From assembly GCA_028275165.1 (NCBI GenBank), contig JAQCNF010000044.1, forward strand, positions 1 to 64,000: DNA of 64,000 nucleotides, in the 5' to 3' direction. The notes under the pieces are model-generated. The model saw nothing but the letters and a program-made list of their open reading frames with translations. It was not told the DNA's origin and did no database searches. Shown piece after piece: positions 1 to 64,000 of this stretch (position 1 is its first letter; each line of letters begins with the position of its first letter). A program made the translations under genes and the position numbers. This DNA is from Haloquadratum sp. (GTDB taxonomy: Archaea; Halobacteriota; Halobacteria; Halobacteriales; Haloferacaceae).

Positions 1-304
1 CGCAAGCGTGTCATCGTCACGCGGTTTCTCGACGTGACTCTCACCCAAGCGGTCGAACCTCGCGGTTCCGTCCCGGCTCCGCTCCGCTCCGCTCCGGTCA
101 CACCTTGTCGGCCGAAGGCCATCAACCGGGCTTGCGGAGCACCGCATGGCGGCCCGTCTCCCCTCGCCTGGGAGACGGCGGAACCCGTGGTAGCATCCAC
201 GTCAGGGCACGTACTCAGCGTTTGGGTTCCAGGCCGGCCACCGGCGTTCGTGGAGGCGGTATCGGACGCCCGCCGTAAACGGCGGGATTCTCTCCTTGAA
301 AAAG
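1..304 (+). mobile_element. End/flank region of a decayed IS200/IS605-type element
   Basis: This GC-rich stretch lies directly before a broken tnpB and has no intact gene. A perfect hairpin with a 7-bp stem (CCCGCCG/CGGCGGG, 269-275 and 280-286) and a four-base TAAA loop resembles the subterminal hairpins of IS200/IS605 elements. Hairpins with four-base loops recur in the minus-strand remnants near 30.0 and 30.4 kb. The open frame across 34-366 reads as low-complexity Pro/Arg/Ser sequence and is not a credible protein. Whether this is the left end of the tnpB element or the right end of a neighbouring copy cannot be settled here. Confidence 0.45.
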
Positions 305-871
305 ATGGCGATCAAGACCACACGTACCTATGTTGGTTCCATCCAGAACCACTAACAGGTTTGTGATGGTCTTGATTCGCTCGGAGACTCCGTCTCGAAA
401 ATCTGGAACGTCGTATGACGGACAGCCGAGCGTATCTGGGGAACACGCGGCGAAATACTCGATGCAGCGGCGCTGAAATCGCACGTGGAGAACCAGCCGT
501 GCTGGAAAGATTTGAACGTGCGATCCAGTCAGAAAGTCATCGAAGAACTCTTTAATACTCTCCAGTTGTGGCTTGATCTGCGCCACAAGTTCAGTGAGGC
601 GAATCCGCCCGGCTATCGTAAATATGGCGATACCCGACCACATAGTATGATCACGCTCAAAAAAGACGAGCACTACTTCATACGTGTCAAGTGCAACACC
701 GAAGGGGGAAACGGACCGTCAGCGCAGCCGAGATGGCCACGCGAGAAACTCGCAGATCGTGAAACGCACTTCTTCCACGATCTCACGGAGACTATCATCA
801 CAGAGTGTGTCGAACGCGGTGTTGGAACGCTTGCGGTGAGTTGGCCTAAAGACGTGCCCATCGTGTGGTGA
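305..871 (+). pseudogene. tnpB (IS1341/IS605 OrfB) transposase remnant
   Basis: From ATG 305 the frame reads like the N-terminus of haloarchaeal TnpB (MAIKTTRTYVGSIQNH). It is broken by an in-frame TAA at 353-355 and a TGA about 20 codons later, and then continues in the same frame through 871. The part after 485 keeps family-like segments (SCWKDLN-like, VIEEL, LRHK, ANPPGYRK). After about 665 the sequence jumps to a short piece resembling a later part of the protein, so a large internal section and the zinc ribbon are missing. TnpB is an RNA-guided nuclease of IS200/IS605 elements; this copy is dead. Confidence 0.7.
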
Positions 872-1236
872 CGACACGAAGTCGAACCGTGTCGAACGTG
901 GCCTGTACGTCTGCTAATCATGCGGGTTAATCGGGAACACGAATGATAACGGAGCAGAGAATGTGCCCCAGAAGATAACACCGAGTCCTCACGGAGAGAA
1001 TAGGAGTAGCGGCTGTGTTGCACAGCCATCGACACACTTGTTTGACTGCAAGAACAGGACGTTTCACACGAGAGAACAGGTTGTGTCGTAGACCGGCAGA
1101 TATCCCACCTGCAGTATGGAGAGTCTCGCTGTTTACGACGAGGAGGATGTTACATTAGTGTTATTCGCTCGGTCAATGTCACCGGGAGTCACAGGCTCAA
1201 CAATTCAGTGCTCAGGTTCTGAAAATATGAGTGCTG
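872..1236. other. Gene-free gap before larC
   Basis: No coding sequence, RNA gene or clear repeat is visible between the tnpB remnant and the 3' end of larC. The region probably includes more degraded insertion-sequence DNA, but nothing specific can be supported. Confidence 0.5.
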
Positions 1237-2535
1237 TCATTGCTCTGATGTCACAGTGTCACGAGCAACACCTTCTGCGTGATTCATCACCTCCTTGACC
1301 GGCCGCTCAGTGGCTGATGCAACGGCCTGGGCAGCATCAAACTCTGCACTCAGATGAAGCACAGTCCCTCTGCTATTTCGAGCAATCTTAACTGGGACAT
1401 CGTAGCTGGTCTCATTTATCTGAATTGAGACTGACTCGATTGCTCGCTGCGCTCGCCACCGATGGGCGACGCGATGTTCGCGAATTCCGAGTGTGCCGGT
1501 TTCGCGAGCCAACCGGTCTGCTACCCGAGCCGCATCTGTCGGCTTGACCACTACCTTGATCAGGTGCCCAGGTCGGCACTTCTTCATCGTCGTCGGGATT
1601 ATACTGACATCGCGCGCGCCAACAGACTGAAGACTCTCGTGAAGACTCCCGAGCAGTTCGGGTGAGACATCATCGACGTTTGTTTCGAGAACAGTGATTG
1701 ATTCGCGGTCAAGACGCCCAGTTGGCTCACCAATCAGTGCACGCAATGCATTTGGATGTGACTCAAACACTGCGTCTCCGGCACCATATCCGCTGGCATT
1801 GAGATGCATTGGCGGGATTGTATCAGTGCCCTGGGCGAAGTATGCAAGGAGCGCAGCCCCTGTGGGGGTCAATAGTTCTGCACTAACTGGGCCACCTGTG
1901 AGCGACCAGTCAGCTGATTGCGCAATCTCGACGACCGCTGGAGCTGGAATTGGGTATGTTCCATGAGTCATCTCCTTTTGTCCACCACCGACTGCCACGG
2001 GTGTCGTATAGACGCCCTCAACGTCGAGATCTTCAAATAAGAGCACGGTCCCGACGATATCGGCAATCGCATCATCAGCTCCAATTTCATGGAACTGAGT
2101 TGATTCAAGATTGGTCTGATGAATCGTTGATTCGGCCTCTCCAAGTATCTGAAAGACAGCCTGTGCAGCGTGACGAGTAGACTCCGTGACCCGCATCTCA
2201 TCGAGGAGTGTTTGAACCTCTGAATAGCTTCGGTGTGGCCCTGTGTGTTCTGCTGAGTTGTGTGTGTGCACGTGATCCTCTGAGTGCTCGTGAGCTTCTT
2301 GGGAGTTAGCGTGTTCTGCAGCTTCATCGGTCGCTGTTGTGTCCGACTCTGCTCTGGTGATAGAGACGCTGGTCGCGCCAATGCCATTTGTTCGAACTGC
2401 CTCATGCTCGTATCGAAGCGACAGCGCCTGTTCTACCGGTTTCAGCGCTGCTGGATCAGCCCCTGCATCGAGGAGGCTACCCAGAATCATGTCACCGCTT
2501 GCCCCCATTCGCCCATCAAAAATTAGGATTGACAT
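1237..2535 (-). CDS. larC: Nickel-pincer cofactor biosynthesis protein LarC
   Basis: This 432-residue protein matches the LarC (DUF111/UPF0272) family. In lactic acid bacteria LarC inserts nickel in a CTP-dependent way into the pincer nucleotide cofactor of lactate racemase. The N-terminal signature GRMGASGDM (residues 8-16) is the family hallmark. Residues about 75-101 form a His/Glu-rich linker with roughly nine histidines, a common metal-binding insert between the two LarC domains. Length is normal and the C-terminal domain is complete. No larB, larE or racemase is in the window. The gene is divergent from the Cdc48-type ATPase downstream. Function in archaea is inferred from the family. 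Confidence 0.88.
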   Translation of the reverse strand: MSILIFDGRMGASGDMILGSLLDAGADPAALKPVEQALSLRYEHEAVRTNGIGATSVSITRAESDTTATDEAAEHANSQEAHEHSEDHVHTHNSAEHTGPHRSYSEVQTLLDEMRVTESTRHAAQAVFQILGEAESTIHQTNLESTQFHEIGADDAIADIVGTVLLFEDLDVEGVYTTPVAVGGGQKEMTHGTYPIPAPAVVEIAQSADWSLTGGPVSAELLTPTGAALLAYFAQGTDTIPPMHLNASGYGAGDAVFESHPNALRALIGEPTGRLDRESITVLETNVDDVSPELLGSLHESLQSVGARDVSIIPTTMKKCRPGHLIKVVVKPTDAARVADRLARETGTLGIREHRVAHRWRAQRAIESVSIQINETSYDVPVKIARNSRGTVLHLSAEFDAAQAVASATERPVKEVMNHAEGVARDTVTSEQ

Positions 2536-2731
2536 GCTCTAATCTTCTGTGTCGAATGCATAGATTGTGTCGTTGTGTCGGATATGGCGTCAATGATTAG
2601 TAGCTTCCCGCAAAATTACACATATCACATGTCGAGAGGCACACAGGCGCCGTCGGCTCTCGCTATGAGTGATTACATGCATCACGAACCTGATCATATC
2701 CGCTCAGGAAAGGTAAGGTACCTACACAACA

Positions 2732-4957
2732 ATGAATGAAGTCCAACTCGAAGTGGCAAAGGCGTATCCGAACGACTCTGGTCGTGGCATTGCCCGGCTG
2801 GATCCAGACACACTTTTACATCTCAAACTCTCCCCTGGAGATATCATTGAGATTGAAGGAGCCGAAACGACGGCAGCGAAGGTCTGGCGAGCAGATCGGC
2901 AGGACTGGAATACAGACACCGTCCGTGTTGATGGTTTTACCCGACAAAACGCTGACGTGAGTATCGGTGAGCGAGTGACGATTCGGAAAGCCGAGACGAC
3001 GAAAGCAAATACACTGGTTTTAGCTCCGCCTGAGGAAGCGAGCGTTCAATTCGGGTCAGACGCTGCGGGGATGGTTAAGCGTCAAATCCTCAAGCGACCA
3101 GTCGTTGAACGCGATATCGTACCGGTTATGTCATCAACAAATCATCCGTTTATGCGATCACCAGGGCAGGCGATTCCACTGATCGCAGTCGATACAAAGC
3201 CAGATGGGGTCTGTCTCGTCACCGAAGACACCGATGTTGAACTCCGCGAGGAGCCAATCTCAGGATTTGAGAAGACAGGCGGTGGCATCACGTATGAAGA
3301 TATTGGTGGGCTGAAGAACGAAATCCAGCGCGTTCGTGAGATGGTTGAGTTGCCGATGAAACACCCACAGATATTCAAGAAATTGGGAATTGAACCACCG
3401 CAAGGGGTGTTATTGCATGGACCACCGGGAACTGGCAAAACGTTACTCGCCAAGGCCGTCGCTAACGAAACGTCGGCGAGTTTCTTCTCAATTGCTGGAC
3501 CAGAGATCATCTCGAAATACTACGGTGAGTCAGAGCAGCAGTTACGAGAAGTATTTGAGGATGCAACCGAAGAGTCACCGTCGATTATCTTTATCGATGA
3601 ACTTGATTCGATTGCACCGAAGCGCGAGGATGTTACTGGCGAGGTTGAACGCCGGGTCGTCGCACAACTACTGACGATGATGGATGGGTTGGAAGCCCGG
3701 GGACAAGTAATTGTAATCGGAGCGACAAATCGCGTCGACAGCGTTGACCCGGCACTACGCCGACCTGGACGATTTGATCGTGAAATCGAAATCGGTGTTC
3801 CTGATGAAGTTGGCCGCAAGGAGATACTACAGATCCATACTCGCGGCATGCCGCTTTCTGATGACGTTTCACTCGATTATCTCGCTGATGAGACGCACGG
3901 ATTTGTCGGTGCCGACATCGAGTCACTGACCAAAGAGTCTGCAATGAAAGCCCTCCGACGATACCTTCCTGAAATTGATCTTGACGAGGAGGACATTCCA
4001 CCAAGTCTGATCGACCGGATGATCGTCAAACGAGCAGACTTCAACGGTGCTTTGGGAGATGTCGAGCCATCAGCGATGCGCGAAGTCCTCGTTGAGTTGC
4101 CGAAGATATCATGGGACGACGTCGGAGGCTTGGAGAAGCCAACTCAAAAGGTTAAAGAGAGTGTCGAGTGGCCACTCACTTCGAAAGACCGGTTCGATCG
4201 CATGGGGATTGAGCCCCCGAAGGGAGTCTTACTGTATGGCCCACCGGGAACCGGCAAGACGCTCATTGCGAAGGCAGTAGCGAACGAAACGAATGCAAAC
4301 TTTATTTCGGTTCGCGGCCCACAGCTACTCTCCAAATGGGTTGGAGAGTCTGAGAAGGCAATTCGACAGACATTCCGGAAGGCCAGGCAAGTGAGTCCGA
4401 CTGTCATCTTCTTCGATGAACTCGATAGCCTCGCACCGAGCCGGGGAGGTGAGACTGGCAATAACGTTTCCGAACGGGTGGTCAATCAGTTGCTCACTGA
4501 GCTAGATGGACTCGAAGAGAACGGTGATGTGATGGTCATTGCGGCGACAAATCGACCAGATATGATTGACCCGGCATTGATTCGATCGGGGCGATTTGAC
4601 CGACTCGTACTCATTGGACAGCCGGATGAGGAAGGGCGTGAACAGATTCTGAAGATACATACCCAAGAATCACCCCTTGCGCCGGACGTGAGTCTCCGTG
4701 AGATTGCTGAGATTACCGATGGTTACGTGGGCTCAGACCTCGAATCAATCGCCCGTGAAGCAGCAATCGAAGCGCTCAGGGAAAGTGGCGAGGCTGAAGA
4801 GATTGAAATGCGGCACTTCCGAAAGTCACTGGAATCTGTCCGGCCAACAATTACGGATGAGTTAATGAATTACTACGAAGAGATGCAAGACGAATTCAAG
4901 GGCGGCACGCAGGATCGTCTCGAAGAACGTCGTGGCGGACGGATTGGATTCCAGTAA
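2732..4957 (+). CDS. cdc48: Cdc48/VAT-type AAA ATPase
   Basis: This 741-residue, two-ring AAA ATPase is the archaeal Cdc48/p97/VAT unfoldase, which extracts and unfolds proteins for degradation by the proteasome in the cytoplasm. It has a Cdc48 N-terminal double-psi barrel (about residues 1-185). The D1 domain has Walker A GPPGTGKT near residue 230 and Walker [11 protein letters not shown]. The D2 domain has a second GPPGTGKT near residue 503 and [10 protein letters not shown]. Arginine-finger segments ([17 protein letters not shown]) are present in both rings. The length is typical of haloarchaeal Cdc48. It is monocistronic and convergent with the PUA gene, with 7 bases between the stop codons. 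Confidence 0.95.
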
Positions 4958-4964
4958 GCAAAAC

Positions 4965-5444
4965 TTAGATCGAGAATTCGAACAACTCGTCGCCCACGTG
5001 GTGGATTGATTCGATAACTTTGCCCTGATCGCCACGCATCTCCCTCCCATCAACTAACGCACGACCTACAGCCAGGATCTTATGATGCGTTTCCTCGGCA
5101 ATGAGCACAATGTCGTCTGTTGCGATTTCTGTATCTACCTCAACAATACCCGGCCGCATGATATCTGCACCATCACTGACGAAAGAGATTGCGCCAGCAT
5201 CAACGGTCACTACCGAGTGGGTCGGATCATGTCGATTTGCTCCCTGAACAGTGAGCGATGAGCCCGCATCAAACTCAACAATGTCAGGTTCACCATCAAT
5301 TAGTATTACATCGTACGGAGTATCATTGATTTCGACGTATTCGTACGTGTCACCATCCAAGTCTACGCCTGTCTGCGTCTCAATAATATCTTCCAGTGAC
5401 GCAATCTCGTCGGCGCGGAGATGATGTCGGGTACTCACCTGCAT
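4965..5444 (-). CDS. PUA domain RNA-binding protein
   Basis: This 159-residue protein is an archaeal PUA-domain protein of the MCT-1/Tma20-like type. Residues about 1-70 form the small alpha/beta N-terminal domain and residues about 75-150 the PUA domain (segments SFVSDGADIMRPGIVEVD and ILAVGRALVDGREM). PUA domains bind structured RNA; eukaryotic relatives act at the ribosome in initiation and recycling. The exact role here is unknown. The start MQVSTRHHLRADE fits the family. The gene is convergent with the Cdc48-type ATPase. Confidence 0.8.
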   Translation of the reverse strand: MQVSTRHHLRADEIASLEDIIETQTGVDLDGDTYEYVEINDTPYDVILIDGEPDIVEFDAGSSLTVQGANRHDPTHSVVTVDAGAISFVSDGADIMRPGIVEVDTEIATDDIVLIAEETHHKILAVGRALVDGREMRGDQGKVIESIHHVGDELFEFSI

Positions 5445-6075
5445 ATCAATCGAAATGCCGTCGGCAAGAATAAATCATGTGACCGCATTCGAGAGCATCA
5501 AATGATGAAAATCAGGTCGATTTTTCAGCTGTATACGACGATACATGTCGATCATATCATGTATGATTGCTAACCCCCTCTGAAGATATCGTGAGTCTAT
5601 CTCGGTGTTCACCACGCGTCATAGTTGGTGCTCTCACGTGTGTTCACCGGGCGTGTGTCGGTTCACTATCCCTCTGGCCCAAGTACTCAGAGCCGCATGC
5701 CATGCAACGACAAGCCGCTGAACCGAGTATCAGACTGTACAGTGGTAAGCGTGGTTACAACATTCTATGTGAAGGGTGGTGAAAAGCAGCGGTTTGGGGT
5801 GAGTGAGCTGCACCATCTTCATCGTTTGACGGTTTCGCTGAGGCGGCTGCGGTTTTACTGCCTCAGTTCTGAACAAGTTTCCTGGGTAAATGAGCACGAT
5901 TGAAATTGTGGGTCAAAAATGGATAGAGATTAGAGAATTAATATTGGGCCGTCGGGCGCATTCCGTCTCCTTCTGACTCCTGATGGTCATTCTAAATGAA
6001 AAAGCAGTCGTGTCGGATCTCTCCACTCATGTATACAATCAATTACTAAATACGATCCGTCCGATGAAATAAATC
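5445..6075. other. 631-bp gap with one inverted repeat, no supported gene
   Basis: Two overlapping plus-strand frames (5567-5782, 5625-5903) have no recognisable features and unlikely composition. An inverted repeat ATACATG/CATGTAT (5541-5547, 5558-5564) lies upstream of the PUA gene on its strand and might be an operator or a cruciform. Nothing else was identified. Confidence 0.4.
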
Positions 6076-6381
6076 ATGTGGGGCACTTGGAATGGTCGGA
6101 ATAGAACAACTGTCGTGTGTGTTGCCTGCGGAACGTCCGTCACACGGTCACAGGCGCGCGAGTATGATAAAGAGGGGAACAGATGGGAGCGTCAGGATAA
6201 ACAGTTTGAGCATCTATGTAAGGAATGCTACCGTGGACTATGTCATCAGCCACGCGACGATCTTGAGGCACTGTTAGTGGAGATCGAGAGCGCAGGGCAA
6301 ACCGAATCAGAGTTCCTCTCAGCGTACTTTGAGTTGGTATGCGAGCGATATGGCTCAGTGAATGAGCGAGAGACGGATTGA
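6076..6381 (+). CDS. Small zinc-ribbon protein (DUF7562-like)
   Basis: This 101-residue haloarchaea-type protein has a four-cysteine zinc ribbon, CVACG near residues 15-19 and CKEC near residues 48-51, followed by a conserved CHQPR segment and an acidic helical tail. I recognise it as one of the small conserved haloarchaeal families, probably DUF7562. Function is unknown; small zinc fingers of this kind in haloarchaea often regulate other genes. An AT-rich TAAATA box about 25 bases before the ATG fits a leaderless archaeal promoter. Confidence 0.75.
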   Translation: MWGTWNGRNRTTVVCVACGTSVTRSQAREYDKEGNRWERQDKQFEHLCKECYRGLCHQPRDDLEALLVEIESAGQTESEFLSAYFELVCERYGSVNERETD

Positions 6382-6462
6382 CGTCATCCTGACACAATGG
6401 GTTTCGAAAACTAGGATGCAGGTTGCGCGTTTTTTGAATTTGACTCTTTAGTTTACTTTACT

Positions 6463-6489
6463 CTACTCCAGTCACTCAGCGTGGAGTAG
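6463..6489. terminator. Hairpin downstream of the zinc-ribbon gene
   Basis: A perfect 8-bp inverted repeat, CTACTCCA/TGGAGTAG, with an 11-base spacer, lies about 80 bases after the stop codon. A T-rich tract precedes it. It could be a 3' processing or termination signal; the T run is not in the usual downstream place, so confidence is low. Confidence 0.3.
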
Positions 6490-6575
6490 GTAATAACTGT
6501 GCTATGCGCTCATCATCAGGTTCATATCATAAAAGTAACGACTGGGCGTGGAATATTTAGCAGTGCCATCGAACG

Positions 6576-6728
6576 TAGTTAGTGGGGTGTTGTCGGCTGT
6601 ATCCCCGCAAGGGGGGGTTTTTATTCTTGCAACTTCCATAACAAGTGCTTTTCCGACGCGTCTCGTCATCACGGTTCGTAGACAAGGCGCTGCATTTACC
6701 CGGAGATGTTGTGCGACACCACTAACTA
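6576..6728. repeat. 153-bp segment with terminal inverted repeats and internal hairpin-T run
   Basis: The ends carry a perfect 10-bp inverted repeat (TAGTTAGTGG at 6576, CCACTAACTA at 6719), extended imperfectly inward (GTGTTGTCG/CGACAC). Inside, CCCC-GCAA-GGGG (6603-6614) is followed by a G run and TTTTT (6618-6622), resembling an intrinsic terminator or attenuator. It sits immediately before the RNase R-like gene. It may be a small non-autonomous element or a folded 5' leader. No target-site duplication is evident. Confidence 0.4.
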
Positions 6729-6749
6729 TTTGTCATGAGTATATTGACC

Positions 6750-8078
6750 ATGTCGAATAAAGCACAGCCACAAGCAGGTACTCCTGAGGGACAGGGCCCA
6801 GTCGAGATTTCTCCGTCAATGGCACGGCGGCTGGCTGAAAAGCGAGAGGAACTGTTTGCAGAGTTTGAAATTAGAGATGGATTTCCACAGTCAGTCCGTC
6901 GCGAGGCTGAAAGACGGACACAAGATGTTCAAGCGGAAATCGAGGCTGAGATCGATGATCGACGTGACCTGCGGGATCTGACAACATGGACGACTGACCC
7001 TGTGGATGCACAAGATTTCGATGATGCATTGAGCATTGAGGAAGATGAAGAAAGCTACACGTTGTGGGTACACATCGCTGATGTGAGCCACTATGTTCAT
7101 CCAGACTCTGAAATGTGGGCGGAGACTGTCGAACGAGGGAATACTGTATATCTACCAGGATACACCATCCATATGTTACCACCAATTCTCGCAGAGACGG
7201 TCTGCTCATTGGTGCCAAACGAAGACCGATTAGCGCACACTGTCGAGATGGAGATAAGCAAGGACAGCCTCTCGTTCGATGAGATACAGATATATAAATC
7301 CGTGATTCACTCTGATGCGAGGCTTACGTATACCGAATGTGAACAGATGCTTAATGATCCCGAATCAGCCCTCCACGCTGAAAATACGCGCGTGTATGAG
7401 CTTGCTGAGCAATTGCATGAACAGCGGAAGGCAGACGGGTCGTTAGTCCTCAATCCGGCGCGTGACCGGGCTCACACGATCATCGAAGAGTGTATGCTCA
7501 AGGCGAATAAAGCTGTCACGCACGAACTGATGTGGAACCGTGGAGTCGAAGCGATGTACCGCGTTCACCCCCAGCCTACCCCACAACAATGGGACGAAGC
7601 ACTACGCGAGATTACAGAGCTTGATGGTGTTGACATCTCCGCTGCATCGTGGGATGACCCACGTAAAGCGGTCAATTCTGCACTTGAAAACTCGGCCGAG
7701 CGAGCATTGAACAAAATTCAAAAAGCCGTGCTCAAAGTCATGCCTCGGGCGAAATATATGAATGACCCATTCGGTGGACACTACGCACTGAATTTTGATA
7801 TCTATGGACATTTTACCTCACCGATCCGGCGACTGTCAGATCTGATCAATCATTGGATTGTGCACGAGAACGATGTTCCGGAGGATTTAATCGCGCTTTG
7901 CGATCAAGCCTCGAGTCGGCAAAAAGATGCTGAAACCGCCGAGCGATTGTACAAGCAGTTCCTTGAGGAGAATGGGCTGGATCCATACGCTGTGAATAAT
8001 CGGGGTGTCGTGACGGTTGATGACGACGGGGTGACAATCAATCGTGAGGGTCTTCCCCCAGAGGCTCACGGGTCTTGA
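6750..8078 (+). CDS. rnr: RNB-family exoribonuclease (RNase R-like)
   Basis: This protein of about 442 residues is a haloarchaeal RNase R/RNase II homologue that degrades RNA 3' to 5'. The catalytic aspartate cluster TDPVDAQDFDDALS lies around residues 85-95 of the chosen start. The C-terminal RNB signature segment HFTSPIRRLSDLINHW is present. Unlike bacterial RNase R, it lacks the cold-shock and S1 RNA-binding domains, which is normal for haloarchaeal members. ATG 6750 (MSNKAQPQAG) is chosen; an in-frame ATG at 6735 would add five residues. An exosome-independent role in RNA decay is inferred from the family. Confidence 0.88.
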   Translation: MSNKAQPQAGTPEGQGPVEISPSMARRLAEKREELFAEFEIRDGFPQSVRREAERRTQDVQAEIEAEIDDRRDLRDLTTWTTDPVDAQDFDDALSIEEDEESYTLWVHIADVSHYVHPDSEMWAETVERGNTVYLPGYTIHMLPPILAETVCSLVPNEDRLAHTVEMEISKDSLSFDEIQIYKSVIHSDARLTYTECEQMLNDPESALHAENTRVYELAEQLHEQRKADGSLVLNPARDRAHTIIEECMLKANKAVTHELMWNRGVEAMYRVHPQPTPQQWDEALREITELDGVDISAASWDDPRKAVNSALENSAERALNKIQKAVLKVMPRAKYMNDPFGGHYALNFDIYGHFTSPIRRLSDLINHWIVHENDVPEDLIALCDQASSRQKDAETAERLYKQFLEENGLDPYAVNNRGVVTVDDDGVTINREGLPPEAHGS

Positions 8079-8417
8079 CTAATGCTTATGAGTGAATAGC
8101 AGCGTTTCATCGTTATGTGTGGTCACACAGAGGTCTAACAGCATACTCAGTTCAAGACTATTATACTCATCCCTGCAGATAACGAGATCGTCAAATGGGT
8201 CATCACAAGCAGGACATGCAATAGCCACAGTATTTCGATACGTCGTCACACCGGCAGCCGATTCATGCGGTGTCAGCGAGGTTGTGAGATGTTCGTACTC
8301 TGAGTCGTCCATTACTGACATGCAAGGCACAACCGTTGATAATTCTATCTCCCGTGTTTGCTTGTCTCTCAACCATACAGACTCTTCGCCTGAATAACTG
8401 TTAAGGGTGTTAGACAA
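8079..8417 (-). CDS. DUF7385-like ('flagella cluster') zinc-ribbon protein
   Basis: This 112-residue protein has a central CPAC motif (Cys68, Cys71) in the segment ACPACDDPFDDLVIC and ends with a conserved LLFTH. It resembles the small haloarchaeal family annotated as flagella cluster protein (DUF7385). No archaellum gene is in this window, so a motility role is not supported by context. It is convergent with the RNase R-like gene, whose stop codon directly abuts this gene's stop codon. Confidence 0.65.
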   Translation of the reverse strand: MSNTLNSYSGEESVWLRDKQTREIELSTVVPCMSVMDDSEYEHLTTSLTPHESAAGVTTYRNTVAIACPACDDPFDDLVICRDEYNSLELSMLLDLCVTTHNDETLLFTHKH

Positions 8418-8431
8418 GAATTAACATATGA

Positions 8432-10273
8432 ATGGCCGAAAAGAAACCTCTCAACCGACGTCGATTTTTACAGGCAACTGGGGTAGCAGCAACGGTCGGA
8501 ATTGCAGGGTGCTCACAAGGAGGATCTGAAGATACGACCGAGACGAGTGGTCCGACAGGGACAGATATATCTGTTGAGTCGATTGAAGCATACCCCTACT
8601 CGCCTGGTGAAAATGATGTCCAGTCAGCCCAGCAGGTGATGGAAGCTGCTGGATATGGCCCGGATAATCGATTTGAATTGAGTTGGCTGCAGTATCAAAG
8701 CTCCACATGGGAAGAAATTGCAAATACCATCAGAGCACGACTTGAGTCGGCCTATATTGATATGTCGATTTCGCAGGCTGACTTTGGGTCGCTCTTGAGC
8801 CAGACTGAGAAGGGGAGTCACGAAGCGTTTACACTCGGATGGATTGCAGATTATCCAGCACCCCGGAACTTTCTTCAACTCGTTGACCCAGCAAATACGA
8901 TCTACGATGCAGAGGGAGCGACACCGAATGGAGCACGTCTATTTTGGGATAAAAATGCAAGCGAGGATAACTCTGTCAGAGCGGTCTTATCAGAGGAATT
9001 CGATCGCATCCAGAATAACCCCGAAGGAACTGAAAGTGCAAAACAGATTCGCGATGAAGCCGTCCTGAACATCGAAGAGGCCATCTGGGCCTCTGCAGCA
9101 CTATTACCGGTCTATCATGGTGTTAGCGATGCATTCTGGTACGACCGAGTTTCGTACGACCCACCAAAAGGTATGGGCGGGTCACGGGCAAAAGCGAATG
9201 TCTCTGTGGAGGAGTTAGCAGGGAAGTCACGACTACAGGGAATCTCGGCGACATTCAATTCGCTTGACCCAGTTGCTTCCGGCAATACAGCATCCGGTGG
9301 AAAAGTTATGAACATGTTCGATGCGCCGATGAACTATCCAAATGGTACGATCGAGGTTGAGAGTCTGTTGATAGAAGATTATACCGTTAGTGAGGACTTG
9401 ACTGAATATGAGTTTACACTGAAACAAGGAATGCAGTTCCACGGTGACTATGGGGAGGTGACAGCTGCGGATATGGTATATTCGATTCGCCGTCTCGTTG
9501 AATCAAACAATTCGACAAACTCATACTTTACAAATTCAGTCTTGAATATTGAACGAGAAGTCGATGAGGATGGAAATGTAGTTCCGGGTTCTGTCGGTGT
9601 CGAGCAGACTGGTGATTACAGTTTTACACTCAAGCTACAGCAACCGTTTAGCAATGCACTCTCCGTACTGGCATACTCTGCGTTCTCGGTCGTGCCTGAG
9701 GGAATCGTTGGTGATATAGAGGGATATGAAGGAGACATGGAGTGGGAGGAGTTTTCCACAAACCCCATTGGGTCAGGGCCTTTCGAATTTGTTCGATGGG
9801 ATCCAGGTAACGGCGGGTCCTTCCGCGTTGACCGGTTTGATGAGTATCATGGAGATGTCGCATCGATTGAAGGAATCGACGCACAGATCATTACCGACGA
9901 GACGGCAGCGTTCAACGCATTTCTGAACGAGAATGCTGATATAGCAGGTATTCCAACGTCCAAATTTGAGCCTGAGAAGGTATCGCTTGAGTCGGCTGAC
10001 GGGGCACAAGAGCGAGGGACGTATGGTCCATTAGAGAATGAAAAGACAATAAACATGTCACGAACACCCACCATTGACACCTTTTATATTGGGTTCAACA
10101 TGAGGAAAGTTCCAAAGCCAGTGAGACAGGCAATGGCGTATGTGATGAACCGTCCATCGTTTGTCGAGAGTGTGTTCAAGGGCCGTGGGGAACCAGCATA
10201 TCATCTCACACCAAAGCAAGTGTTCCCGGGGGGAGCTGATAGCTATGTCCAACATTGGCAGGGGAACGAATAA
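8432..10273 (+). CDS. dppA: Peptide ABC transporter binding protein (SBP_bac_5), apparently circularly permuted
   Basis: This 613-residue lipoprotein is the solute receptor of the transporter that follows. It has a twin-arginine signal (RRR at 9-11) and a lipobox ending at Cys27. The domain order is unusual. Residues about 53-253 correspond to the C-terminal part of family 5 binding proteins (YPYSPGENDV, then FTLGWIADYPAPRNFLQL). Residues about 266-613 correspond to the N-terminal part (LQGISATFNSLDPVASG through GFNMRKVPKPVRQAMAYV, ending PGGADSYVQHWQ). In ordinary homologues SYVQHWQ is followed by the YPY block, so the halves look swapped behind an intact signal peptide. Similar linkers (ISVE at 46-49, VSVE at 257-260) precede both blocks. 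The frame is open throughout. Substrate is probably peptides; dppA is a family-level name. Confidence 0.85.
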   Translation: MAEKKPLNRRRFLQATGVAATVGIAGCSQGGSEDTTETSGPTGTDISVESIEAYPYSPGENDVQSAQQVMEAAGYGPDNRFELSWLQYQSSTWEEIANTIRARLESAYIDMSISQADFGSLLSQTEKGSHEAFTLGWIADYPAPRNFLQLVDPANTIYDAEGATPNGARLFWDKNASEDNSVRAVLSEEFDRIQNNPEGTESAKQIRDEAVLNIEEAIWASAALLPVYHGVSDAFWYDRVSYDPPKGMGGSRAKANVSVEELAGKSRLQGISATFNSLDPVASGNTASGGKVMNMFDAPMNYPNGTIEVESLLIEDYTVSEDLTEYEFTLKQGMQFHGDYGEVTAADMVYSIRRLVESNNSTNSYFTNSVLNIEREVDEDGNVVPGSVGVEQTGDYSFTLKLQQPFSNALSVLAYSAFSVVPEGIVGDIEGYEGDMEWEEFSTNPIGSGPFEFVRWDPGNGGSFRVDRFDEYHGDVASIEGIDAQIITDETAAFNAFLNENADIAGIPTSKFEPEKVSLESADGAQERGTYGPLENEKTINMSRTPTIDTFYIGFNMRKVPKPVRQAMAYVMNRPSFVESVFKGRGEPAYHLTPKQVFPGGADSYVQHWQGNE

Positions 10274-10360
10274 ATCATACAGGAGATTTCTTTACATGCC
10301 CGCACAGCAACCCGTCTATCAGCGTAGCCGTGTGATGAACTATTACTGTCCGAACAACCT

Positions 10361-11452
10361 GTGAACCGAGCACTCTACATTGTTAAGCGAATTATCTTAG
10401 CCATTCCAGTCGTTCTGTTTGGCCTGACGCTCACGTTTATTATTATGTATCGTGGACCGATCGACCCAGTGCTGTCAATTCTTGGACAGGATGCAAATCC
10501 TGAGGCAGCGAGACAGCTCCGGATTGCATTAGGGATAGCAAGACCAGATGGAACTCGAATTCCACTTTGGGAACAGTATGGGTTAATGCTCCGTGATATT
10601 ATGACGCTACAGTTTGGTCAGTCGTGGATCGTTCAACGCGGCGTGTCAGTGACCACAGTTATTACTGGCCGGCTTGCACCGACACTGTGGCTTGGGTTTT
10701 GGTCAGTCATGGTCGCGCTCATTATCGGAATCCCCGTTGGTCTCTATGCAGGATTGAAGGCCAACTCCTGGGGGGACTATCTCGCTTCTGGAGGGGGGAT
10801 TATTTGGCGAGCCATGCCAAATTTCTGGCTTGCAGTGATGATTGCCGGTAGCCTTTCCGCAGGCGGTATCCTCTCGTGGTATCGTGGGTTCTGGCTCGAC
10901 ACCGATGTGATCGGAACACCGGATGCGGTCAACAATCTCTTTCAAATGACACCCATATTCGATGGAATTCCAATCGTCAATGCAATCATCATTCCAGTGC
11001 CGGAGGTGCAGAATATGCTGGTCGCATTCAAGTGGATTCTTCCTGCTGCACTTGTACTTGGGTCGGCATCGATGGGGAACGAAATTCGGATCGGACGAAC
11101 AGCCGTTCTTGAGAGTATTAACGCAAAGTACGTTGAGACAGCACGTGCAAAGGGATGCTCTTCTCAGCGTATTATCATCAAACATGTCGGCCGAAATGCC
11201 GTCGTCCCGCTACTCCCGGTTATTATGGGTGAGTTTTATCTCTTGATTGGAGGGTCAGTTCTCGTTGAACAGATATTCAGTATTAACGGCCTCGGAAATC
11301 TGTTCTTTCGAGCAGTTCTCGGCCCTGATATTCCAGTTGTCATGGCATTAGTAACTATCTTCATTCTGATTCAGGTCTCGTTTAATATCATCCAAGATAT
11401 TCTCTATACGTACATCGACCCGCGAATTACACTTGAGGAGGCAAGCCGATAA
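10361..11452 (+). CDS. dppB: Dipeptide/oligopeptide ABC transporter permease DppB
   Basis: This 363-residue inner permease of the family 5 transporter starts with GTG. It has the characteristic first transmembrane segment (residues about 8-30), a conserved extracytoplasmic loop, and the EAA loop around YVETARAKGCSSQRIIIKHVGRNA. That loop contacts the ATPase. The last transmembrane segments end at YIDPRI, typical of DppB/OppB. It lies 87 bases after the binding-protein gene and two bases before dppC, so it is cotranscribed. Confidence 0.92.
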   Translation: MNRALYIVKRIILAIPVVLFGLTLTFIIMYRGPIDPVLSILGQDANPEAARQLRIALGIARPDGTRIPLWEQYGLMLRDIMTLQFGQSWIVQRGVSVTTVITGRLAPTLWLGFWSVMVALIIGIPVGLYAGLKANSWGDYLASGGGIIWRAMPNFWLAVMIAGSLSAGGILSWYRGFWLDTDVIGTPDAVNNLFQMTPIFDGIPIVNAIIIPVPEVQNMLVAFKWILPAALVLGSASMGNEIRIGRTAVLESINAKYVETARAKGCSSQRIIIKHVGRNAVVPLLPVIMGEFYLLIGGSVLVEQIFSINGLGNLFFRAVLGPDIPVVMALVTIFILIQVSFNIIQDILYTYIDPRITLEEASR

Positions 11453-11454
11453 GA

Positions 11455-13014
11455 ATGTGTGCTACCTACACGCCTGAGCAAGTTGATGAATATGAGCAAG
11501 AAGAACTGAGTTCAATCTCTGATCGATTGAGTGCAAACCCACAGCCAGCACTTCGATGGGCAACAGTCATGACGGCACTCGTGGGAGTTCAATTTGGGGC
11601 ATTCATAGGTGGGGTTCTCACTCTCATCGATGCAGCAGTTATTGCGATTACAGCACTGGTCGAGATTGCCGTGGGACTCATCTCGTCACCACTCGCCTCG
11701 GCAGTCGTTGACTTACAACGAATCGTCTCGGGAGCAATTGGCGGACTTCGAGATACAGCAGGATCGTTACCGACGCTACTCAGTCGTGAGACGATTCCGA
11801 ATCAGGGATATCTTCAGTCTGCTGATGGACCGTGGACAGGGACGTTCATGGGCGTTGAACCTGCGATTGCGTGGGCCTTGCGTGCCATATTAATTGTTGG
11901 ATACTCATTCGGTGTCCTCTACTGGCTATTTTATGGCTGGCAGGTGTTCAGAACACACTACCGACGGGCTTCATGGACACCGACAGACGATGTTATCGCG
12001 CGACTACGCGGCCATCGATGGGGACAATTCGGGATTTTCGTCCTCATTTTGTTCCTTACGATGGCAGTGTTCGGACCAGCACTCGGTCCAACGACAGTTG
12101 AGCAAAATATACAATCACCCTACAGCGCTCAGATGCAGTATTTTGATGCTGAGGATGGAGCGGTGAAAACCATCGCACCAGGAGACGCAAACTTCGAATC
12201 GAAGTCAAAAGGCTCAGTCGATCAGAATGTTGGTGTCATGCAGTATGATGCATATAACCGATTTCACCCGTTCGGGACACTCCCAAATGGCCGTGACCTA
12301 TTTACGTTTATGATGGGTGGTGCACGAATCACGCTCATCGTCGCAGGATTGGCTATCGGACTGGGGACGCTCATTGCTGCTTCGTTGGCACTCATTTCTG
12401 CGTACTACAGAGGACGCATCGACCTCGGGATTCTAACCACAGCTGATGGAGTCATATCTATTCCAAAGCTTTTGCTTCTCATTATGATTAGTGCCGTGTT
12501 CGCCGATCATTGGATTGCGCAGGCACTCGATGGAGGGCTATTGCTGGCACTGATTTTCGCTTTCACCGGATGGCCGTTCCTCTGGCGAGCGATTCGTGGG
12601 CCAGCATTCCAGGTCGCACAAGAAGCGTGGGTCGACGCTGCGAAGAGTTTCGGCCAGCCACCTCGGACAATAATGCGTCGACATATGCTACCATACCTGA
12701 CAGGATATCTCTTAGTGTATGCCTCGCTCTCGACAGGTGGTATTATTATTGGGCTCGCTGCACTCTCGTTTTTGGGTAATGGGCTTGGGATTACACCACC
12801 GACACCCGCATGGGGCCGGGCCGTCTCGCTAGGACAGAGTTACGTTGCCAGCCGTAGCTGGCACATTTCGCTTATTCCCGGGCTGATGATTGTGATCTTG
12901 GTAACGGGACTCAACGCCTTTGGGGATGGCCTCCGGGATGCGATCGACCCAGAGAGTGAGGGGACTCAAAATCAAGAACAAAATGCGACTGCGGGGACAG
13001 GAGGTGGTGGATAG
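11455..13014 (+). CDS. dppC: Dipeptide/oligopeptide ABC transporter permease DppC
   Basis: This 519-residue second permease has an extended N-terminal region (about 190 residues) containing extra hydrophobic segments before the usual N-terminal transmembrane helix near residues 198-217. The core contains the family segment FGTLPNGRDLF and the EAA loop AWVDAAKSFGQPPRTIMRRH. It ends in GDGLRDAIDPES, typical of DppC, plus a short Gly-rich tail. Long N-terminal extensions are known in haloarchaeal DppC. The stop codon shares one base with the GTG start of dppD. Confidence 0.92.
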   Translation: MCATYTPEQVDEYEQEELSSISDRLSANPQPALRWATVMTALVGVQFGAFIGGVLTLIDAAVIAITALVEIAVGLISSPLASAVVDLQRIVSGAIGGLRDTAGSLPTLLSRETIPNQGYLQSADGPWTGTFMGVEPAIAWALRAILIVGYSFGVLYWLFYGWQVFRTHYRRASWTPTDDVIARLRGHRWGQFGIFVLILFLTMAVFGPALGPTTVEQNIQSPYSAQMQYFDAEDGAVKTIAPGDANFESKSKGSVDQNVGVMQYDAYNRFHPFGTLPNGRDLFTFMMGGARITLIVAGLAIGLGTLIAASLALISAYYRGRIDLGILTTADGVISIPKLLLLIMISAVFADHWIAQALDGGLLLALIFAFTGWPFLWRAIRGPAFQVAQEAWVDAAKSFGQPPRTIMRRHMLPYLTGYLLVYASLSTGGIIIGLAALSFLGNGLGITPPTPAWGRAVSLGQSYVASRSWHISLIPGLMIVILVTGLNAFGDGLRDAIDPESEGTQNQEQNATAGTGGGG

Positions 13015-14054
13015 TGGCTCAAGAGCAAACACCAGTTCTGACAGTGGATAATCTCCAAACTGTTTTCCAGACCGAGCGTGAAACTATCCGAGCAGTTGAT
13101 GGGGTCAGCTTCAAAATCTTTCGTGGTGAAACTGTTGGCTTAGTCGGTGAGTCAGGATCTGGAAAGAGTGTGACTGCTCGATCAATCATGGGGCTTATCG
13201 AATCACCAGGGTCGATTCAGCCTCATTCATCGATTCGATTTAACGGAACAGAGTTGACCGAACTCGATGAGGCTGCGTATAATGAGATCCGCGGATCTGG
13301 TATTGGGATGATATTTCAAGATCCACAACAGTCACTAAACCCAGTCTATACCGTTGGAAATCAGATTACGGAGGCGCTCACGATTAATCGAGGTATTCGA
13401 GGAGCCGAAGCAACGAAACGTGCAAGAGAGTTGCTTGAGGCAGTCGCAATTCCCGACGCGTCGCGGCGATTAAACGAGTATCCCCACGAGTTCTCTGGGG
13501 GGATGCGTCAGCGGGCCGTCATTGCGATGATGCTCGCCTGTGACCCCGAATTCCTCATCTGCGATGAACCGACGACTGCGCTCGATGTCACAATTCAAGC
13601 ACAAATTCTCGATTTACTTGAGGACCTCAAATCAGATCGAGAGTTATCGATTCTATTTATTACCCATGACATGGGGGTCATCGCAGAAATCGCCGACAGG
13701 GTCAACGTTATGTATGCAGGTGAAATCGTCGAGCGTGCTCCTGTCAAGGAGTTGTTCTCGAATCCAGCACACCCCTACACGCGAGGACTTCTGTCTGCAG
13801 TTCCAAGAACAACTGAAACCGGAAGCGCCCTGGAGACCATCGAAGGAGAAGTCCCAACCCCACATACCGAGCCAACAGACTGTCGATTTGCTCCTCGGTG
13901 TCCGAAAGTATTCGATGCTTGTGAGGAGGTTCACCCACAGCATGTCGACGTCGGGAGTGGAAAAAATCACACCGCTTCGTGTCTTTTGTATCCCGAAGAG
14001 CACACAGAGTCAGACCGAATTAATATTCACGAAGAGGTCAACGAAGATGCGTAG
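13014..14054 (+). CDS. dppD: Peptide ABC transporter ATPase DppD
   Basis: This 346-residue ATPase energises the transporter. It starts with GTG overlapping the dppC stop (TAGTG). Walker A GESGSGKS is at residues 45-52, the ABC signature is SGGMRQR, and Walker B is FLICDEPTTALD. The C-terminal oligopeptide-transporter domain includes the cysteine-containing segment CRFAPRCPKVFDAC, which in relatives can bind an Fe-S cluster. The gene overlaps dppF by eight bases. Confidence 0.93.
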   Translation: MAQEQTPVLTVDNLQTVFQTERETIRAVDGVSFKIFRGETVGLVGESGSGKSVTARSIMGLIESPGSIQPHSSIRFNGTELTELDEAAYNEIRGSGIGMIFQDPQQSLNPVYTVGNQITEALTINRGIRGAEATKRARELLEAVAIPDASRRLNEYPHEFSGGMRQRAVIAMMLACDPEFLICDEPTTALDVTIQAQILDLLEDLKSDRELSILFITHDMGVIAEIADRVNVMYAGEIVERAPVKELFSNPAHPYTRGLLSAVPRTTETGSALETIEGEVPTPHTEPTDCRFAPRCPKVFDACEEVHPQHVDVGSGKNHTASCLLYPEEHTESDRINIHEEVNEDA

Positions 14055-15378
14055 TGCACGGTCACGACCAACAGAGAGCAACGTCGAAACGCTCATTCAC
14101 GTCGATGGATTGCGGACCTATTACGGAGGCGAAGGAGTACTTGCTGATGCGCCTGTCAAGGCGGTTGATGGCGTTGATTTCGAGATTCGGAGAGGCGAAA
14201 CATTTGGGCTAGTCGGTGAATCAGGATCAGGAAAAACGACGCTTGGTCGAACGCTGCTGAAACTTGAGGCAGCGACTGAGGGCTCAATTGTCTATGATGG
14301 GACAGACATTACAAGCTTGTCTGGGTCGTCGCTCACAGAGTGGCGTCAGAATGCTCAGATTGTGTTTCAAGACCCTGAGTCAAGTCTCAACGATCGTCTG
14401 ACTGTCGGAGCGATTATACGCGAACCACTGGAGGCACACGATTGGAGGACACCAACTGCACGGCGTCAGCGTGTAAGAGAGTTACTTGATGCAGTCGGCC
14501 TGACGCCTGCACATTATACACGATATCCACACCAATTTTCAGGTGGACAGCGACAGCGGATTGCGATTGCGCGCGCATTAGCGCTCAATCCGGAATTTCT
14601 TGTCTTAGACGAGCCGGTGAGCGCACTGGATGTAAGCGTTCAGGCTCGTATTATCCAACTGCTAGAGGAGTTGCAAGACGAATTCGGACTCACGTATCTT
14701 TTGATCGCGCACGATCTCTCAGTCGTTGAGCATATCTGTGATCGTGTTGCGGTCATGTACTTGGGAAAGATCATGGAAAAAGGCCCAACAGAGGCCGTCT
14801 TCTCGGAATCTGCTAATCCGTATACACATGCATTATTATCCGCAGTTCCAGAGCCAGACCCGACGAAGAATCCGAATCGTCTCACTCTTCGAGGGACACC
14901 ACCGAGCCCAAGAAATCCACCATCTGGATGTGTTTTTTCGACACGGTGCCCAGCAAAGATATATCCAGATGTTAGTGCTGACCTCTCGTATGAACAGTGG
15001 GATGTGATCGAGCAGATTCGTGCTGTGTTACGTGAGCGGGCACGCGATTCACAAAGCCTCTCTGAGCGGTTTCGACGGCGCGTTGGTCTATATCAACCAA
15101 CAGCGGGATTTGATGCAAGTATCGACGCTATTCGCGGTGATGTCAGCCTACCTGAGTCAGTCACTGAAACAATCGAATCAGCTCTTGCTACCGCCCGGGC
15201 AGGCTATCACCAACAAGCCGTCAGAGAGCTTGAAGAGACATTTAGTGGGATTTGTGAGAACGAGGTGCCAGCGACCCATGCTCAAAATGATGAGACCCAT
15301 GAAAGTAGGTGTCATCGGCATCGCGACACATATACATCAGTGCAAACTGTCATCAATGAGCGATTTAATCACCGCTAA
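14047..15378 (+). CDS. dppF: Peptide ABC transporter ATPase DppF
   Basis: This second ATPase has 443 residues from ATG 14047, which overlaps the end of dppD. The frame is open far upstream, but residues before this ATG are the dppD gene read in another frame. Walker A GESGSGKT is at residues 57-64, the signature is SGGQRQR, and Walker B is [12 protein letters not shown]. After the usual C-terminal domain ([10 protein letters not shown]) there is an extension of about 130 residues without recognised domains, longer than in bacterial DppF. Its 3' end overlaps the next gene by 23 bases. Confidence 0.92.
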
Positions 15379-15778
15379 TCAGGGGCGGGCATGGGGTGAG
15401 TTCCTCTTTTGGGTGAGTTTCGTGAGCGGGTTCGTCATCTTCGGCGCAGGGACTATTGCTTTGATTAGTGGTGGAGGCCTTCTCCAGCTCAAGTATTTCC
15501 TGTTTGGGATTGGGTTGATACTGTTTGGAATCGGGTCCTTTGGCATTCAACCACCGCCACCCAAACAAAGCCCCAAGAGTCGACAGTTGCGGTCTTTCAG
15601 TTTACAGAGCACGGATACATATCGCGCAGAGCGAATCCTCCGTCGTCTCGTCCCATTAGAGCTAAGTACGCTTACTGCTGCTGATTTCATCAGTCGTGAC
15701 TGGAAGATATTTTGTACGGGTGTTTTGCTGTTGATCACTTCATTTGGACTCGAAACTCTCGGTGGTGTCAGCGTCTGA
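15356..15778 (+). CDS. Small conserved haloarchaeal membrane protein (DUF7555-like)
   Basis: This 140-residue protein has three hydrophobic segments (about residues 14-37, 42-60 and 116-135) and a central basic and proline-containing loop (IQPPPPKQSPKSR). The start ATG 15356 lies inside the end of dppF. It resembles a conserved haloarchaeal membrane family (probably DUF7555) of unknown role. Overlap with dppF suggests cotranscription with the transporter, but a functional link is unproven. Confidence 0.65.
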   Translation: MSDLITANQGRAWGEFLFWVSFVSGFVIFGAGTIALISGGGLLQLKYFLFGIGLILFGIGSFGIQPPPPKQSPKSRQLRSFSLQSTDTYRAERILRRLVPLELSTLTAADFISRDWKIFCTGVLLLITSFGLETLGGVSV

Positions 15779-15790
15779 GCGACTGACATT

Positions 15791-15799
15791 TTTATTTAT
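15791..15799 (+). promoter_or_regulatory. Candidate TATA box for the DUF7529-like gene
   Basis: TTTATTTAT is centred about 23 bases before ATG 15818, a spacing expected for a leaderless haloarchaeal transcript. This is based on position and sequence only. Confidence 0.35.
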
Positions 15800-15817
15800 C
15801 TACGTTTTAGGTAGGCT

Positions 15818-16348
15818 ATGAGTCGAATCGGTCCCAGAGATGATTCACATGTAGGTGGTATCAGCTCACCAGAGACAGAAGATAACGGACACTGGCAGGC
15901 AACACTCGCAGATGCAAAAGCAGTGTTGGACGCACGAGCATCTGATGAATTCAAAACGCTACTCATTCCGACAGATGCAGCAGCCGTCATTCACCCAGAG
16001 ACGGAGACAACGACACCCGCTGGATTCTCCTACATCATCGGGTCGTCTCGTGCAGCAGAGCTGGGTTCATTCATGAGTGAGTGTGAGTTCACTGAGACAA
16101 TTGTCTACAGTAAGGTTGCTGGGGCGCGGCGATATCAGCTTACTGAGTGTATCGACCCAAGCGCACAATGTAGCTGTGCGATTGTAGCGGCTATCGAGTT
16201 GGAATCATATCGAGAATGCATTGACGCTACCCAGTCGCGAGAGACACTGACGACGACGCTCAGACGTGTCGATGGTGGAGAAGTAACTCGAATCACTCAT
16301 TCTAATCCGGCTGTCTTTGCACCATCTGAAGAAAGTGATTCGTGTTAA
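15818..16348 (+). CDS. Conserved haloarchaeal protein (DUF7529-like)
   Basis: This 176-residue soluble acidic protein resembles a haloarchaeal family (probably DUF7529). It starts with a disordered N-terminus, followed by an alpha/beta domain (WQATLADAKAVLDA, then TLLIPTDAAAVIHPE). It has no signal peptide or membrane segment. The cysteine-rich segment CIDPSAQCSCAIVAAIELE is unusual for the family. Function is unknown. Confidence 0.6.
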   Translation: MSRIGPRDDSHVGGISSPETEDNGHWQATLADAKAVLDARASDEFKTLLIPTDAAAVIHPETETTTPAGFSYIIGSSRAAELGSFMSECEFTETIVYSKVAGARRYQLTECIDPSAQCSCAIVAAIELESYRECIDATQSRETLTTTLRRVDGGEVTRITHSNPAVFAPSEESDSC

Positions 16349-16798
16349 CATAGACGAATAATGCGTTTCGAGCCTTCGTGGCGCTAGTTGCGCCTCACGT
16401 CATCACGGAACTGGTATATCAGTCGTCGGGAATACAATTTCTGTATTCAATTCAATTCAGAACGAGGAACAATCCCGTTCCGAGTGTAATGTCAGACTCC
16501 ACACTGGATCAAATATCTGCATTTTCAACAGCTGATCCGTGAGTGCCGATGCCAAGCCAGGTTTGTCCCAGTAATTATCATTCACAGTCTCATGGTTGTT
16601 GTATTTCCCCACTGATGACCATGGCATGGCAATCCACCCCGACGTACTCTCCACGCTCAAACGTGAGGATTTTTTCCTACGCGCAATACGATACTGACTC
16701 ACTGTGAATGTCGGTTATAGAGGGTTCACCTGGTTCGCACTGAAACAGATAGTTTTCGGCCTCGACTTTCTGTCATTTATCGAACTGGCTGATATAGC
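16349..16798. other. 450-bp gap, possible IS debris, no supported gene
   Basis: A GTCATCACGG motif at about 16399 matches motifs in other gaps. A minus-strand frame of 81 codons (16457-16702) has no recognisable domain or convincing start context. A plus-strand fragment near 16625-16690 reads HPDVLSTLKREDFFLRAIRY before a stop and may be a gene relic. None of this is strong enough to call. Confidence 0.35.
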
Positions 16799-19087
16799 TC
16801 ACTCAAGGATATATCGTGGTGGCCGAACGTATCCAAGCAGGGTCATGACAGTTATTTCACTCGCCAGTGGAAGCGCAACGCGAATGGGCCCAGTTGTTCC
16901 TGTGTAGACAAGCGCAACCGCAGGGAGGATCGCTGCCGGGAGAGCAACCACAAGAAAATGGCCGGTCAAATATAACGAAAGATACTGAATTCGTTCACCA
17001 GTTGCATTGGAGAATTGAACCAACGGTGAGGTATCTACCGGTGAATCCGCTTGCGTACTTCGACGATCAAGCTGAGACTTGATTGTCTGAACTGTCGCAG
17101 CGAGACGTCTTCCTCTGTCTGTCATGATAATTAGAGCATACGGGAAATAAAGCACCCATGGGACTGCCCCACGCATTGCATGCACGAGTGTTCCATCTGT
17201 TGCAGTATCAATTCGGTATGCGATGCGTTGCATGCGATAGAATAGATCCGTTCCGATAAGCGCCAATAACGGTGTCCAGACGAACCACGGCAGGACGAAT
17301 CGAATTGGGTACAGTCCAATCTGTCTTTCCTGCGGGGCCACAGCAGGTGTTTCAGTTGCAGGTGGCGTCTGTGTTCGAGGTGGTGTTGGGGACTCTGCCT
17401 GCTGGGCAATACCGAGCACGCCTCCGGCTCCAGATTGATTATCAGGATCGGTGGGTGTCGTTGCCCGCTGTGGGGTTTGAGTCTCATTCGTTGCAGTCAC
17501 CTGAGAATCATCATCATCGTCAAAGATATCCAAGGGAACGTTTCCATCATCATCATCCCTGTCTCTTCCATTCGCTCCATCTCTGTCTGCTGAAAGTCGA
17601 TTCACGACCGTCTCTCGGCTAAAATTCTCCGCAAGAACACGCGTACTGGGGTTTCGAAGTGTTTCACTCGCATCTGCCTGTCGAAAAGAAAGCGCGTCGT
17701 TGAGGGTGCCGTCCCCGGGGGTGAGTGGCGCAGAGAGTCCTAGCTCTATCGTCGTGTTGTTAATCGTACTCGCGTCAGTGGTAGTATCAATTGTGACACT
17801 GTTTTGTGTCGAAGCACTCAACTCGAATGCTGTTTGGATGTCTTCTGATGTGCCGATGATCTCAATTGGCTGATCAAACCTCACAAGTAGCCTTTCCGGA
17901 CTCCCACTGGGTACTCTCGCCTGTTGTGCGGTTGGCCCATCTAAGTTGTTTTCGACAGTCGCATTAGAATTCTCAGCGACCACTTTGCCGGTCGTGCCTC
18001 GAAGTGTATCACTGGCATTTCCCTGAACGAATGATAGGTCTCCAATCTGAGTACCGTCCTGTGGAACTACCGGAGCTGAAAGGTTTAATTCGATCGTAGA
18101 CTGGTTCTGAAATACGACGGAGCCGTTTGTGTCAATTGTTACATTATTTCGTGTTGTTGAACTCAGTTTGAATGCGGTCTGGATGTCTCCTGCACTCCCG
18201 ACGATCTCGACTGGCTCATCGAATGTGACTATGAGTGTCTGTGGACCTGTTGGAGGGATTGTAGCCGCCTGTATCGCAGGTCCGTCTAACTCATTCTCAA
18301 CAACAACGTCAGAATCTTCGACTGCAACGTCTCTTGCTTCACCCCGAAGCGTATCGTTCGCGTCTGTCTGAGTAAAAGATACATTCCCGATTTGACCGCC
18401 GTCCTGTGGAACTACCGGAGCTGAAAGGTTTAATTCGATCGTAGACTGGTTCTGAAATACGACGGAGCCGTTTGTGTCAATTGTCGCATTATTCTGTGTT
18501 CTTGCATTCAGCTGAAATGCGTTTTGAATGTCGCCTGTGCTCCCTACAACTTCGACTGGGTTCTCAAACGTGACTACAAGCGACTGCGGGCGTTTTGATG
18601 GTATCGCAGCTTCTTGTACCACTGGCCCATTGAGATTATTTGTTATCGTTTCGTTTGAGAACCTGGCAGGCTCAGCTGTCCCGTTCTCCGCCCGTAGTGT
18701 GTCACCGGATCGGGTTGGGTCATATGACAACGTGTTTATACTACCGTCCTGTGGCAGTATGGCACCAGAGAGGTCTAATACGACCGAAGTTGCAGGAACG
18801 CCGATTCTGGCATCGTCGATACTGACATTATTAATCGTCTGTGCACTCAGGCTATATGAATCATTTAAATCGCCGTTTGTTCCGACAACTTCAAGCGTGG
18901 TATCGTAGGTGACTTCAATGACATCTGGATTTCCATTCGGGACCTGAACGTTCACGAGGTCGGGAGTTGGGTTTGACTGCCCGATGACGAATCCCACTGG
19001 GGCGGTTATCAGAGACAGTGTCATGAAGCAGATGAAGGCGACAGTTATCAGATGCGTGGATACTCTTTCTCTGATAAAAGATATCAT
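16799..19087 (-). CDS. Repeat-containing secreted and membrane-anchored surface protein
   Basis: This 762-residue protein has an N-terminal signal/anchor (about residues 15-36). Four tandem beta-rich repeats of about 115 residues follow, beginning at VPNGNPDVIEV, IPSKRPQSLVV, IPPTGPQTLIV and VPSGSPERLLV; three end in a conserved NxLxGP. Next come an Asp-rich stretch (DDDDGN, FDDDDDSQ) and a Pro/Thr-rich linker. The C-terminus has about four hydrophobic segments, the last around ALPLASEITVMTLLGYV. The repeats are Asn/Thr-rich and probably glycosylated outside the cell. Two repeats share a perfect 86-bp DNA match. Function is unknown; surface adhesion or envelope structure is inference. Confidence 0.75.
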   Translation of the reverse strand: MISFIRERVSTHLITVAFICFMTLSLITAPVGFVIGQSNPTPDLVNVQVPNGNPDVIEVTYDTTLEVVGTNGDLNDSYSLSAQTINNVSIDDARIGVPATSVVLDLSGAILPQDGSINTLSYDPTRSGDTLRAENGTAEPARFSNETITNNLNGPVVQEAAIPSKRPQSLVVTFENPVEVVGSTGDIQNAFQLNARTQNNATIDTNGSVVFQNQSTIELNLSAPVVPQDGGQIGNVSFTQTDANDTLRGEARDVAVEDSDVVVENELDGPAIQAATIPPTGPQTLIVTFDEPVEIVGSAGDIQTAFKLSSTTRNNVTIDTNGSVVFQNQSTIELNLSAPVVPQDGTQIGDLSFVQGNASDTLRGTTGKVVAENSNATVENNLDGPTAQQARVPSGSPERLLVRFDQPIEIIGTSEDIQTAFELSASTQNSVTIDTTTDASTINNTTIELGLSAPLTPGDGTLNDALSFRQADASETLRNPSTRVLAENFSRETVVNRLSADRDGANGRDRDDDDGNVPLDIFDDDDDSQVTATNETQTPQRATTPTDPDNQSGAGGVLGIAQQAESPTPPRTQTPPATETPAVAPQERQIGLYPIRFVLPWFVWTPLLALIGTDLFYRMQRIAYRIDTATDGTLVHAMRGAVPWVLYFPYALIIMTDRGRRLAATVQTIKSQLDRRSTQADSPVDTSPLVQFSNATGERIQYLSLYLTGHFLVVALPAAILPAVALVYTGTTGPIRVALPLASEITVMTLLGYVRPPRYILE
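18054..18139. repeat. 86-bp perfect direct repeat, copy 1
   Basis: This segment is identical to 18399-18484. The offset of 345 bases equals 115 codons, one domain repeat of the surface protein. Flanking repeat DNA is diverged, so the identity suggests recent gene conversion or duplication. Confidence 0.9.
18399..18484. repeat. 86-bp perfect direct repeat, copy 2
   Basis: This is the partner of the copy at 18054-18139, within the adjacent domain repeat of the same gene. Confidence 0.9.
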
Positions 19088-19155
19088 ATTCGTAAGTATG
19101 TGTTAGCGATTGGACATCTTAATCGAAGGATAAAAATCCTTCTATAACTGTCGGG

Positions 19156-19797
19156 TTAGTGCTCTGTACCTTTGAATAGTGAAAGAATACGACTCAACTC
19201 GGTATCTGCAATACGCATTAAGTATCCACCGCGTAATATAATAAAATCCCCACTGTCTTTGAGTTTGGTCAATGGCAGTCGGAGTTCTGCCTCTCTACCA
19301 GCAATTGAGGTTGTGCCAGAAAAGATACCGAGTGTCGTCTCAGTCCCAAGGATTTGAATTGACTGTGTGTCAACCCGCTCACCCAATTTTGTATTCCTGC
19401 CCACCGCGTCTCCAAACTGTGACTGTGACTGGCGCAATACATCCGGCAGGTCCATTTCGCCGAGCGGATTGAACTCTTGGCCAATGATCGACACTGACGG
19501 GCTGCTAAATATGGCTGCAACGAGTTCGTATTCGGTTTGCTGAACTGTTGCTATCCGGCGATATGTTGTCAAATAATTGGTAGTAGTTACTTCCCTTTCT
19601 TGACCTCCCGCTGTCACTGTCCGTGTCTGGACAATTTCCTCACGGTTTTGTAATGTATAGCCCGTTTCTGAGAGGAGAGTTTCGTCGAAACGAGCAGGAT
19701 TTGCAGCAAAGCTGAATTCCTGTTGTGTGGCCGCACACCCACCGAGCCCTATCACGCCAGTGGTTATCCCGGCCAAGATACGCCTTCTTGATAACAT
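19156..19797 (-). CDS. Secreted lipoprotein (DUF6517-like)
   Basis: This 213-residue lipoprotein has a twin-arginine type signal (SRRR at 3-6) and a lipobox ending GLGGC (Cys21). The mature part is a beta-rich domain (EEIVQTRTVTA, then TTNYLTTYRR) typical of the haloarchaeal DUF6517 family. Function is unknown. It lies 68 bases upstream of the repeat-containing surface protein in the same orientation, so the two may form an envelope-related transcription unit. Confidence 0.7.
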   Translation of the reverse strand: MLSRRRILAGITTGVIGLGGCAATQQEFSFAANPARFDETLLSETGYTLQNREEIVQTRTVTAGGQEREVTTTNYLTTYRRIATVQQTEYELVAAIFSSPSVSIIGQEFNPLGEMDLPDVLRQSQSQFGDAVGRNTKLGERVDTQSIQILGTETTLGIFSGTTSIAGREAELRLPLTKLKDSGDFIILRGGYLMRIADTELSRILSLFKGTEH

Positions 19798-19948
19798 ATT
19801 TATTTCAATGTAGAATGTTGATATAAATTTTCACTAGCTGAGCACCAAAGCCAACTGAGTTTGATTTCTCAGTTTTTGATCATTGTGAGCAGGCAAACCG
19901 GCTTAGAGTCCTGTTGGTGACGCGGACAGAAGTGCAACCTCACCCGTC

Positions 19949-20057
19949 CGGGAGTAAGACGTGGCCTGTGCGTTTGTCGTTGTGTGAGGCTGTAATGAAT
20001 GCCAACTCAAGCGGTGCTGAGGACATCAAAATCGGCGAGAACACACGCCAAAACTGA
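19949..20057 (+). pseudogene. tnpB C-terminal remnant
   Basis: Two frames together recall the C-terminal zinc-ribbon end of haloarchaeal TnpB: RRGLCVC-like sequence from about 19955, then after a frameshift VMNANSSGAEDIKIGENTRQN and a stop at 20055-20057. The family pattern is CxxC followed by NADxNGAxNI. The rest of the 19798-20202 gap holds no gene. Confidence 0.55.
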
Positions 20058-20202
20058 CTCTCATTCATCCTTCTGATTATAAAGGGTGTGAGATAGTCGC
20101 GGTCGACATACTGAGACACGTGATATATGTATTTTACAGTCGAAGTTCTCTCTGAGTCTTTAGATACCGTTGGTGGAGAGAATCGATAATGTGTATGACG
20201 TT

Positions 20203-21144
20203 CTAAATACCTAATAACGGCATCATCAAACCACCTCCAACAAGGATCCCAATGATGAGTGCACGATGGCCGCTATGCTGGAGGTCAGCGCCGGTCTTGA
20301 GCGCCTCAGGTATGAACTTCGTGATTACTAAATATATCATCGCACCAGCTGCGAAGCCAAATCCAAATGGAAGGAATGACTCAGCCCACGTTACGAAAGT
20401 AAATGCAATAGCGGCACCAATTGGCTGTGGGAGACTCGAAAATACGGCTGCACCGACCATACGCCATGTCGACAATCCCATAGCCCGCATTGGAATCGCA
20501 ATTGCAGTCCCTTCTGGGATATTGTGAATCGAAATAGCGGCCGTCATAAAAACAGCAAGCACCGGTATTGAGACACCAAAGAGATCAAGCCCACCTTTAA
20601 ACCCAAGTCCTGCAAATGACACACCGATGGCAACGCCTTCAGGAAAACTGTGAACCGTCAAGATACCGAGGATTAATATCAGTGTTTTTGCGTCCCCAGT
20701 GGCAACTGCTTTCGCCTCCAAGCGATGGTCATCGTGTCCTGATGTGATCGTTGATACACGATCAGTGTCGATATCTTCCGCCTCGGACGCCGTTTCACTT
20801 GTTTGACATACTCTGCTGTGCGCGCTCTCACGACGAGTGTTATCACTAATATCAATCCGATCAAGCAGACGGTCAGACGATTCAACTAGTACAACCCCAG
20901 CTAAGATCCCCCCGATGATCAACGTCGGAAACCGCTCAGAAGCGTAGTGTAATCCCTCATCAATGAGACCAAACAGCGACGCTGCTAACATAATACCAGA
21001 AGCAATTCCCCAGAGAATAACATTCCAATAATCGCTAAATTCATTTATAATAAAGAACGGAACTGCCCCTAATCCAGTTGCGAATGCTGTGATGAGGCCG
21101 GCAATAAACACTATTACGATGTTAGGAAAGGCCACTACACTCAT
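20203..21144 (-). CDS. ZIP-family metal transporter
   Basis: This 313-residue membrane protein (start MSVVAFPNIVIV; the open frame extends 25 codons further) is a ZIP-type divalent metal permease, probably for zinc or iron uptake. It has about eight hydrophobic segments. The paired motifs HSFPEGVAIGVSF and HNIPEGTAIAIP carry the His/Glu metal-binding residues of ZIP helices 4 and 5. A hydrophilic loop between helices 3 and 4 (about residues 95-145) contains His/Asp-rich sequence (SGHDDHRLEA), also a ZIP trait. The metal is not determined by sequence. Confidence 0.88.
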   Translation of the reverse strand: MSVVAFPNIVIVFIAGLITAFATGLGAVPFFIINEFSDYWNVILWGIASGIMLAASLFGLIDEGLHYASERFPTLIIGGILAGVVLVESSDRLLDRIDISDNTRRESAHSRVCQTSETASEAEDIDTDRVSTITSGHDDHRLEAKAVATGDAKTLILILGILTVHSFPEGVAIGVSFAGLGFKGGLDLFGVSIPVLAVFMTAAISIHNIPEGTAIAIPMRAMGLSTWRMVGAAVFSSLPQPIGAAIAFTFVTWAESFLPFGFGFAAGAMIYLVITKFIPEALKTGADLQHSGHRALIIGILVGGGLMMPLLGI

Positions 21145-21464
21145 TGTCTTGTTTTTGTCATAATTTTTCACTCTAGGACGTGCTTTTAGCAGAGCTAAAT
21201 TCAAAGGAAATAATCCCAACCGTCATATTTCAGGGGCTTTGGAATTAAAGAACGTCACGCTTCGGGAAGATCAACCCGAGTAAGTTGATGAAATAGGGAA
21301 CAATCTCTCAACTCGTCCAAGAGACAATTGACGAGCGGATGGAACCGACAGAAACAGAGCTCGCAGAAGCGTCAAACAGAAGATTGCACACGTAGCCGAA
21401 ACGAACACCGGGGCGTCTCGGTCGAACGACGCGAACACCCCGGTGACCAGACCGCGAACCAAAT

Positions 21465-21962
21465 CTACCCTGTCGTGTCCACCCGGTCTATCCAACCGAG
21501 GCTCATATAGCCGCGCTGTTCGGTGAGTTCTTTGGCGACATCGCAGTTTAGGTACAGATCTCGGTGTTTGAGCCGGATGTACCCGATGAACGTCTGGTAG
21601 AGGTCGCTCCCTCTCCCTGTCCCACTAATTGTGCGGAGAAGGCTCGTATCCAGAACGTGTGTGGTCGGGAACGGCGACAGGTGGGGCTCACTCATCGATG
21701 CGTATGGTGCCTGCTCAATCGCCAGGTCGTAAGCATCTATGTCGAACGTGACGTGGTCAAGCGTCGGACCGTGGTCTTTCACCACTGCGATGATTCCCTG
21801 CTTGACTACGATGTCCTCCACGGCAGGCTGAGGTCGTCTGCGACGCCGCAGGGCGTTGCCCATCAGGTAGTCGATCGTCGCCGTGGCGGTCACCAAACAG
21901 TTTGAAGTCGTCATCGCCACTGGTAATCCCATAGATGACGATAATGGCAGGGCCGAGTTCAA
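21465..21962 (-). pseudogene. Possible PIN-domain gene remnant
   Basis: This minus-strand frame is GC-richer than its neighbours. From about 21665 down to 21465 it reads THVLDTSLLRTISGTGRGSD, YQTFIGYIRLKHRDLYL and ELTEQRGYMSLGWIDR, which resembles the start of a haloarchaeal PIN-like nuclease (LDTSLL, ELTEQGGY). It ends at a TAG after about 65 PIN-like residues and continues only as scrambled frames to about 21270. The preceding 100 residues are unrecognised. It lies on the 3' side of tRNA-Ala. This is a tentative call. Confidence 0.35.
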
Positions 21963-22025
21963 TAATCAAATACTTACCGGATGTGGAGACCACTGAGGGA
22001 TCTGAAGATACCGGATAAGCAGAAA

Positions 22026-22097
22026 TGGACTCGCCGGGATTTGAACCCGGGGCCTCTTCCTTGCGAAGGAAGCGATCTACCCCTGATCTACGAGCCC
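22026..22097 (-). tRNA. tRNA-Ala (CGC anticodon)
   Basis: The reverse strand folds as a cloverleaf. The acceptor stem is GGGCTCG/CGAGTCC with one G-U pair and discriminator A. The anticodon stem is CTTCC/GGAAG with loop TTCGCAA, giving anticodon CGC (alanine, GCG codons). The T arm is CCGGGTTCAAATCCCGG. No intron is present and CCA is not encoded. Confidence 0.93.
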
Positions 22098-22164
22098 AAA
22101 TAAGTGAGCACGCCTTAGCGAAAGCCACCGGAGTGGCCTCTCTCACTCAGACTCAGTCTCAGTC

Positions 22165-22473
22165 TCAGTCTTCAAGAACGATTTCGATACTCACGTCGTT
22201 CGGTACCTGAATCCGCATCAGCTGACGCAGGGCGCGTTCGTCTGCGTCGATATCGATGAGTCGTTTATGAACGCGCATTTCCCAGTGCTCCCACGTTGCA
22301 GTCCCCTCACCATCGGGCGACTTTCGCGCGGGGATCTCCAGTGTTTTCGTCGGAAGCGGGATCGGTCCACTGAGTGCGACACCGGTTTTATTCGCGATTT
22401 CACGCACGTCATCGCAGATGTTATCGAGGTCTTCCGGACTTGTGCCGGCAAGACGAACGCGTGCCTGCTGCAT
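22165..22473 (-). CDS. rps10: Ribosomal protein uS10
   Basis: This 102-residue small-subunit protein of the head domain has complete uS10 sequence, including GPIPLPTKT and the [12 protein letters not shown] segment. It directly follows EF-1A (stop codon and start codon abut), the usual haloarchaeal EF-1A-uS10 pair, and is cotranscribed with it. Confidence 0.96.
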
Positions 22474-23739
22474 TTATCGTTCGTTGACCTCAAGCACTTT
22501 CCCTGCTGCGATCGTTTGGCCCATGTCACGAACAGCGAACGATCCAAGCTCAGGAATACTGCTTGAAGGCTCAATACTGAGTGGCTTTTGTGGTCGAACA
22601 GTGACGACTGCTGCATCGCCTGACTGGATAAAGTCAGGATCCTGTTCTGCGACTTCACCCGATGCTGGGTCAAGCTTCTGATCGATCGACTCGATAGTAC
22701 AAGCCACTTGTGCAGTGTGGGCGTGGAAGACTGGGGTATACCCCGCGGTGATGACCGATGGATGCTGCATGACAACGACTTGTGCGGTGAATGTTTCCGC
22801 AACAGATGGGGCTTCATCTGCTGGTCCGCAGACATCGCCACGACGAATATCATCTTTCCCAATACCGCGCACGTTGAATCCAACATTATCACCAGGTCCA
22901 GCCTGGTCAACCTCTTCGTGATGCATCTCCACCGTTTTTACTTCACCACCGACGTCAGAAGGCTGGAATGAAACATCGTCGCCCGGACTGACTGTTCCGG
23001 TCTCGACTCGGCCAACTGGAACAGTTCCGATACCCGAAATTGTGTACACGTCCTGAATTGGCAGCCGCAGTGGAGCGTCTGTTGGTGGTGATGGTTCTGG
23101 GAGGCTATTCAGTGCTTCGAGAAGGTTCTCACCATCATACCAATCAGTATTATCGGAACTCTCAGCAACATTGTCACCCTCGAATGCCGAAATAGGGATG
23201 TATGTCGCATCGTTTGCGTTGAACTGAACCTGCTTGAGGAGTTTGTTGACTTCACTCTTGACCTCATCGTATGAGTCCTCACTATAGTCAACGATATCCA
23301 TCTTATTGATACCGATAATCAGTTCGTTGATACCAAGCGTTCGGGCCAGGAAAACGTGTTCGCGTGTCTGTGGTGCAACGCCATCGTCTGCTGCGACGAC
23401 GAGAACCGCGTTATCTGCCTGTGAAGCGCCCGTAATCATGTTCTTCACAAAGTCACGGTGACCTGGGCAGTCAACAATCGTGAAATTGTATTCACTTGTG
23501 TCGAACTCTTGATGAGCAATATCAATCGTCACACCCCGCTCTCGCTCTTCTGCGAGGTTGTCCATCACATAGGCGAACTCAAATCCACCTTTTCCCTTCT
23601 CTTCAGCTTCTTCACGGTGTTGTTCGATAACATGCTCTGGGACAGATCCTGTCTCAAAAAGGAGCCGTCCTACGAGTGTGCTCTTTCCATGGTCTACATG
23701 GCCGATAATGGCCAAATTCTGATGTTGAATGTCACTCAT
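22474..23739 (-). CDS. tuf: Translation elongation factor aEF-1A
   Basis: This 421-residue GTPase delivers aminoacyl-tRNA to the ribosome. The P-loop GHVDHGKS is at residues 13-20, the switch II segment is DCPGHRDF, and the guanine specificity motif is NKMD. Beta-barrel domains 2 and 3 are complete. The length and the start [11 protein letters not shown] fit haloarchaeal EF-1A. No intein is present. Confidence 0.97.
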
Positions 23740-23885
23740 GTATGTATCTCACGCGCTAAGGCGTTGTGTATTGGCAAATTTAGCCAGAAAGGGGTAAAAC
23801 GATTTCGATACGTTAACCGGCAAAATGACCAAGAATAGACCGTTTGGAGGGTATTCACACACGGGATGCGCACATGAGTTCACTC

Positions 23886-24857
23886 TTACTTTGACAACGA
23901 AGGAAGTCGTCCGACATCTGCAAGCACAGCAGACGCCGTCTCTGACCCCCCTGCACCTCGCCCACTCAAATTGAGTTGACCTGCGTGTTTCGTCTCTATT
24001 TGGACAATATTCTGTGTTCCACTGACAGCTAACGCGGTGTTTTGTGGAACAAGTCGTGGACCGACTCGCACGCCTTCCGGGGAGGCCTCAGCGATCAGTC
24101 GTATTGTTCGTCCATCCTCAGCCGCTAACTCCAGAGCACTCCCTGGGATGTCGGTAATACCGTCGACGACGGCATCAGTTAGGGTATATTCATTCGTTCC
24201 CCCTGCCAACACATTCGCAACGATAACGCACTTCAGTGCGGCATCTGTCCCATCAACATCAAAACTAGGGTCAGCCTCGGCAACACCCAAGTCCTGTGCC
24301 TCAGCGAGAACGTGCTCATAATCAATTCCCTCTGCTGCCATCCGCGACAGAATAAAATTCGCCGTTCCATTGAGCACACCACGAACAGCTGTGACAGTCG
24401 GGGGGCCGATATCCTCGATTGTTCCCATGACAGGAATTGCGCCACCGACAGTCGCCTCAAACCGGAGTGAACCCATGCTTGTATCAACGAGAGTCATTAT
24501 TTCGCTGTATCGTTCAGCGATCGGCCCTTTGTTCGCCAAGACAACGTGGCAGTCGTGTTCTAATGCCCGACGCACATGTGTAAAACCCGGTTCAGCGTCA
24601 CCAAGAGTCGTCGGGGTTGCCTCGATTAAAACGTCGTACTCAGTCTCGAATAACGTAGAGGGATCGGCGTTTCCGACACGGCCAGTAGTGTTCTTGTGTG
24701 CTGTAACAGCCGTGGTGTCAATTCCCTGTGGATTCGTTACTGCAGAGGTAGAATCCGCATATCCAGTGACCGTATATCCATACGAGGCCGCCAACTCGAC
24801 AACGGCACTCCCAACTGCTCCAGCACCGAGAACTGCCAAGCGCTTGCTCTCGGTCAT
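23886..24857 (-). CDS. hom: Homoserine dehydrogenase
   Basis: This 323-residue NAD(P)-dependent enzyme converts aspartate semialdehyde to homoserine on the route to threonine and methionine. The Rossmann motif GAGAVG is at residues 10-15. The catalytic region includes GGAIPVMGTIED and NGTANFILSRM. There is no C-terminal ACT domain; the regulatory ACT function may be supplied by the gene immediately upstream, which overlaps it by four bases. Confidence 0.93.
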   Translation of the reverse strand: MTESKRLAVLGAGAVGSAVVELAASYGYTVTGYADSTSAVTNPQGIDTTAVTAHKNTTGRVGNADPSTLFETEYDVLIEATPTTLGDAEPGFTHVRRALEHDCHVVLANKGPIAERYSEIMTLVDTSMGSLRFEATVGGAIPVMGTIEDIGPPTVTAVRGVLNGTANFILSRMAAEGIDYEHVLAEAQDLGVAEADPSFDVDGTDAALKCVIVANVLAGGTNEYTLTDAVVDGITDIPGSALELAAEDGRTIRLIAEASPEGVRVGPRLVPQNTALAVSGTQNIVQIETKHAGQLNLSGRGAGGSETASAVLADVGRLPSLSK

Positions 24858-25441
24858 ATCATCTCCTCGGTCAACGGTTCGATAACCTGTAAGTTCTTTT
24901 CAGTTGCGATCTCTCGAACCGCGGTCATTGCTGTGGCAGTCTTACCAGCGCGAGTGGCGATGCGTAATCGGGCACTCGAAACATCATCGTTGCCCTCTGG
25001 AGCGTTGAGTGAAACATCGGTCAGCGAAGAGGCACCACACTCTTCAATTCGCTCAAGCGTATCGGAAAGATCAGACTCGACAATGTGCCCGATCAATAAA
25101 ATCACTGCTTGTTCAGTATACTGCTCCGCCCCTGCCTGAATAATATTTACTCCCTCGTCTCGCAGTGCAGTCACAATCGAATCGAACCGGTCCGGGTGGC
25201 ACTCCAGATCGACTTCGACTGGGATGCGGCCACGTGGTGTAATATTTCCACGCTCGTGAAAAATAGAGAGAAGGTTACCACCATTATCTGCGATTGGACG
25301 CAGCGCAGCAAGTAACTGTCCGGGCTCATCAGAGAGTTCAAGCCGAACTGTATGTGGCTGCCGTCTGTTACCCCCATCAGTTTCAATCGCTCGGTCGTCG
25401 TCTGCAGTGCTTGCCAGCGAGTCAGTCTCACCGCCGCTCAT
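24854..25441 (-). CDS. ACT-domain amino acid-binding protein
   Basis: This 195-residue protein contains two predicted ACT-type domains (about residues 28-100, starting TVRLELSDEPGQLLAAL, and about 105-190). ACT domains bind amino acids and modulate metabolic enzymes. Overlap with hom by four bases suggests that it senses an amino acid end product such as threonine and regulates homoserine dehydrogenase. That partnership is inference from gene order. Confidence 0.8.
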   Translation of the reverse strand: MSGGETDSLASTADDDRAIETDGGNRRQPHTVRLELSDEPGQLLAALRPIADNGGNLLSIFHERGNITPRGRIPVEVDLECHPDRFDSIVTALRDEGVNIIQAGAEQYTEQAVILLIGHIVESDLSDTLERIEECGASSLTDVSLNAPEGNDDVSSARLRIATRAGKTATAMTAVREIATEKNLQVIEPLTEEMI

Positions 25442-25647
25442 TCATCGGACACCTCGCTCAATCGTGGTTCGGCTTCTATCGTCTTCGACACAAATGTCTT
25501 CGTGTCCGCTTGCGTGTCAAATCGACAAAGAAGCCGAGTGGTGTCCACCTGCATACACGCTGGTCAACGGGGAGGTAATATAAACATTCATTGATACCTC
25601 CTCGATCTGCAGAATAAAAAGACTGCATGGGCCGCCGATGTCGACGC

Positions 25648-27831
25648 TTAGAATTGATCGACAGAACTTGGAAGTTCTAACTTTCTACCCTTTCGCTCTC
25701 GAATATCCATGATAACCTCGCGTTGGAGATTATCCACGAGGACGCGGAATCCAGCGTTTTCGGTATTCCAAGAGGCACGGCCTTCGGTTGCAGATCGAAT
25801 GTCTGAGGAGAAGCCAATCATTTCTTCAACTGGAGCAATCCCCTCAAGTACCATGAGATCGCCTTCTTGATACATATCGTCGACTCGGCCTCGTCGACCT
25901 TGGATTTCGCCGGAGGCCGGCCCCATATGCTCGGCTGGCACGTCGATGCGAACATCCTGAATCGGCTCAAGGAGTTTGATATCAGCATCAATGAGTGCCC
26001 GGTGCACAGCGTCACGAACGGCTGGGATGACCTGTGCGGGACCACGATGGATCGTGTCTTCGTGGAGCTTTGCATCGTGTAGTCGCAACAGTGCACCCTC
26101 GGTCGGTTCGTTTGCGAGAGGGCCATCATCGAGTGCTTCTTCGAGGCCTTCAACCACAAGTTCCATTGTCTCATTGAGATGTTGGATTCCCTTTGTATTG
26201 TCAATGAGGATATTTGCTCCATGGATTTGCTCGATGTTTTGTGAAGTCTCCTTATTCATGCCAGCTTCTTGCAGCGCCTCTCTGCGCTCTAACTCAGGCA
26301 TATCCATAGACACCTCTCCCCGTTTGATTGCCGCTATGATGTCATCCGCGAGTGGCTCAACAGTAAAGTAGAACTTATTATGTCGATTTGGTGAGACACC
26401 CTCAACTTCTCGCGATTCATTTTGTGGGGCCTCACGGTAGACGACAATCGGCTCACCAGTCTGTACGGGAATTCCCTGGTTCTTCTGGATACGTTGTGTA
26501 ATAACTTCAAGATGAAGTTCACCCTGTCCACTAATGAGGTGCTCGCCCGTATCTTCGTTAATTTCAACCCGAATGGTTGGGTCCTCTTTCGCCACCTGCT
26601 GGAGCGTTTCGATAAGCTTCGGGAGGTCATCCATCTTCTCTGCCTCGACGGATTTCGTGATAACTGGCTCCGAGATGTGTTCAATCGACTCAAATGGTGT
26701 CATTTCGACTGATGAGACAGTTGAGCCAGCTATTGCATCACCAAGGCCAGTTACTGCTGCAATGTTGCCAGCTGGAACCCCGCGGTCAAGTTCTTCTCGT
26801 TCACCACCCATGAAGATACCAACTGACTGGACACGATTTTTACCTGCTGTGCCTGAGACAAACAGTTCTTGTCCCTGTGTAATCGTTCCACTGAAAAGTC
26901 GTCCAGTGGCGATTTCGCCCGCGTGCGGGTCCATCGAGATATCAGTCACCATGAAGACGACTTCGCCTTCTTCTTCGACATCGCGCATATCCAGTGCAAG
27001 CTCACTATCTGATTCGCCGCGCCAGACCTGTGGAATACGGGTTGGCTGTGCCTCGTGTGGGTTAGGGAAGTGCTCAGCCACCATATCAAGTACGACATCC
27101 GAAAGTGGTGTCTGCTCGTGTAGTTCTTTTCGCTTGCCGTCGCGTTCCATCTCGATTATCTCTGGGAACCCGACATCAGTTTCAATCATCGACGGTGCAG
27201 AGACGCCCCACTTGTACAGAGCTGATCCAAAGGCGACTGTTCCGTCTTGAACAGACACGGTCCAGTCGACATCTTTCTCTTCGGTCATCCCACGAATGAG
27301 TTCGTTCACGTCGCTAATGACACTCTGGAGACGTTCTTGCATCTCCTGTGGGCCCTCTTGTAGTTCTGAAATAAGTCGGTCAACTTTATTGATGAAAAGC
27401 GCTGGCTTCACGCCCTCACGAAGGGCCTGTCGCACGACTGTTTCGGTTTGTGGCATTGCTCCCTCAACTGCATCAACAACGACCAGCGTGCCGTCAACAG
27501 CACGCATAGCACGTGTTACGTCGCCACCAAAGTCGACGTGACCAGGCGTATCAATAAGATTGATCAGGTGATTTGTGTCGTCATACTCGTGCGTCATCGA
27601 CACATTTGCTGCATCGATGGTAATCCCACGCTCTTGCTCGTCCTCTTCGGTATCCATCATGAGGCGTGTTGCCTCCCCCTCGTCGGCAATCATTCCTGCT
27701 CCGGCCAGCAGGTTGTCTGTAAGGGTCGTTTTCCCATGATCAACGTGAGCTGCGATGGCAATATTCCGGATATTTTCCGGGCTATCCATCAGCTTCTCAC
27801 ACTCTTGTACAATCTTCTTTCGTCGGCCCAT
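25648..27831 (-). CDS. fusA: Translation elongation factor aEF-2
   Basis: This 727-residue translocase GTPase starts at [12 protein letters not shown], ten codons inside the longest frame, matching the conserved haloarchaeal start. It has P-loop AHVDHGKTT, switch [10 protein letters not shown] and specificity motif NKVD. The diphthamide loop is [14 protein letters not shown], whose second histidine is the expected modified residue. The domain IV-V sequence RRGRVDDM is intact. No intein is present. Confidence 0.96.
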
Positions 27832-27995
27832 TATAATGATTGATATCGGCAGGAGGGTCAAAAGGATAGTGTTTTCTCAATCATGAATCTGGACGTTTCA
27901 GCCGGCGTTCCGGCGTTGCATGAAAGTTCCGCATAATTCTGAGATCAGTTGTCGACGCAAGAGTCTTACTCTCGGATATCGTGATAACAATAACC

Positions 27996-28760
27996 ATGGA
28001 TGTGCACGTCCGGGGCCTTGGCCCCGCAGAGCCCTTCTTAGGGGCCGCCGAGTTGTTTGAAACTGAGCGTGACCTGCAATCGCCAGTCTATGTGGATGTG
28101 CAGCCAAATCCTGATGAACGAACGTGGACTGCTCATCATGCTGATCATCATGTACTCAATATTTCTGAAAAGGCAGCCCGAAGCGCAATGGCTCGTGAAC
28201 TAATCGTTCATGAGCTCTCACACATGGCGCGGAACGAAGAAGGACATGCCTCACATCATCTCCCGACCGAAGAAGCGCTGTACTTAGCACTGGCAGGCAA
28301 GTCAGTTGAGCAACGTAAAATCGCACACTGTTATCAGATTGCCAATCATATGAAAGATATCTATGCCGATGACATCACGCTCACAGTAACAAGTGAACAA
28401 AAATTACTCTCATTTTTAGAGTCCGAATTGGCAAGGGCCGTCGCTTCAGCTCCTGACCCAGCGCCGTGGCCAAACTCGCGACTACTCACTGCTGGGGCTG
28501 ATCCTGAGATTACTGCAGTGAACGCAGCTTTCGCATTGGCGCTCGCAGAACGGCACAATCTTATCGAGACAGATCATCGACTCTACGATCTTGCGCATGC
28601 GGCAACAAACGATGCGCCATCAATTGATGTAGCAGCATTTCGACGGCGCTTTCGGTCCCTCGGAGAGGACCCAACGACAAGTGAATATCGGAGCGCGCTC
28701 GTCGAATTAACACGCGCATATGCGTTAGATCAGTCACCACAATCGCACGCTGCTGATTGA
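27996..28760 (+). CDS. HELSH-motif protein (DUF5781-like)
   Basis: This 254-residue protein from ATG 27996 (MDVHVRGLGPAEPF; a start five codons earlier is possible) contains ELIVHELSHMARNEEGH. This is an HExxH-type zinc metallopeptidase core written HELSH, with a glutamate and a histidine downstream. It resembles the haloarchaeal DUF5781 family. Substrate and activity are unknown. It sits on the opposite strand between EF-2 and uS7, inside what is otherwise the translation gene cluster. Confidence 0.75.
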   Translation: MDVHVRGLGPAEPFLGAAELFETERDLQSPVYVDVQPNPDERTWTAHHADHHVLNISEKAARSAMARELIVHELSHMARNEEGHASHHLPTEEALYLALAGKSVEQRKIAHCYQIANHMKDIYADDITLTVTSEQKLLSFLESELARAVASAPDPAPWPNSRLLTAGADPEITAVNAAFALALAERHNLIETDHRLYDLAHAATNDAPSIDVAAFRRRFRSLGEDPTTSEYRSALVELTRAYALDQSPQSHAAD

Positions 28761-28768
28761 ACCCAACT

Positions 28769-29395
28769 TTAGCGTGCTGCTTCAGCGACGCGCTCGGACT
28801 CTTCTTTTTGACCGATTGCGTATGACTGGACGTCATAGTTCGCTGCTCCCATTAACACTTCAGCAAGAGCATCTGCAGCACTCTGTGGAGTCTTGTACGA
28901 ACCACGATGTGTTCCTTCTGCAATGAACTTCAATGCCTGGTCGACACGCCGTTGTGGTGCCACATCAACAGCCTGCGGCACGGAGATTCCACCGTATTTT
29001 AGCCGGACAGTCTCCTCTCGAGGAGCGGCATTTTCGACGGCCTGGACAAGCAGCTGAACTGGATTATCATCGGTGCGCGCATGTATTTTATCCAGCGCAT
29101 CTTTGACAATGTTCATGGTCTTTTGTTTGTGCCCAGTGTTGTCTTCGGTCTGCATCAGCCGGTTGATCAACCGCTCAACAACGCTAATATCCGACTTTTG
29201 GAACTGTTTTGAGGCATGTCGGCCCATCGTGTGTGAAATCGGTGTTACCGTCAAATACCGTTGTGTCGATGGATCGCTGTATTCGATTTCGGAGACATCC
29301 CACACGCCGAATAAGAGTGCCTGTGGACCAGTGCTTTCACCCTCTGTTTCGACCTCTGCCTCGTCGTCAGCGTTAACAGATTCGCTCTCAGACAT
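28769..29395 (-). CDS. rps7: Ribosomal protein uS7
   Basis: This 208-residue small-subunit head protein starts at MSESESVNADDE, 14 codons inside the longest frame, so it follows the uS12 stop by one base. It has an acidic N-terminal extension typical of halophiles. The core includes NPVQLLVQAVENAAPREE and the YKTPQSAADALAEVL segment. It is cotranscribed with uS12. Confidence 0.95.
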   Translation of the reverse strand: MSESESVNADDEAEVETEGESTGPQALLFGVWDVSEIEYSDPSTQRYLTVTPISHTMGRHASKQFQKSDISVVERLINRLMQTEDNTGHKQKTMNIVKDALDKIHARTDDNPVQLLVQAVENAAPREETVRLKYGGISVPQAVDVAPQRRVDQALKFIAEGTHRGSYKTPQSAADALAEVLMGAANYDVQSYAIGQKEESERVAEAAR

Positions 29396-29396
29396 C

Positions 29397-29825
29397 TTAG
29401 CGTACCGGCTTTTCTGCGTTTCCACGGACAAGTTCAATCAGTGAAACCCCATTGACCTTTTCGACTTTGTAGTTGACACCCGAGAGGTCTCCCATCGCGC
29501 GACCCTTCGCACCTCCGATGCCAGCGATTGTCACTTCATCGTGCTCGTCAATAAACGAGATTGCTCCATCCCCGGGGCAAAATGCTGTGACTTGCTTTCC
29601 ATTTTTGATGAGTTGGACACGCACACACTTTCGGATAGCCGAGTTCGGTTGCTTTGCTTCAATACCAACTTTTTCAAGAACGATTCCGCGTCCTTGGGGC
29701 GCACCCTCAAGAGGGTCAGATTTTGCCCCAAGGCCGCGCTCGCGGCGTGCGTACTCTGAATCAGACCAACGTCGCTTTTGCCGGTCCTTCTTGAGTTTTC
29801 GCGCCGCATACTTACCGTTAGCCAT
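29397..29825 (-). CDS. rps12: Ribosomal protein uS12
   Basis: This 142-residue decoding-centre protein has the conserved segments [15 protein letters not shown] and [13 protein letters not shown] and is complete. In most haloarchaea it directly follows nusA; here 1.3 kb of insertion-sequence debris lies between, and it has its own well-placed TATA box. Confidence 0.96.
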
Positions 29826-29849
29826 TATATCCAGATTTACTGTGGGAAC

Positions 29850-29857
29850 TACTTAAA
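29850..29857 (-). promoter_or_regulatory. TATA box for rps12-rps7
   Basis: On the minus strand this reads TTTAAGTA, centred about 28 bases before the rps12 ATG, with a purine-rich BRE-like stretch upstream. The position fits a leaderless or near-leaderless haloarchaeal promoter. Confidence 0.5.
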
Positions 29858-29992
29858 CATCCCTCTTCGATATGTGTGAGACGGCCCAAATGGCGTCGAT
29901 AAGCAGCTCTCGCCGATTGTTAGCGCGTTTGAGCCGTTGAACACACTGCTTGTCGTTTGAATGGGTTGTATGAAATGTAGTGAGCAACTGAT

Positions 29993-30340
29993 ATTCTCCA
30001 TCGCGCCAACGCGAAGGAATCCTGAGCGGGTTTCGGGTGCCAGTCCCAGCAAGCCTCAACGGTGCGAATCTGTGTATGGCTCATATACCCTGACAGAAAT
30101 GACCGCTGGGGGTGTGAAGTCCCTCACAAGCCCCGAGATTTCACCGGGTTGTCAGCGCCGCACCCGCAGGCGAACTTCATTCCCCTTGAGCTTCCTCTTT
30201 GAGTTCGGCTGGAATTCACACCAGAACACTCCGCGTGTGTCCGTGAAAGTCAGCAGCTTCACCCGTCCTCGCCCGACAGCACCCGTCTCACCACGCCAAG
30301 GGCGCGAATTTTGGGAGGTGCCGCATTTTCATTAACCAAG
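29993..30340 (-). mobile_element. IS605-type element right-end remnant 1
   Basis: A hairpin TCGCG-CCAA-CGCGA (30001-30014) is followed on the plus strand by AGGAATCCTGAGCG, the same layout as remnant 2 at 30.42 kb. On the minus strand the adjacent sequence decays through stops and frameshifts but recalls the 3' part of haloarchaeal tnpB and its overlapping guide-RNA region. Hairpin position implies an element reading on the minus strand. Confidence 0.5.
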
Positions 30341-30411
30341 CGACCGCTTCATATTGAGGTCTTCAACATCTTTCGCAGTGGTTACAGTTCAGTGCGAAAC
30401 GTTGCTTCTTG

Positions 30412-30900
30412 ACATCCTCCTCCGCGTAAACGCGGAAGGAATCCTGAGCGTGAGCGTTGGAGATTGCAGGTTTGCAGTTCCGCCGAACCCCGGCATGGTG
30501 AGAATCCGTGTGGGGTTCATGGACTGTCGCGAGTCGAGTAGGACTGCTGGAAGTGCCACATCTCAGCCCCCGGTACTGCTATCCTCAACTGAATGGAAAC
30601 TCTTGTGTTGTTTTGATCATAAGTGCTTCCGTCAGTCTCACTCGACTTGGAGTGACTTTTTCTGCTGGTTTCAAGCAGGGGCACTGCATCGATTCATGAG
30701 AGGAACCGACCGTTCACCTGACTGGGTCCGATTCTGATTGCTTGGGGCGGACAGACCGCCATCGTCGGACTGGCGGGAATCGCTCCGTTCCCAGCCTGAT
30801 TCCTCCCTATATATCGAACCGCTTGTCGCTTGAAGTGACTGATTGTCAAGTCTCAGAGTGGCTCTTGTCGCGTCGATTTCCTCCGAGGGATTCATCCTGC
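30412..30900 (-). mobile_element. IS605-type element right-end remnant 2
   Basis: A hairpin TCCGCG-TAAA-CGCGGA (30421-30436) with flanking GACATCCTCC resembles the common haloarchaeal right end of tnpB elements. It is followed on the plus strand by AGGAATCCTGAGCG, shared with remnant 1. The minus-strand frame to about 30895 recalls a degraded TnpB C-terminus with several disruptions. No intact transposase remains. Confidence 0.55.
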
Positions 30901-30959
30901 GGCTGAACCCGCATTCTCCTTGTGTATAAATACTTATATTGGCTTCACCCTCTCAAGTG

Positions 30960-31070
30960 GCTTGAGACGCAAAGCGTCATCACGAGAGCGGAGATCTTTG
31001 ATCTCCAATCGGGAATACAGTCGAGGCACTCGCCTTGCTTATTGTAGATGCCTATCGATTGAAAAGTTAC
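30960..31070. repeat. Dispersed short repeat with hairpin (copy near nusA)
   Basis: This segment contains GTCATCACG, the hairpin GGAGATC-TTT-GATCTCC and CAATCGGGAA...CGAGGCACTCG. A related segment lies at about 57755-57805 and a looser one near 45390. It may be the end of an insertion element. Confidence 0.4.
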
Positions 31071-31154
31071 TCAGACCAGGCGTTGAAACGGCAATCTATT
31101 GGCATCACCCAGATGTGGAATACGCCTGCTCAGCACGTAACTCACAGTCGGGTG

Positions 31155-31577
31155 TCACGTGAGTTGGATGTCGTCGATGCCATGATGTCGACCTGCTAGC
31201 ACCCTTGCAGCTTTAATATTACCACCATCAGCGCCTATGGCAACGCCGCGATCCCCCTCAGGTACTTCGACGTAGGCAACCCGCGTATCGCCTTGTTCAG
31301 AGAGTGTCACGTGACTGACGGCGGCGGGTGCAAGCGTATTCTCAACAAACGCCTGTGGAGTTGTTGCGTCCTCAACTAACTCGATTGTTGTATTGAGCTC
31401 AGACTCAGCCGCTTTGACGTGCTTTCCTCCCGGACCGATTGCAGTTCCCATCTCACCAGCGGCAATGAGCATGACAACCCGTGCTTCGAATATGAGACAA
31501 TCGCGACATGTTGCACCAGTTATTTCTTGAAAATGCGCAATGTATTGCCGCGCCGCGTCAGATAGCCTTACGTGCAT
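31155..31577 (-). CDS. nusA: Archaeal NusA-like transcription factor
   Basis: This 140-residue protein has two KH RNA-binding domains (GXXG loops AIGPGGKHVKAA and AIGADGGNIKAA). It is the short archaeal NusA, lacking the bacterial N- and C-terminal parts. It follows the A'' gene by five bases and is the last gene of the RNA polymerase operon here. A cysteine pair (CRDC) near residue 25 is typical. Confidence 0.94.
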   Translation of the reverse strand: MHVRLSDAARQYIAHFQEITGATCRDCLIFEARVVMLIAAGEMGTAIGPGGKHVKAAESELNTTIELVEDATTPQAFVENTLAPAAVSHVTLSEQGDTRVAYVEVPEGDRGVAIGADGGNIKAARVLAGRHHGIDDIQLT

Positions 31578-31582
31578 GAGTC

Positions 31583-33424
31583 TCAGTCGTCTGAGAGTTC
31601 AGACGTGAGCGAATCGCCACCGGCATCAATCGATCCCATCCGGAGGTCGACGTCACCAGTGCCAATCGCAACTGGCTTACCGGCAATAACGTTTTCAATG
31701 ACGCCATCAAGATCATCTTCTTCGCCGTGCACGGCAGCATCGAGAAGATGATTGACCGTTACCTCAAACGCTGCCCGGGCCAAGACCGACTCTTTCGAGC
31801 CAGAAATCCCATGACGGCCGATAGATTCAATCTCACCGTTGTTTGTCATGATATCTGCGACCAGCATGAGATGCCGGACATTCACATCATCCAGCCCCTG
31901 CTCGCGTAGCGTCTCCATCGTCTCGTTGATAATCGCCTCGCGAGCGGCCTCGATTCCCAGATTCTTTCGCACTTCGTGGATGTTGTTACTCGTCGTTCTT
32001 GTCGCATCAACACCATCAATTTTGAGCACACTGCCGAACGCTGAACCCTCTGTATAGAGAACGAACTCCTCGCCGTCGGTCTGATCGTTTTCCTCTTTCC
32101 GGATGACGACTCGTGTAATGTCCTCCATTCCCTTAAACACGATACTCCGTAATTCCTCTACGAGTTGTAGGAGACGCCGATAGCTTGGCTTCTCAGGGCC
32201 GAACTCGATAAGTAGTCCCGACTGGCTTGTCGTGACACCGAGTGAATCCTCAATGGTATGTGCAATCTCAGCGGCTACGTCTTCGACGTTGTCTATGGCT
32301 GGCCATCGCTCGTCTAATGTCTCGGAGTTAAGATTTATTTGCACGAGAAAGTCAGCAACGTTCGTCGAGATATCTCCGAGAGCGAGTATCTTCGTCGCTT
32401 CCATCTGCCAGACAACTTCGTGCGCTCGCTCTGCCTCAGTTGCATACTCATCCTCGAGATAGACAGTCATCATCGGAGTATCAGGCGTCTTTCGAGCGTC
32501 AACGAGTTCGATCAATCGCGGGAGACCCTGCGTCACATCAATCTCAGCAACACCAGCGTAGTGGAACGTGTTCATCGTATTGTGCGTCACAATACCAGTT
32601 GCCGTCGTGAATGTCTCTAATCCAGCAACAGAGAGATCATACACATACGAATGCTCACTGCTGACCGGGTTAATCGATACAATTTCCTCCCATGTCACCG
32701 ATCCGACAATTAGCTGTGAGTCACTTGCTGCAACGGACTGCGTAGAGCCACCATCAGTGAGCGCTGGCTGGAGTGGGAGCTTGACCTGCGGTGTATCATC
32801 ACGCTGGGTACCAATTGTCGGCAACACATCGCCAATGTCGAGTGTCTCCCCTGCGACTGGTGTAACCGTATCATCACGGAGAGTCACGAACGAATGTGCT
32901 TTTGTTGCACGTATTGACCGACCTGATCGAAGTTCGATTTCTAACAGCTCGTCGGGCATTGCATGCCTGCTCACCTCCTCGATAGCTTGCCACCGTACAC
33001 ACTCGTCAGTGCCGAGGCTTGGTACCTGAATCCGAGAGGGTGCAAGCGCAACCTCGTGGTCCTGAAACTGGTGTGTCTCTGTTGAATGAAGCAATGAGTC
33101 GACGAAAGACCCGATTTCGACGATTTCTGTCTCACCATCACGACGAATGATGATCGACTCATCTGCATCAATTGACATCTGTGTTCCCGGCTCACCAATG
33201 GACTGTGCAGAGACGGTCCCCACGGGGTCATGTGCATCGACCCGTGAGTCTTGATATCGTGATTCGATTGCTTGTGCAATCTCATCTACCTCTTCGAGGG
33301 TCACTCCCTCGCGTTCCTCTAAGATCTCGTAGATACGACGTTTGAGGCTTTCTGGGATTTCATAGTCCTCGACCAGCACACGCATATCCTCAGTCACAGT
33401 CGGGAAAGATTCGTGCTCAGTCAT
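31583..33424 (-). CDS. rpoA2: RNA polymerase subunit A'' with mini-intein
   Basis: This 613-residue precursor holds the C-terminal part of the largest polymerase subunit. The extein sequence GEPGTQM is interrupted after Met83 by a 199-residue intein (Ser84-Asn282) and resumes [12 protein letters not shown]. Removing it gives a normal A'' of about 414 residues, with the downstream catalytic bridge/trigger regions intact. The gene overlaps rpoA1 by eight bases and is followed by nusA. Splicing is required for a functional polymerase. Confidence 0.95.
32579..33175 (-). other. RpoA'' mini-intein (199 residues)
   Basis: The boundaries are set by the extein junction GEPGTQM/TMNTFH. The first residue is Ser ([10 protein letters not shown]), block B carries TKAH, and the C-terminal block reads [22 protein letters not shown] with the terminal His-Asn followed by extein Thr. 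The region between the splicing blocks is short and lacks LAGLIDADG motifs, so no homing endonuclease is present. I recall an intein at this gene in H. walsbyi; the exact boundaries here are my reading. Confidence 0.93.
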
Positions 33425-36344
33425 CAGACTCCACCTCCAGTCCCTCGGCTTTGTCTAATCCTGGGCCGGCATACTCTGAAATGTTCGTTGGTTCCTCACG
33501 ACGCCCCAAGAATCGATCCTTCTCAAGCTCAGAGTCGAACTCTGCATCGAGGATGCGATCAGAGATCATTTCCACATCAATCGGGTTCTCTTCATTTGAA
33601 GACACTTTCACCGGAGAGGTGCTGTCCTCACCAAACTCGAATTGAACAATATTATTTGAGGTATCTCGCACAGTTCCGTCGTACTGTGCTTCAAGCTCTG
33701 AAAGTGCATTGATGAGTCGTCGCTGCAGGTAGCCAGACTTCGAGGTTCGAACTGCTGTGTCAACGAGCCCTTCCCGACCACCCATTGCATGGAAAAAGAA
33801 CTCCCGCGGCGTAAGACCGCCGCGATAGCTGTTCTCAACGAAACCATGTGCTTCGGCAGAGAGGTCGTTCTTCTGATAGTGGCTGAGGGTCCGGTCTTCA
33901 TAGCCGCGGTTGATGCGCTCACCACGAACAGCCTGCTGGCCTACACAGCCTGCCATCTGCGTCAAATTCAGCATTGAGCCACGTGCACCAGAGCGAGCCA
34001 TGACGACCGCTGGGTTATCATCACTGAAAGATGCTTCAGCGATTTCACCGGCTGAGTCACGTGCCTGTCCGAGTTGCTGCATAATTTTCATTTCGAGTGT
34101 TTCATCCACCGTTCGGCCAGGAAGTGATTCCAGGTCGTTCTTATCATATGCCTGAATCAGCTCTTCGACCTGGTCGTAAGCATCGCCAATAGCATTATCA
34201 ACCTCAGCAGTTGCATCATCTGGGATTGACTCATCATCAATCCCGATCGAGAAGCCAAAGTGCATGATCGCCCGCATCGCAAGCGCAGCAACTTCATTGA
34301 TGAACACTCGCGCCCGGGTTTTTGAGTGTACCTTCGCGAGCGTATCAACAACCTCGCCACCGAATGCACCGACTGCGTCCTCGTCGATTGTCCCTTTGAC
34401 GAGTTTTCCGTCCTCAATGAGCACTTCGTCCCCAGTTGAGGAGCTAAACGAGAGGTTGAGATCATCCGGTAACAGTTCGCTGAATAGTTGCCGGCCTGTC
34501 CAGTAGGGACTACCATCTGCCTGTCCTTCAGGCTCTGGGAGTGTTCGAATGCTCGTGGCTCGAAGCAGGTCGAGTGCCTGTGTTTCACTAAACTGCGGGT
34601 TTTCATTCGTCAACAGGTATGTGCCTGAGATGTGGTCTTGAATAGCTCCAATAATGTTCTCGCCAAAGCGTGGACTCAGGAGTTGTTCTTGAACTCGCAT
34701 CAACACCCGTGCCTCCGCACGCGACTCCTCTGTCTGGAGCGCGTGCATATTCATCTCATCACCGTCAAAGTCTGCATTATACGGCGGACAGACAGTCGTG
34801 TTCAAACGGAACGTCTTGTACGGCATGACGACAACTTCATGTGCCATAATCGACATCCGATGCAGCGATGGCTGTCGATTGAAGATGACGATGTCGCCAT
34901 CGATCAGGTGTCGGTTGACCTCCCACCCAGGACTGATTTTCTCTGCTAGTTCTCCACAATTTTTCTCAGTTACCTTCAGACGACGACCATCGGGTCGTTT
35001 GACATAGTTCGCACCAGGGTGTCCCTCTGGTCCGTTTCGAACGTACTGCTGGGCGCGATCAACGTTTCGTGTCGATACATTCATCGTCTGTGTCATCTCT
35101 CGTGCGACGCGTTCTGGAACGCCGACTTCGTTGAGCGAGAGCGTAGGGTCCGGCGAGATGACAGTTCGGGCAGAGAAATTCACACGTTTCCCGGAGAGCG
35201 ATCCCCGGAATCGTCCCTCCTTGCCTTTCAACCGTTGACTCAATGTTTTCAGTGGTCGGCCAGATCGATGGCGCGCCGGTGGTGTCCCCGAAATCTCATT
35301 ATCGATAAATGTTGTCACGTGGTACTGTAATAACTCCCACAGATCCTCAATGATTAGTTGTGGAGCCCCCGCTTCGCGGTTCTCCATAAATCGTTGATTG
35401 ATACGAATAATGTCGACAAGCTTGTGTGTGAGGTCGTCCTCAGATCGCTGTCCATTGTCGAGTGTAATCGATGGCCGAGCAGTTACCGGTGGGACCGGTA
35501 ATACAGTTAGCACCATCCATTCAGGACGTGATCGTGAGGGGTCAACACCGAGGGTCTCAATATCCTCATCTGGAATTGATTCGAGCCAATCGCGAATATC
35601 TGACGCCATGAGCTTGTTCATATCTTCCTCAGTGAGTGACACCCCCAGCGCGCTCTCAAGATCTGAGCGGTCATCACCGACTGGTCGAAACTCACCAGAG
35701 AGGATATCGTTGATCCGACTTACGTCGATCCCTGTCTCTTCTGCCAATTCGTTCGGTGAGATACCGGTATCGTCGTCCTCATCAGGTTGCATAGCTGCAG
35801 CGATTTTCTCTGGGTAATCGCTAGCGAGGACGTCCTGAATTTCGTAATACGTTGTCGGCTTTTCATGTTTAATATCATACTGGGTTTCACCGCAGTGTGG
35901 ACAGTGTGATACCTTTCGGGCTTGTCGTACTGCAGATTTGAGCACATCTGTCCAGTCCTCGCCCAGTTCTTCATTGCGGGCAAGGCCATCACGAAACTCA
36001 CTTTGTTGACTCTGAGTGAGCGCGAGTCGTCCACATTCGCGGCAGGTTGAGCGAAGGAGTCGACGAATGAGCTTGGTGAATCCAACATGGATAACTGGTG
36101 CTGCAAGTTCGATGTGACCAAAGTGTCCGTTACACGATCCCGAGTGTGATCCACAAGTCCGACATTCGAGCCCTGGATCTATCACTCCAAGACGTGGATC
36201 CATCAATCCCATGTCAATCGGGTAGCCGTCGTCATCATAGGTGTCCGCCGTAATGACTTTCGTTGCGGACATATCTCGATACGTCTCTGGGTCCATCAGT
36301 CCAAACTGGATGGCTCCAATCTCTTTCGGCGTTTGTGTTGACAT
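33417..36344 (-). CDS. rpoA1: RNA polymerase subunit A'
   Basis: This 975-residue N-terminal part of the largest subunit has the catalytic magnesium motif [12 protein letters not shown]. The N-terminal zinc-binding cysteines ([17 protein letters not shown]) and a second cluster (CRECGR, then CPHCGE) are present. The rest is complete to the bridge-helix region. It contains no intein. The downstream A'' gene overlaps it by eight bases. Confidence 0.97.
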
Positions 36345-36355
36345 AATAGCGTTGT

Positions 36356-38185
36356 TTAAACTGCGTCTTCGAGGTCGAGTCGTGGTCGGATACCGAGCGC
36401 AATCATCTCATCTAATAGGAGTTTGAATGCATAACTGACTTCAATTTCGTGGATGTTGTCCTCATCACCTGACACAGGGTCATAGATTCGGCGCTGCCCA
36501 CGATCCTCAACAGCGACCATTCCCGTATCGGCAGAGATATACACGTTTTCTTTGTCAGATGAATCAAGTAACCGCTCTTGGAGGACCATTGCGGCCCCAT
36601 GTCCAATGACGGTATCACGCTCCATTTCTCCTAACCGAAGCCCACCTTCACGAGCGCGACCTTCGGTTGGCTGGCGCGTGAGGACTTGCACGGGTCCGCG
36701 AGAGCGTGCGTGCAACTTGTTGCTGACCATATGGTAGAGCTTGTGATAGAGGATTGTCCCCACGAATATTTCTGCTTCTATCTGTTCACCTGTTATTCCA
36801 GAGTACATCACCTCCTTTCCGGAGGATTCAAATCCGTGGTCCTCAAGTGCTGAACGAAGTTCGTCTTCTGACTCACCCTGAAATGCAGTTCCGTCGACTC
36901 GGCGGCCTTCTAACGATCCAACTTTCCCTCCGAGCATTTCGAGGACGTGGCCCACTGTCATTCGCGATGGGAGTGCGTGTGGGTTCAACACTAAGTCAGG
37001 GACAACGCCTTGTTCGGTGAATGGCATGTCTTCTTGCGGGGCTAAGTGGCCGACAACACCCTTCTGTCCGTGACGTGAAGCAAATTTATCTCCCAATTCT
37101 GGGATACGTTCATCGCGGACCGAAACCTTTGCGAGTTTCGACCCATCTTCGCCCTCCATCATGGTTACTGTGTCGACCACACCGTTCTCACCAGACCGCA
37201 TCGTCACTGACGTTTCACGTCTCTTTTGTGGTGATAGTCCTCCCATATCGTCGGGCTCTTCGAGAAATCGTGGCGGTGAGGTCTTCCCAAGCAGCACTGA
37301 GTTTTCATCGACCTGTGTCTCAGGGTTGACTAAACCGTCCTCATCAAGATGTGTATAGGCATCTTCACCACGCGCGCCTCGAACATCCTGACTTGGGATC
37401 TCAAAACGATCTTCCTGTCCACCAGGGTACCGCCGTTCCTCACCCTCATATGTCCGGAAGAAATGAGACCGGGCCATCGCTCTATCGACAGATCCCTGAT
37501 TCATGACTAACGCATCCTCAATATTGAATCCTTCATACGACATCACCGCGACAACGAAGTTCTGCGCGGCCGGACGCTCATCAAACCCGATCTGCTCGGT
37601 CGTCTGAGTCTTTACCATCGAGAGTTGTGGGTAATGCAGCAGGTGCTGACGTGTATCTGGCCGTATGCGGTAATTCGCCGCTGGGAGCCCAAGAGACTGT
37701 TTCATCATGCCAGCACCCATCGTAATTCGAGGCGAGGCATTGTGCTCTGGATATGGAATCATTCCAGCCCCGATCCCAAATATCAGCTGCGGATCAATCT
37801 CGAGGTGTGTGTGATCCTCTGTTATCTCATCTTCGTCAACTGCAACGTATATGTCCTCTTCCTCTTCTGCGTCGATAAATTCGATATATCCGCGATCAAC
37901 GAGATTTTCGAACTCTAAGTCACCCTTCTTGACTGCCTCAATCTCAGGATTCCCTAAGAGGGGCTCACCATCTTCGACGACGATCAGTGGACGACGAGCA
38001 CGTCCTGAATCGGCGTTAACGATGACTTCTCGTGTTCGGTCTTTGACCGAGACGTTCACCATCTCACTGATCTCGCCACGCCGGCGAGCTTGGCGGATCT
38101 GATCTGCCAGTTCCTGCGGATCTTCGTGCGTGCCAACGAGACTACCATTCACGTACACCTTCGCTTCACGTTCTGTTTGAGCCAT
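36356..38185 (-). CDS. rpoB1: RNA polymerase subunit B'
   Basis: This 609-residue C-terminal half of the second-largest subunit contains the active-site segment [13 protein letters not shown] and the switch-like segment [10 protein letters not shown]. Haloarchaea split the B subunit at this position. It lies 11 bases before rpoA1 and three bases after rpoB2 in the same operon. Confidence 0.97.
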
Positions 38186-38188
38186 TGA

Positions 38189-39757
38189 TTAATCGTCTGC
38201 TGGTGTTCTAGGTTCTGGACCCTCAATGCCCGGAATACCTTCGACGTTCATTGACGCCAATTCTCGTTTGAGTGCCTGCTCATCTTCGACATCCTGTGAG
38301 AGCTCCATCGCCTGGGCGAAATTCTTGACAAGTCCACAGTTTGGTCCTTCGGGGGTCTCTGATGGACAGATACGCCCCCACTGTGTTGCATGCAAATCCC
38401 GGGCTTCAAAGTGTGGCTGGCTCCGTGAAAGTGGGCTCCGCAACCGCCGGAGGTGCGAGAGAACTCCCATGTAGTCCGTCCGGTCGACCAGTTGTGAGAC
38501 ACCGGAACGACCACCAACCCAATTCCCAGTGGCGATTGGATGTTCGAGGCGTTCAGTCAAGACATCAGAACGAACCACTGTACTCACAGTTAATTGTCGG
38601 TTCCGCATATTTGCACGCTCAAGTTGATATTTCACGTCACGAGCCAGTTTATTCAATGCAGTGCGGAATAAGTCTTTCATCAGATCACCGGAGACCTTCA
38701 GCCGTTTATTTGCATAATGGTCTTTATCATCTGATTCACGGCGGCTGAGTGCTAACTCGAAACACGCTTCAGCCATTCGGCAGAGGTAGTAAGCTTTGTT
38801 AATTCGTACATCCTCTTCATCGACTCCATCTTCGTGCAGATGAGGAAGCAAGTACCGATCGATTACGTAGTTCGCACGTTTGAGCTGGTAGTTTTTCCCT
38901 TGGCCACCAGCAACGCGTTTCCCGAGTGATTCGATTGCTTCAGCTTCGTTCTGGACAGATGCTTCTTCGAGATTCTCTAACATGAACTTTACAATCTCGG
39001 GATCGTCAGAGACTCGATGGACAATCTCCTCGTCCGACTCAAGTCCTAATGCCCGGACAAGCGTCACAAACTCAACGCTGCCAGAAACCGATGGGAACGA
39101 AACTTCAAGCAAGCCGTCCCGTGTCCGCTCACAAAGAACGAGAGCGCGATATCCGCGACGCTGGGAGAATGTTTTCGCCACCTGTATTTCGTCGCCGTAT
39201 TTTGTATCGTATTCGGCAAGGATCTTGTTCGGTGCAAGGTCTTCTGAAGTCATCAGGACACGTTCAGACCCGTTGACGATGAAGTATCCACCTGGATCGA
39301 CCGGATCCTCGCCAATATCGATGAGTTCCGATTCGCTGAGTCCGTCGATATTGCACCTTCTTGATCCAACCATGATTGGCATGCGGCCAACCTTCGTCTC
39401 AGTCGTATCAACGACGACTTCCTGTTCTTCTTCGCCACCACGTACAATGGACATTTCCATGAATACTGGGGCAGCGTAAGTGATATTTCTGAGTCGGGCT
39501 TCCTGCGGAAAGAGTAATTCCTCTGAGCCATCAGCCTCTCGTACACGAGGTGTTTCAATACGGACGTTTCCAAGTTCAACAAATACTGGCTCTTCCCCCT
39601 CCTTATCACCAATATCAGTTTCGATTCGCTCTTTCTCAGTCACCACATCCTGCATACCGCGGTCAAGAAAGCTATTGAATGAGCGGAAATGATGCTCAGC
39701 AAGGCGTGACTCTGAGAAATATTCACGTGAGACAGCACGGCGATCTTGTCGATTCAT
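38189..39757 (-). CDS. rpoB2: RNA polymerase subunit B''
   Basis: This 522-residue N-terminal half of the second-largest subunit contains the protrusion and lobe regions and the fork-loop segment [20 protein letters not shown] near the C-terminus. The start overlaps the stop codon of rpoH by four bases. Confidence 0.97.
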
Positions 39758-39981
39758 TTAATCACCAACCGATAGGAGACTGCAGTATCTGTCGTACGTG
39801 AGTCACGGACGATTTTGATAACATCACCAACAGATGCCTCATCAGGGAGTGCTGGATCCCGGCGTTGAATCTTGGGGAGATTTGAGCGCCGGATGTCATA
39901 CGCGTCAAGGACGTCTTGTATTTCATCATCATCAATTATTATATGCTCTGGGACTAGATTATGTTGAGTTATGTCTACCAT
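39754..39981 (-). CDS. rpoH: RNA polymerase subunit H
   Basis: This 75-residue subunit (homologue of the eukaryotic Rpb5 C-terminus) contains the family segments [10 protein letters not shown] and [11 protein letters not shown]. It is the first gene of the rpoH-B''-B'-A'-A''-nusA operon. Confidence 0.96.
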
Positions 39982-40004
39982 ATCTGTCTGTGCTGGTTTG
40001 CTTG

Positions 40005-40015
40005 TAGAAAAATAC
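40005..40015 (-). promoter_or_regulatory. Candidate promoter of the rpo operon
   Basis: On the minus strand GTATTTTTC lies about 27-34 bases before the rpoH ATG, an acceptable TATA position for a short-leader transcript. Only position and AT content support it. Confidence 0.35.
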
Positions 40016-40225
40016 TCACGGGATACTACAGGCTAGTTTGATAAGCAGGCATTTAACACTTGCCAACCCTCGGAGAAGCGACCCGTTCTATCATTCGTCA
40101 TATATTTTTCGTAGTTTGGACGTGGACGACGCATGTTGTGTATTTAATAGGTAATGTGCATCAATAGTTCGACAGCCGAGATAGCAAGCCTTAATTGTAC
40201 TACTGCGATGAATTCAAATGAGCAA

Positions 40226-40298
40226 GCCCGGGTGGTGTAGTGGCCGATCATACGACCCTGTCACGGTTGTGACGCGGGTTCAAATCCCGCCTCGGGCG
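40226..40298 (+). tRNA. tRNA-Asp (GTC), copy 1
   Basis: The 73-base cloverleaf has acceptor GCCCGGG/CTCGGGC (one mismatch-like pair) and discriminator G. The anticodon stem CGACC/GGTTG holds loop CTGTCAC, giving anticodon GTC (aspartate). The T arm is GCGGGTTCAAATCCCGC. There is no intron and no encoded CCA. Confidence 0.93.
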
Positions 40299-40312
40299 GT
40301 TGCTTCTTGGAT

Positions 40313-40385
40313 GCCCGGGTGGTGTAGTGGCCGATCATACGACCCTGTCACGGTTGTGACGCGGGTTCAAATCCCGCCTCGGGCG
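40313..40385 (+). tRNA. tRNA-Asp (GTC), copy 2
   Basis: This gene is identical over all 73 bases to the copy 14 bases upstream. The pair is a tandem duplication and probably one transcript. Confidence 0.93.
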
Positions 40386-41082
40386 ATGACACTTTCCCCT
40401 GGTAGTTCACAGATAAAACCAGTTCGCGGTATAGGCGGGACAGGGCGAGTGCCCCGAAGCGTGAGCAGGTTGAGCCCGTCACAGCGGTTTATTTTCTACC
40501 GAGCGAATCGTTGATAACGGCGCAATAGTCGTTGGCATTGAGCACCTGAATGCGACGTGTCCATCAAAGAGAATGCGCGAGTTCTCAATAGCTGTTAGCA
40601 ATGTGACCAATATGTATATCCGAAACCACACCAACTTGATCTGGAATCATAGTTTTGCATGTTCCGTTTCGAATAAAGAAAACCCCATTATTGACAACTG
40701 CTAATCCACCGCGACACTACATGACGGTTGTGACAGGTGGTATCGGGCCTTATCGACCGAGTGCTCGTGAGACGTATGCGGCTGCCACCGGTAGCTTCAG
40801 TCAGTGTGCGGGAAGCCTCAAGATCGCAGAGAAGCTCCACACCCGTTCACGAGTGGTTCCTGAGGATTCCGATTTCAACGTGGCCATCACGACGCATGCC
40901 GCCTCAAGAACGGTATGAGGATAATTTATTTACAATCGCATAGCATAGCGCAGAGTCAAACGTTTGTTGATGGAAAAATAATCCGTTAGTCCTCTCTCGA
41001 AATGCGCCAACCGTCTCCGTTTGAGCACAGATACAGTATGATAATTCGTATGTTTATTGAATTCTCGTCTATGGGTCAAGTG
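40386..41082. other. 697-bp gap with a probable tnpB C-terminal scrap
   Basis: Near 40430-40480 a plus-strand frame reads YRRDRASAPKREQVEPV, resembling the extreme C-terminus of haloarchaeal TnpB (FDRETGxFAPREQ). A frame at 40655-40918 (87 codons) has no recognisable features. Nothing else is supported. Confidence 0.35.
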
Positions 41083-42129
41083 TCACCGAGTGGAAATGAC
41101 CGAAGCCCGCGGACTTCCGCCGTCATGCGGTGTATCACGTGATCGGATACAGACTGTTCGCACTGCTTCTGTTGCATCATCAATCACCAGTGCTTCACCG
41201 ACGGCCTGTGGTATCTGCTGTTCGATGGTATTTGTCAAATATATCGGCTCTGCTGTACACATGGTTTCAATATCTGTTCCTGCTGTTAACCGGTGTATGA
41301 TGCGGATATCTGCCTGTGAAAGCGCAACAGATGGCAGAGCACTTGGTCGCTGTGTCGCCATCAGTAATGAAACACCCGGAGCACGTCCACGGGTCAGAAG
41401 CGTGTGTAATGCAGCTTTCGCGACACCCTGAAAAGCGATCTGTGCCTCATCGATGACAAGCCATGGGAGGCGGTCTCCATGGTCATTAACTCGAGCATGA
41501 TACAGGTGGTGTGCGACTCCCGTGATGACCGCATTCATCGCTGGTGTATCAAGATGATGACAATCAAAGATCGTGAGCGCTGAGTCGAAAAGTATCGGTA
41601 TATCGATACTCTCGCCATCAAATACACCCCAACTACGCGCACGCTCAAGTCGATTCATCGCCGCTCGTTGAGTTGCCCGTTTGGCATCTGATCTCGTCAC
41701 ATATTCACTCATCTGGTCGAGAGTGTTCGTCGCTCCCGCTGCATCCCACAGCAGCGCCCCGACGGAGGTCTCAGGCCCAACGCCGAGTGCCGTCGGCCAT
41801 GTTGAAGCTGGAATGACACCAGGATTGAGCTGAGGGTGTGAAATCACTCTCGTCTGAAAGGAGGTCTCAGACTGTTCAATGCAACTGTATATCCCCATCG
41901 GGTCAATAACAACTGGAGCGACACCTTTGGACCGGGCTAATTCCTCAATGCAGACTCCCAAGGTGTATGACTTACCATATCCACGCTTCCCAACAACAAC
42001 ACCAACGTGTGGATGTTCGAAATCGATCTCCACTGCCACGCCGGTGCTTCCATCTCTGGCGCGGTGGTGGCCGAGTCGCCCAGATACCCCGGATTGGTCG
42101 CTCGTGCGCCCGAGCATCTCGCTCTGCAT
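41083..42129 (-). CDS. HerA-like (DUF87) ATPase
   Basis: This 348-residue P-loop ATPase resembles the HerA/VirB4/FtsK-like DUF87 group that pumps or resects DNA. Walker A is GKRGYGKSYT near residue 47, Walker B is LPWLVIDEAQIAF, and the sensor-like segment is LLTRGRAPGVSLLMATQRPS. It is shorter than classical HerA, lacks an obvious N-terminal barrel, and has no NurA nuclease neighbour here. Function is inferred from the fold only. Confidence 0.8.
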   Translation of the reverse strand: MQSEMLGRTSDQSGVSGRLGHHRARDGSTGVAVEIDFEHPHVGVVVGKRGYGKSYTLGVCIEELARSKGVAPVVIDPMGIYSCIEQSETSFQTRVISHPQLNPGVIPASTWPTALGVGPETSVGALLWDAAGATNTLDQMSEYVTRSDAKRATQRAAMNRLERARSWGVFDGESIDIPILFDSALTIFDCHHLDTPAMNAVITGVAHHLYHARVNDHGDRLPWLVIDEAQIAFQGVAKAALHTLLTRGRAPGVSLLMATQRPSALPSVALSQADIRIIHRLTAGTDIETMCTAEPIYLTNTIEQQIPQAVGEALVIDDATEAVRTVCIRSRDTPHDGGSPRASVISTR

Positions 42130-42204
42130 GGGATGTGTTTGATTCGGAATTCGTCATAAAGTCGAGGCCACCAGTTTACATACGAACGTGTTCCCAGTCT
42201 GGGT

Positions 42205-42657
42205 ATGGTGGGAGTTAGACGGCAATTTAGTGAAGATACTCGCGCTATCGAAGGGCTACCAATCCGACTCGTTATTGCCCTCGTCGTTGGAGTCGCAACG
42301 ATGAGCGTAATGCTCGACATGGTTTCGAGTGTGGGGACGATAGCAGTAGCTGAACTGGATATCGAATCAACACCTGATGTGATCGAACCAGGTAGCCAAA
42401 CACTCGGACTGCGGGCTATTGGCCCAAACGGAGAGGGTGTTGAAGACGCGACGGTAATTGTTCGTGCAGGAACTGCACAAATGGACGGCGTTGTCACAGG
42501 AGACACGGGGGTAGATGGGAGACTGCAATTACGAATCAACGCTCATACTCGGGTTAATCAACAAGTTGGGACGCTTATTATCGAGATCAAACCACCGGCC
42601 GGCAGCCAGTATATTGATCGGCGATCAAATACTGAGATCCTTGTCGTACAGCCGTAG
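42205..42657 (+). CDS. Small membrane-anchored secreted protein (DUF7382-like)
   Basis: This 150-residue protein has a single N-terminal hydrophobic helix (about residues 21-44) preceded by basic residues. A beta-rich domain follows (EPGSQTLGLRAIGPNGEGVE, then TGDTGVDGRLQLRI) that looks like a carboxypeptidase-regulatory or Ig-like fold. It resembles a conserved haloarchaeal family, possibly DUF7382. The N-terminal layout recalls pilin-like proteins, but no processing site is clear. It is divergent from the HerA-like gene. Confidence 0.6.
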   Translation: MVGVRRQFSEDTRAIEGLPIRLVIALVVGVATMSVMLDMVSSVGTIAVAELDIESTPDVIEPGSQTLGLRAIGPNGEGVEDATVIVRAGTAQMDGVVTGDTGVDGRLQLRINAHTRVNQQVGTLIIEIKPPAGSQYIDRRSNTEILVVQP

Positions 42658-42677
42658 ACGGAATTGAAGAGCGTGGG

Positions 42678-43955
42678 TTATCTTGAGGGATGTATCTCCC
42701 CATTGAAACCACCACGCACCAGCGGCTTGGCGATGTGCCGTCGAGCCTGTGGCGGGACTTCATACCATCCAGGCTCAATATCGCGCTCGATTGGTACAGT
42801 CACCTTTCCGGGTTCTCTTGTATTACAGCGACGACATCGATAGCCCTGCTGACGCCCTGCGCTTTTCATCGTCCGAGAGCATTCAGGGCAGTTTGGTGTT
42901 GTGATGGCGCTCTCGACTCGCTCTTCTAAGGCGAATTTCTCAAGCTTGATCGATCCAGCAGAGACCTCGCCACACACAGTGAGGCGGTCTCCTACCCGAA
43001 GGAGCCGAACATGATCGCGAAAACGCTTTGTCGGTTCGAATGCAATGCAGGTGAACGGTGCTGTGTTTCGTCTGTGATCAATTATTTTGAAAGTCACGTG
43101 ACCACCGGGCCCAGTTGAGGGTGCAGTATGTACCTCTCCACCAACACGGTAGGCCTTATTCTCCTCAAGGGCGCCTATTTTGCCGTCTCGAAGGTGCTGG
43201 TCAGTCCCCTGGTTCGTGTAGAACACTGTCCGTTGTACCACCGGTTCACTCTCGATTGCGTCAGCCACTGTGGTTGTCGCAGCGATGGAGTCGCCTCGAA
43301 TTCCAAATAAGATTGGCCCTGGTGCTGCTGGGACACATACGGTTTCAGTCGCCTCTCTATCAACGGTATCCCATGTCTGTGGATATCCCTGTTCTGCTGC
43401 GGTAAATACCGAATTCGTGTCTATCGACCGTGGTGTTCCACAGCGGTCGAATTCACGATATGCAATTTGCTCAAACGTCCACGAATCAAGGCCGGTCCAC
43501 GCCCCGATGGCAGCTAAGGCACCTATCCGTCCACGACCTCCATCCCAGCCTTGTTGTGCATATCCAGCGGTGCTGGCGAGTTCGCTGGCGCGCTCAATCG
43601 AAATACGCTCGCGAATCGCTTTGAAGCTAAACTGACTGATCACTTCAGGGATGGCATCTGGTGATTCAGGCGACACGACAACGCCCGGACTCGTATTGAC
43701 GTCACTCATCTCAGCGTATTCTTCGATCAGATCTTGTGTTATTTCGAATGCAGTCGTCGCATTGAAGTCAGTGTGAATCGCGACAGCGGCATTCCCGCGT
43801 GTTTTGAATTCGATTGCAGGATTGAGCCGGATGAGCAATTGCCGAGTAATAGATCCCCCGGCCTGTTTGATGGCCTTCGACAGTTGTGTCGCGAGATACG
43901 TTGTACACATCCCCCTTGTTCGCGAATCAGTGTCGTCAAGACCAATGACAGTCAT
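42678..43955 (-). CDS. tiaS: tRNA(Ile2) 2-agmatinylcytidine synthetase TiaS
   Basis: This 425-residue enzyme (start MTVIGLDDTDSRT; four more codons are possible) attaches agmatine to C34 of tRNA-Ile(CAU) so that it reads AUA. The N-terminal GLDDTDS motif binds ATP and metal. A central OB-type domain and a C-terminal zinc ribbon (CPECSRTMKSAG, then CRRC) are present. The enzyme is archaea-specific and complete. Confidence 0.93.
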   Translation of the reverse strand: MTVIGLDDTDSRTRGMCTTYLATQLSKAIKQAGGSITRQLLIRLNPAIEFKTRGNAAVAIHTDFNATTAFEITQDLIEEYAEMSDVNTSPGVVVSPESPDAIPEVISQFSFKAIRERISIERASELASTAGYAQQGWDGGRGRIGALAAIGAWTGLDSWTFEQIAYREFDRCGTPRSIDTNSVFTAAEQGYPQTWDTVDREATETVCVPAAPGPILFGIRGDSIAATTTVADAIESEPVVQRTVFYTNQGTDQHLRDGKIGALEENKAYRVGGEVHTAPSTGPGGHVTFKIIDHRRNTAPFTCIAFEPTKRFRDHVRLLRVGDRLTVCGEVSAGSIKLEKFALEERVESAITTPNCPECSRTMKSAGRQQGYRCRRCNTREPGKVTVPIERDIEPGWYEVPPQARRHIAKPLVRGGFNGEIHPSR

Positions 43956-44072
43956 ATACGGACTCAAGATACCTCAGGTAAATGAACGCTTTCCAGTGCT
44001 GCTACGGTTTAAATACATATGCAGTGATATGCATAATCGACAGACGGTTCGGGTGTGGGGTTGCATAACACA

Positions 44073-44078
44073 TTTATG
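44073..44078 (+). promoter_or_regulatory. Candidate TATA box for the HTH regulator
   Basis: TTTATG is centred about 26 bases before ATG 44102, fitting a leaderless promoter. Confidence 0.35.
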
Positions 44079-44101
44079 TAGCGAATCACTTATGTACTAT
44101 C

Positions 44102-45079
44102 ATGTCCCGCTCCGCCTTGGTTGAGAACATCACAGCCATGCTTGAGGATGCGGGCTTTGTTGTGAGCGACCGGTGCGCTGTCCGACCGAAAAGCTTCGAT
44201 ATTGCAGCACGGCGAGGCAAGGATTTAGTTCTCCTCAAGATACTTGGCAATGTTGATGCGCTTGATAACGCGACTGGTGCTGAGATGCGTCGACTGGGAA
44301 CATACCTCGATGCGACGCCACTTGTCATAGGTATCAGGACGCGAGATCAAGATCTGAAGCCTGGTGTTGTGTATTTCCGTCATGGAGTCCCAGTGTTCAG
44401 CCCTGATACGGCAGTCGATCTCTTTGTTGAAGGGATTCCCCCACTCATTTACGCCGCCCCTGGAGGGCTGTATGTGAATATCGATGGCGATCTGCTTGAG
44501 GATGAACGTCAACAGCGTGGCTGGAGTCTGGGCCGATTGGCCTCTGAGCTTGGTGTTTCGCGACGAACTGTCTCGAAGTATGAGGATGGAATGAATGCAA
44601 GTATCGAGGTAGCAATTCAGCTTGAAGATGTCTTCGATGAGCCATTCTCAAATCCGGTTGAGGTAATGGATGGGGCCGAGGCAGTTCGCGATGCAGAGCC
44701 AACGCCAGATGACCCTGATCCTGAGTCAAACGACAAACACGTTATTCACGTGCTTACACAGGCGGGATTCACCGTCCATCCGACCGTCCGAGCTCCATTC
44801 AAAACGGTGAGTGAAGATGACGAGAGCCGTCAGGAATCCATGCCCCTATTGACTGGCCACTCATCGTTTACCGAGAGCGCGCGAAAACGCGCCAGAATTA
44901 TGTCTTCAATTGGCGAGGTGACGCGTACCCGCGCAGTCTATTTCACCAAAAATCATGCAAAGCATGAGTCGATACAAGGGACTGCGCTTGTGAGTTGTAA
45001 GGAATTAAACGAAATCGAAGACCCGACAGAGATACGTGAATTGATACGTAGTCGTTCTGCATCGCCAACAGACGCCTAA
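44102..45079 (+). CDS. HTH-type transcriptional regulator of the archaeal MTH967-like family
   Basis: This 325-residue protein has an N-terminal nuclease-fold-like domain (residues about 1-120) and an Xre-type helix-turn-helix around residues 135-180 ([21 protein letters not shown]). The C-terminal domain resembles a second copy of the N-terminal fold. This arrangement matches an archaeal family of putative HTH regulators. Target genes are unknown. It is divergent from tiaS with about 146 bases between them. Confidence 0.8.
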
Positions 45080-45757
45080 GCCAACTGGTACACCTCTGTC
45101 AAGACAACCTTGATTCCCACAGAAATACCACGATTCTCTTGTTCGCAGGAGAACACAAGGTTGTCGAGTGAATCCTCAGCGAGTGAACTCATATCCCAGA
45201 AATCGGAGAAGTCAACATTTCGTGCTTACAGCGGTCACATGAAGAGAGCCACCACCCGTGGGATGAGCTCAATAATCACTGTCGATAGCAGGACTGGATC
45301 TCCCACGTCACCTGAATACACGTTCGACATGTTCTACAGGTGAACCGCCTCGAGGTCAAGCGATGAGAGAGACGAACTCAGAGTCATCACGGAAATCGAA
45401 GATTTCGGACAAAGCCAAGACTTCTCGTAGTTTAATGAGACACTCTCACGATACTATCGGTCTGATAGACCCGAACGGTGTCGTGGGTAAGTTGTCGATG
45501 GTCAGAAAGATTGTGGATTTATGACGTCTGTAAGAGGATCGTGATAAATCGCGTCAAAGATATTCGACTGAGAGTATCTTTAATTTTTCATTCATGCGAA
45601 GGAGAAAAGAAAAGAATGGAATAACGGCCAGTTAGTAGCCTTCGACAGGGTTATTTTATACCGAGGCCGTTCGCTTGTAGCTCAGCAACAAGCCACGTGC
45701 GTGAGCACAGTGGCTAGCAAAGACTGGTTATCCAATCCTTTCAGGGGTAAGAAGATA
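45080..45757. other. 678-bp gap, degraded DNA with one hairpin repeat
   Basis: On the minus strand, 45078-45210 reads FSDFWDMSSLAEDSLDNL and [14 protein letters not shown] before a stop. It may be the end of a broken gene of unknown family. At about 45390 there is GTCATCACGG with hairpin GAAATC-GAA-GATTTC, like repeats in other gaps. No intact gene is seen. Confidence 0.35.
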
Positions 45758-46003
45758 TCAGGCGTACGTTTCTTCTAAGTACTCAACGATATCATCGCTT
45801 TCTGGCATACCATGGATACCATGCGCCTCGTCAATAATAACAGGAACTCCCGTTTGGCCACTCACCTCTTCAACTTCGGTTCGCTCACCGTGTGAACGTG
45901 GGACTGAGATTGAATCATATTCTAAGTTAAGTTCATTGAGCTTGTCGATAACTTTGGCGCAATACGGGCACCCATCTAGTTCATAGAGTGTAATATCTGA
46001 CAT
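45758..46003 (-). CDS. Glutaredoxin-like protein
   Basis: This 81-residue thiol-redox protein starts at MSDITLYELDG; the longer frame adds 22 unlikely residues. It has the CPYC active site at residues 12-15 and the cis-Pro segment TGVPVI. It is the compact haloarchaeal glutaredoxin type (glutathione S-transferase N-terminal fold). Haloarchaea use gamma-glutamylcysteine rather than glutathione, so the partner thiol is inferred. Confidence 0.88.
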   Translation of the reverse strand: MSDITLYELDGCPYCAKVIDKLNELNLEYDSISVPRSHGERTEVEEVSGQTGVPVIIDEAHGIHGMPESDDIVEYLEETYA

Positions 46004-46191
46004 CATCATATAGCATCGCAAGGAAGAATAAGAAACCACTGGAGTCGCCCTCTGCTCATACACAACCATCTTCGACGTATCGAAGACAAAGCCACAAGTG
46101 CTGCGATTTCAGTCCGGTACGTCCACGGTAATACACCTCGAAACATGCCATTCATCAACTGTCGTGGCAGGGGTAGACCCTTGAGGTCGGG

Positions 46192-46450
46192 TCAAAGCCG
46201 GCGATTATCCGAGTTACAAAGACACCGTTTAGCTTCGCACCTCAAGAGTGCGCCTTTGTCGCCCCCGGTTTGGGAGCGACGAAGATATCCCAGGCCGACG
46301 TTCTCCACGGCGTTGTAGTCGGCGTGGTTCTCGTAGCTGCATCTCTGCCAGTCGAAGGCTTCGCCCTCGCGGTTGTCAGGGTGTGTAAACAGGTCGAACA
46401 CCGACGCGACATGTTCTCCAGGTCAACCTGCTTCACGTCGGTACCGTACT
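46192..46450 (-). pseudogene. tnpB C-terminal remnant
   Basis: Two frames joined by a frameshift near 46390 read [14 protein letters not shown] and then [20 protein letters not shown] followed by [18 protein letters not shown]. This is the zinc ribbon and RuvC-III end of haloarchaeal TnpB. The N-terminal and middle parts are absent. The fragment lies between glutaredoxin and the NCS2-type permease. Confidence 0.8.
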
Positions 46451-46517
46451 CTATGGGTTGAGTGATACCACGTTGTGGTCACACATTTTATTTCAAATCC
46501 ATTCTCATTCGTCTCGC

Positions 46518-47930
46518 TCAAAATTCAGCGGTAAGCACCCCACTCGTACGCACGAAGAAATATATCACGAACGCGGCAGCTAATGCCAGGTGGCCAGCAC
46601 GCAGGTCATCTGACCGGCCTGCTGCAAGTTTGACAATTGGGTAAGAGACAATTCCTGCCGCAATCCCATAGGCGATTGAGTAAGTGAACGGCATAATCAA
46701 GATGGTCAGTCCAGCAGGAATCGTATCTGTAATATCATCCCATGCGATATCGACGACATTACGTAACATGACAATTCCAATGACAACAAGCGCGATATGA
46801 GAAGCATATAGTGGGACTGCTGCTGCGAGTGGAACGAGTGCAAGCGATGCGATAAATAACACTGTCACAGTGAGCGCAGTCAATCCAGTCCGCCCACCCT
46901 CTTTAACTCCTGAGGCCGATTCGATATATGTTGTGACCGTTGATGTACCGAGCATTCCTCCGACGGTTGTCCCGACGGCATCTGCCATCAGTGGTCGCTC
47001 AATGTCGGGAAATTGGCCATCGGAGTCAAGAAATCCACCTGCCTGGCCGACTCCGACCAATGTCCCGGCCGTGTCGAAAAAGTCAACGAAAAAGAATGTG
47101 AAGACAATAAGCGCGAATGAGAAGACTTCGATATCAGCAAGTCCTGAAACAAATGCTCCTGCTATCGGCGTAATATCGTACGAAACTGCTGTTCCTCCGG
47201 TCACGAGACCCGCCTCGGGGCTCACGAAACCAAACGTTGTGAGCGCCCACCCAAAGCCAGTAACTGAGCCAATGCCAATGATAATCGAACCGGGGATGCC
47301 TCTCGCATACAATCCAAGAGTAATGAAGAGCCCGATAACTGAGATAATAGCAACCGGGTCTGAAGCAACGCTACCGAGAGTGATGAGGGTTGCCGGGTCA
47401 TCAACGACGATTCCCATTGCCTCAAGCCCAATAATAGTTAAAAAGAGCCCAATGCCAGTTCCGACGGCAAATTTGACCGGACGAGGAAAGATGTTAATAA
47501 TATACTCCCGCGCACCGACAGCTGTGAGGAAAATAAATATCAGACCTTCAACGACAACCGCAGCGAGGGCTGTCTGCCATGGAACTCCAAGTGCACCAAC
47601 GACGGTAAATGCAAAGAATGCATTTAACCCGAGTCCAGGGGCCTGAGCGAATGGGCGGTTGGCGTAAACCGCCATAATCAAAGTCGCTGTAGCTGCGGCA
47701 ATGATTGTCACAACGGCTAACATTGATTGAATTTCACCTGGAGATATCCCAGCGATTGCAATCCCATCCGCTCCAGAGATAGCCTCCTGATCGGTGAGAA
47801 TAGATGGATTGACAATCACGATATAGGACATTGTCAGAAATGTCGTGATGCCAGCGAGTATTTCTGTTCGCACCGAGGAGCCGCGCTCGCTGACATTGAA
47901 TCGATCGTCTAAAGATTCAGTAATGCTCAT
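46518..47930 (-). CDS. NCS2/AzgA-type purine permease
   Basis: This 470-residue membrane protein has about 12-14 hydrophobic segments and belongs to the nucleobase:cation symporter-2 AzgA-like branch (adenine/guanine/hypoxanthine uptake). Family segments include FAQAPGLGLNAFFAFTV and DFFDTAGTLVGVG, then GTSTVTTYIESASGVKEGGR. The substrate is probably a purine. The coding strand is clear; the long open frame antisense to it is a composition artefact. Confidence 0.9.
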   Translation of the reverse strand: MSITESLDDRFNVSERGSSVRTEILAGITTFLTMSYIVIVNPSILTDQEAISGADGIAIAGISPGEIQSMLAVVTIIAAATATLIMAVYANRPFAQAPGLGLNAFFAFTVVGALGVPWQTALAAVVVEGLIFIFLTAVGAREYIINIFPRPVKFAVGTGIGLFLTIIGLEAMGIVVDDPATLITLGSVASDPVAIISVIGLFITLGLYARGIPGSIIIGIGSVTGFGWALTTFGFVSPEAGLVTGGTAVSYDITPIAGAFVSGLADIEVFSFALIVFTFFFVDFFDTAGTLVGVGQAGGFLDSDGQFPDIERPLMADAVGTTVGGMLGTSTVTTYIESASGVKEGGRTGLTALTVTVLFIASLALVPLAAAVPLYASHIALVVIGIVMLRNVVDIAWDDITDTIPAGLTILIMPFTYSIAYGIAAGIVSYPIVKLAAGRSDDLRAGHLALAAAFVIYFFVRTSGVLTAEF

Positions 47931-48095
47931 TTGCTGTATTTAAATTCGCTCAAGAGAGAGGAATAAATATTTCTATCAAAATACGATGTTATGCTGATAA
48001 CGGTCGCAACCATTAATCATATTTACACTTGGTAGAGCGCTTTGTGTGTAAATATCCAGATCGTCACCAAGGCGTTCCGTCGGTGTCCGACAATA

Positions 48096-48617
48096 TCACC
48101 CACGGCGGTTAATCAGGTCAGCCGCAGTCAGTAATGAGTCTAGCTGAACATCTATCTCAGCAAGTGTATCAGATGCGCCTTCTTCACGGTCAACGACAAC
48201 GATGACTCGCTCAACAGTGGCTCCTGCAGCGCGGAGAGCTTCAACTGCTTTCTTCGCACTCGTTCCAGTCGTTGCGATATCTTCCAGAACAACGACCGAC
48301 TCGCCAGTATCTAATTGACCTTCAATGCGATTCGCAGTCCCGTAAGACTTTGCCTGTTTCCGGGCGATCACATATGGGCAGCCCATCTCTGCTGCGGTAA
48401 CTGCAACGAGGGGGACGGCCCCTAACGCGACACCAGCGAGTTTTGCCGTAGAGACTTCGCGTGCGAACGCTTCGGCGATCAGCTGCAGACAGGTAGGGTT
48501 GGTTTCGAATAGATACTTGTCGATGTAGTATTCTGATGTCCCGCCGTGTGAAAGCTCAAACTCACCATATTTGACTGCATTGGCCGCCTGAAGCGCCGAA
48601 ATGAGCTCATCGTTCAT
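48096..48617 (-). CDS. pyrE: Orotate phosphoribosyltransferase
   Basis: This 173-residue enzyme makes orotidine monophosphate in pyrimidine synthesis. The start [16 protein letters not shown] is used; the longer frame into carS is not plausible. The PRPP-binding loop [20 protein letters not shown] is intact, as is the N-terminal [11 protein letters not shown] segment. It follows carS on the same strand by 56 bases. Confidence 0.93.
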
Positions 48618-48673
48618 GCCATTCAGATAGCGGAAGGGGACGTGAATAAAGGGGATGGTTCGACTCTCTATGT

Positions 48674-49213
48674 TCAGTATGGTTCGTCTTTTAATGATGT
48701 GACGAAGGCAACAATGTTTGTCATCACATGTAAAAGAGGGGTGACAATGATGACGACACCAATCAAAGCAACGTTGAAAACTTGAAATGTCCATCCAGGT
48801 GCAAGAATTGTTGTTACGCAGAGGGCACCACAGACAAAGTCTAGCTGGTCTATGCCGGGGAGTGGTGCGCCACGCTGTTTTCCCATTCGACGTTTAAGAA
48901 ACGAAGCAAACAGGTCGCCACACATCGCGCCGAAGGCCAAGCCGAATGCAGCGCGTAATGAAAATCGAATCGGATTGAACCCAATCATCTGTACGAATGG
49001 TGCACTGATATTGAGCGTTCCAGCGACACATACCCCTGCCAAGGTCCCAAGCAAGATGCCTCGCCACGTCTTTCCATCGCCTAAGAGTCGATTTCCGTTG
49101 AGTGTTCGTCCACCATCAACCGGTAGCCCGCCGCCCGCAACGACTGCGGCATTATTTGGGATATAGGCTGGAAGCATCACCCAAAGCGCAGAGAAAATAA
49201 GTGTCCCATCCAT
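48674..49213 (-). CDS. carS: CDP-archaeol synthase CarS
   Basis: This 179-residue integral membrane enzyme (DUF46) transfers CTP to unsaturated archaetidic acid to make CDP-archaeol for polar lipid synthesis. It has about five hydrophobic segments. Conserved motifs include [21 protein letters not shown] and the acidic QLDFV region. Family and length are as expected. Confidence 0.92.
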
Positions 49214-49305
49214 GCTGGCATCTCAGCAGGCGTAAATAAAAAGCCGCTCAATTTCACCGACTGCGTCGGTCATTTTTATTACGACAGATATATTTTAAAT
49301 ATTTA

Positions 49306-49890
49306 ATGTCTTCATGGCGACGCGATTTCGCGAGCGGACTCATTATTTTGGTTCCAATTCTTGTCATTCTGTTTGTTTTGAATTATCTCTACACATCTAT
49401 TGTTGGGCTACCATTGATACGGCGATTGACAGAACCATTCGGGTTTTTCATTGCGGTCACCGTTTTCATGATGTTGGTATTTTCAATTGGCTATCTCATG
49501 CGGACAACGGCTGGACGTCTTTTTGAGTCATATCTTGACGCTGCGATGAATTCAGTCCCATTGATACGGATACTGTATAATGCATCAAAGTTGGCTGTCG
49601 AGACGGCACTGTCAGGGACAGAAGATCTGCAAAAGCCGGTGAAGATTGAGACGTGGAAAGGAATGCGGATGACTGGATTCAAAACAGGAAAAACAACCGA
49701 AGATGACCGTGAGGTACTGTTTTTGCCGACTGCACCCAACATTACGACTGGATTTGTCATCGAAGTTGACCCTGACGATATCACGGAGGTTGATGAGTCA
49801 GTCGAACAAGCACTCACTCGCACTCTATCGGCCGGATTTGCCGAGGACACCCGCAAAGAAGAGGTTGATATTGAGGTAACCGAGCGCTGA
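49306..49890 (+). CDS. DUF502 membrane protein
   Basis: This 194-residue protein has two N-terminal transmembrane helices (about residues 11-31 and 48-66). A soluble beta-rich domain follows with the DUF502 landmarks VPLIRILYNASKL and FLPTAPNITTGFVIEV. DUF502 proteins occur widely in bacteria and haloarchaea; the molecular role is unknown. An AT-rich stretch lies just before the ATG. Confidence 0.85.
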   Translation: MSSWRRDFASGLIILVPILVILFVLNYLYTSIVGLPLIRRLTEPFGFFIAVTVFMMLVFSIGYLMRTTAGRLFESYLDAAMNSVPLIRILYNASKLAVETALSGTEDLQKPVKIETWKGMRMTGFKTGKTTEDDREVLFLPTAPNITTGFVIEVDPDDITEVDESVEQALTRTLSAGFAEDTRKEEVDIEVTER

Positions 49891-49903
49891 TACTCTCAGA
49901 ATA

Positions 49904-50833
49904 TTAGATATATCGAAACCACTCCTCGTGGCTTTCATCGCGGCGGGCGACTAGATCGAAGAACGCCTGCTGCAGTTCCTCGGTGATAGGCCCTCGAGAC
50001 CCCGATCCAATCTCTACGTTATCAACCTTCCTAATTGGTGTTACCTCAGCGGCTGTCCCACTGAAAAATAACTCATCTGCGGTGTTGAGCTCTCCTCGGG
50101 ATATCGTCGCACGCTCGTGGACGGTGTAGCCACGTTCGCGGGCTAACTCAATAACTGTGCTTCGAGTTATTCCATCAAGAATGCTCTCAGCTAGTCCCGG
50201 GGTGTAGATTTCACCATCGCGAATCATGAACAGGTTTTCACCAGGCCCTTCTGCAACCTCACCACTCTTGTTTAGCACAATTGCTTCTGTGTAGCCGTTT
50301 CGCCTTGCCTCTTCGCCAGCCAAAATCGAGTTCACGTATAATCCAGTCGTCTTAGCGTTCGTTGGGATCTGACTGGAATGGTGTTTTCGCCACGACGAGA
50401 TCATTACCTCAACACCATTTTGCAGTGCCTCCTCGCCTAAATAGGCCCCCCACGGCCACGCTGCGATAGCTACGTTGACGGGATTTTCTTTTGGACTCAC
50501 ACCAAGTGATCCATAGCCATAGAATGCGATTGGGCGGATGTAACACGAGCGCAGCTCCTCCCTGCGAAGCAGTTCAATTGTCGCCTCAGTGAGCTCTGCT
50601 CGGGAATAGGGAATCTCCATATCATACGGCTGTGCCGACTGATAAAGCCGATTGAGGTGTTCTTCCCAGCGGAATAGTGCTGGACCGCTCTCTGTGTCGT
50701 AACACCGCACACCTTCAAACACCCCAGATCCATAGTGAAGTCCGTGGACAAGGACATGGACTGTCGCATCCTCCCAGTCAACAAACGTTCCATCCTGCCA
50801 AATTGTCTCGACGTCCATCTCGTCGAATTCCAT
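49904..50833 (-). CDS. ilvE: Branched-chain amino acid aminotransferase
   Basis: This 309-residue PLP enzyme of fold type IV makes leucine, isoleucine and valine from their keto acids. It has the substrate-pocket segment HYGSGVFEGVRCYD. The PLP lysine lies in NAKTTGLYVNSILAGEEA, and the cofactor-binding EGPGENLFMI segment is present. It is complete and typical in length. Confidence 0.94.
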   Translation of the reverse strand: MEFDEMDVETIWQDGTFVDWEDATVHVLVHGLHYGSGVFEGVRCYDTESGPALFRWEEHLNRLYQSAQPYDMEIPYSRAELTEATIELLRREELRSCYIRPIAFYGYGSLGVSPKENPVNVAIAAWPWGAYLGEEALQNGVEVMISSWRKHHSSQIPTNAKTTGLYVNSILAGEEARRNGYTEAIVLNKSGEVAEGPGENLFMIRDGEIYTPGLAESILDGITRSTVIELARERGYTVHERATISRGELNTADELFFSGTAAEVTPIRKVDNVEIGSGSRGPITEELQQAFFDLVARRDESHEEWFRYI

Positions 50834-50886
50834 ATACCTGCCCTTGCTCCTTAGGGTATAAAACAGTAGCCGACTCTTGCCCTGTT

Positions 50887-51570
50887 TCAGGAGAATCGCT
50901 GCGTAAGCACTGCTCCCTCAATGTACTCGATGTCGTGTGTCTCTGCATACTCACGTGCTCGTTTAGGACTTGTCGCGGTTCCGGTACTCCCATCTAACAT
51001 CTCACAAACGACGACAGCAGGTGGCTGACCTGCTGCGTCTGCGAGTGCTAAGCCGAACTCGGTATGTCCCCGTCGACTTTCTAGAAGTCCAACAGCACCG
51101 CGCAGAATTGTTACGTGGCCGGGGCTGCGAAATTCGGCGGCAAAGTCTCGTTCATCAAACTCGTCATCGGCTGCTGCCTCGGCGAGCGCCCGAATCGTCT
51201 GTGCCCGGTCAGTATCAGTAATTCCTGTGTACGTATCACGATGATTGACTGGAAGCGAAAATGATGACCGTTCATCATACTCTAACTGGTGTGCATCTGC
51301 GGCTGGGTGTGAGAGTTCGTCATGAAGAAATGGGAGAGACATCCGTTCAGCGACTGACGCAGAAACCGCTGTACAAATAAGGCCGCCTGCATCTTGTCTC
51401 AGTTGAGCGACGGCAGAGGCGTCAACTGTTGCTGCTGGGTAGATAATGTCTATCTCTCCTTCACGATCAGCGGCATCATGAACAAGAACAGGCTTTCCGG
51501 TCGCAAATGCATTAATAGCCTGCTCAGCGGAGCTATCTGCCGTCCGCTGATTCGTTGTTGAAGAGGTCAT
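50887..51570 (-). CDS. ribB: 3,4-dihydroxy-2-butanone 4-phosphate synthase
   Basis: This 227-residue enzyme makes the four-carbon precursor of riboflavin from ribulose 5-phosphate. Conserved segments are DREGEIDIIYPA, FRSPGHVTILRGA and RRGHTEFGLALADAAG. Its start overlaps the stop codon of the ribK gene by four bases, giving a small flavin operon. Confidence 0.94.
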   Translation of the reverse strand: MTSSTTNQRTADSSAEQAINAFATGKPVLVHDAADREGEIDIIYPAATVDASAVAQLRQDAGGLICTAVSASVAERMSLPFLHDELSHPAADAHQLEYDERSSFSLPVNHRDTYTGITDTDRAQTIRALAEAAADDEFDERDFAAEFRSPGHVTILRGAVGLLESRRGHTEFGLALADAAGQPPAVVVCEMLDGSTGTATSPKRAREYAETHDIEYIEGAVLTQRFS

Positions 51571-52307
51571 GTATCTGCCTCCAGAGTCACACGAACTGAG
51601 TCACCGTCGACTAATGACAGCGAGTCCCGAAGCCGCACTGGTGCGATAATTTCCAGTTGAGTCTTATCGTGATGAGTACGCTCAGGAATAATGACGTGTG
51701 CGGTCTCAACAATGCGATCCTCGAATGCAATCTGGGTTGGATAACAGGTCGCCGGTCCAAAGGTTCGGTCGTCATCTTCCCAGCCATCGATTGCAATCCC
51801 ATCGAATCCGGCTACGACGGCTCGGGTTCGTGAACTCTCTTCGTCTAACTCGATATTTAACGTACCAGGAAATGGCTCATATCCGAGTCGCTCGTGAAAC
51901 TGACGCATGTACCCAGATAAAGAAATATAATGTTTTCCTTCACCCATCCCGCTTGTGACAGTGCCAGTGAGTTCAACTTCGCTCTCGTCCGCCTCAAAGA
52001 TACGACGATATTGAGCGTATTCCGTATACAACACGGACTCGCCTCGGGGAGTAATTGTTACCCACTGTCCATCAGCAACGACATCGCGCTCAATGAATCC
52101 ACTATCTTCAAGTCGTTGAATCCGGCGCGAGGCTGTTTGCGTAGAGACATCAAGTTGATCGGCCAGCGTAGAACAGGATATCTTCGCGGCTGAGGACCGT
52201 CCGCCATCGAGTGCAATATGTTTTAACGCCGCCAGCGCGTCATCGCCAATAACGGCGGCTGAGCTCTTTGCCATTAATGAATAGAGTCGTTCATGGGTGT
52301 TAAGCAT
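51567..52307 (-). CDS. ribK: CTP-dependent riboflavin kinase with N-terminal HTH (RbkR-like)
   Basis: This 246-residue protein (start MLNTHERLYSL; MAKSSAAVIG at 52274 is an alternative) has two parts. A winged helix-turn-helix occupies about residues 30-85 (SCSTLADQLDVSTQTASRRI). A DUF120 kinase domain follows, with LTGTVTSGMGEGKHYISLSG and PFPGTLNIEL. Archaeal RibK uses CTP to make FMN. The fused version, RbkR, is known to regulate riboflavin genes, so control of this ribK-ribB operon is likely. The longest frame extends a further 97 codons into argS and is rejected. Confidence 0.92.
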   Translation of the reverse strand: MLNTHERLYSLMAKSSAAVIGDDALAALKHIALDGGRSSAAKISCSTLADQLDVSTQTASRRIQRLEDSGFIERDVVADGQWVTITPRGESVLYTEYAQYRRIFEADESEVELTGTVTSGMGEGKHYISLSGYMRQFHERLGYEPFPGTLNIELDEESSRTRAVVAGFDGIAIDGWEDDDRTFGPATCYPTQIAFEDRIVETAHVIIPERTHHDKTQLEIIAPVRLRDSLSLVDGDSVRVTLEADT

Positions 52308-52410
52308 ACCGGATGTGTGATGCATCTCATAACTGAGAGAACAGTTTGTGGATAGCAGTCCCGTATATGAGTTCGGAAAGGCATTTACTCGCGCTTTGTG
52401 AATGCTGAGT

Positions 52411-54165
52411 ATGTTCCGTGCCTTCCGGTCGGAGGTTGAAGACGTACTGGAGGCAGCTTTATTACGTCTTGAGCTTCCATCAGGCGACCTTGGTGTTGAG
52501 CGGCCGCCACCCGACCGTGATGCTGCGCTCGCTTCAAGTGTTAGTTTTCGACTCGCCAGCGAGGCGGAGGCCACACCGTCCGCTATCGCAAACGACATCG
52601 CAGCGGCAATTGAGATAACAGAAACCAGATATATCGCGTCGGTTGACGTTGCTGGCCCGTATGTGAACTTTAGCGTCTCAGAAAGATTCTATGCAGAGAC
52701 ACTAAACCAGTCGGTTTCATCGGATTACGGCTCGCTCAGTTCACAAAATACATCGATAATAATTGAACATACCAGTGCGAATCCAACTGGACCAATCCAC
52801 GTTGGAAGGGCTCGCAACACTATTTTTGGTGATTCATTGGCCCGTCTTCTTGAGTACGCGGGCTACGATGTCGAACGTCAGTATTATGTGAATGACGCTG
52901 GCAGACAGATGGCCCTCTTTACATGGGCATATGAGACATTTGACGAAGCAGACCTTCCACCGCCAGAGCGTGCACGCTCCGATTATGAGCTCGTTCGATA
53001 TTATCGGAAGGGAAATAGATATCTCGAAAACGCCGATGAAGCTGCCACAGAAGTCGCTGAATCAGAGATTGCTTCGATTATTGACGGACTAGACCGTGGC
53101 GATATGGCTGTCTACGAGCGGGTTGAGCGCGTCGTCGACAGTGTGCTCGAAGGGATGCAACAGTCACTAAGTCGACTTCCGGTCGCGTTTGACCAGTTTG
53201 TAAAAGAGACACGATTTATTCGAAACGGTACTGCAGAGTCTGTCATTGAGCGTCTCCAATCAGCGCCCGAATCCATTTATGAAGACGGTGCATGGCAACT
53301 TGATCTGAGTGGGCATGATATCGACAAGCGGCTCGTGTTTGTGCGTTCTGATGGGACGTCGCTGTATACAACGCGGGATTTGGCATATCACGAGTGGAAA
53401 CTACAGAACTTTGACCGAGCAGTCACGGTGTTAGGTGAAGACCACAAACTTCAAGCAGAGCAGCTTGATGCAGCGCTTTCTATCCTTGATGTAGATACTG
53501 ATTCTCTCGATCAAACATTTTACTCGTATGTCAATCTCCCTGATGGTCGAATGTCGACTCGCGAGGGGACTGGCGTCGACTTGGATGATCTGTTAGATGA
53601 GGCCGTGAAACGAGCACGGTCGGAAGTTACATCTCGAGTCGGTTCGCGAGAGCGAGATGATGAATTAACTCAGGGCGATATTGACAGAATCGCCAGACAG
53701 GTTGGAATTGGCGCAGTTCGGTACGATATTATTTCCAAGCAACCAACAAAAGGAATCACGTTCGAATGGGAGCGAGCATTAGATTTCGAGGCACAATCAG
53801 CACCATATATCCAGTATGTACACGCTCGATGTTGTGGCATTCAGTCGGAGGCAAGGGCGCAAGAGATATCACCAGACGCCCGCGCTGAGTTACTAGTGAC
53901 AGCGCCCGAGCGAGCGCTTCTGGATGAGATATCACGACTTCCACTCACCGTCGAAGCTGCCGCAGACGAGTTGGCGCCACATATGATCGCCACATATCTC
54001 AGGTCAATAGCTGAGACGTTCAATACGTTTTATCGAGAGTGCTCGGTGCTCAGCGCCGAGACGACAGAGGTGAGTCAAGCACGATTAGCGCTCGTTGGGG
54101 CCACAGCGAATGCTATCGAGAATGCGTTGGATATCCTCGGGATCGAGGCACCAAGATCGATGTGA
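52411..54165 (+). CDS. argS: Arginyl-tRNA synthetase
   Basis: This class I synthetase has 584 residues from ATG 52411 (three more codons are possible). The HIGH-equivalent is [17 protein letters not shown], the KMSKS-equivalent loop is GRMSTREG, and the C-terminal anticodon-binding DALR-type domain is complete. The N-terminal ArgRS additional domain (residues about 1-90) is intact. It is divergent from ribK. Confidence 0.95.
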
Positions 54166-54648
54166 GTGGTGAATCGTATGTTGGTTCAGCCCGTGAATCC
54201 CCACCATATGTCACTTGGATATATACCAGTTCAGGTGCAAGGAGGAAGCAATTGAGAATCATCAAAACCGCAGTGCAGTAGGAGGCCGACCCACAGATAA
54301 CGATGAATTTTCCGTGGCACGCATGATATATTGAACTGTAGTATGCTGTCATACAGGTATGATAGAAGTGACGCCGCGACTGTGATCAGGCCGGGTGTCT
54401 GGGAATTAAAATCTGTGGCGTGGGAGACTCTCCGATACTCAAACTATGTGACCCGAGGCGGCTCACAGTGCCTGCGTAATGCCAGCAACAAATCGGAGGA
54501 TGTGGAGGTCGTGTATAGAAAGTATCTGCCGCGGTTGTCGTTTGATCAAGAGTATAGATAGTTGCCATGACTCCTTGCCGGGGATACGATTCGAAAACAG
54601 CTTGAGATAGTCGTAGGTTACTTACCGTTATATAGAATAAATTGTGCA
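54166..54648. other. 483-bp gap without a supported gene
   Basis: A plus-strand frame of 76 codons (54331-54561) is unrecognised and has no promoter-like context. TTATATAG lies about 15-21 bases before the aRF1 start, slightly close for a leaderless promoter. No tRNA or other RNA gene was recognised. Confidence 0.4.
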
Positions 54649-55899
54649 ATGAGCACCGACGCACAGGAAATTAGTGCCGATCGTCGGAGATATGAGTTCA
54701 AAAAGGTTATCGAAGAGCTCACTGACTACGAAGGTTCAGGCACACAGCTCGTTACAATCTATATTCCGCCAGATAAACAGGTATCCGATGTCGTTGCACA
54801 TATTACTCAAGAACATTCAGAGGCGTCAAATATTAAATCGAAACAGACGCGAACGAATGTGCAGGATGCCTTGAAATCCATCAAGGACCGACTCCGATAT
54901 TACGAGACCTACCCTCCAGACAATGGTATTGTTTTGTTCTCAGGTGCAGTCAATACTGGTGGCGGAAGAACGAACATGGTCACTCGGGTACTTGAGTCGC
55001 CGCCAGAGCCGGTTCAGTCATTCCGATACCACTGCGACTCAGACTTCCTCACGGGTCCGCTTGAGGACATGCTGGCTGATAAGGGACTATTCGGTCTTAT
55101 TGTATTGGACCGGCGAGAGGCAAATGTCGGCTGGCTCAAGGGGAAACGTATAGAGGCCGTCAAGTCCGCTTCTTCGCTCGTGCCTGGAAAGCAACGAAAA
55201 GGTGGACAGTCAGCACAGCGGTTTGCTCGTCTTCGATTGGAAGCAATCGATAATTTCTATCAGGAAGTCGCAGGCATGGCAAATGACCTATTCGTCCCAA
55301 GACGTCACGAAATGGACGGCGTCCTTGTTGGTGGACCATCGCCGACAAAGGATGAATTTCTCGACGGTGACTATCTCCATCACGAGCTTCGCGACCTTGT
55401 TGTCGGAAAGTTTGATGTTTCTTACACTGACGAGTCAGGACTGAACGATCTTGTTGATTCGGCTCAGGACGTCTTAGCGGATCAAGAGGTGATGAAGGAC
55501 AAATCACAAATGGAGGAGTTCTTCAAGAAACTGCACGGTGGCGAAGAGGCAACATATGGGTTTGAACCGACACGAGAGAATCTGATTATGGGTTCTGTTG
55601 ACCGACTCCTACTCTCAGAAGACCTCCGCTCAGACGTTGTCGTCTTTGAGTGCTCAAATGGGCATGAAGAATTCGAGATTGTAGACAGACGACACGACGA
55701 TCCGGCTCACACTTGCAATAAATGCGGGGACCCAGCCGAGAAGATTGAGCGTGAAGATGTCATTGAGCATCTAATGAACATTGCTGAGCAACGAGGGACA
55801 CAAACGAAGTTCATTTCGACAGACTTCGAGAAAGGCGAACAGTTGTACAACGCGTTCGGCGGTATTGCTGGCATACTCCGCTATGAAACTGGCATCTGA
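54649..55899 (+). CDS. prf1: Peptide chain release factor aRF1
   Basis: This 416-residue factor terminates translation at all three stop codons. The stop-codon recognition motif NIKS is in ASNIKSKQTR near residue 63. The catalytic GGQ is in GKQRKGGQSAQRFARLR near residue 184. The C-terminal domain contains zinc-ligand cysteines (CNKCGDPAEK). It is complete. Confidence 0.95.
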   Translation: MSTDAQEISADRRRYEFKKVIEELTDYEGSGTQLVTIYIPPDKQVSDVVAHITQEHSEASNIKSKQTRTNVQDALKSIKDRLRYYETYPPDNGIVLFSGAVNTGGGRTNMVTRVLESPPEPVQSFRYHCDSDFLTGPLEDMLADKGLFGLIVLDRREANVGWLKGKRIEAVKSASSLVPGKQRKGGQSAQRFARLRLEAIDNFYQEVAGMANDLFVPRRHEMDGVLVGGPSPTKDEFLDGDYLHHELRDLVVGKFDVSYTDESGLNDLVDSAQDVLADQEVMKDKSQMEEFFKKLHGGEEATYGFEPTRENLIMGSVDRLLLSEDLRSDVVVFECSNGHEEFEIVDRRHDDPAHTCNKCGDPAEKIEREDVIEHLMNIAEQRGTQTKFISTDFEKGEQLYNAFGGIAGILRYETGI

Positions 55900-56309
55900 G
55901 TTGCCCTCACGAGTGAATTTCTTCTGGACAAACCAGTCGACGATTCCAACCGCTGAGTCGGAGGTGTGCCGACACTGGGATGTTCAACTTCAATTGAGTG
56001 CGATTATTCTACGCGAGCAACAGATATTCACTCCGTTTTGTTTCAGGCCAGTCCACGACTGTGCTCAATAGGCCAAGTATCGGGTTGACTGCAGGATATT
56101 CCGCACCCAAGCAGTGTCATCGTGTGCTCTCAGATCAGATTCCACACGAGTCATCATCTTAGGTGAGTACATATAGATAACTGGGATCTCCTCAGTCTCT
56201 TTATGTGGAGCGTCATGATTCTTCGCGAGATTACTGTGAGGGTCTCCCAAATTGAACGAGATGATACAACATAAAGACATCTTTTTAATCGTGCTCGTAG
56301 GCTGCTGTG

Positions 56310-56483
56310 ATGGATGAATGTCATTTAATTGCTGACTGCGTCGGGAATCAACAATCAGCGGAATCACTCGCCAGGATATTTCACGACTGCACGCTGCTAC
56401 GAGCGCTGATCAGACACGCACTGGATGTTCACCACTTTGAGTTTGAAAATCTAACACACTCACATAATCGAACGCAGTTGTGA
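56310..56483 (+). CDS. Possible 57-residue small protein
   Basis: This frame from ATG 56310 encodes a Cys/His-containing peptide (MDECHLIADCVGNQQSAESL, ending HHFEFENLTHSHNRTQL). A TTTTTAAT box centred about 25 bases upstream fits a leaderless promoter. Its 3' end overlaps the DUF6276-like gene in convergent orientation. No family is recognised. The remainder of the 55900-56459 gap has no supported gene; the 100-codon minus-strand frame at 56065-56367 looks spurious. Confidence 0.3.
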   Translation: MDECHLIADCVGNQQSAESLARIFHDCTLLRALIRHALDVHHFEFENLTHSHNRTQL

Positions 56484-56852
56484 TATTCGACGATCCAACT
56501 CGTAGGGTGGATTGATATAGCGAGTTGTCGAGAGTCGATCAAGAGTTAACAGGACATCGCCACCAGCATCCTCAGACCACTTGAGCAGATACTCAATATG
56601 TGCACGCTCTGCTGCCAAGTGCTCAAGTTTGTGCACGAGCAATAGTACACCGATTGCTGCCTTTCCAGTTGGTAGTGCGTCTTTGACAGGTGGTGGCAGC
56701 GTATTCTTCAGAGAAGAATCTACTACCGTTTCGATAGCGAAACAGCGGGGACAAAACCCGATCGAACGTGAGACGTTTAATTCTGAGCTCAACGATTGAG
56801 GAACGTGTTGTGAGACGAGGTCATGACCACACCGTCGGCAAGAGAAGCTCAT
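56460..56852 (-). CDS. Conserved haloarchaeal zinc-ribbon protein (DUF6276-like)
   Basis: This 130-residue protein has two CxxC pairs (CRRCG at residues 5-9 and CPRC near residue 34) forming a zinc ribbon, followed by a helical domain (LLLVHKLEHLAAERAHIEYL). It matches the haloarchaeal DUF6276 type. It lies just downstream of atpD on the same strand, with 12 bases between them, so it is likely cotranscribed with it. Function is unknown. Confidence 0.7.
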   Translation of the reverse strand: MSFSCRRCGHDLVSQHVPQSLSSELNVSRSIGFCPRCFAIETVVDSSLKNTLPPPVKDALPTGKAAIGVLLLVHKLEHLAAERAHIEYLLKWSEDAGGDVLLTLDRLSTTRYINPPYELDRRISQLRSIM

Positions 56853-56864
56853 TCAAATCCAAAA

Positions 56865-57572
56865 TCAGTCGTCTGCGGTCGTGACGATTGCGTCGTCTGC
56901 AAACTCGGAGTCATCCTCTTGATCTTCTTCTTCCTCTTCTGCCTCCTCAGCTTCCTTTTTATTCTTGATTTTCTTGAGTCTGAATATTTCCTCTCGCTCT
57001 TGCTCCTCAAGCTTCTGTTCGATATATTCTTTGTTATCATAGAGGTCTGGGAGCAACTTGAACTCCAAGGCATTCACACGGCGTTTTGTCTTTTCGATTT
57101 CTTCGAGCATCTTCTTCATTGCCGTCTCAACCTCTGCAGCCAGAATGATCGTCTCAAGTAACTCCTCGTATGCATCTGCTGCTTCATCAATTCGAGCTGA
57201 GGATCCAAGTAGCCCATAGCCGCGCTGATCGATTGTTTTCTTTACCCTGGATGACTCAATTTGCGGGACTACTACGCCCATAATATTTTTTGACTGGATC
57301 GTTATCTCAGGATGTTCTTTCAGTGCAGCGGCCGCCCCACGGACCGCAACATCACCTTCCATCGCTCGCGCCATGTCGAGTGTCTGCTGTGCGTTCTCAT
57401 AATCGGTGTTGAGATCCTCGCGGACATCCTGTGCCTGATCTAAGATGTCCATAAACTCCATAATTAACCCATCGCGTTTTTGTTCGAGAGTGTCATGACC
57501 CCGCTCTGAAAGTTCGATCCGGTCGTCGATTGCCATCAAGTTCTTTCGAGTTGGTTTAACGTCCTCAGCCAT
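56865..57572 (-). CDS. atpD: A-type ATP synthase subunit D
   Basis: This 235-residue central-stalk subunit has long N- and C-terminal coiled coils. The conserved N-terminal [18 protein letters not shown] and the C-terminal [10 protein letters not shown]-like segment are present. The tail is very acidic ([15 protein letters not shown]), a halophile feature. It is 434 bases away from atpB, while the other subunits are tightly packed. Confidence 0.94.
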
Positions 57573-58006
57573 CGTACATTTATATATTGTATGCAGGTGC
57601 TAAAGGTTTTCAACTACAATTATGCTGAGTAGGTATATCCGACGCCTGAGCCAGCATCGACTTGTGGCAAAAAATGAGAGATATCTGCTCGGTCTCTTTG
57701 CAAGTGTATTACTGTGAGGTATCTCGGGGTTAGAGTAGTTCACAAGACAAACTCGAAGTCATCACGCTCACATCTTCGGTCTCCAATCGGGAACGAACGC
57801 GAGGCACTCGGCCTGTTTTCTGTCGGATAAGCCACCGATCACAGACGAGCGCAGGTGATCAGGGCACGGACTCCCAGTGCTTGTTTCATGCGTGCGAAAT
57901 CAGCATGAAATACGCATAGACGGCCGCAAAGCGAGCACTCAGGTAAAGTATTTACCCTCACCGTCATCACTGGCGTGAGCTCATCCACGAGGCTGAAAAG
58001 CGTGAG
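57573..58006. other. 434-bp gap with dispersed-repeat debris inside the atp cluster
   Basis: About 57755-57805 carries GTCATCACG, GGTCTCCAATCGGGAA and GCGAGGCACTCG, closely matching the segment at 30985-31050. This is likely insertion-element debris between atpB and atpD. No gene is seen. T-rich or hairpin termination signals are not obvious. Confidence 0.45.
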
Positions 58007-59434
58007 TTAATCAGCAGTGATTTCTGCGGTTTCGCTCTCGTCACCCTCTCGGTAGTACGTCTCAATCAGGTCTTCATCGATACGATTGAGCTCCTCCTTA
58101 GGGAGCGTTGACAGGAGATCCCAGCCAATTGAAAGTGTCTCGGTGACCGATCGATCGGTATCAGTGCCTTGATCAATAAATTCGGTTTCGAATCGGTCAG
58201 CGAAGTCGAGATATTTGTTATCCCGCTCGGATAGTGCCTCACGACCAACGATATTGACCAAATCACGAAGATCTTCTCCCTCAGCGTATGCTGCATACAT
58301 TTGATCAGACACATCTCCGTGGTCTTCACGGGTCAGTCCCTCACCAATCCCGTCATCCATCAACCGTGAGAGGCTTGGGAGCACATTTACCGGTGGCTGA
58401 ATACCTTGACTATTCAGATCTCGGTCGACGTATATCTGTCCTTCAGTGATGTACCCAGTCAAATCAGGAATTGGATGGGTGTCGTCATCACCAGGCATTG
58501 TCAAGATGGGAATCTGTGTCACCGACCCTTCGCGTCCTTCGATACGGCCAGCACGTTCATACAGCGTTGCGAGGTCAGTATACATATACCCCGGGTATCC
58601 ACGCCGGCCTGGAACCTCCTCACGGGCCGCACCGATTTCGCGAAGCGCCTCGCAGTAATTTGTCATGTCGGTCAAGATGACCAAGACGTGGTACCCTTTA
58701 TCAAATGCCAAATACTCTGCAGTCGTCAGCACCATCCGTGGAGTGACTGTTCGCTCTACTGCTGGGTCGTCAGCTAGGTTCATGAACACAACAGAGCGCT
58801 CAAGTGCTCCTGTTCGTTCGAAATCATCCATGAACTCGTTTGCCTCCTCAGCAGTGATACCCATCGCTCCAAAGATGACAGCAAATTCTGACTCATCCGA
58901 ATCGCTCCCTCCGCCTTCTTGTTCTTCTGGGACAGTCGCCTGCCGGGCGATCTGGAGTGCAAGGTCGTTATGCGGGAGTCCTGAGCCTGAGAAGATAGGT
59001 AACTTCTGCCCACGAACCAGTGTGTTCATTCCGTCAACTGCGGACACTCCAGTCTGGATAAACTCTTCTGGATACTCTCGTGAGAATGGGTTGATTGCTG
59101 CCCCAACAATCTCACGCCGTTCATCCGCAAGGATATCAGGACCTCCATCGATCGGTTGCCCCGCTCCATCAAGCACGCGACCGAGCAGGTCCTCTGTGAC
59201 CTTCATTTTCAGCGTTTCGCCAGCAAACCGAACGGACGCGTCTGTATCGATGCCAGATGTTCCCTCAAACACCTGTATTGCGACGATTCCATCCTCGGAC
59301 TCAAGCACTTGACCTCGTTTGATATCTCCACCTGGCGTTTCAATTTCGACAATCTCGTCGTATCCAATCGGCTCATCTACCTCAGCAAACACCAATGGGC
59401 CGCTGATCTCTGTGATTGTTTGATACTCTTTCAT
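58007..59434 (-). CDS. atpB: A-type ATP synthase subunit B
   Basis: This 475-residue non-catalytic regulatory subunit of the A1 head has the degenerate nucleotide-binding region [20 protein letters not shown] and the conserved [17 protein letters not shown], all typical of V/A-type B subunits. It follows atpA by two bases. Confidence 0.96.
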
Positions 59435-59436
59435 GT

Positions 59437-61194
59437 TTAGTATAGCTCTCGAATCTGCTCTTTGATATCAGTCTTGAGCGTCTCAATATATTCGGCATAC
59501 TCTTCTTGGACGCCAATACGATTGAGTCGTGGAATCGCGTCGACTGAAATCACCTCATCGACAGGGACTCCTGCATCAAGTGCATCAAACGCTTCGTCGC
59601 TGAATGTGTGGATGGCAGTCACTGTCATGTAGGTTTTCTCTGGCGGGCAATACGTGTCGACCGGATGGAACGCATTTTGTTGTAGATGAGCTTCTCGAAG
59701 GTACCGAGCAACTTCCAGTGTAAGTTGTTGGTCCTCTGGAAGGGCATCTTTCCCGACCAACTGGACAATTTCTTGGAGTTCACTTTCTTCATCCAGCACG
59801 TCAACAGCCCACTGTCGCTGCTCTGGCCACTCCTCGCTCACATTCTCCTGGAACCACGGGTCAAGTTGGTCTTTGTACAGCGAGTATGACTCATTCCAAT
59901 TGATGGCCGGAAAGTGTCGGCGCTCAGCGAGGTCCGCATCAAGAGCCCAGAACGTCTTGACAATACGTAGTGTATTTTGCGTGACCGGCTCTGAAAAGTC
60001 GCCACCTGGTGGGGAGACGGCGCCAATTGCTGAGACTGACCCTTCTGTCCCATTTATATTCTCGAAGTAGCCTGCTCGCTCGTAGAACTGAGACAGCCGG
60101 GCAGCGAGATACGCTGGGTAACCCTCCTCACCAGGCATCTCCTCCAATCTGGAAGAAATTTCTCGCATTGCTTCTGCCCATCTGGAGGTTGAATCAGCCA
60201 TGAGTGCCACGTCGTAGCCCATATCACGATAGAACTCAGCAATCGTAATCCCGGTGTACACACATGATTCACGCGCCGCAACAGGCATATTGGACGTATT
60301 TGCGATCAACGACGTCCGTGCCATGAGCGGATTCCCCGTCGATGGATCTTCGAGTTCAGGGAAGTCATCAATTACTTCAGTCATTTCATTCCCACGCTCG
60401 CCGCAGCCAACATAGATGATGATATCTGCGTCAGCGTACTTGGCAAGTTGATGTTGTGTGACCGTCTTTCCAGACCCGAAGGGTCCCGGAATGGCTGCCG
60501 TCCCACCTTTGGCGATTGGAAAGAGGCCATCAAGTATTCGTTGCCCTGAGACGAGTGGTGTCCGTGGCGTCTTTTTTTCTACTGACGGGCGCGCTTCCCG
60601 CACTGGCCACTCCTGTCGCATCTGGATTTCTTCGCCGGTATCGAGTTCGGCGACAGTTTCTTCAACAGTAAATGACCCTGATTCGATGGATACCACCTCA
60701 CCGCCATCGGAGTTAGGGGGAACCATGACTTTATGCTCTATCGTGACTGTTTCGTCAACAGTCCCAATAATATCGCCTGCTTCAACGAGTGTTCCCTCCT
60801 CAATGGTCGGCTCAAAGCTCCATTGTCTATCCAGTTCGATTCCGGGAGCGTCGACCCCTCGATCAAGGTATGGTGACCCCATCTTGTCCTCAAGAACATC
60901 CAGCGGCCGTTGGACACCGTCATAAATCGTATCTAACAGCCCTGGGCCAAGATCGACACTCAATGGTTCACCGGTGTTCTCGACGGGTTCGCTCGGAGCG
61001 ATACCTGACGTCTCTTCGTATACTTGGACTGTTGTAATATCGTCCTCGATTTCAATTACCTCACCCATCAATCCTTCATCGCCCACGTAAACCACATCAT
61101 TCATGCGGGCATTCAGATTGCGGGCAGTCACAACAGGACCACTTACACTTGCAATCGTGCCGTCGTTTTTGACGGCCTGTTCTGTCTGACTCAT
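59437..61194 (-). CDS. atpA: A-type ATP synthase catalytic subunit A
   Basis: This 585-residue catalytic subunit has P-loop [15 protein letters not shown] near residue 232, the non-homologous region of V/A-type A subunits, and the [20 protein letters not shown] segment with the arginine and glutamate of the active site. It contains no intein, although inteins occur in this subunit in some archaea and yeasts. Confidence 0.96.
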
Positions 61195-61197
61195 AAA

Positions 61198-61524
61198 TTA
61201 GGCTTCATCCTCCATCAGGTCAATCCCAATGGCTCGTTTGATCTGGTCGCGAAGACCGCTCGCTCCGCCACTTCCACCAAGTGTGACGAGCGTTGGTTCG
61301 ATACTTGTCTCAACGTCTGTTCGAACGCTCCGAGAGAGATAATCAAGATCGTCATTATGCATCACAATTATTCCAACGTCATCCTGACCAAGGACTGTTG
61401 AGACCGCCTTATCTAATTGTTCATCTTTGTTTGCTTCTGAAACCGTCTCGAATTCACGAACCCCGGCTAATCGAAATCCAGTTGTGAACTCGGGGCTTCC
61501 AATGACGGCAATCTCCTGGCTCAT
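61198..61524 (-). CDS. atpF: A-type ATP synthase subunit F
   Basis: This 108-residue stalk subunit has a Rossmann-like fold (IAVIGSPEFTTGFRLAGVRE) and matches archaeal AtpF in length. It overlaps atpC by four bases and lies three bases before atpA. Confidence 0.93.
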   Translation of the reverse strand: MSQEIAVIGSPEFTTGFRLAGVREFETVSEANKDEQLDKAVSTVLGQDDVGIIVMHNDDLDYLSRSVRTDVETSIEPTLVTLGGSGGASGLRDQIKRAIGIDLMEDEA

Positions 61525-62564
61525 ATTGCGATTACCTCAGTCTCGATTTCACTCTCAGAGAGGCCTGCCTCACGTGCGCGACCTATTGCTCGAATATTCT
61601 CAACTTCGCGCTCCTTCGCTAGAATATACGACACGACAGGTGTAATTGAGAGTGGATATACTGTCCCAAGTGTATCTGAGTAGCTTAACAAGACAATGTC
61701 TAGTGCGCGCTCGAATTGAATAAGACTGTCCGCTGCTTCAAGTTCATCCAGCGCCTGTGAAAGCTCCACACCATACTTTGATTCACGAATTACACTCACA
61801 AGCTCATCACGATCCTGTACTAATGCTGCGAGTTGTGCCTCACTGAACAATGATCCACCTTGAATATAGTAGGCCGCTGGGTCTATATCTGCACCGCTCT
61901 GGGCCAGTCGCAGCGCGTTGCGGAGATTCCGAAAGTCAATTTCAGCATCCAAGAACTCTCGATACTGCGCAGTTGACTCGCTGCCGCCAAGGTCGCCTCG
62001 TAGGTTCTCATAGTAGGCACGGTCGACAGCGTTTTCTAACGGTACTAAGACGCCAGTGTCCTCAAAGTCACTATAGGCATCTCTCAGTCCCTCCTCAAAC
62101 ATGGTGTCCTCAAGAAGTTCAACAACTTCTTCAATACTGGCTGCTTCTGTGAGGCGTTCAAGAACTGGTTCGTTTAATTCCCCAGCACGGATGAAGTCGT
62201 CAGCAATTTTCTGTTGTGGCGTGGTCGAATAGATACCCCGCATAGCTGTTTTGACGTTCCACGCGTCGAATTTGCGAAGATAGCGTGCGATTAACTCATA
62301 CAGACGCCCATTAGCCCACTCTAACAGATCATTAAATTGCCGAGCTAGATTTTGATTGAGTGCATATTCTATCAGATCAACGCCAGAGTGTCGCGACCCA
62401 AGCGCGTTGATCTCAGTTTCGTAGTCAGATTCTTCCATAAATCGAGTGATTTCATCGGGGCCCATGCGTAGAAGCTTCCGATAGTCCTCCTCGGAGTATA
62501 GAGCATTTTTACGCGCTTTCACTCTGGCGATAACGTACTCTGGATTTGACCCTGCAGTGCTCAT
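61521..62564 (-). CDS. atpC: A-type ATP synthase subunit C
   Basis: This 347-residue subunit connects the central stalk to the c ring, the role of V-ATPase subunit d. It has conserved helices, including YVIARVKARKNALYSEEDY at the N-terminus and the SYILAKEREVENIRAIGRAR segment near the C-terminus. It overlaps both neighbours by four bases. Confidence 0.93.
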   Translation of the reverse strand: MSTAGSNPEYVIARVKARKNALYSEEDYRKLLRMGPDEITRFMEESDYETEINALGSRHSGVDLIEYALNQNLARQFNDLLEWANGRLYELIARYLRKFDAWNVKTAMRGIYSTTPQQKIADDFIRAGELNEPVLERLTEAASIEEVVELLEDTMFEEGLRDAYSDFEDTGVLVPLENAVDRAYYENLRGDLGGSESTAQYREFLDAEIDFRNLRNALRLAQSGADIDPAAYYIQGGSLFSEAQLAALVQDRDELVSVIRESKYGVELSQALDELEAADSLIQFERALDIVLLSYSDTLGTVYPLSITPVVSYILAKEREVENIRAIGRAREAGLSESEIETEVIAI

Positions 62565-63142
62565 TGTTCGAACAGAATGTCGCTTATATCCTGAAGCGAT
62601 TCCTCCCAGACGTCTTCAAGCAGGGAATCAAATGTGTTGTTGACCCGAAGTCGGGACCGCTGACCCTCAACAACAATACCACCGAGACAGTCGTGATTTC
62701 CTGCGTATGTTGCCTTGTCGTAAGATTCAAGAATCGATTCAATCATCTCCTTCTCATCTACCCGCCCATAGACGTCGATGGGCTCCTCAGTGCCGAACTC
62801 ATCAGCCGCAGCAGCAATCAGCGAGGCTGTGAGTTCTTTCTTTTTTTCTGTTTCTAACGAGGACAACTCCTGTTCAACTGCCTCATACACTTCGTCAAGC
62901 ACAACGCGGCGTGCTTCGAGCCGTTCCTGTTTTGCTTCAAGATTCGCACTTGAGAGTGCTTGCTCACGCTCACGCTCAATTGTTCGCTCTACCTCGCTCT
63001 TCCGCTCTTCAAGAAGTGTCTCCGCATCGGTTTCGGCGTCAGCGATAATTGCTTCTGCTTTCTGTTCGCCCTCTGCTTGAATCTCATCAGCACGCTGTTG
63101 GGCCTCCTGTCGGATGTCTTCAACAACAGTGTCCAAACTCAT
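62561..63142 (-). CDS. atpE: A-type ATP synthase subunit E
   Basis: This 193-residue peripheral-stalk subunit has a long N-terminal coiled coil (charged residues 1-95) and a globular C-terminal domain ending DVWEESLQDISDILF. It is typical of archaeal AtpE and precedes atpC. Confidence 0.92.
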   Translation of the reverse strand: MSLDTVVEDIRQEAQQRADEIQAEGEQKAEAIIADAETDAETLLEERKSEVERTIEREREQALSSANLEAKQERLEARRVVLDEVYEAVEQELSSLETEKKKELTASLIAAAADEFGTEEPIDVYGRVDEKEMIESILESYDKATYAGNHDCLGGIVVEGQRSRLRVNNTFDSLLEDVWEESLQDISDILFEQ

Positions 63143-63162
63143 AGGCTTGAAACCAAGAAATA

Positions 63163-63411
63163 CTAAATCAGGAAGAATCCAACCAGTGCGAGTATAACGA
63201 TTGTTTCAGGGAGGACTGTAAGGATTAGTCCGTTGACGAAGAGACTGTCATCTTCGGCAATAGCACCCATCGCTGCTGCTCCGATGCCTCGCTCAGCATA
63301 CCCCGCGCCAACCGCAGCCAATCCAAGGGCGAGTGCTGCGGCAGCAGATGGTTCGATAGCTGGAGCGTTTCCTGCGGCTTCTCCGGACTGCTGTAAGAGT
63401 ACTTCTAACAT
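63163..63411 (-). CDS. atpK: A-type ATP synthase c-ring subunit K
   Basis: This 82-residue proteolipid has two transmembrane helices (about residues 22-44 and 57-81). The second helix has the ion-binding carboxylate in VLPETIVILALVGFF. The Gly/Ala-rich first helix (AAALALGLAAVGAGYAERG) is typical. Confidence 0.94.
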   Translation of the reverse strand: MLEVLLQQSGEAAGNAPAIEPSAAAALALGLAAVGAGYAERGIGAAAMGAIAEDDSLFVNGLILTVLPETIVILALVGFFLI

Positions 63412-63554
63412 TGTGTTATGTTCTTATGATGTGGTCGTCTCCGAACATTCCTAACTCTATAGAGATATCTCATAAACCTTCCCAAACGACAATCTCAGTT
63501 CGCTGATCGGAGCTCTCTGTTTCGATCTACGAACGAAAATAATATCCCGTGGAA

Positions 63555-64000
63555 TTAATCCTCAGTCGTAAACTGTCGGCTGTAGCCGAACGGTTGATAT
63601 GCGCGACCACCGCCTTCATAGAACTTATTGAAAAACTCCACATATTCGAGACGGATTGCCTGCAAGCCAGCACTCGTGACCCCGAGCGCGAGCACGAGTA
63701 TATGTCCGAAAATCAGGACGACAAGCCCGATCAGAATGGTCACGGTATCACCATGAAGTAATCCGCCGAACATGATTTCGGTTACTTCATGACCATCTGA
63801 CATTGAGCCAACAGCTGGCATCTTTTCAAGTCCAAAGTGCCAGTCAGCAGCACCACTCTCCTGTGTAACGTACACCCCGAAAAACAGGAGGTTCACAGTA
63901 AAAGCCATCCCTGCTTTTGCTAACAAGACTGCCGCAATACGCGTGTATGAGAGCACGTTTACGAGTACGTTGAGAAACTCAACTGCTTCGATTGGCTCGC
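63555..64000 (-). CDS. atpI: A-type ATP synthase subunit I, partial
   Basis: Only the C-terminal part (about 148 residues) is in the window; the frame continues past the right edge. It contains the stator helices of the membrane ion channel, including LNVLVNVLSYTRIAAVLLAK with the essential arginine, and FIGHILVLALG-like and LQAIRLEYVEFFNKFYEGGG segments. It is the first subunit read before atpK. About 140 bases separate the two genes. Confidence 0.92.
   Translation of the reverse strand, partial: EPIEAVEFLNVLVNVLSYTRIAAVLLAKAGMAFTVNLLFFGVYVTQESGAADWHFGLEKMPAVGSMSDGHEVTEIMFGGLLHGDTVTILIGLVVLIFGHILVLALGVTSAGLQAIRLEYVEFFNKFYEGGGRAYQPFGYSRQFTTED

Follow-up and report, generated by a model that had tools for sequence, protein, structure and literature searches.

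A predicted circular permutation of a family 5 ABC-importer binding lipoprotein in Haloquadratum and independent chain rotations in its archaeal relatives

The 64,000-nucleotide stretch of a Haloquadratum sp. contig analysed here (the window) carries at positions 8432 to 10273 (+ strand) a gene for a peptide-binding lipoprotein in which the two parts of the mature domain appear to have changed places, raising the question of whether this is a genuine and working circular permutant of the family 5 binding proteins. The open reading frame encodes 613 amino acids from an ATG start without an internal stop, and the lipobox GIAGC is present, in agreement with the first-pass annotation, which had described the frame as open and the lipobox as intact. 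The product is divided into the following parts:

8432 to 8512 (+), residues 1 to 27: lipoprotein signal peptide of the Tat type, carrying an RRRFL motif and the lipobox GIAGC (sequence; positions 14 to 56 of the canonical-only profile described below)
8513 to 8587 (+), residues 28 to 52: Ser/Thr/Glu-rich flexible linker past the putatively lipid-anchored cysteine, containing ISVE and not conserved in relatives (class A alignment)
8588 to 9199 (+), residues 53 to 256: C-block, the canonical C-terminal part of SBP_bac_5 from YPYSPGE, now first (Pfam 251 to 360; canonical profile 412 to 619)
9200 to 9220 (+), residues 257 to 263: junction of the old C terminus and the old N terminus, 7 residues, with part of VSVE inside (gap between profile positions 619 and 74)
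9221 to 10273 (+), residues 264 to 613: N-block, matching the N-terminal and middle region of canonical SBP_bac_5 proteins, now last, ending in SYVQHWQGNE and the stop codon (Pfam 1 to 260; canonical profile 74 to 422)

Positions 251 to 360 of the Pfam profile SBP_bac_5 matched residues 50 to 151 (hmmscan), and positions 1 to 260 or 261 matched residues 308 to 607. The two halves score 41 and 165 bits alone, each above the family cut-off of 32.4 bits, and the whole protein scores 202 bits; the swapped order is also seen in a six-frame Pfam search of the window, and SBP_bac_5 is the sole Pfam match of the protein, without homology to type I/cluster B sugar-binding proteins. In a second profile of 626 positions, built only from 22 canonical haloarchaeal relatives, positions 14 to 56 (signal peptide) fall at residues 3 to 42, positions 412 to 619 at residues 42 to 256 (210 bits), and positions 74 to 422 at residues 264 to 610 (434 bits); the two blocks together cover the mature domain once, far above chance expectation. 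Both profiles, with the blocks aligned separately, thus confirm the earlier proposal that the C-terminal block comes first and the N-terminal block last. The curated cut-off for membership is passed, and the usual collinear N-to-C order is absent; since positions 412 to 619 precede positions 74 to 422, the protein is a rotated homologue and not a standard family member. It meets the description of a natural circular permutant, having all parts once, in rotated order, with the old termini joined and the new termini within the old chain. As judged from its sequence, the frame is a full circular permutation of the mature domain, with the signal staying in front; across the two joints the chain reads ...SVESIEAYPYSPGEN... 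and ...AKANVSVEELAGK...

The same order, from residue 1 to about residue 613, is found in Haloquadratum sp. J07HQX50 (99% identity), H. walsbyi J07HQW1 and J07HQW2 (72%), the isolate Halolamina salifodinae DSM 26232 (68%), and a Halodesulfurarchaeum metagenome-assembled genome (63%), and it recurs at about 50% identity in genome G053 and in further genomes; the suggestion of a natural permutation is supported by this occurrence in independent genomes. The window gene and that of J07HQX50 differ with dN of 0.0064 and dS of 0.083, and the J07HQW2 and J07HQW1 genes with dN of 0.037 and dS of 1.21; selection on this gene (class A, below) is purifying.

For the distribution of the rotated order, a junction profile of 167 positions (A1), composed of the old C-terminal end and the old N-terminal start, was searched in 392 Halobacteria genomes. 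Positions 1 to 167 were matched in one piece, or nearly so, by 74 proteins in 73 of the genomes (E ≤ 2.4e-50); the next matches begin only at about position 57 (E ≥ 1.2e-42), and the ones that were read through have the canonical order, so the fused proteins stand cleanly apart from canonical relatives. The canonical-only profile resolves three breakpoints, class A in 27 of the 74 proteins (including the window protein), class B in 45, and class C in 2. Considering all permuted proteins in hand and not only these 74, the first block starts at profile positions 411 to 424 in class A, 530 to 546 in class B, and 184 to 185 in class C, and the chain ends at positions 419 to 423, 531 to 544, and 187 to 190, respectively. 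Aligned on DppA, the breakpoints lie near residue 320 (A), residues 434 to 440 (B), and residues 116 to 127 (C); by the domain layout of DppA, A and B belong to the C-lobe and C to the N-lobe. All permutant types begin with the signal peptide, and the RR motif and lipobox pattern are found in all 30 class A, 43 of 45 class B, and both class C proteins. In nearly all of them the old ends are joined by a short linker of about 4 to 11 residues, whose length between profile positions 619 and 74 is 7 residues in 29 of 30 class A proteins. A second family 5 gene found in the window's genome (L006, contig C150) has the canonical order.

Downstream of the rotated gene, Pfam assigns the following genes:

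10361 to 11452 (+): permease 1, DppB-like, BPD_transp_1
11455 to 13014 (+): permease 2, DppC-like, OppC_N and BPD_transp_1, with a long N-terminal extension
13014 to 14054 (+): ATPase 1, DppD-like, ABC_tran and oligo_HPY
14032 to 15378 (+): ATPase 2, DppF-like, ABC_tran and oligo_HPY, start approximate

This is the ordinary permease-permease-ATPase-ATPase order of the Dpp/Opp type, and the operon is otherwise normal, as had been noted before. Across haloarchaeal loci read over a length of 18 kb, the rotated gene of classes A, B, and C heads genes orthologous to those at 10361 to 15378, with the exception of a kinase fusion (L142); nearly all canonical relatives likewise adjoin the first permease gene in 5-kb loci. 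One importer type would therefore work with canonical, A, B, and C proteins in different lineages. The DppC-like permease has about 170 extra N-terminal residues before OppC_N, and in the haloarchaeal operons examined this long form occurs whether the binding protein is canonical or permuted. In the DppF-like ATPase, the C-terminal cysteine region is enlarged by about 100 residues; the corresponding region of Escherichia coli DppF binds an iron-sulfur cluster.

Phylogenetic trees were built after every protein had been rotated back to the canonical order. Class A forms one clade (SH-aLRT 99; 100/100 in further trees), and its rotation would have occurred once, in the ancestor of that clade. 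Class B comprises one large clade and a separate protein (L113, genome G326) that is sister to a canonical protein (100/98), and a single class B clade is rejected by AU tests in two trees (p 8.9e-5 and p 1.3e-116). The two class C proteins are separate; a common clade is rejected by the smaller, careful tree (p 3.9e-4), whereas the large, quick tree does not reject it (p 0.08), and because the tests disagree, class C is counted as one or two origins. A gene on the minus strand of L129 (G275:C1:1150000-1155000) has the canonical order and is nested within the large class B clade (96/88); it is probably a return from the permuted to the canonical order. The haloarchaeal minimum is A once, B twice, and C once, plus the L129 change.

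A phylum-level search led to the Archaeoglobi, in which a further arrangement, type D, is found in three Archaeoglobus genomes (G506, G498, and G545): the chain begins with L/VKIELWW and, after AKEYL, closes with a short tail. Their congeners G494, G482, G605, and G632 have the canonical order, with blocks 84 to 88% identical to those of type D, and the DNA of type D and canonical Archaeoglobus genes is about 80% identical, the swap being visible in blastn. Genome G565 holds, besides a canonical protein, one of type D that shares only about 35% identity with the other three, which suggests another rotation event. In seven Archaeoglobi genomes, frames of 706 to 766 amino acids match the C-terminal and N-terminal parts in one piece, and the two that were read through are B-like. 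In type D Archaeoglobus loci (L172, L174, and L177), the binding-protein gene is divergent from the permease gene; in the canonical loci L164, L166, and L167 (G445, G518, and G437), it lies directly upstream of the permease gene in the same direction. A tblastn search of 72,556 plasmids with the type D junction (chromosomes were outside its scope) showed no bacterial permutant in its 15 best records, where the match falls into only two pieces across 1.4 to 1.6 kb, as expected for the canonical order. Counted by tree or by clear block order, there are at least five independent rotations (A, B, the second B, C, and D); adding the second C, the type D of G565, and the B-like Archaeoglobi proteins probably brings the number to about eight. 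Loops other than that of class A have been rotated independently: more than once for class B, one or more times for class C, and in Archaeoglobi for type D and probably for the B-like type.

Beyond the demonstrated rotated order, distribution, conserved operon, several origins, and purifying selection, we consider it highly likely that the window gene encodes a functional, naturally circularly permuted family 5 lipoprotein (cluster C, DppA/OppA-like) feeding a normal importer; its fold, function, ligand, and evolutionary route are inferred. The Tat-type signal would export the protein, with a lipid anchor at Cys27, and the chain would probably adopt the usual two-lobed shape, with its start in a former internal loop of the C-lobe, at about residue 320 of DppA. 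AlphaFold2 with six class A sequences only gave no usable structure (mean pLDDT 31), and the fold is therefore inferred from homology, namely the conservation of both blocks; among the best-matching solved homologues none shows the rotated order or spans the junction, and the two blocks match opposite chain ends. In DppA, an Asp binds the amino group of the peptide and an Arg its carboxylate (PMC12136057). The Asp of GWIADYPAP (residue 140, C-block) aligns with the amino-group ligand of E. coli DppA and is conserved in class A, and no counterpart of the carboxylate-binding Arg was seen by eye in the class A alignment. The ligand, probably a peptide, would be passed to the importer of four subunits whose genes follow directly downstream.

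The absence of functional data and the canonical order of the other family 5 gene found in the same genome leave room for a decaying or neofunctionalised protein that no longer serves the importer; we regard this as improbable, because dN/dS is low, both blocks are complete, the export signal is kept, its leading position in the transporter operon is conserved across families, and three different rotations share the same operon. Even less credible is a fusion of two separately folded half-domains instead of one rotated fold. The break does lie at an inter-element loop, and a short linker joins the blocks; however, the different breakpoints A, B, C, and D are hard to square with fixed half-domains, as is a junction of only about 4 to 11 residues. 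In the solved family 5 structures (DppA/OppA), the C-terminal block completes the lobes begun by the N-block, and thus neither half is a domain. An assembly error or chimaeric contig, formerly held to be the main alternative and conceivable in a metagenome-derived genome of 194 contigs and 73% completeness, can be excluded for practical purposes, since the identical architecture with its fixed 7-residue junction recurs in independent assemblies of other genera and families, including single-contig genomes and the Halolamina isolate.

Each rotation is likely to have arisen when the mature domain was duplicated in tandem and in frame and the outer parts were then lost, with the signal and linker kept in front; duplication followed by trimming is the standard model for circular permutation (PMC3320104). 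The route is only inferred, as no tandem-duplicate intermediate came to light, and neither the window nor the surroundings of the Archaeoglobus, class C, and L148 genes contain a remnant of either block. The similarity of ISVE and VSVE before the two blocks, read in the first-pass annotation as a trace of duplication, did not hold up as a scar: in the class A alignment even the nearest relatives do not share it and read SAESVEAYPY, SRPSSYPY, and EGHDSYPY before the first block. A 975-residue frame (L142:7364-10288, + strand; also L112, G193:C1, about 2520364-2523288) was considered as a double binding protein and rejected as a kinase-like fusion. In this frame a domain resembling protein kinases (PF00069, 24.6 bits, below cut-off) and a probable membrane segment are fused to a class B permuted binding protein, and the product is possibly a receptor kinase made from a binding protein. 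In L155 (G021:C13:488000-500000), two canonical homologues stand in tandem about 2 kb apart (at 2683 and 6708), a layout that could give rise to a permuted gene.

E. coli DppA and OppA (PF00496, cluster C) are homologous to both blocks of the window protein above the Pfam cut-off; they share with it the nature of a lipoprotein or secreted binding protein heading an operon of two permeases and two ATPases and, in class A, the amino-group Asp. Unlike them, the window protein has a rotated chain with new termini near DppA residue 320, and its lipid anchor leads into the C-lobe rather than the N-lobe. A different fold class already contains permuted binding proteins: in Treponema pallidum, TpMglB-2 (Tp0684), assigned to "cluster Bc," is a permuted cluster B lipoprotein that binds glucose and closes on its ligand (PMC4990184), and it therefore provides a precedent for a working permuted binding protein. 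It is likewise a natural circular permutation of a membrane-tethered binding lipoprotein of an ABC importer, but it is a type I/cluster B sugar binder with one breakpoint, an extra fourth hinge crossing, and a poorly conserved permuted part, whereas the haloarchaeal and Archaeoglobi proteins belong to cluster C, have several breakpoints, and are well conserved throughout. Saposins and swaposins and the DNA methyltransferases stand in the same relation between homologues, with duplication and subsequent trimming as the likely route (PMC3320104); in contrast to these, the export signal and linker stay in front and only the mature domain rotates, and rotations are repeated, with one probable return to the canonical order. 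As far as could be found in open-licence full texts, permuted cluster C binding proteins have not been reported.

The authors of the TpMglB-2 study proposed that tethering may favor a permuted topology (PMC4990184); the haloarchaeal and Archaeoglobi proteins would be tethered as well, which fits this idea without proving it. Whether chain rotation in tethered archaeal binding lipoproteins has been selected rather than neutral is doubtful, and we entertain selection only as a tentative possibility. If it were true, moving the anchor from the N-lobe to the other lobe or to another loop would change how the protein is seated over the permease, and lineages would switch topology repeatedly, with several gains and the probable G275 reversal, while the importer remains unchanged. 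The inferred difference among these permutants is the point at which the anchor joins the fold. As a rule, natural circular permutants come to light one at a time, whereas here a single family associated with one conserved importer has at least three haloarchaeal breakpoints and more in Archaeoglobi, and closely related canonical and permuted orthologues coexist within one genus. Profile-based annotation hides such proteins, which are labelled merely "ABC transporter substrate-binding protein." Chain order in this binding-protein family is far freer than might be expected, and the family allows a direct test of which termini and anchor positions are tolerated in a Venus-flytrap binding protein and of whether permease docking depends on where the anchor sits.
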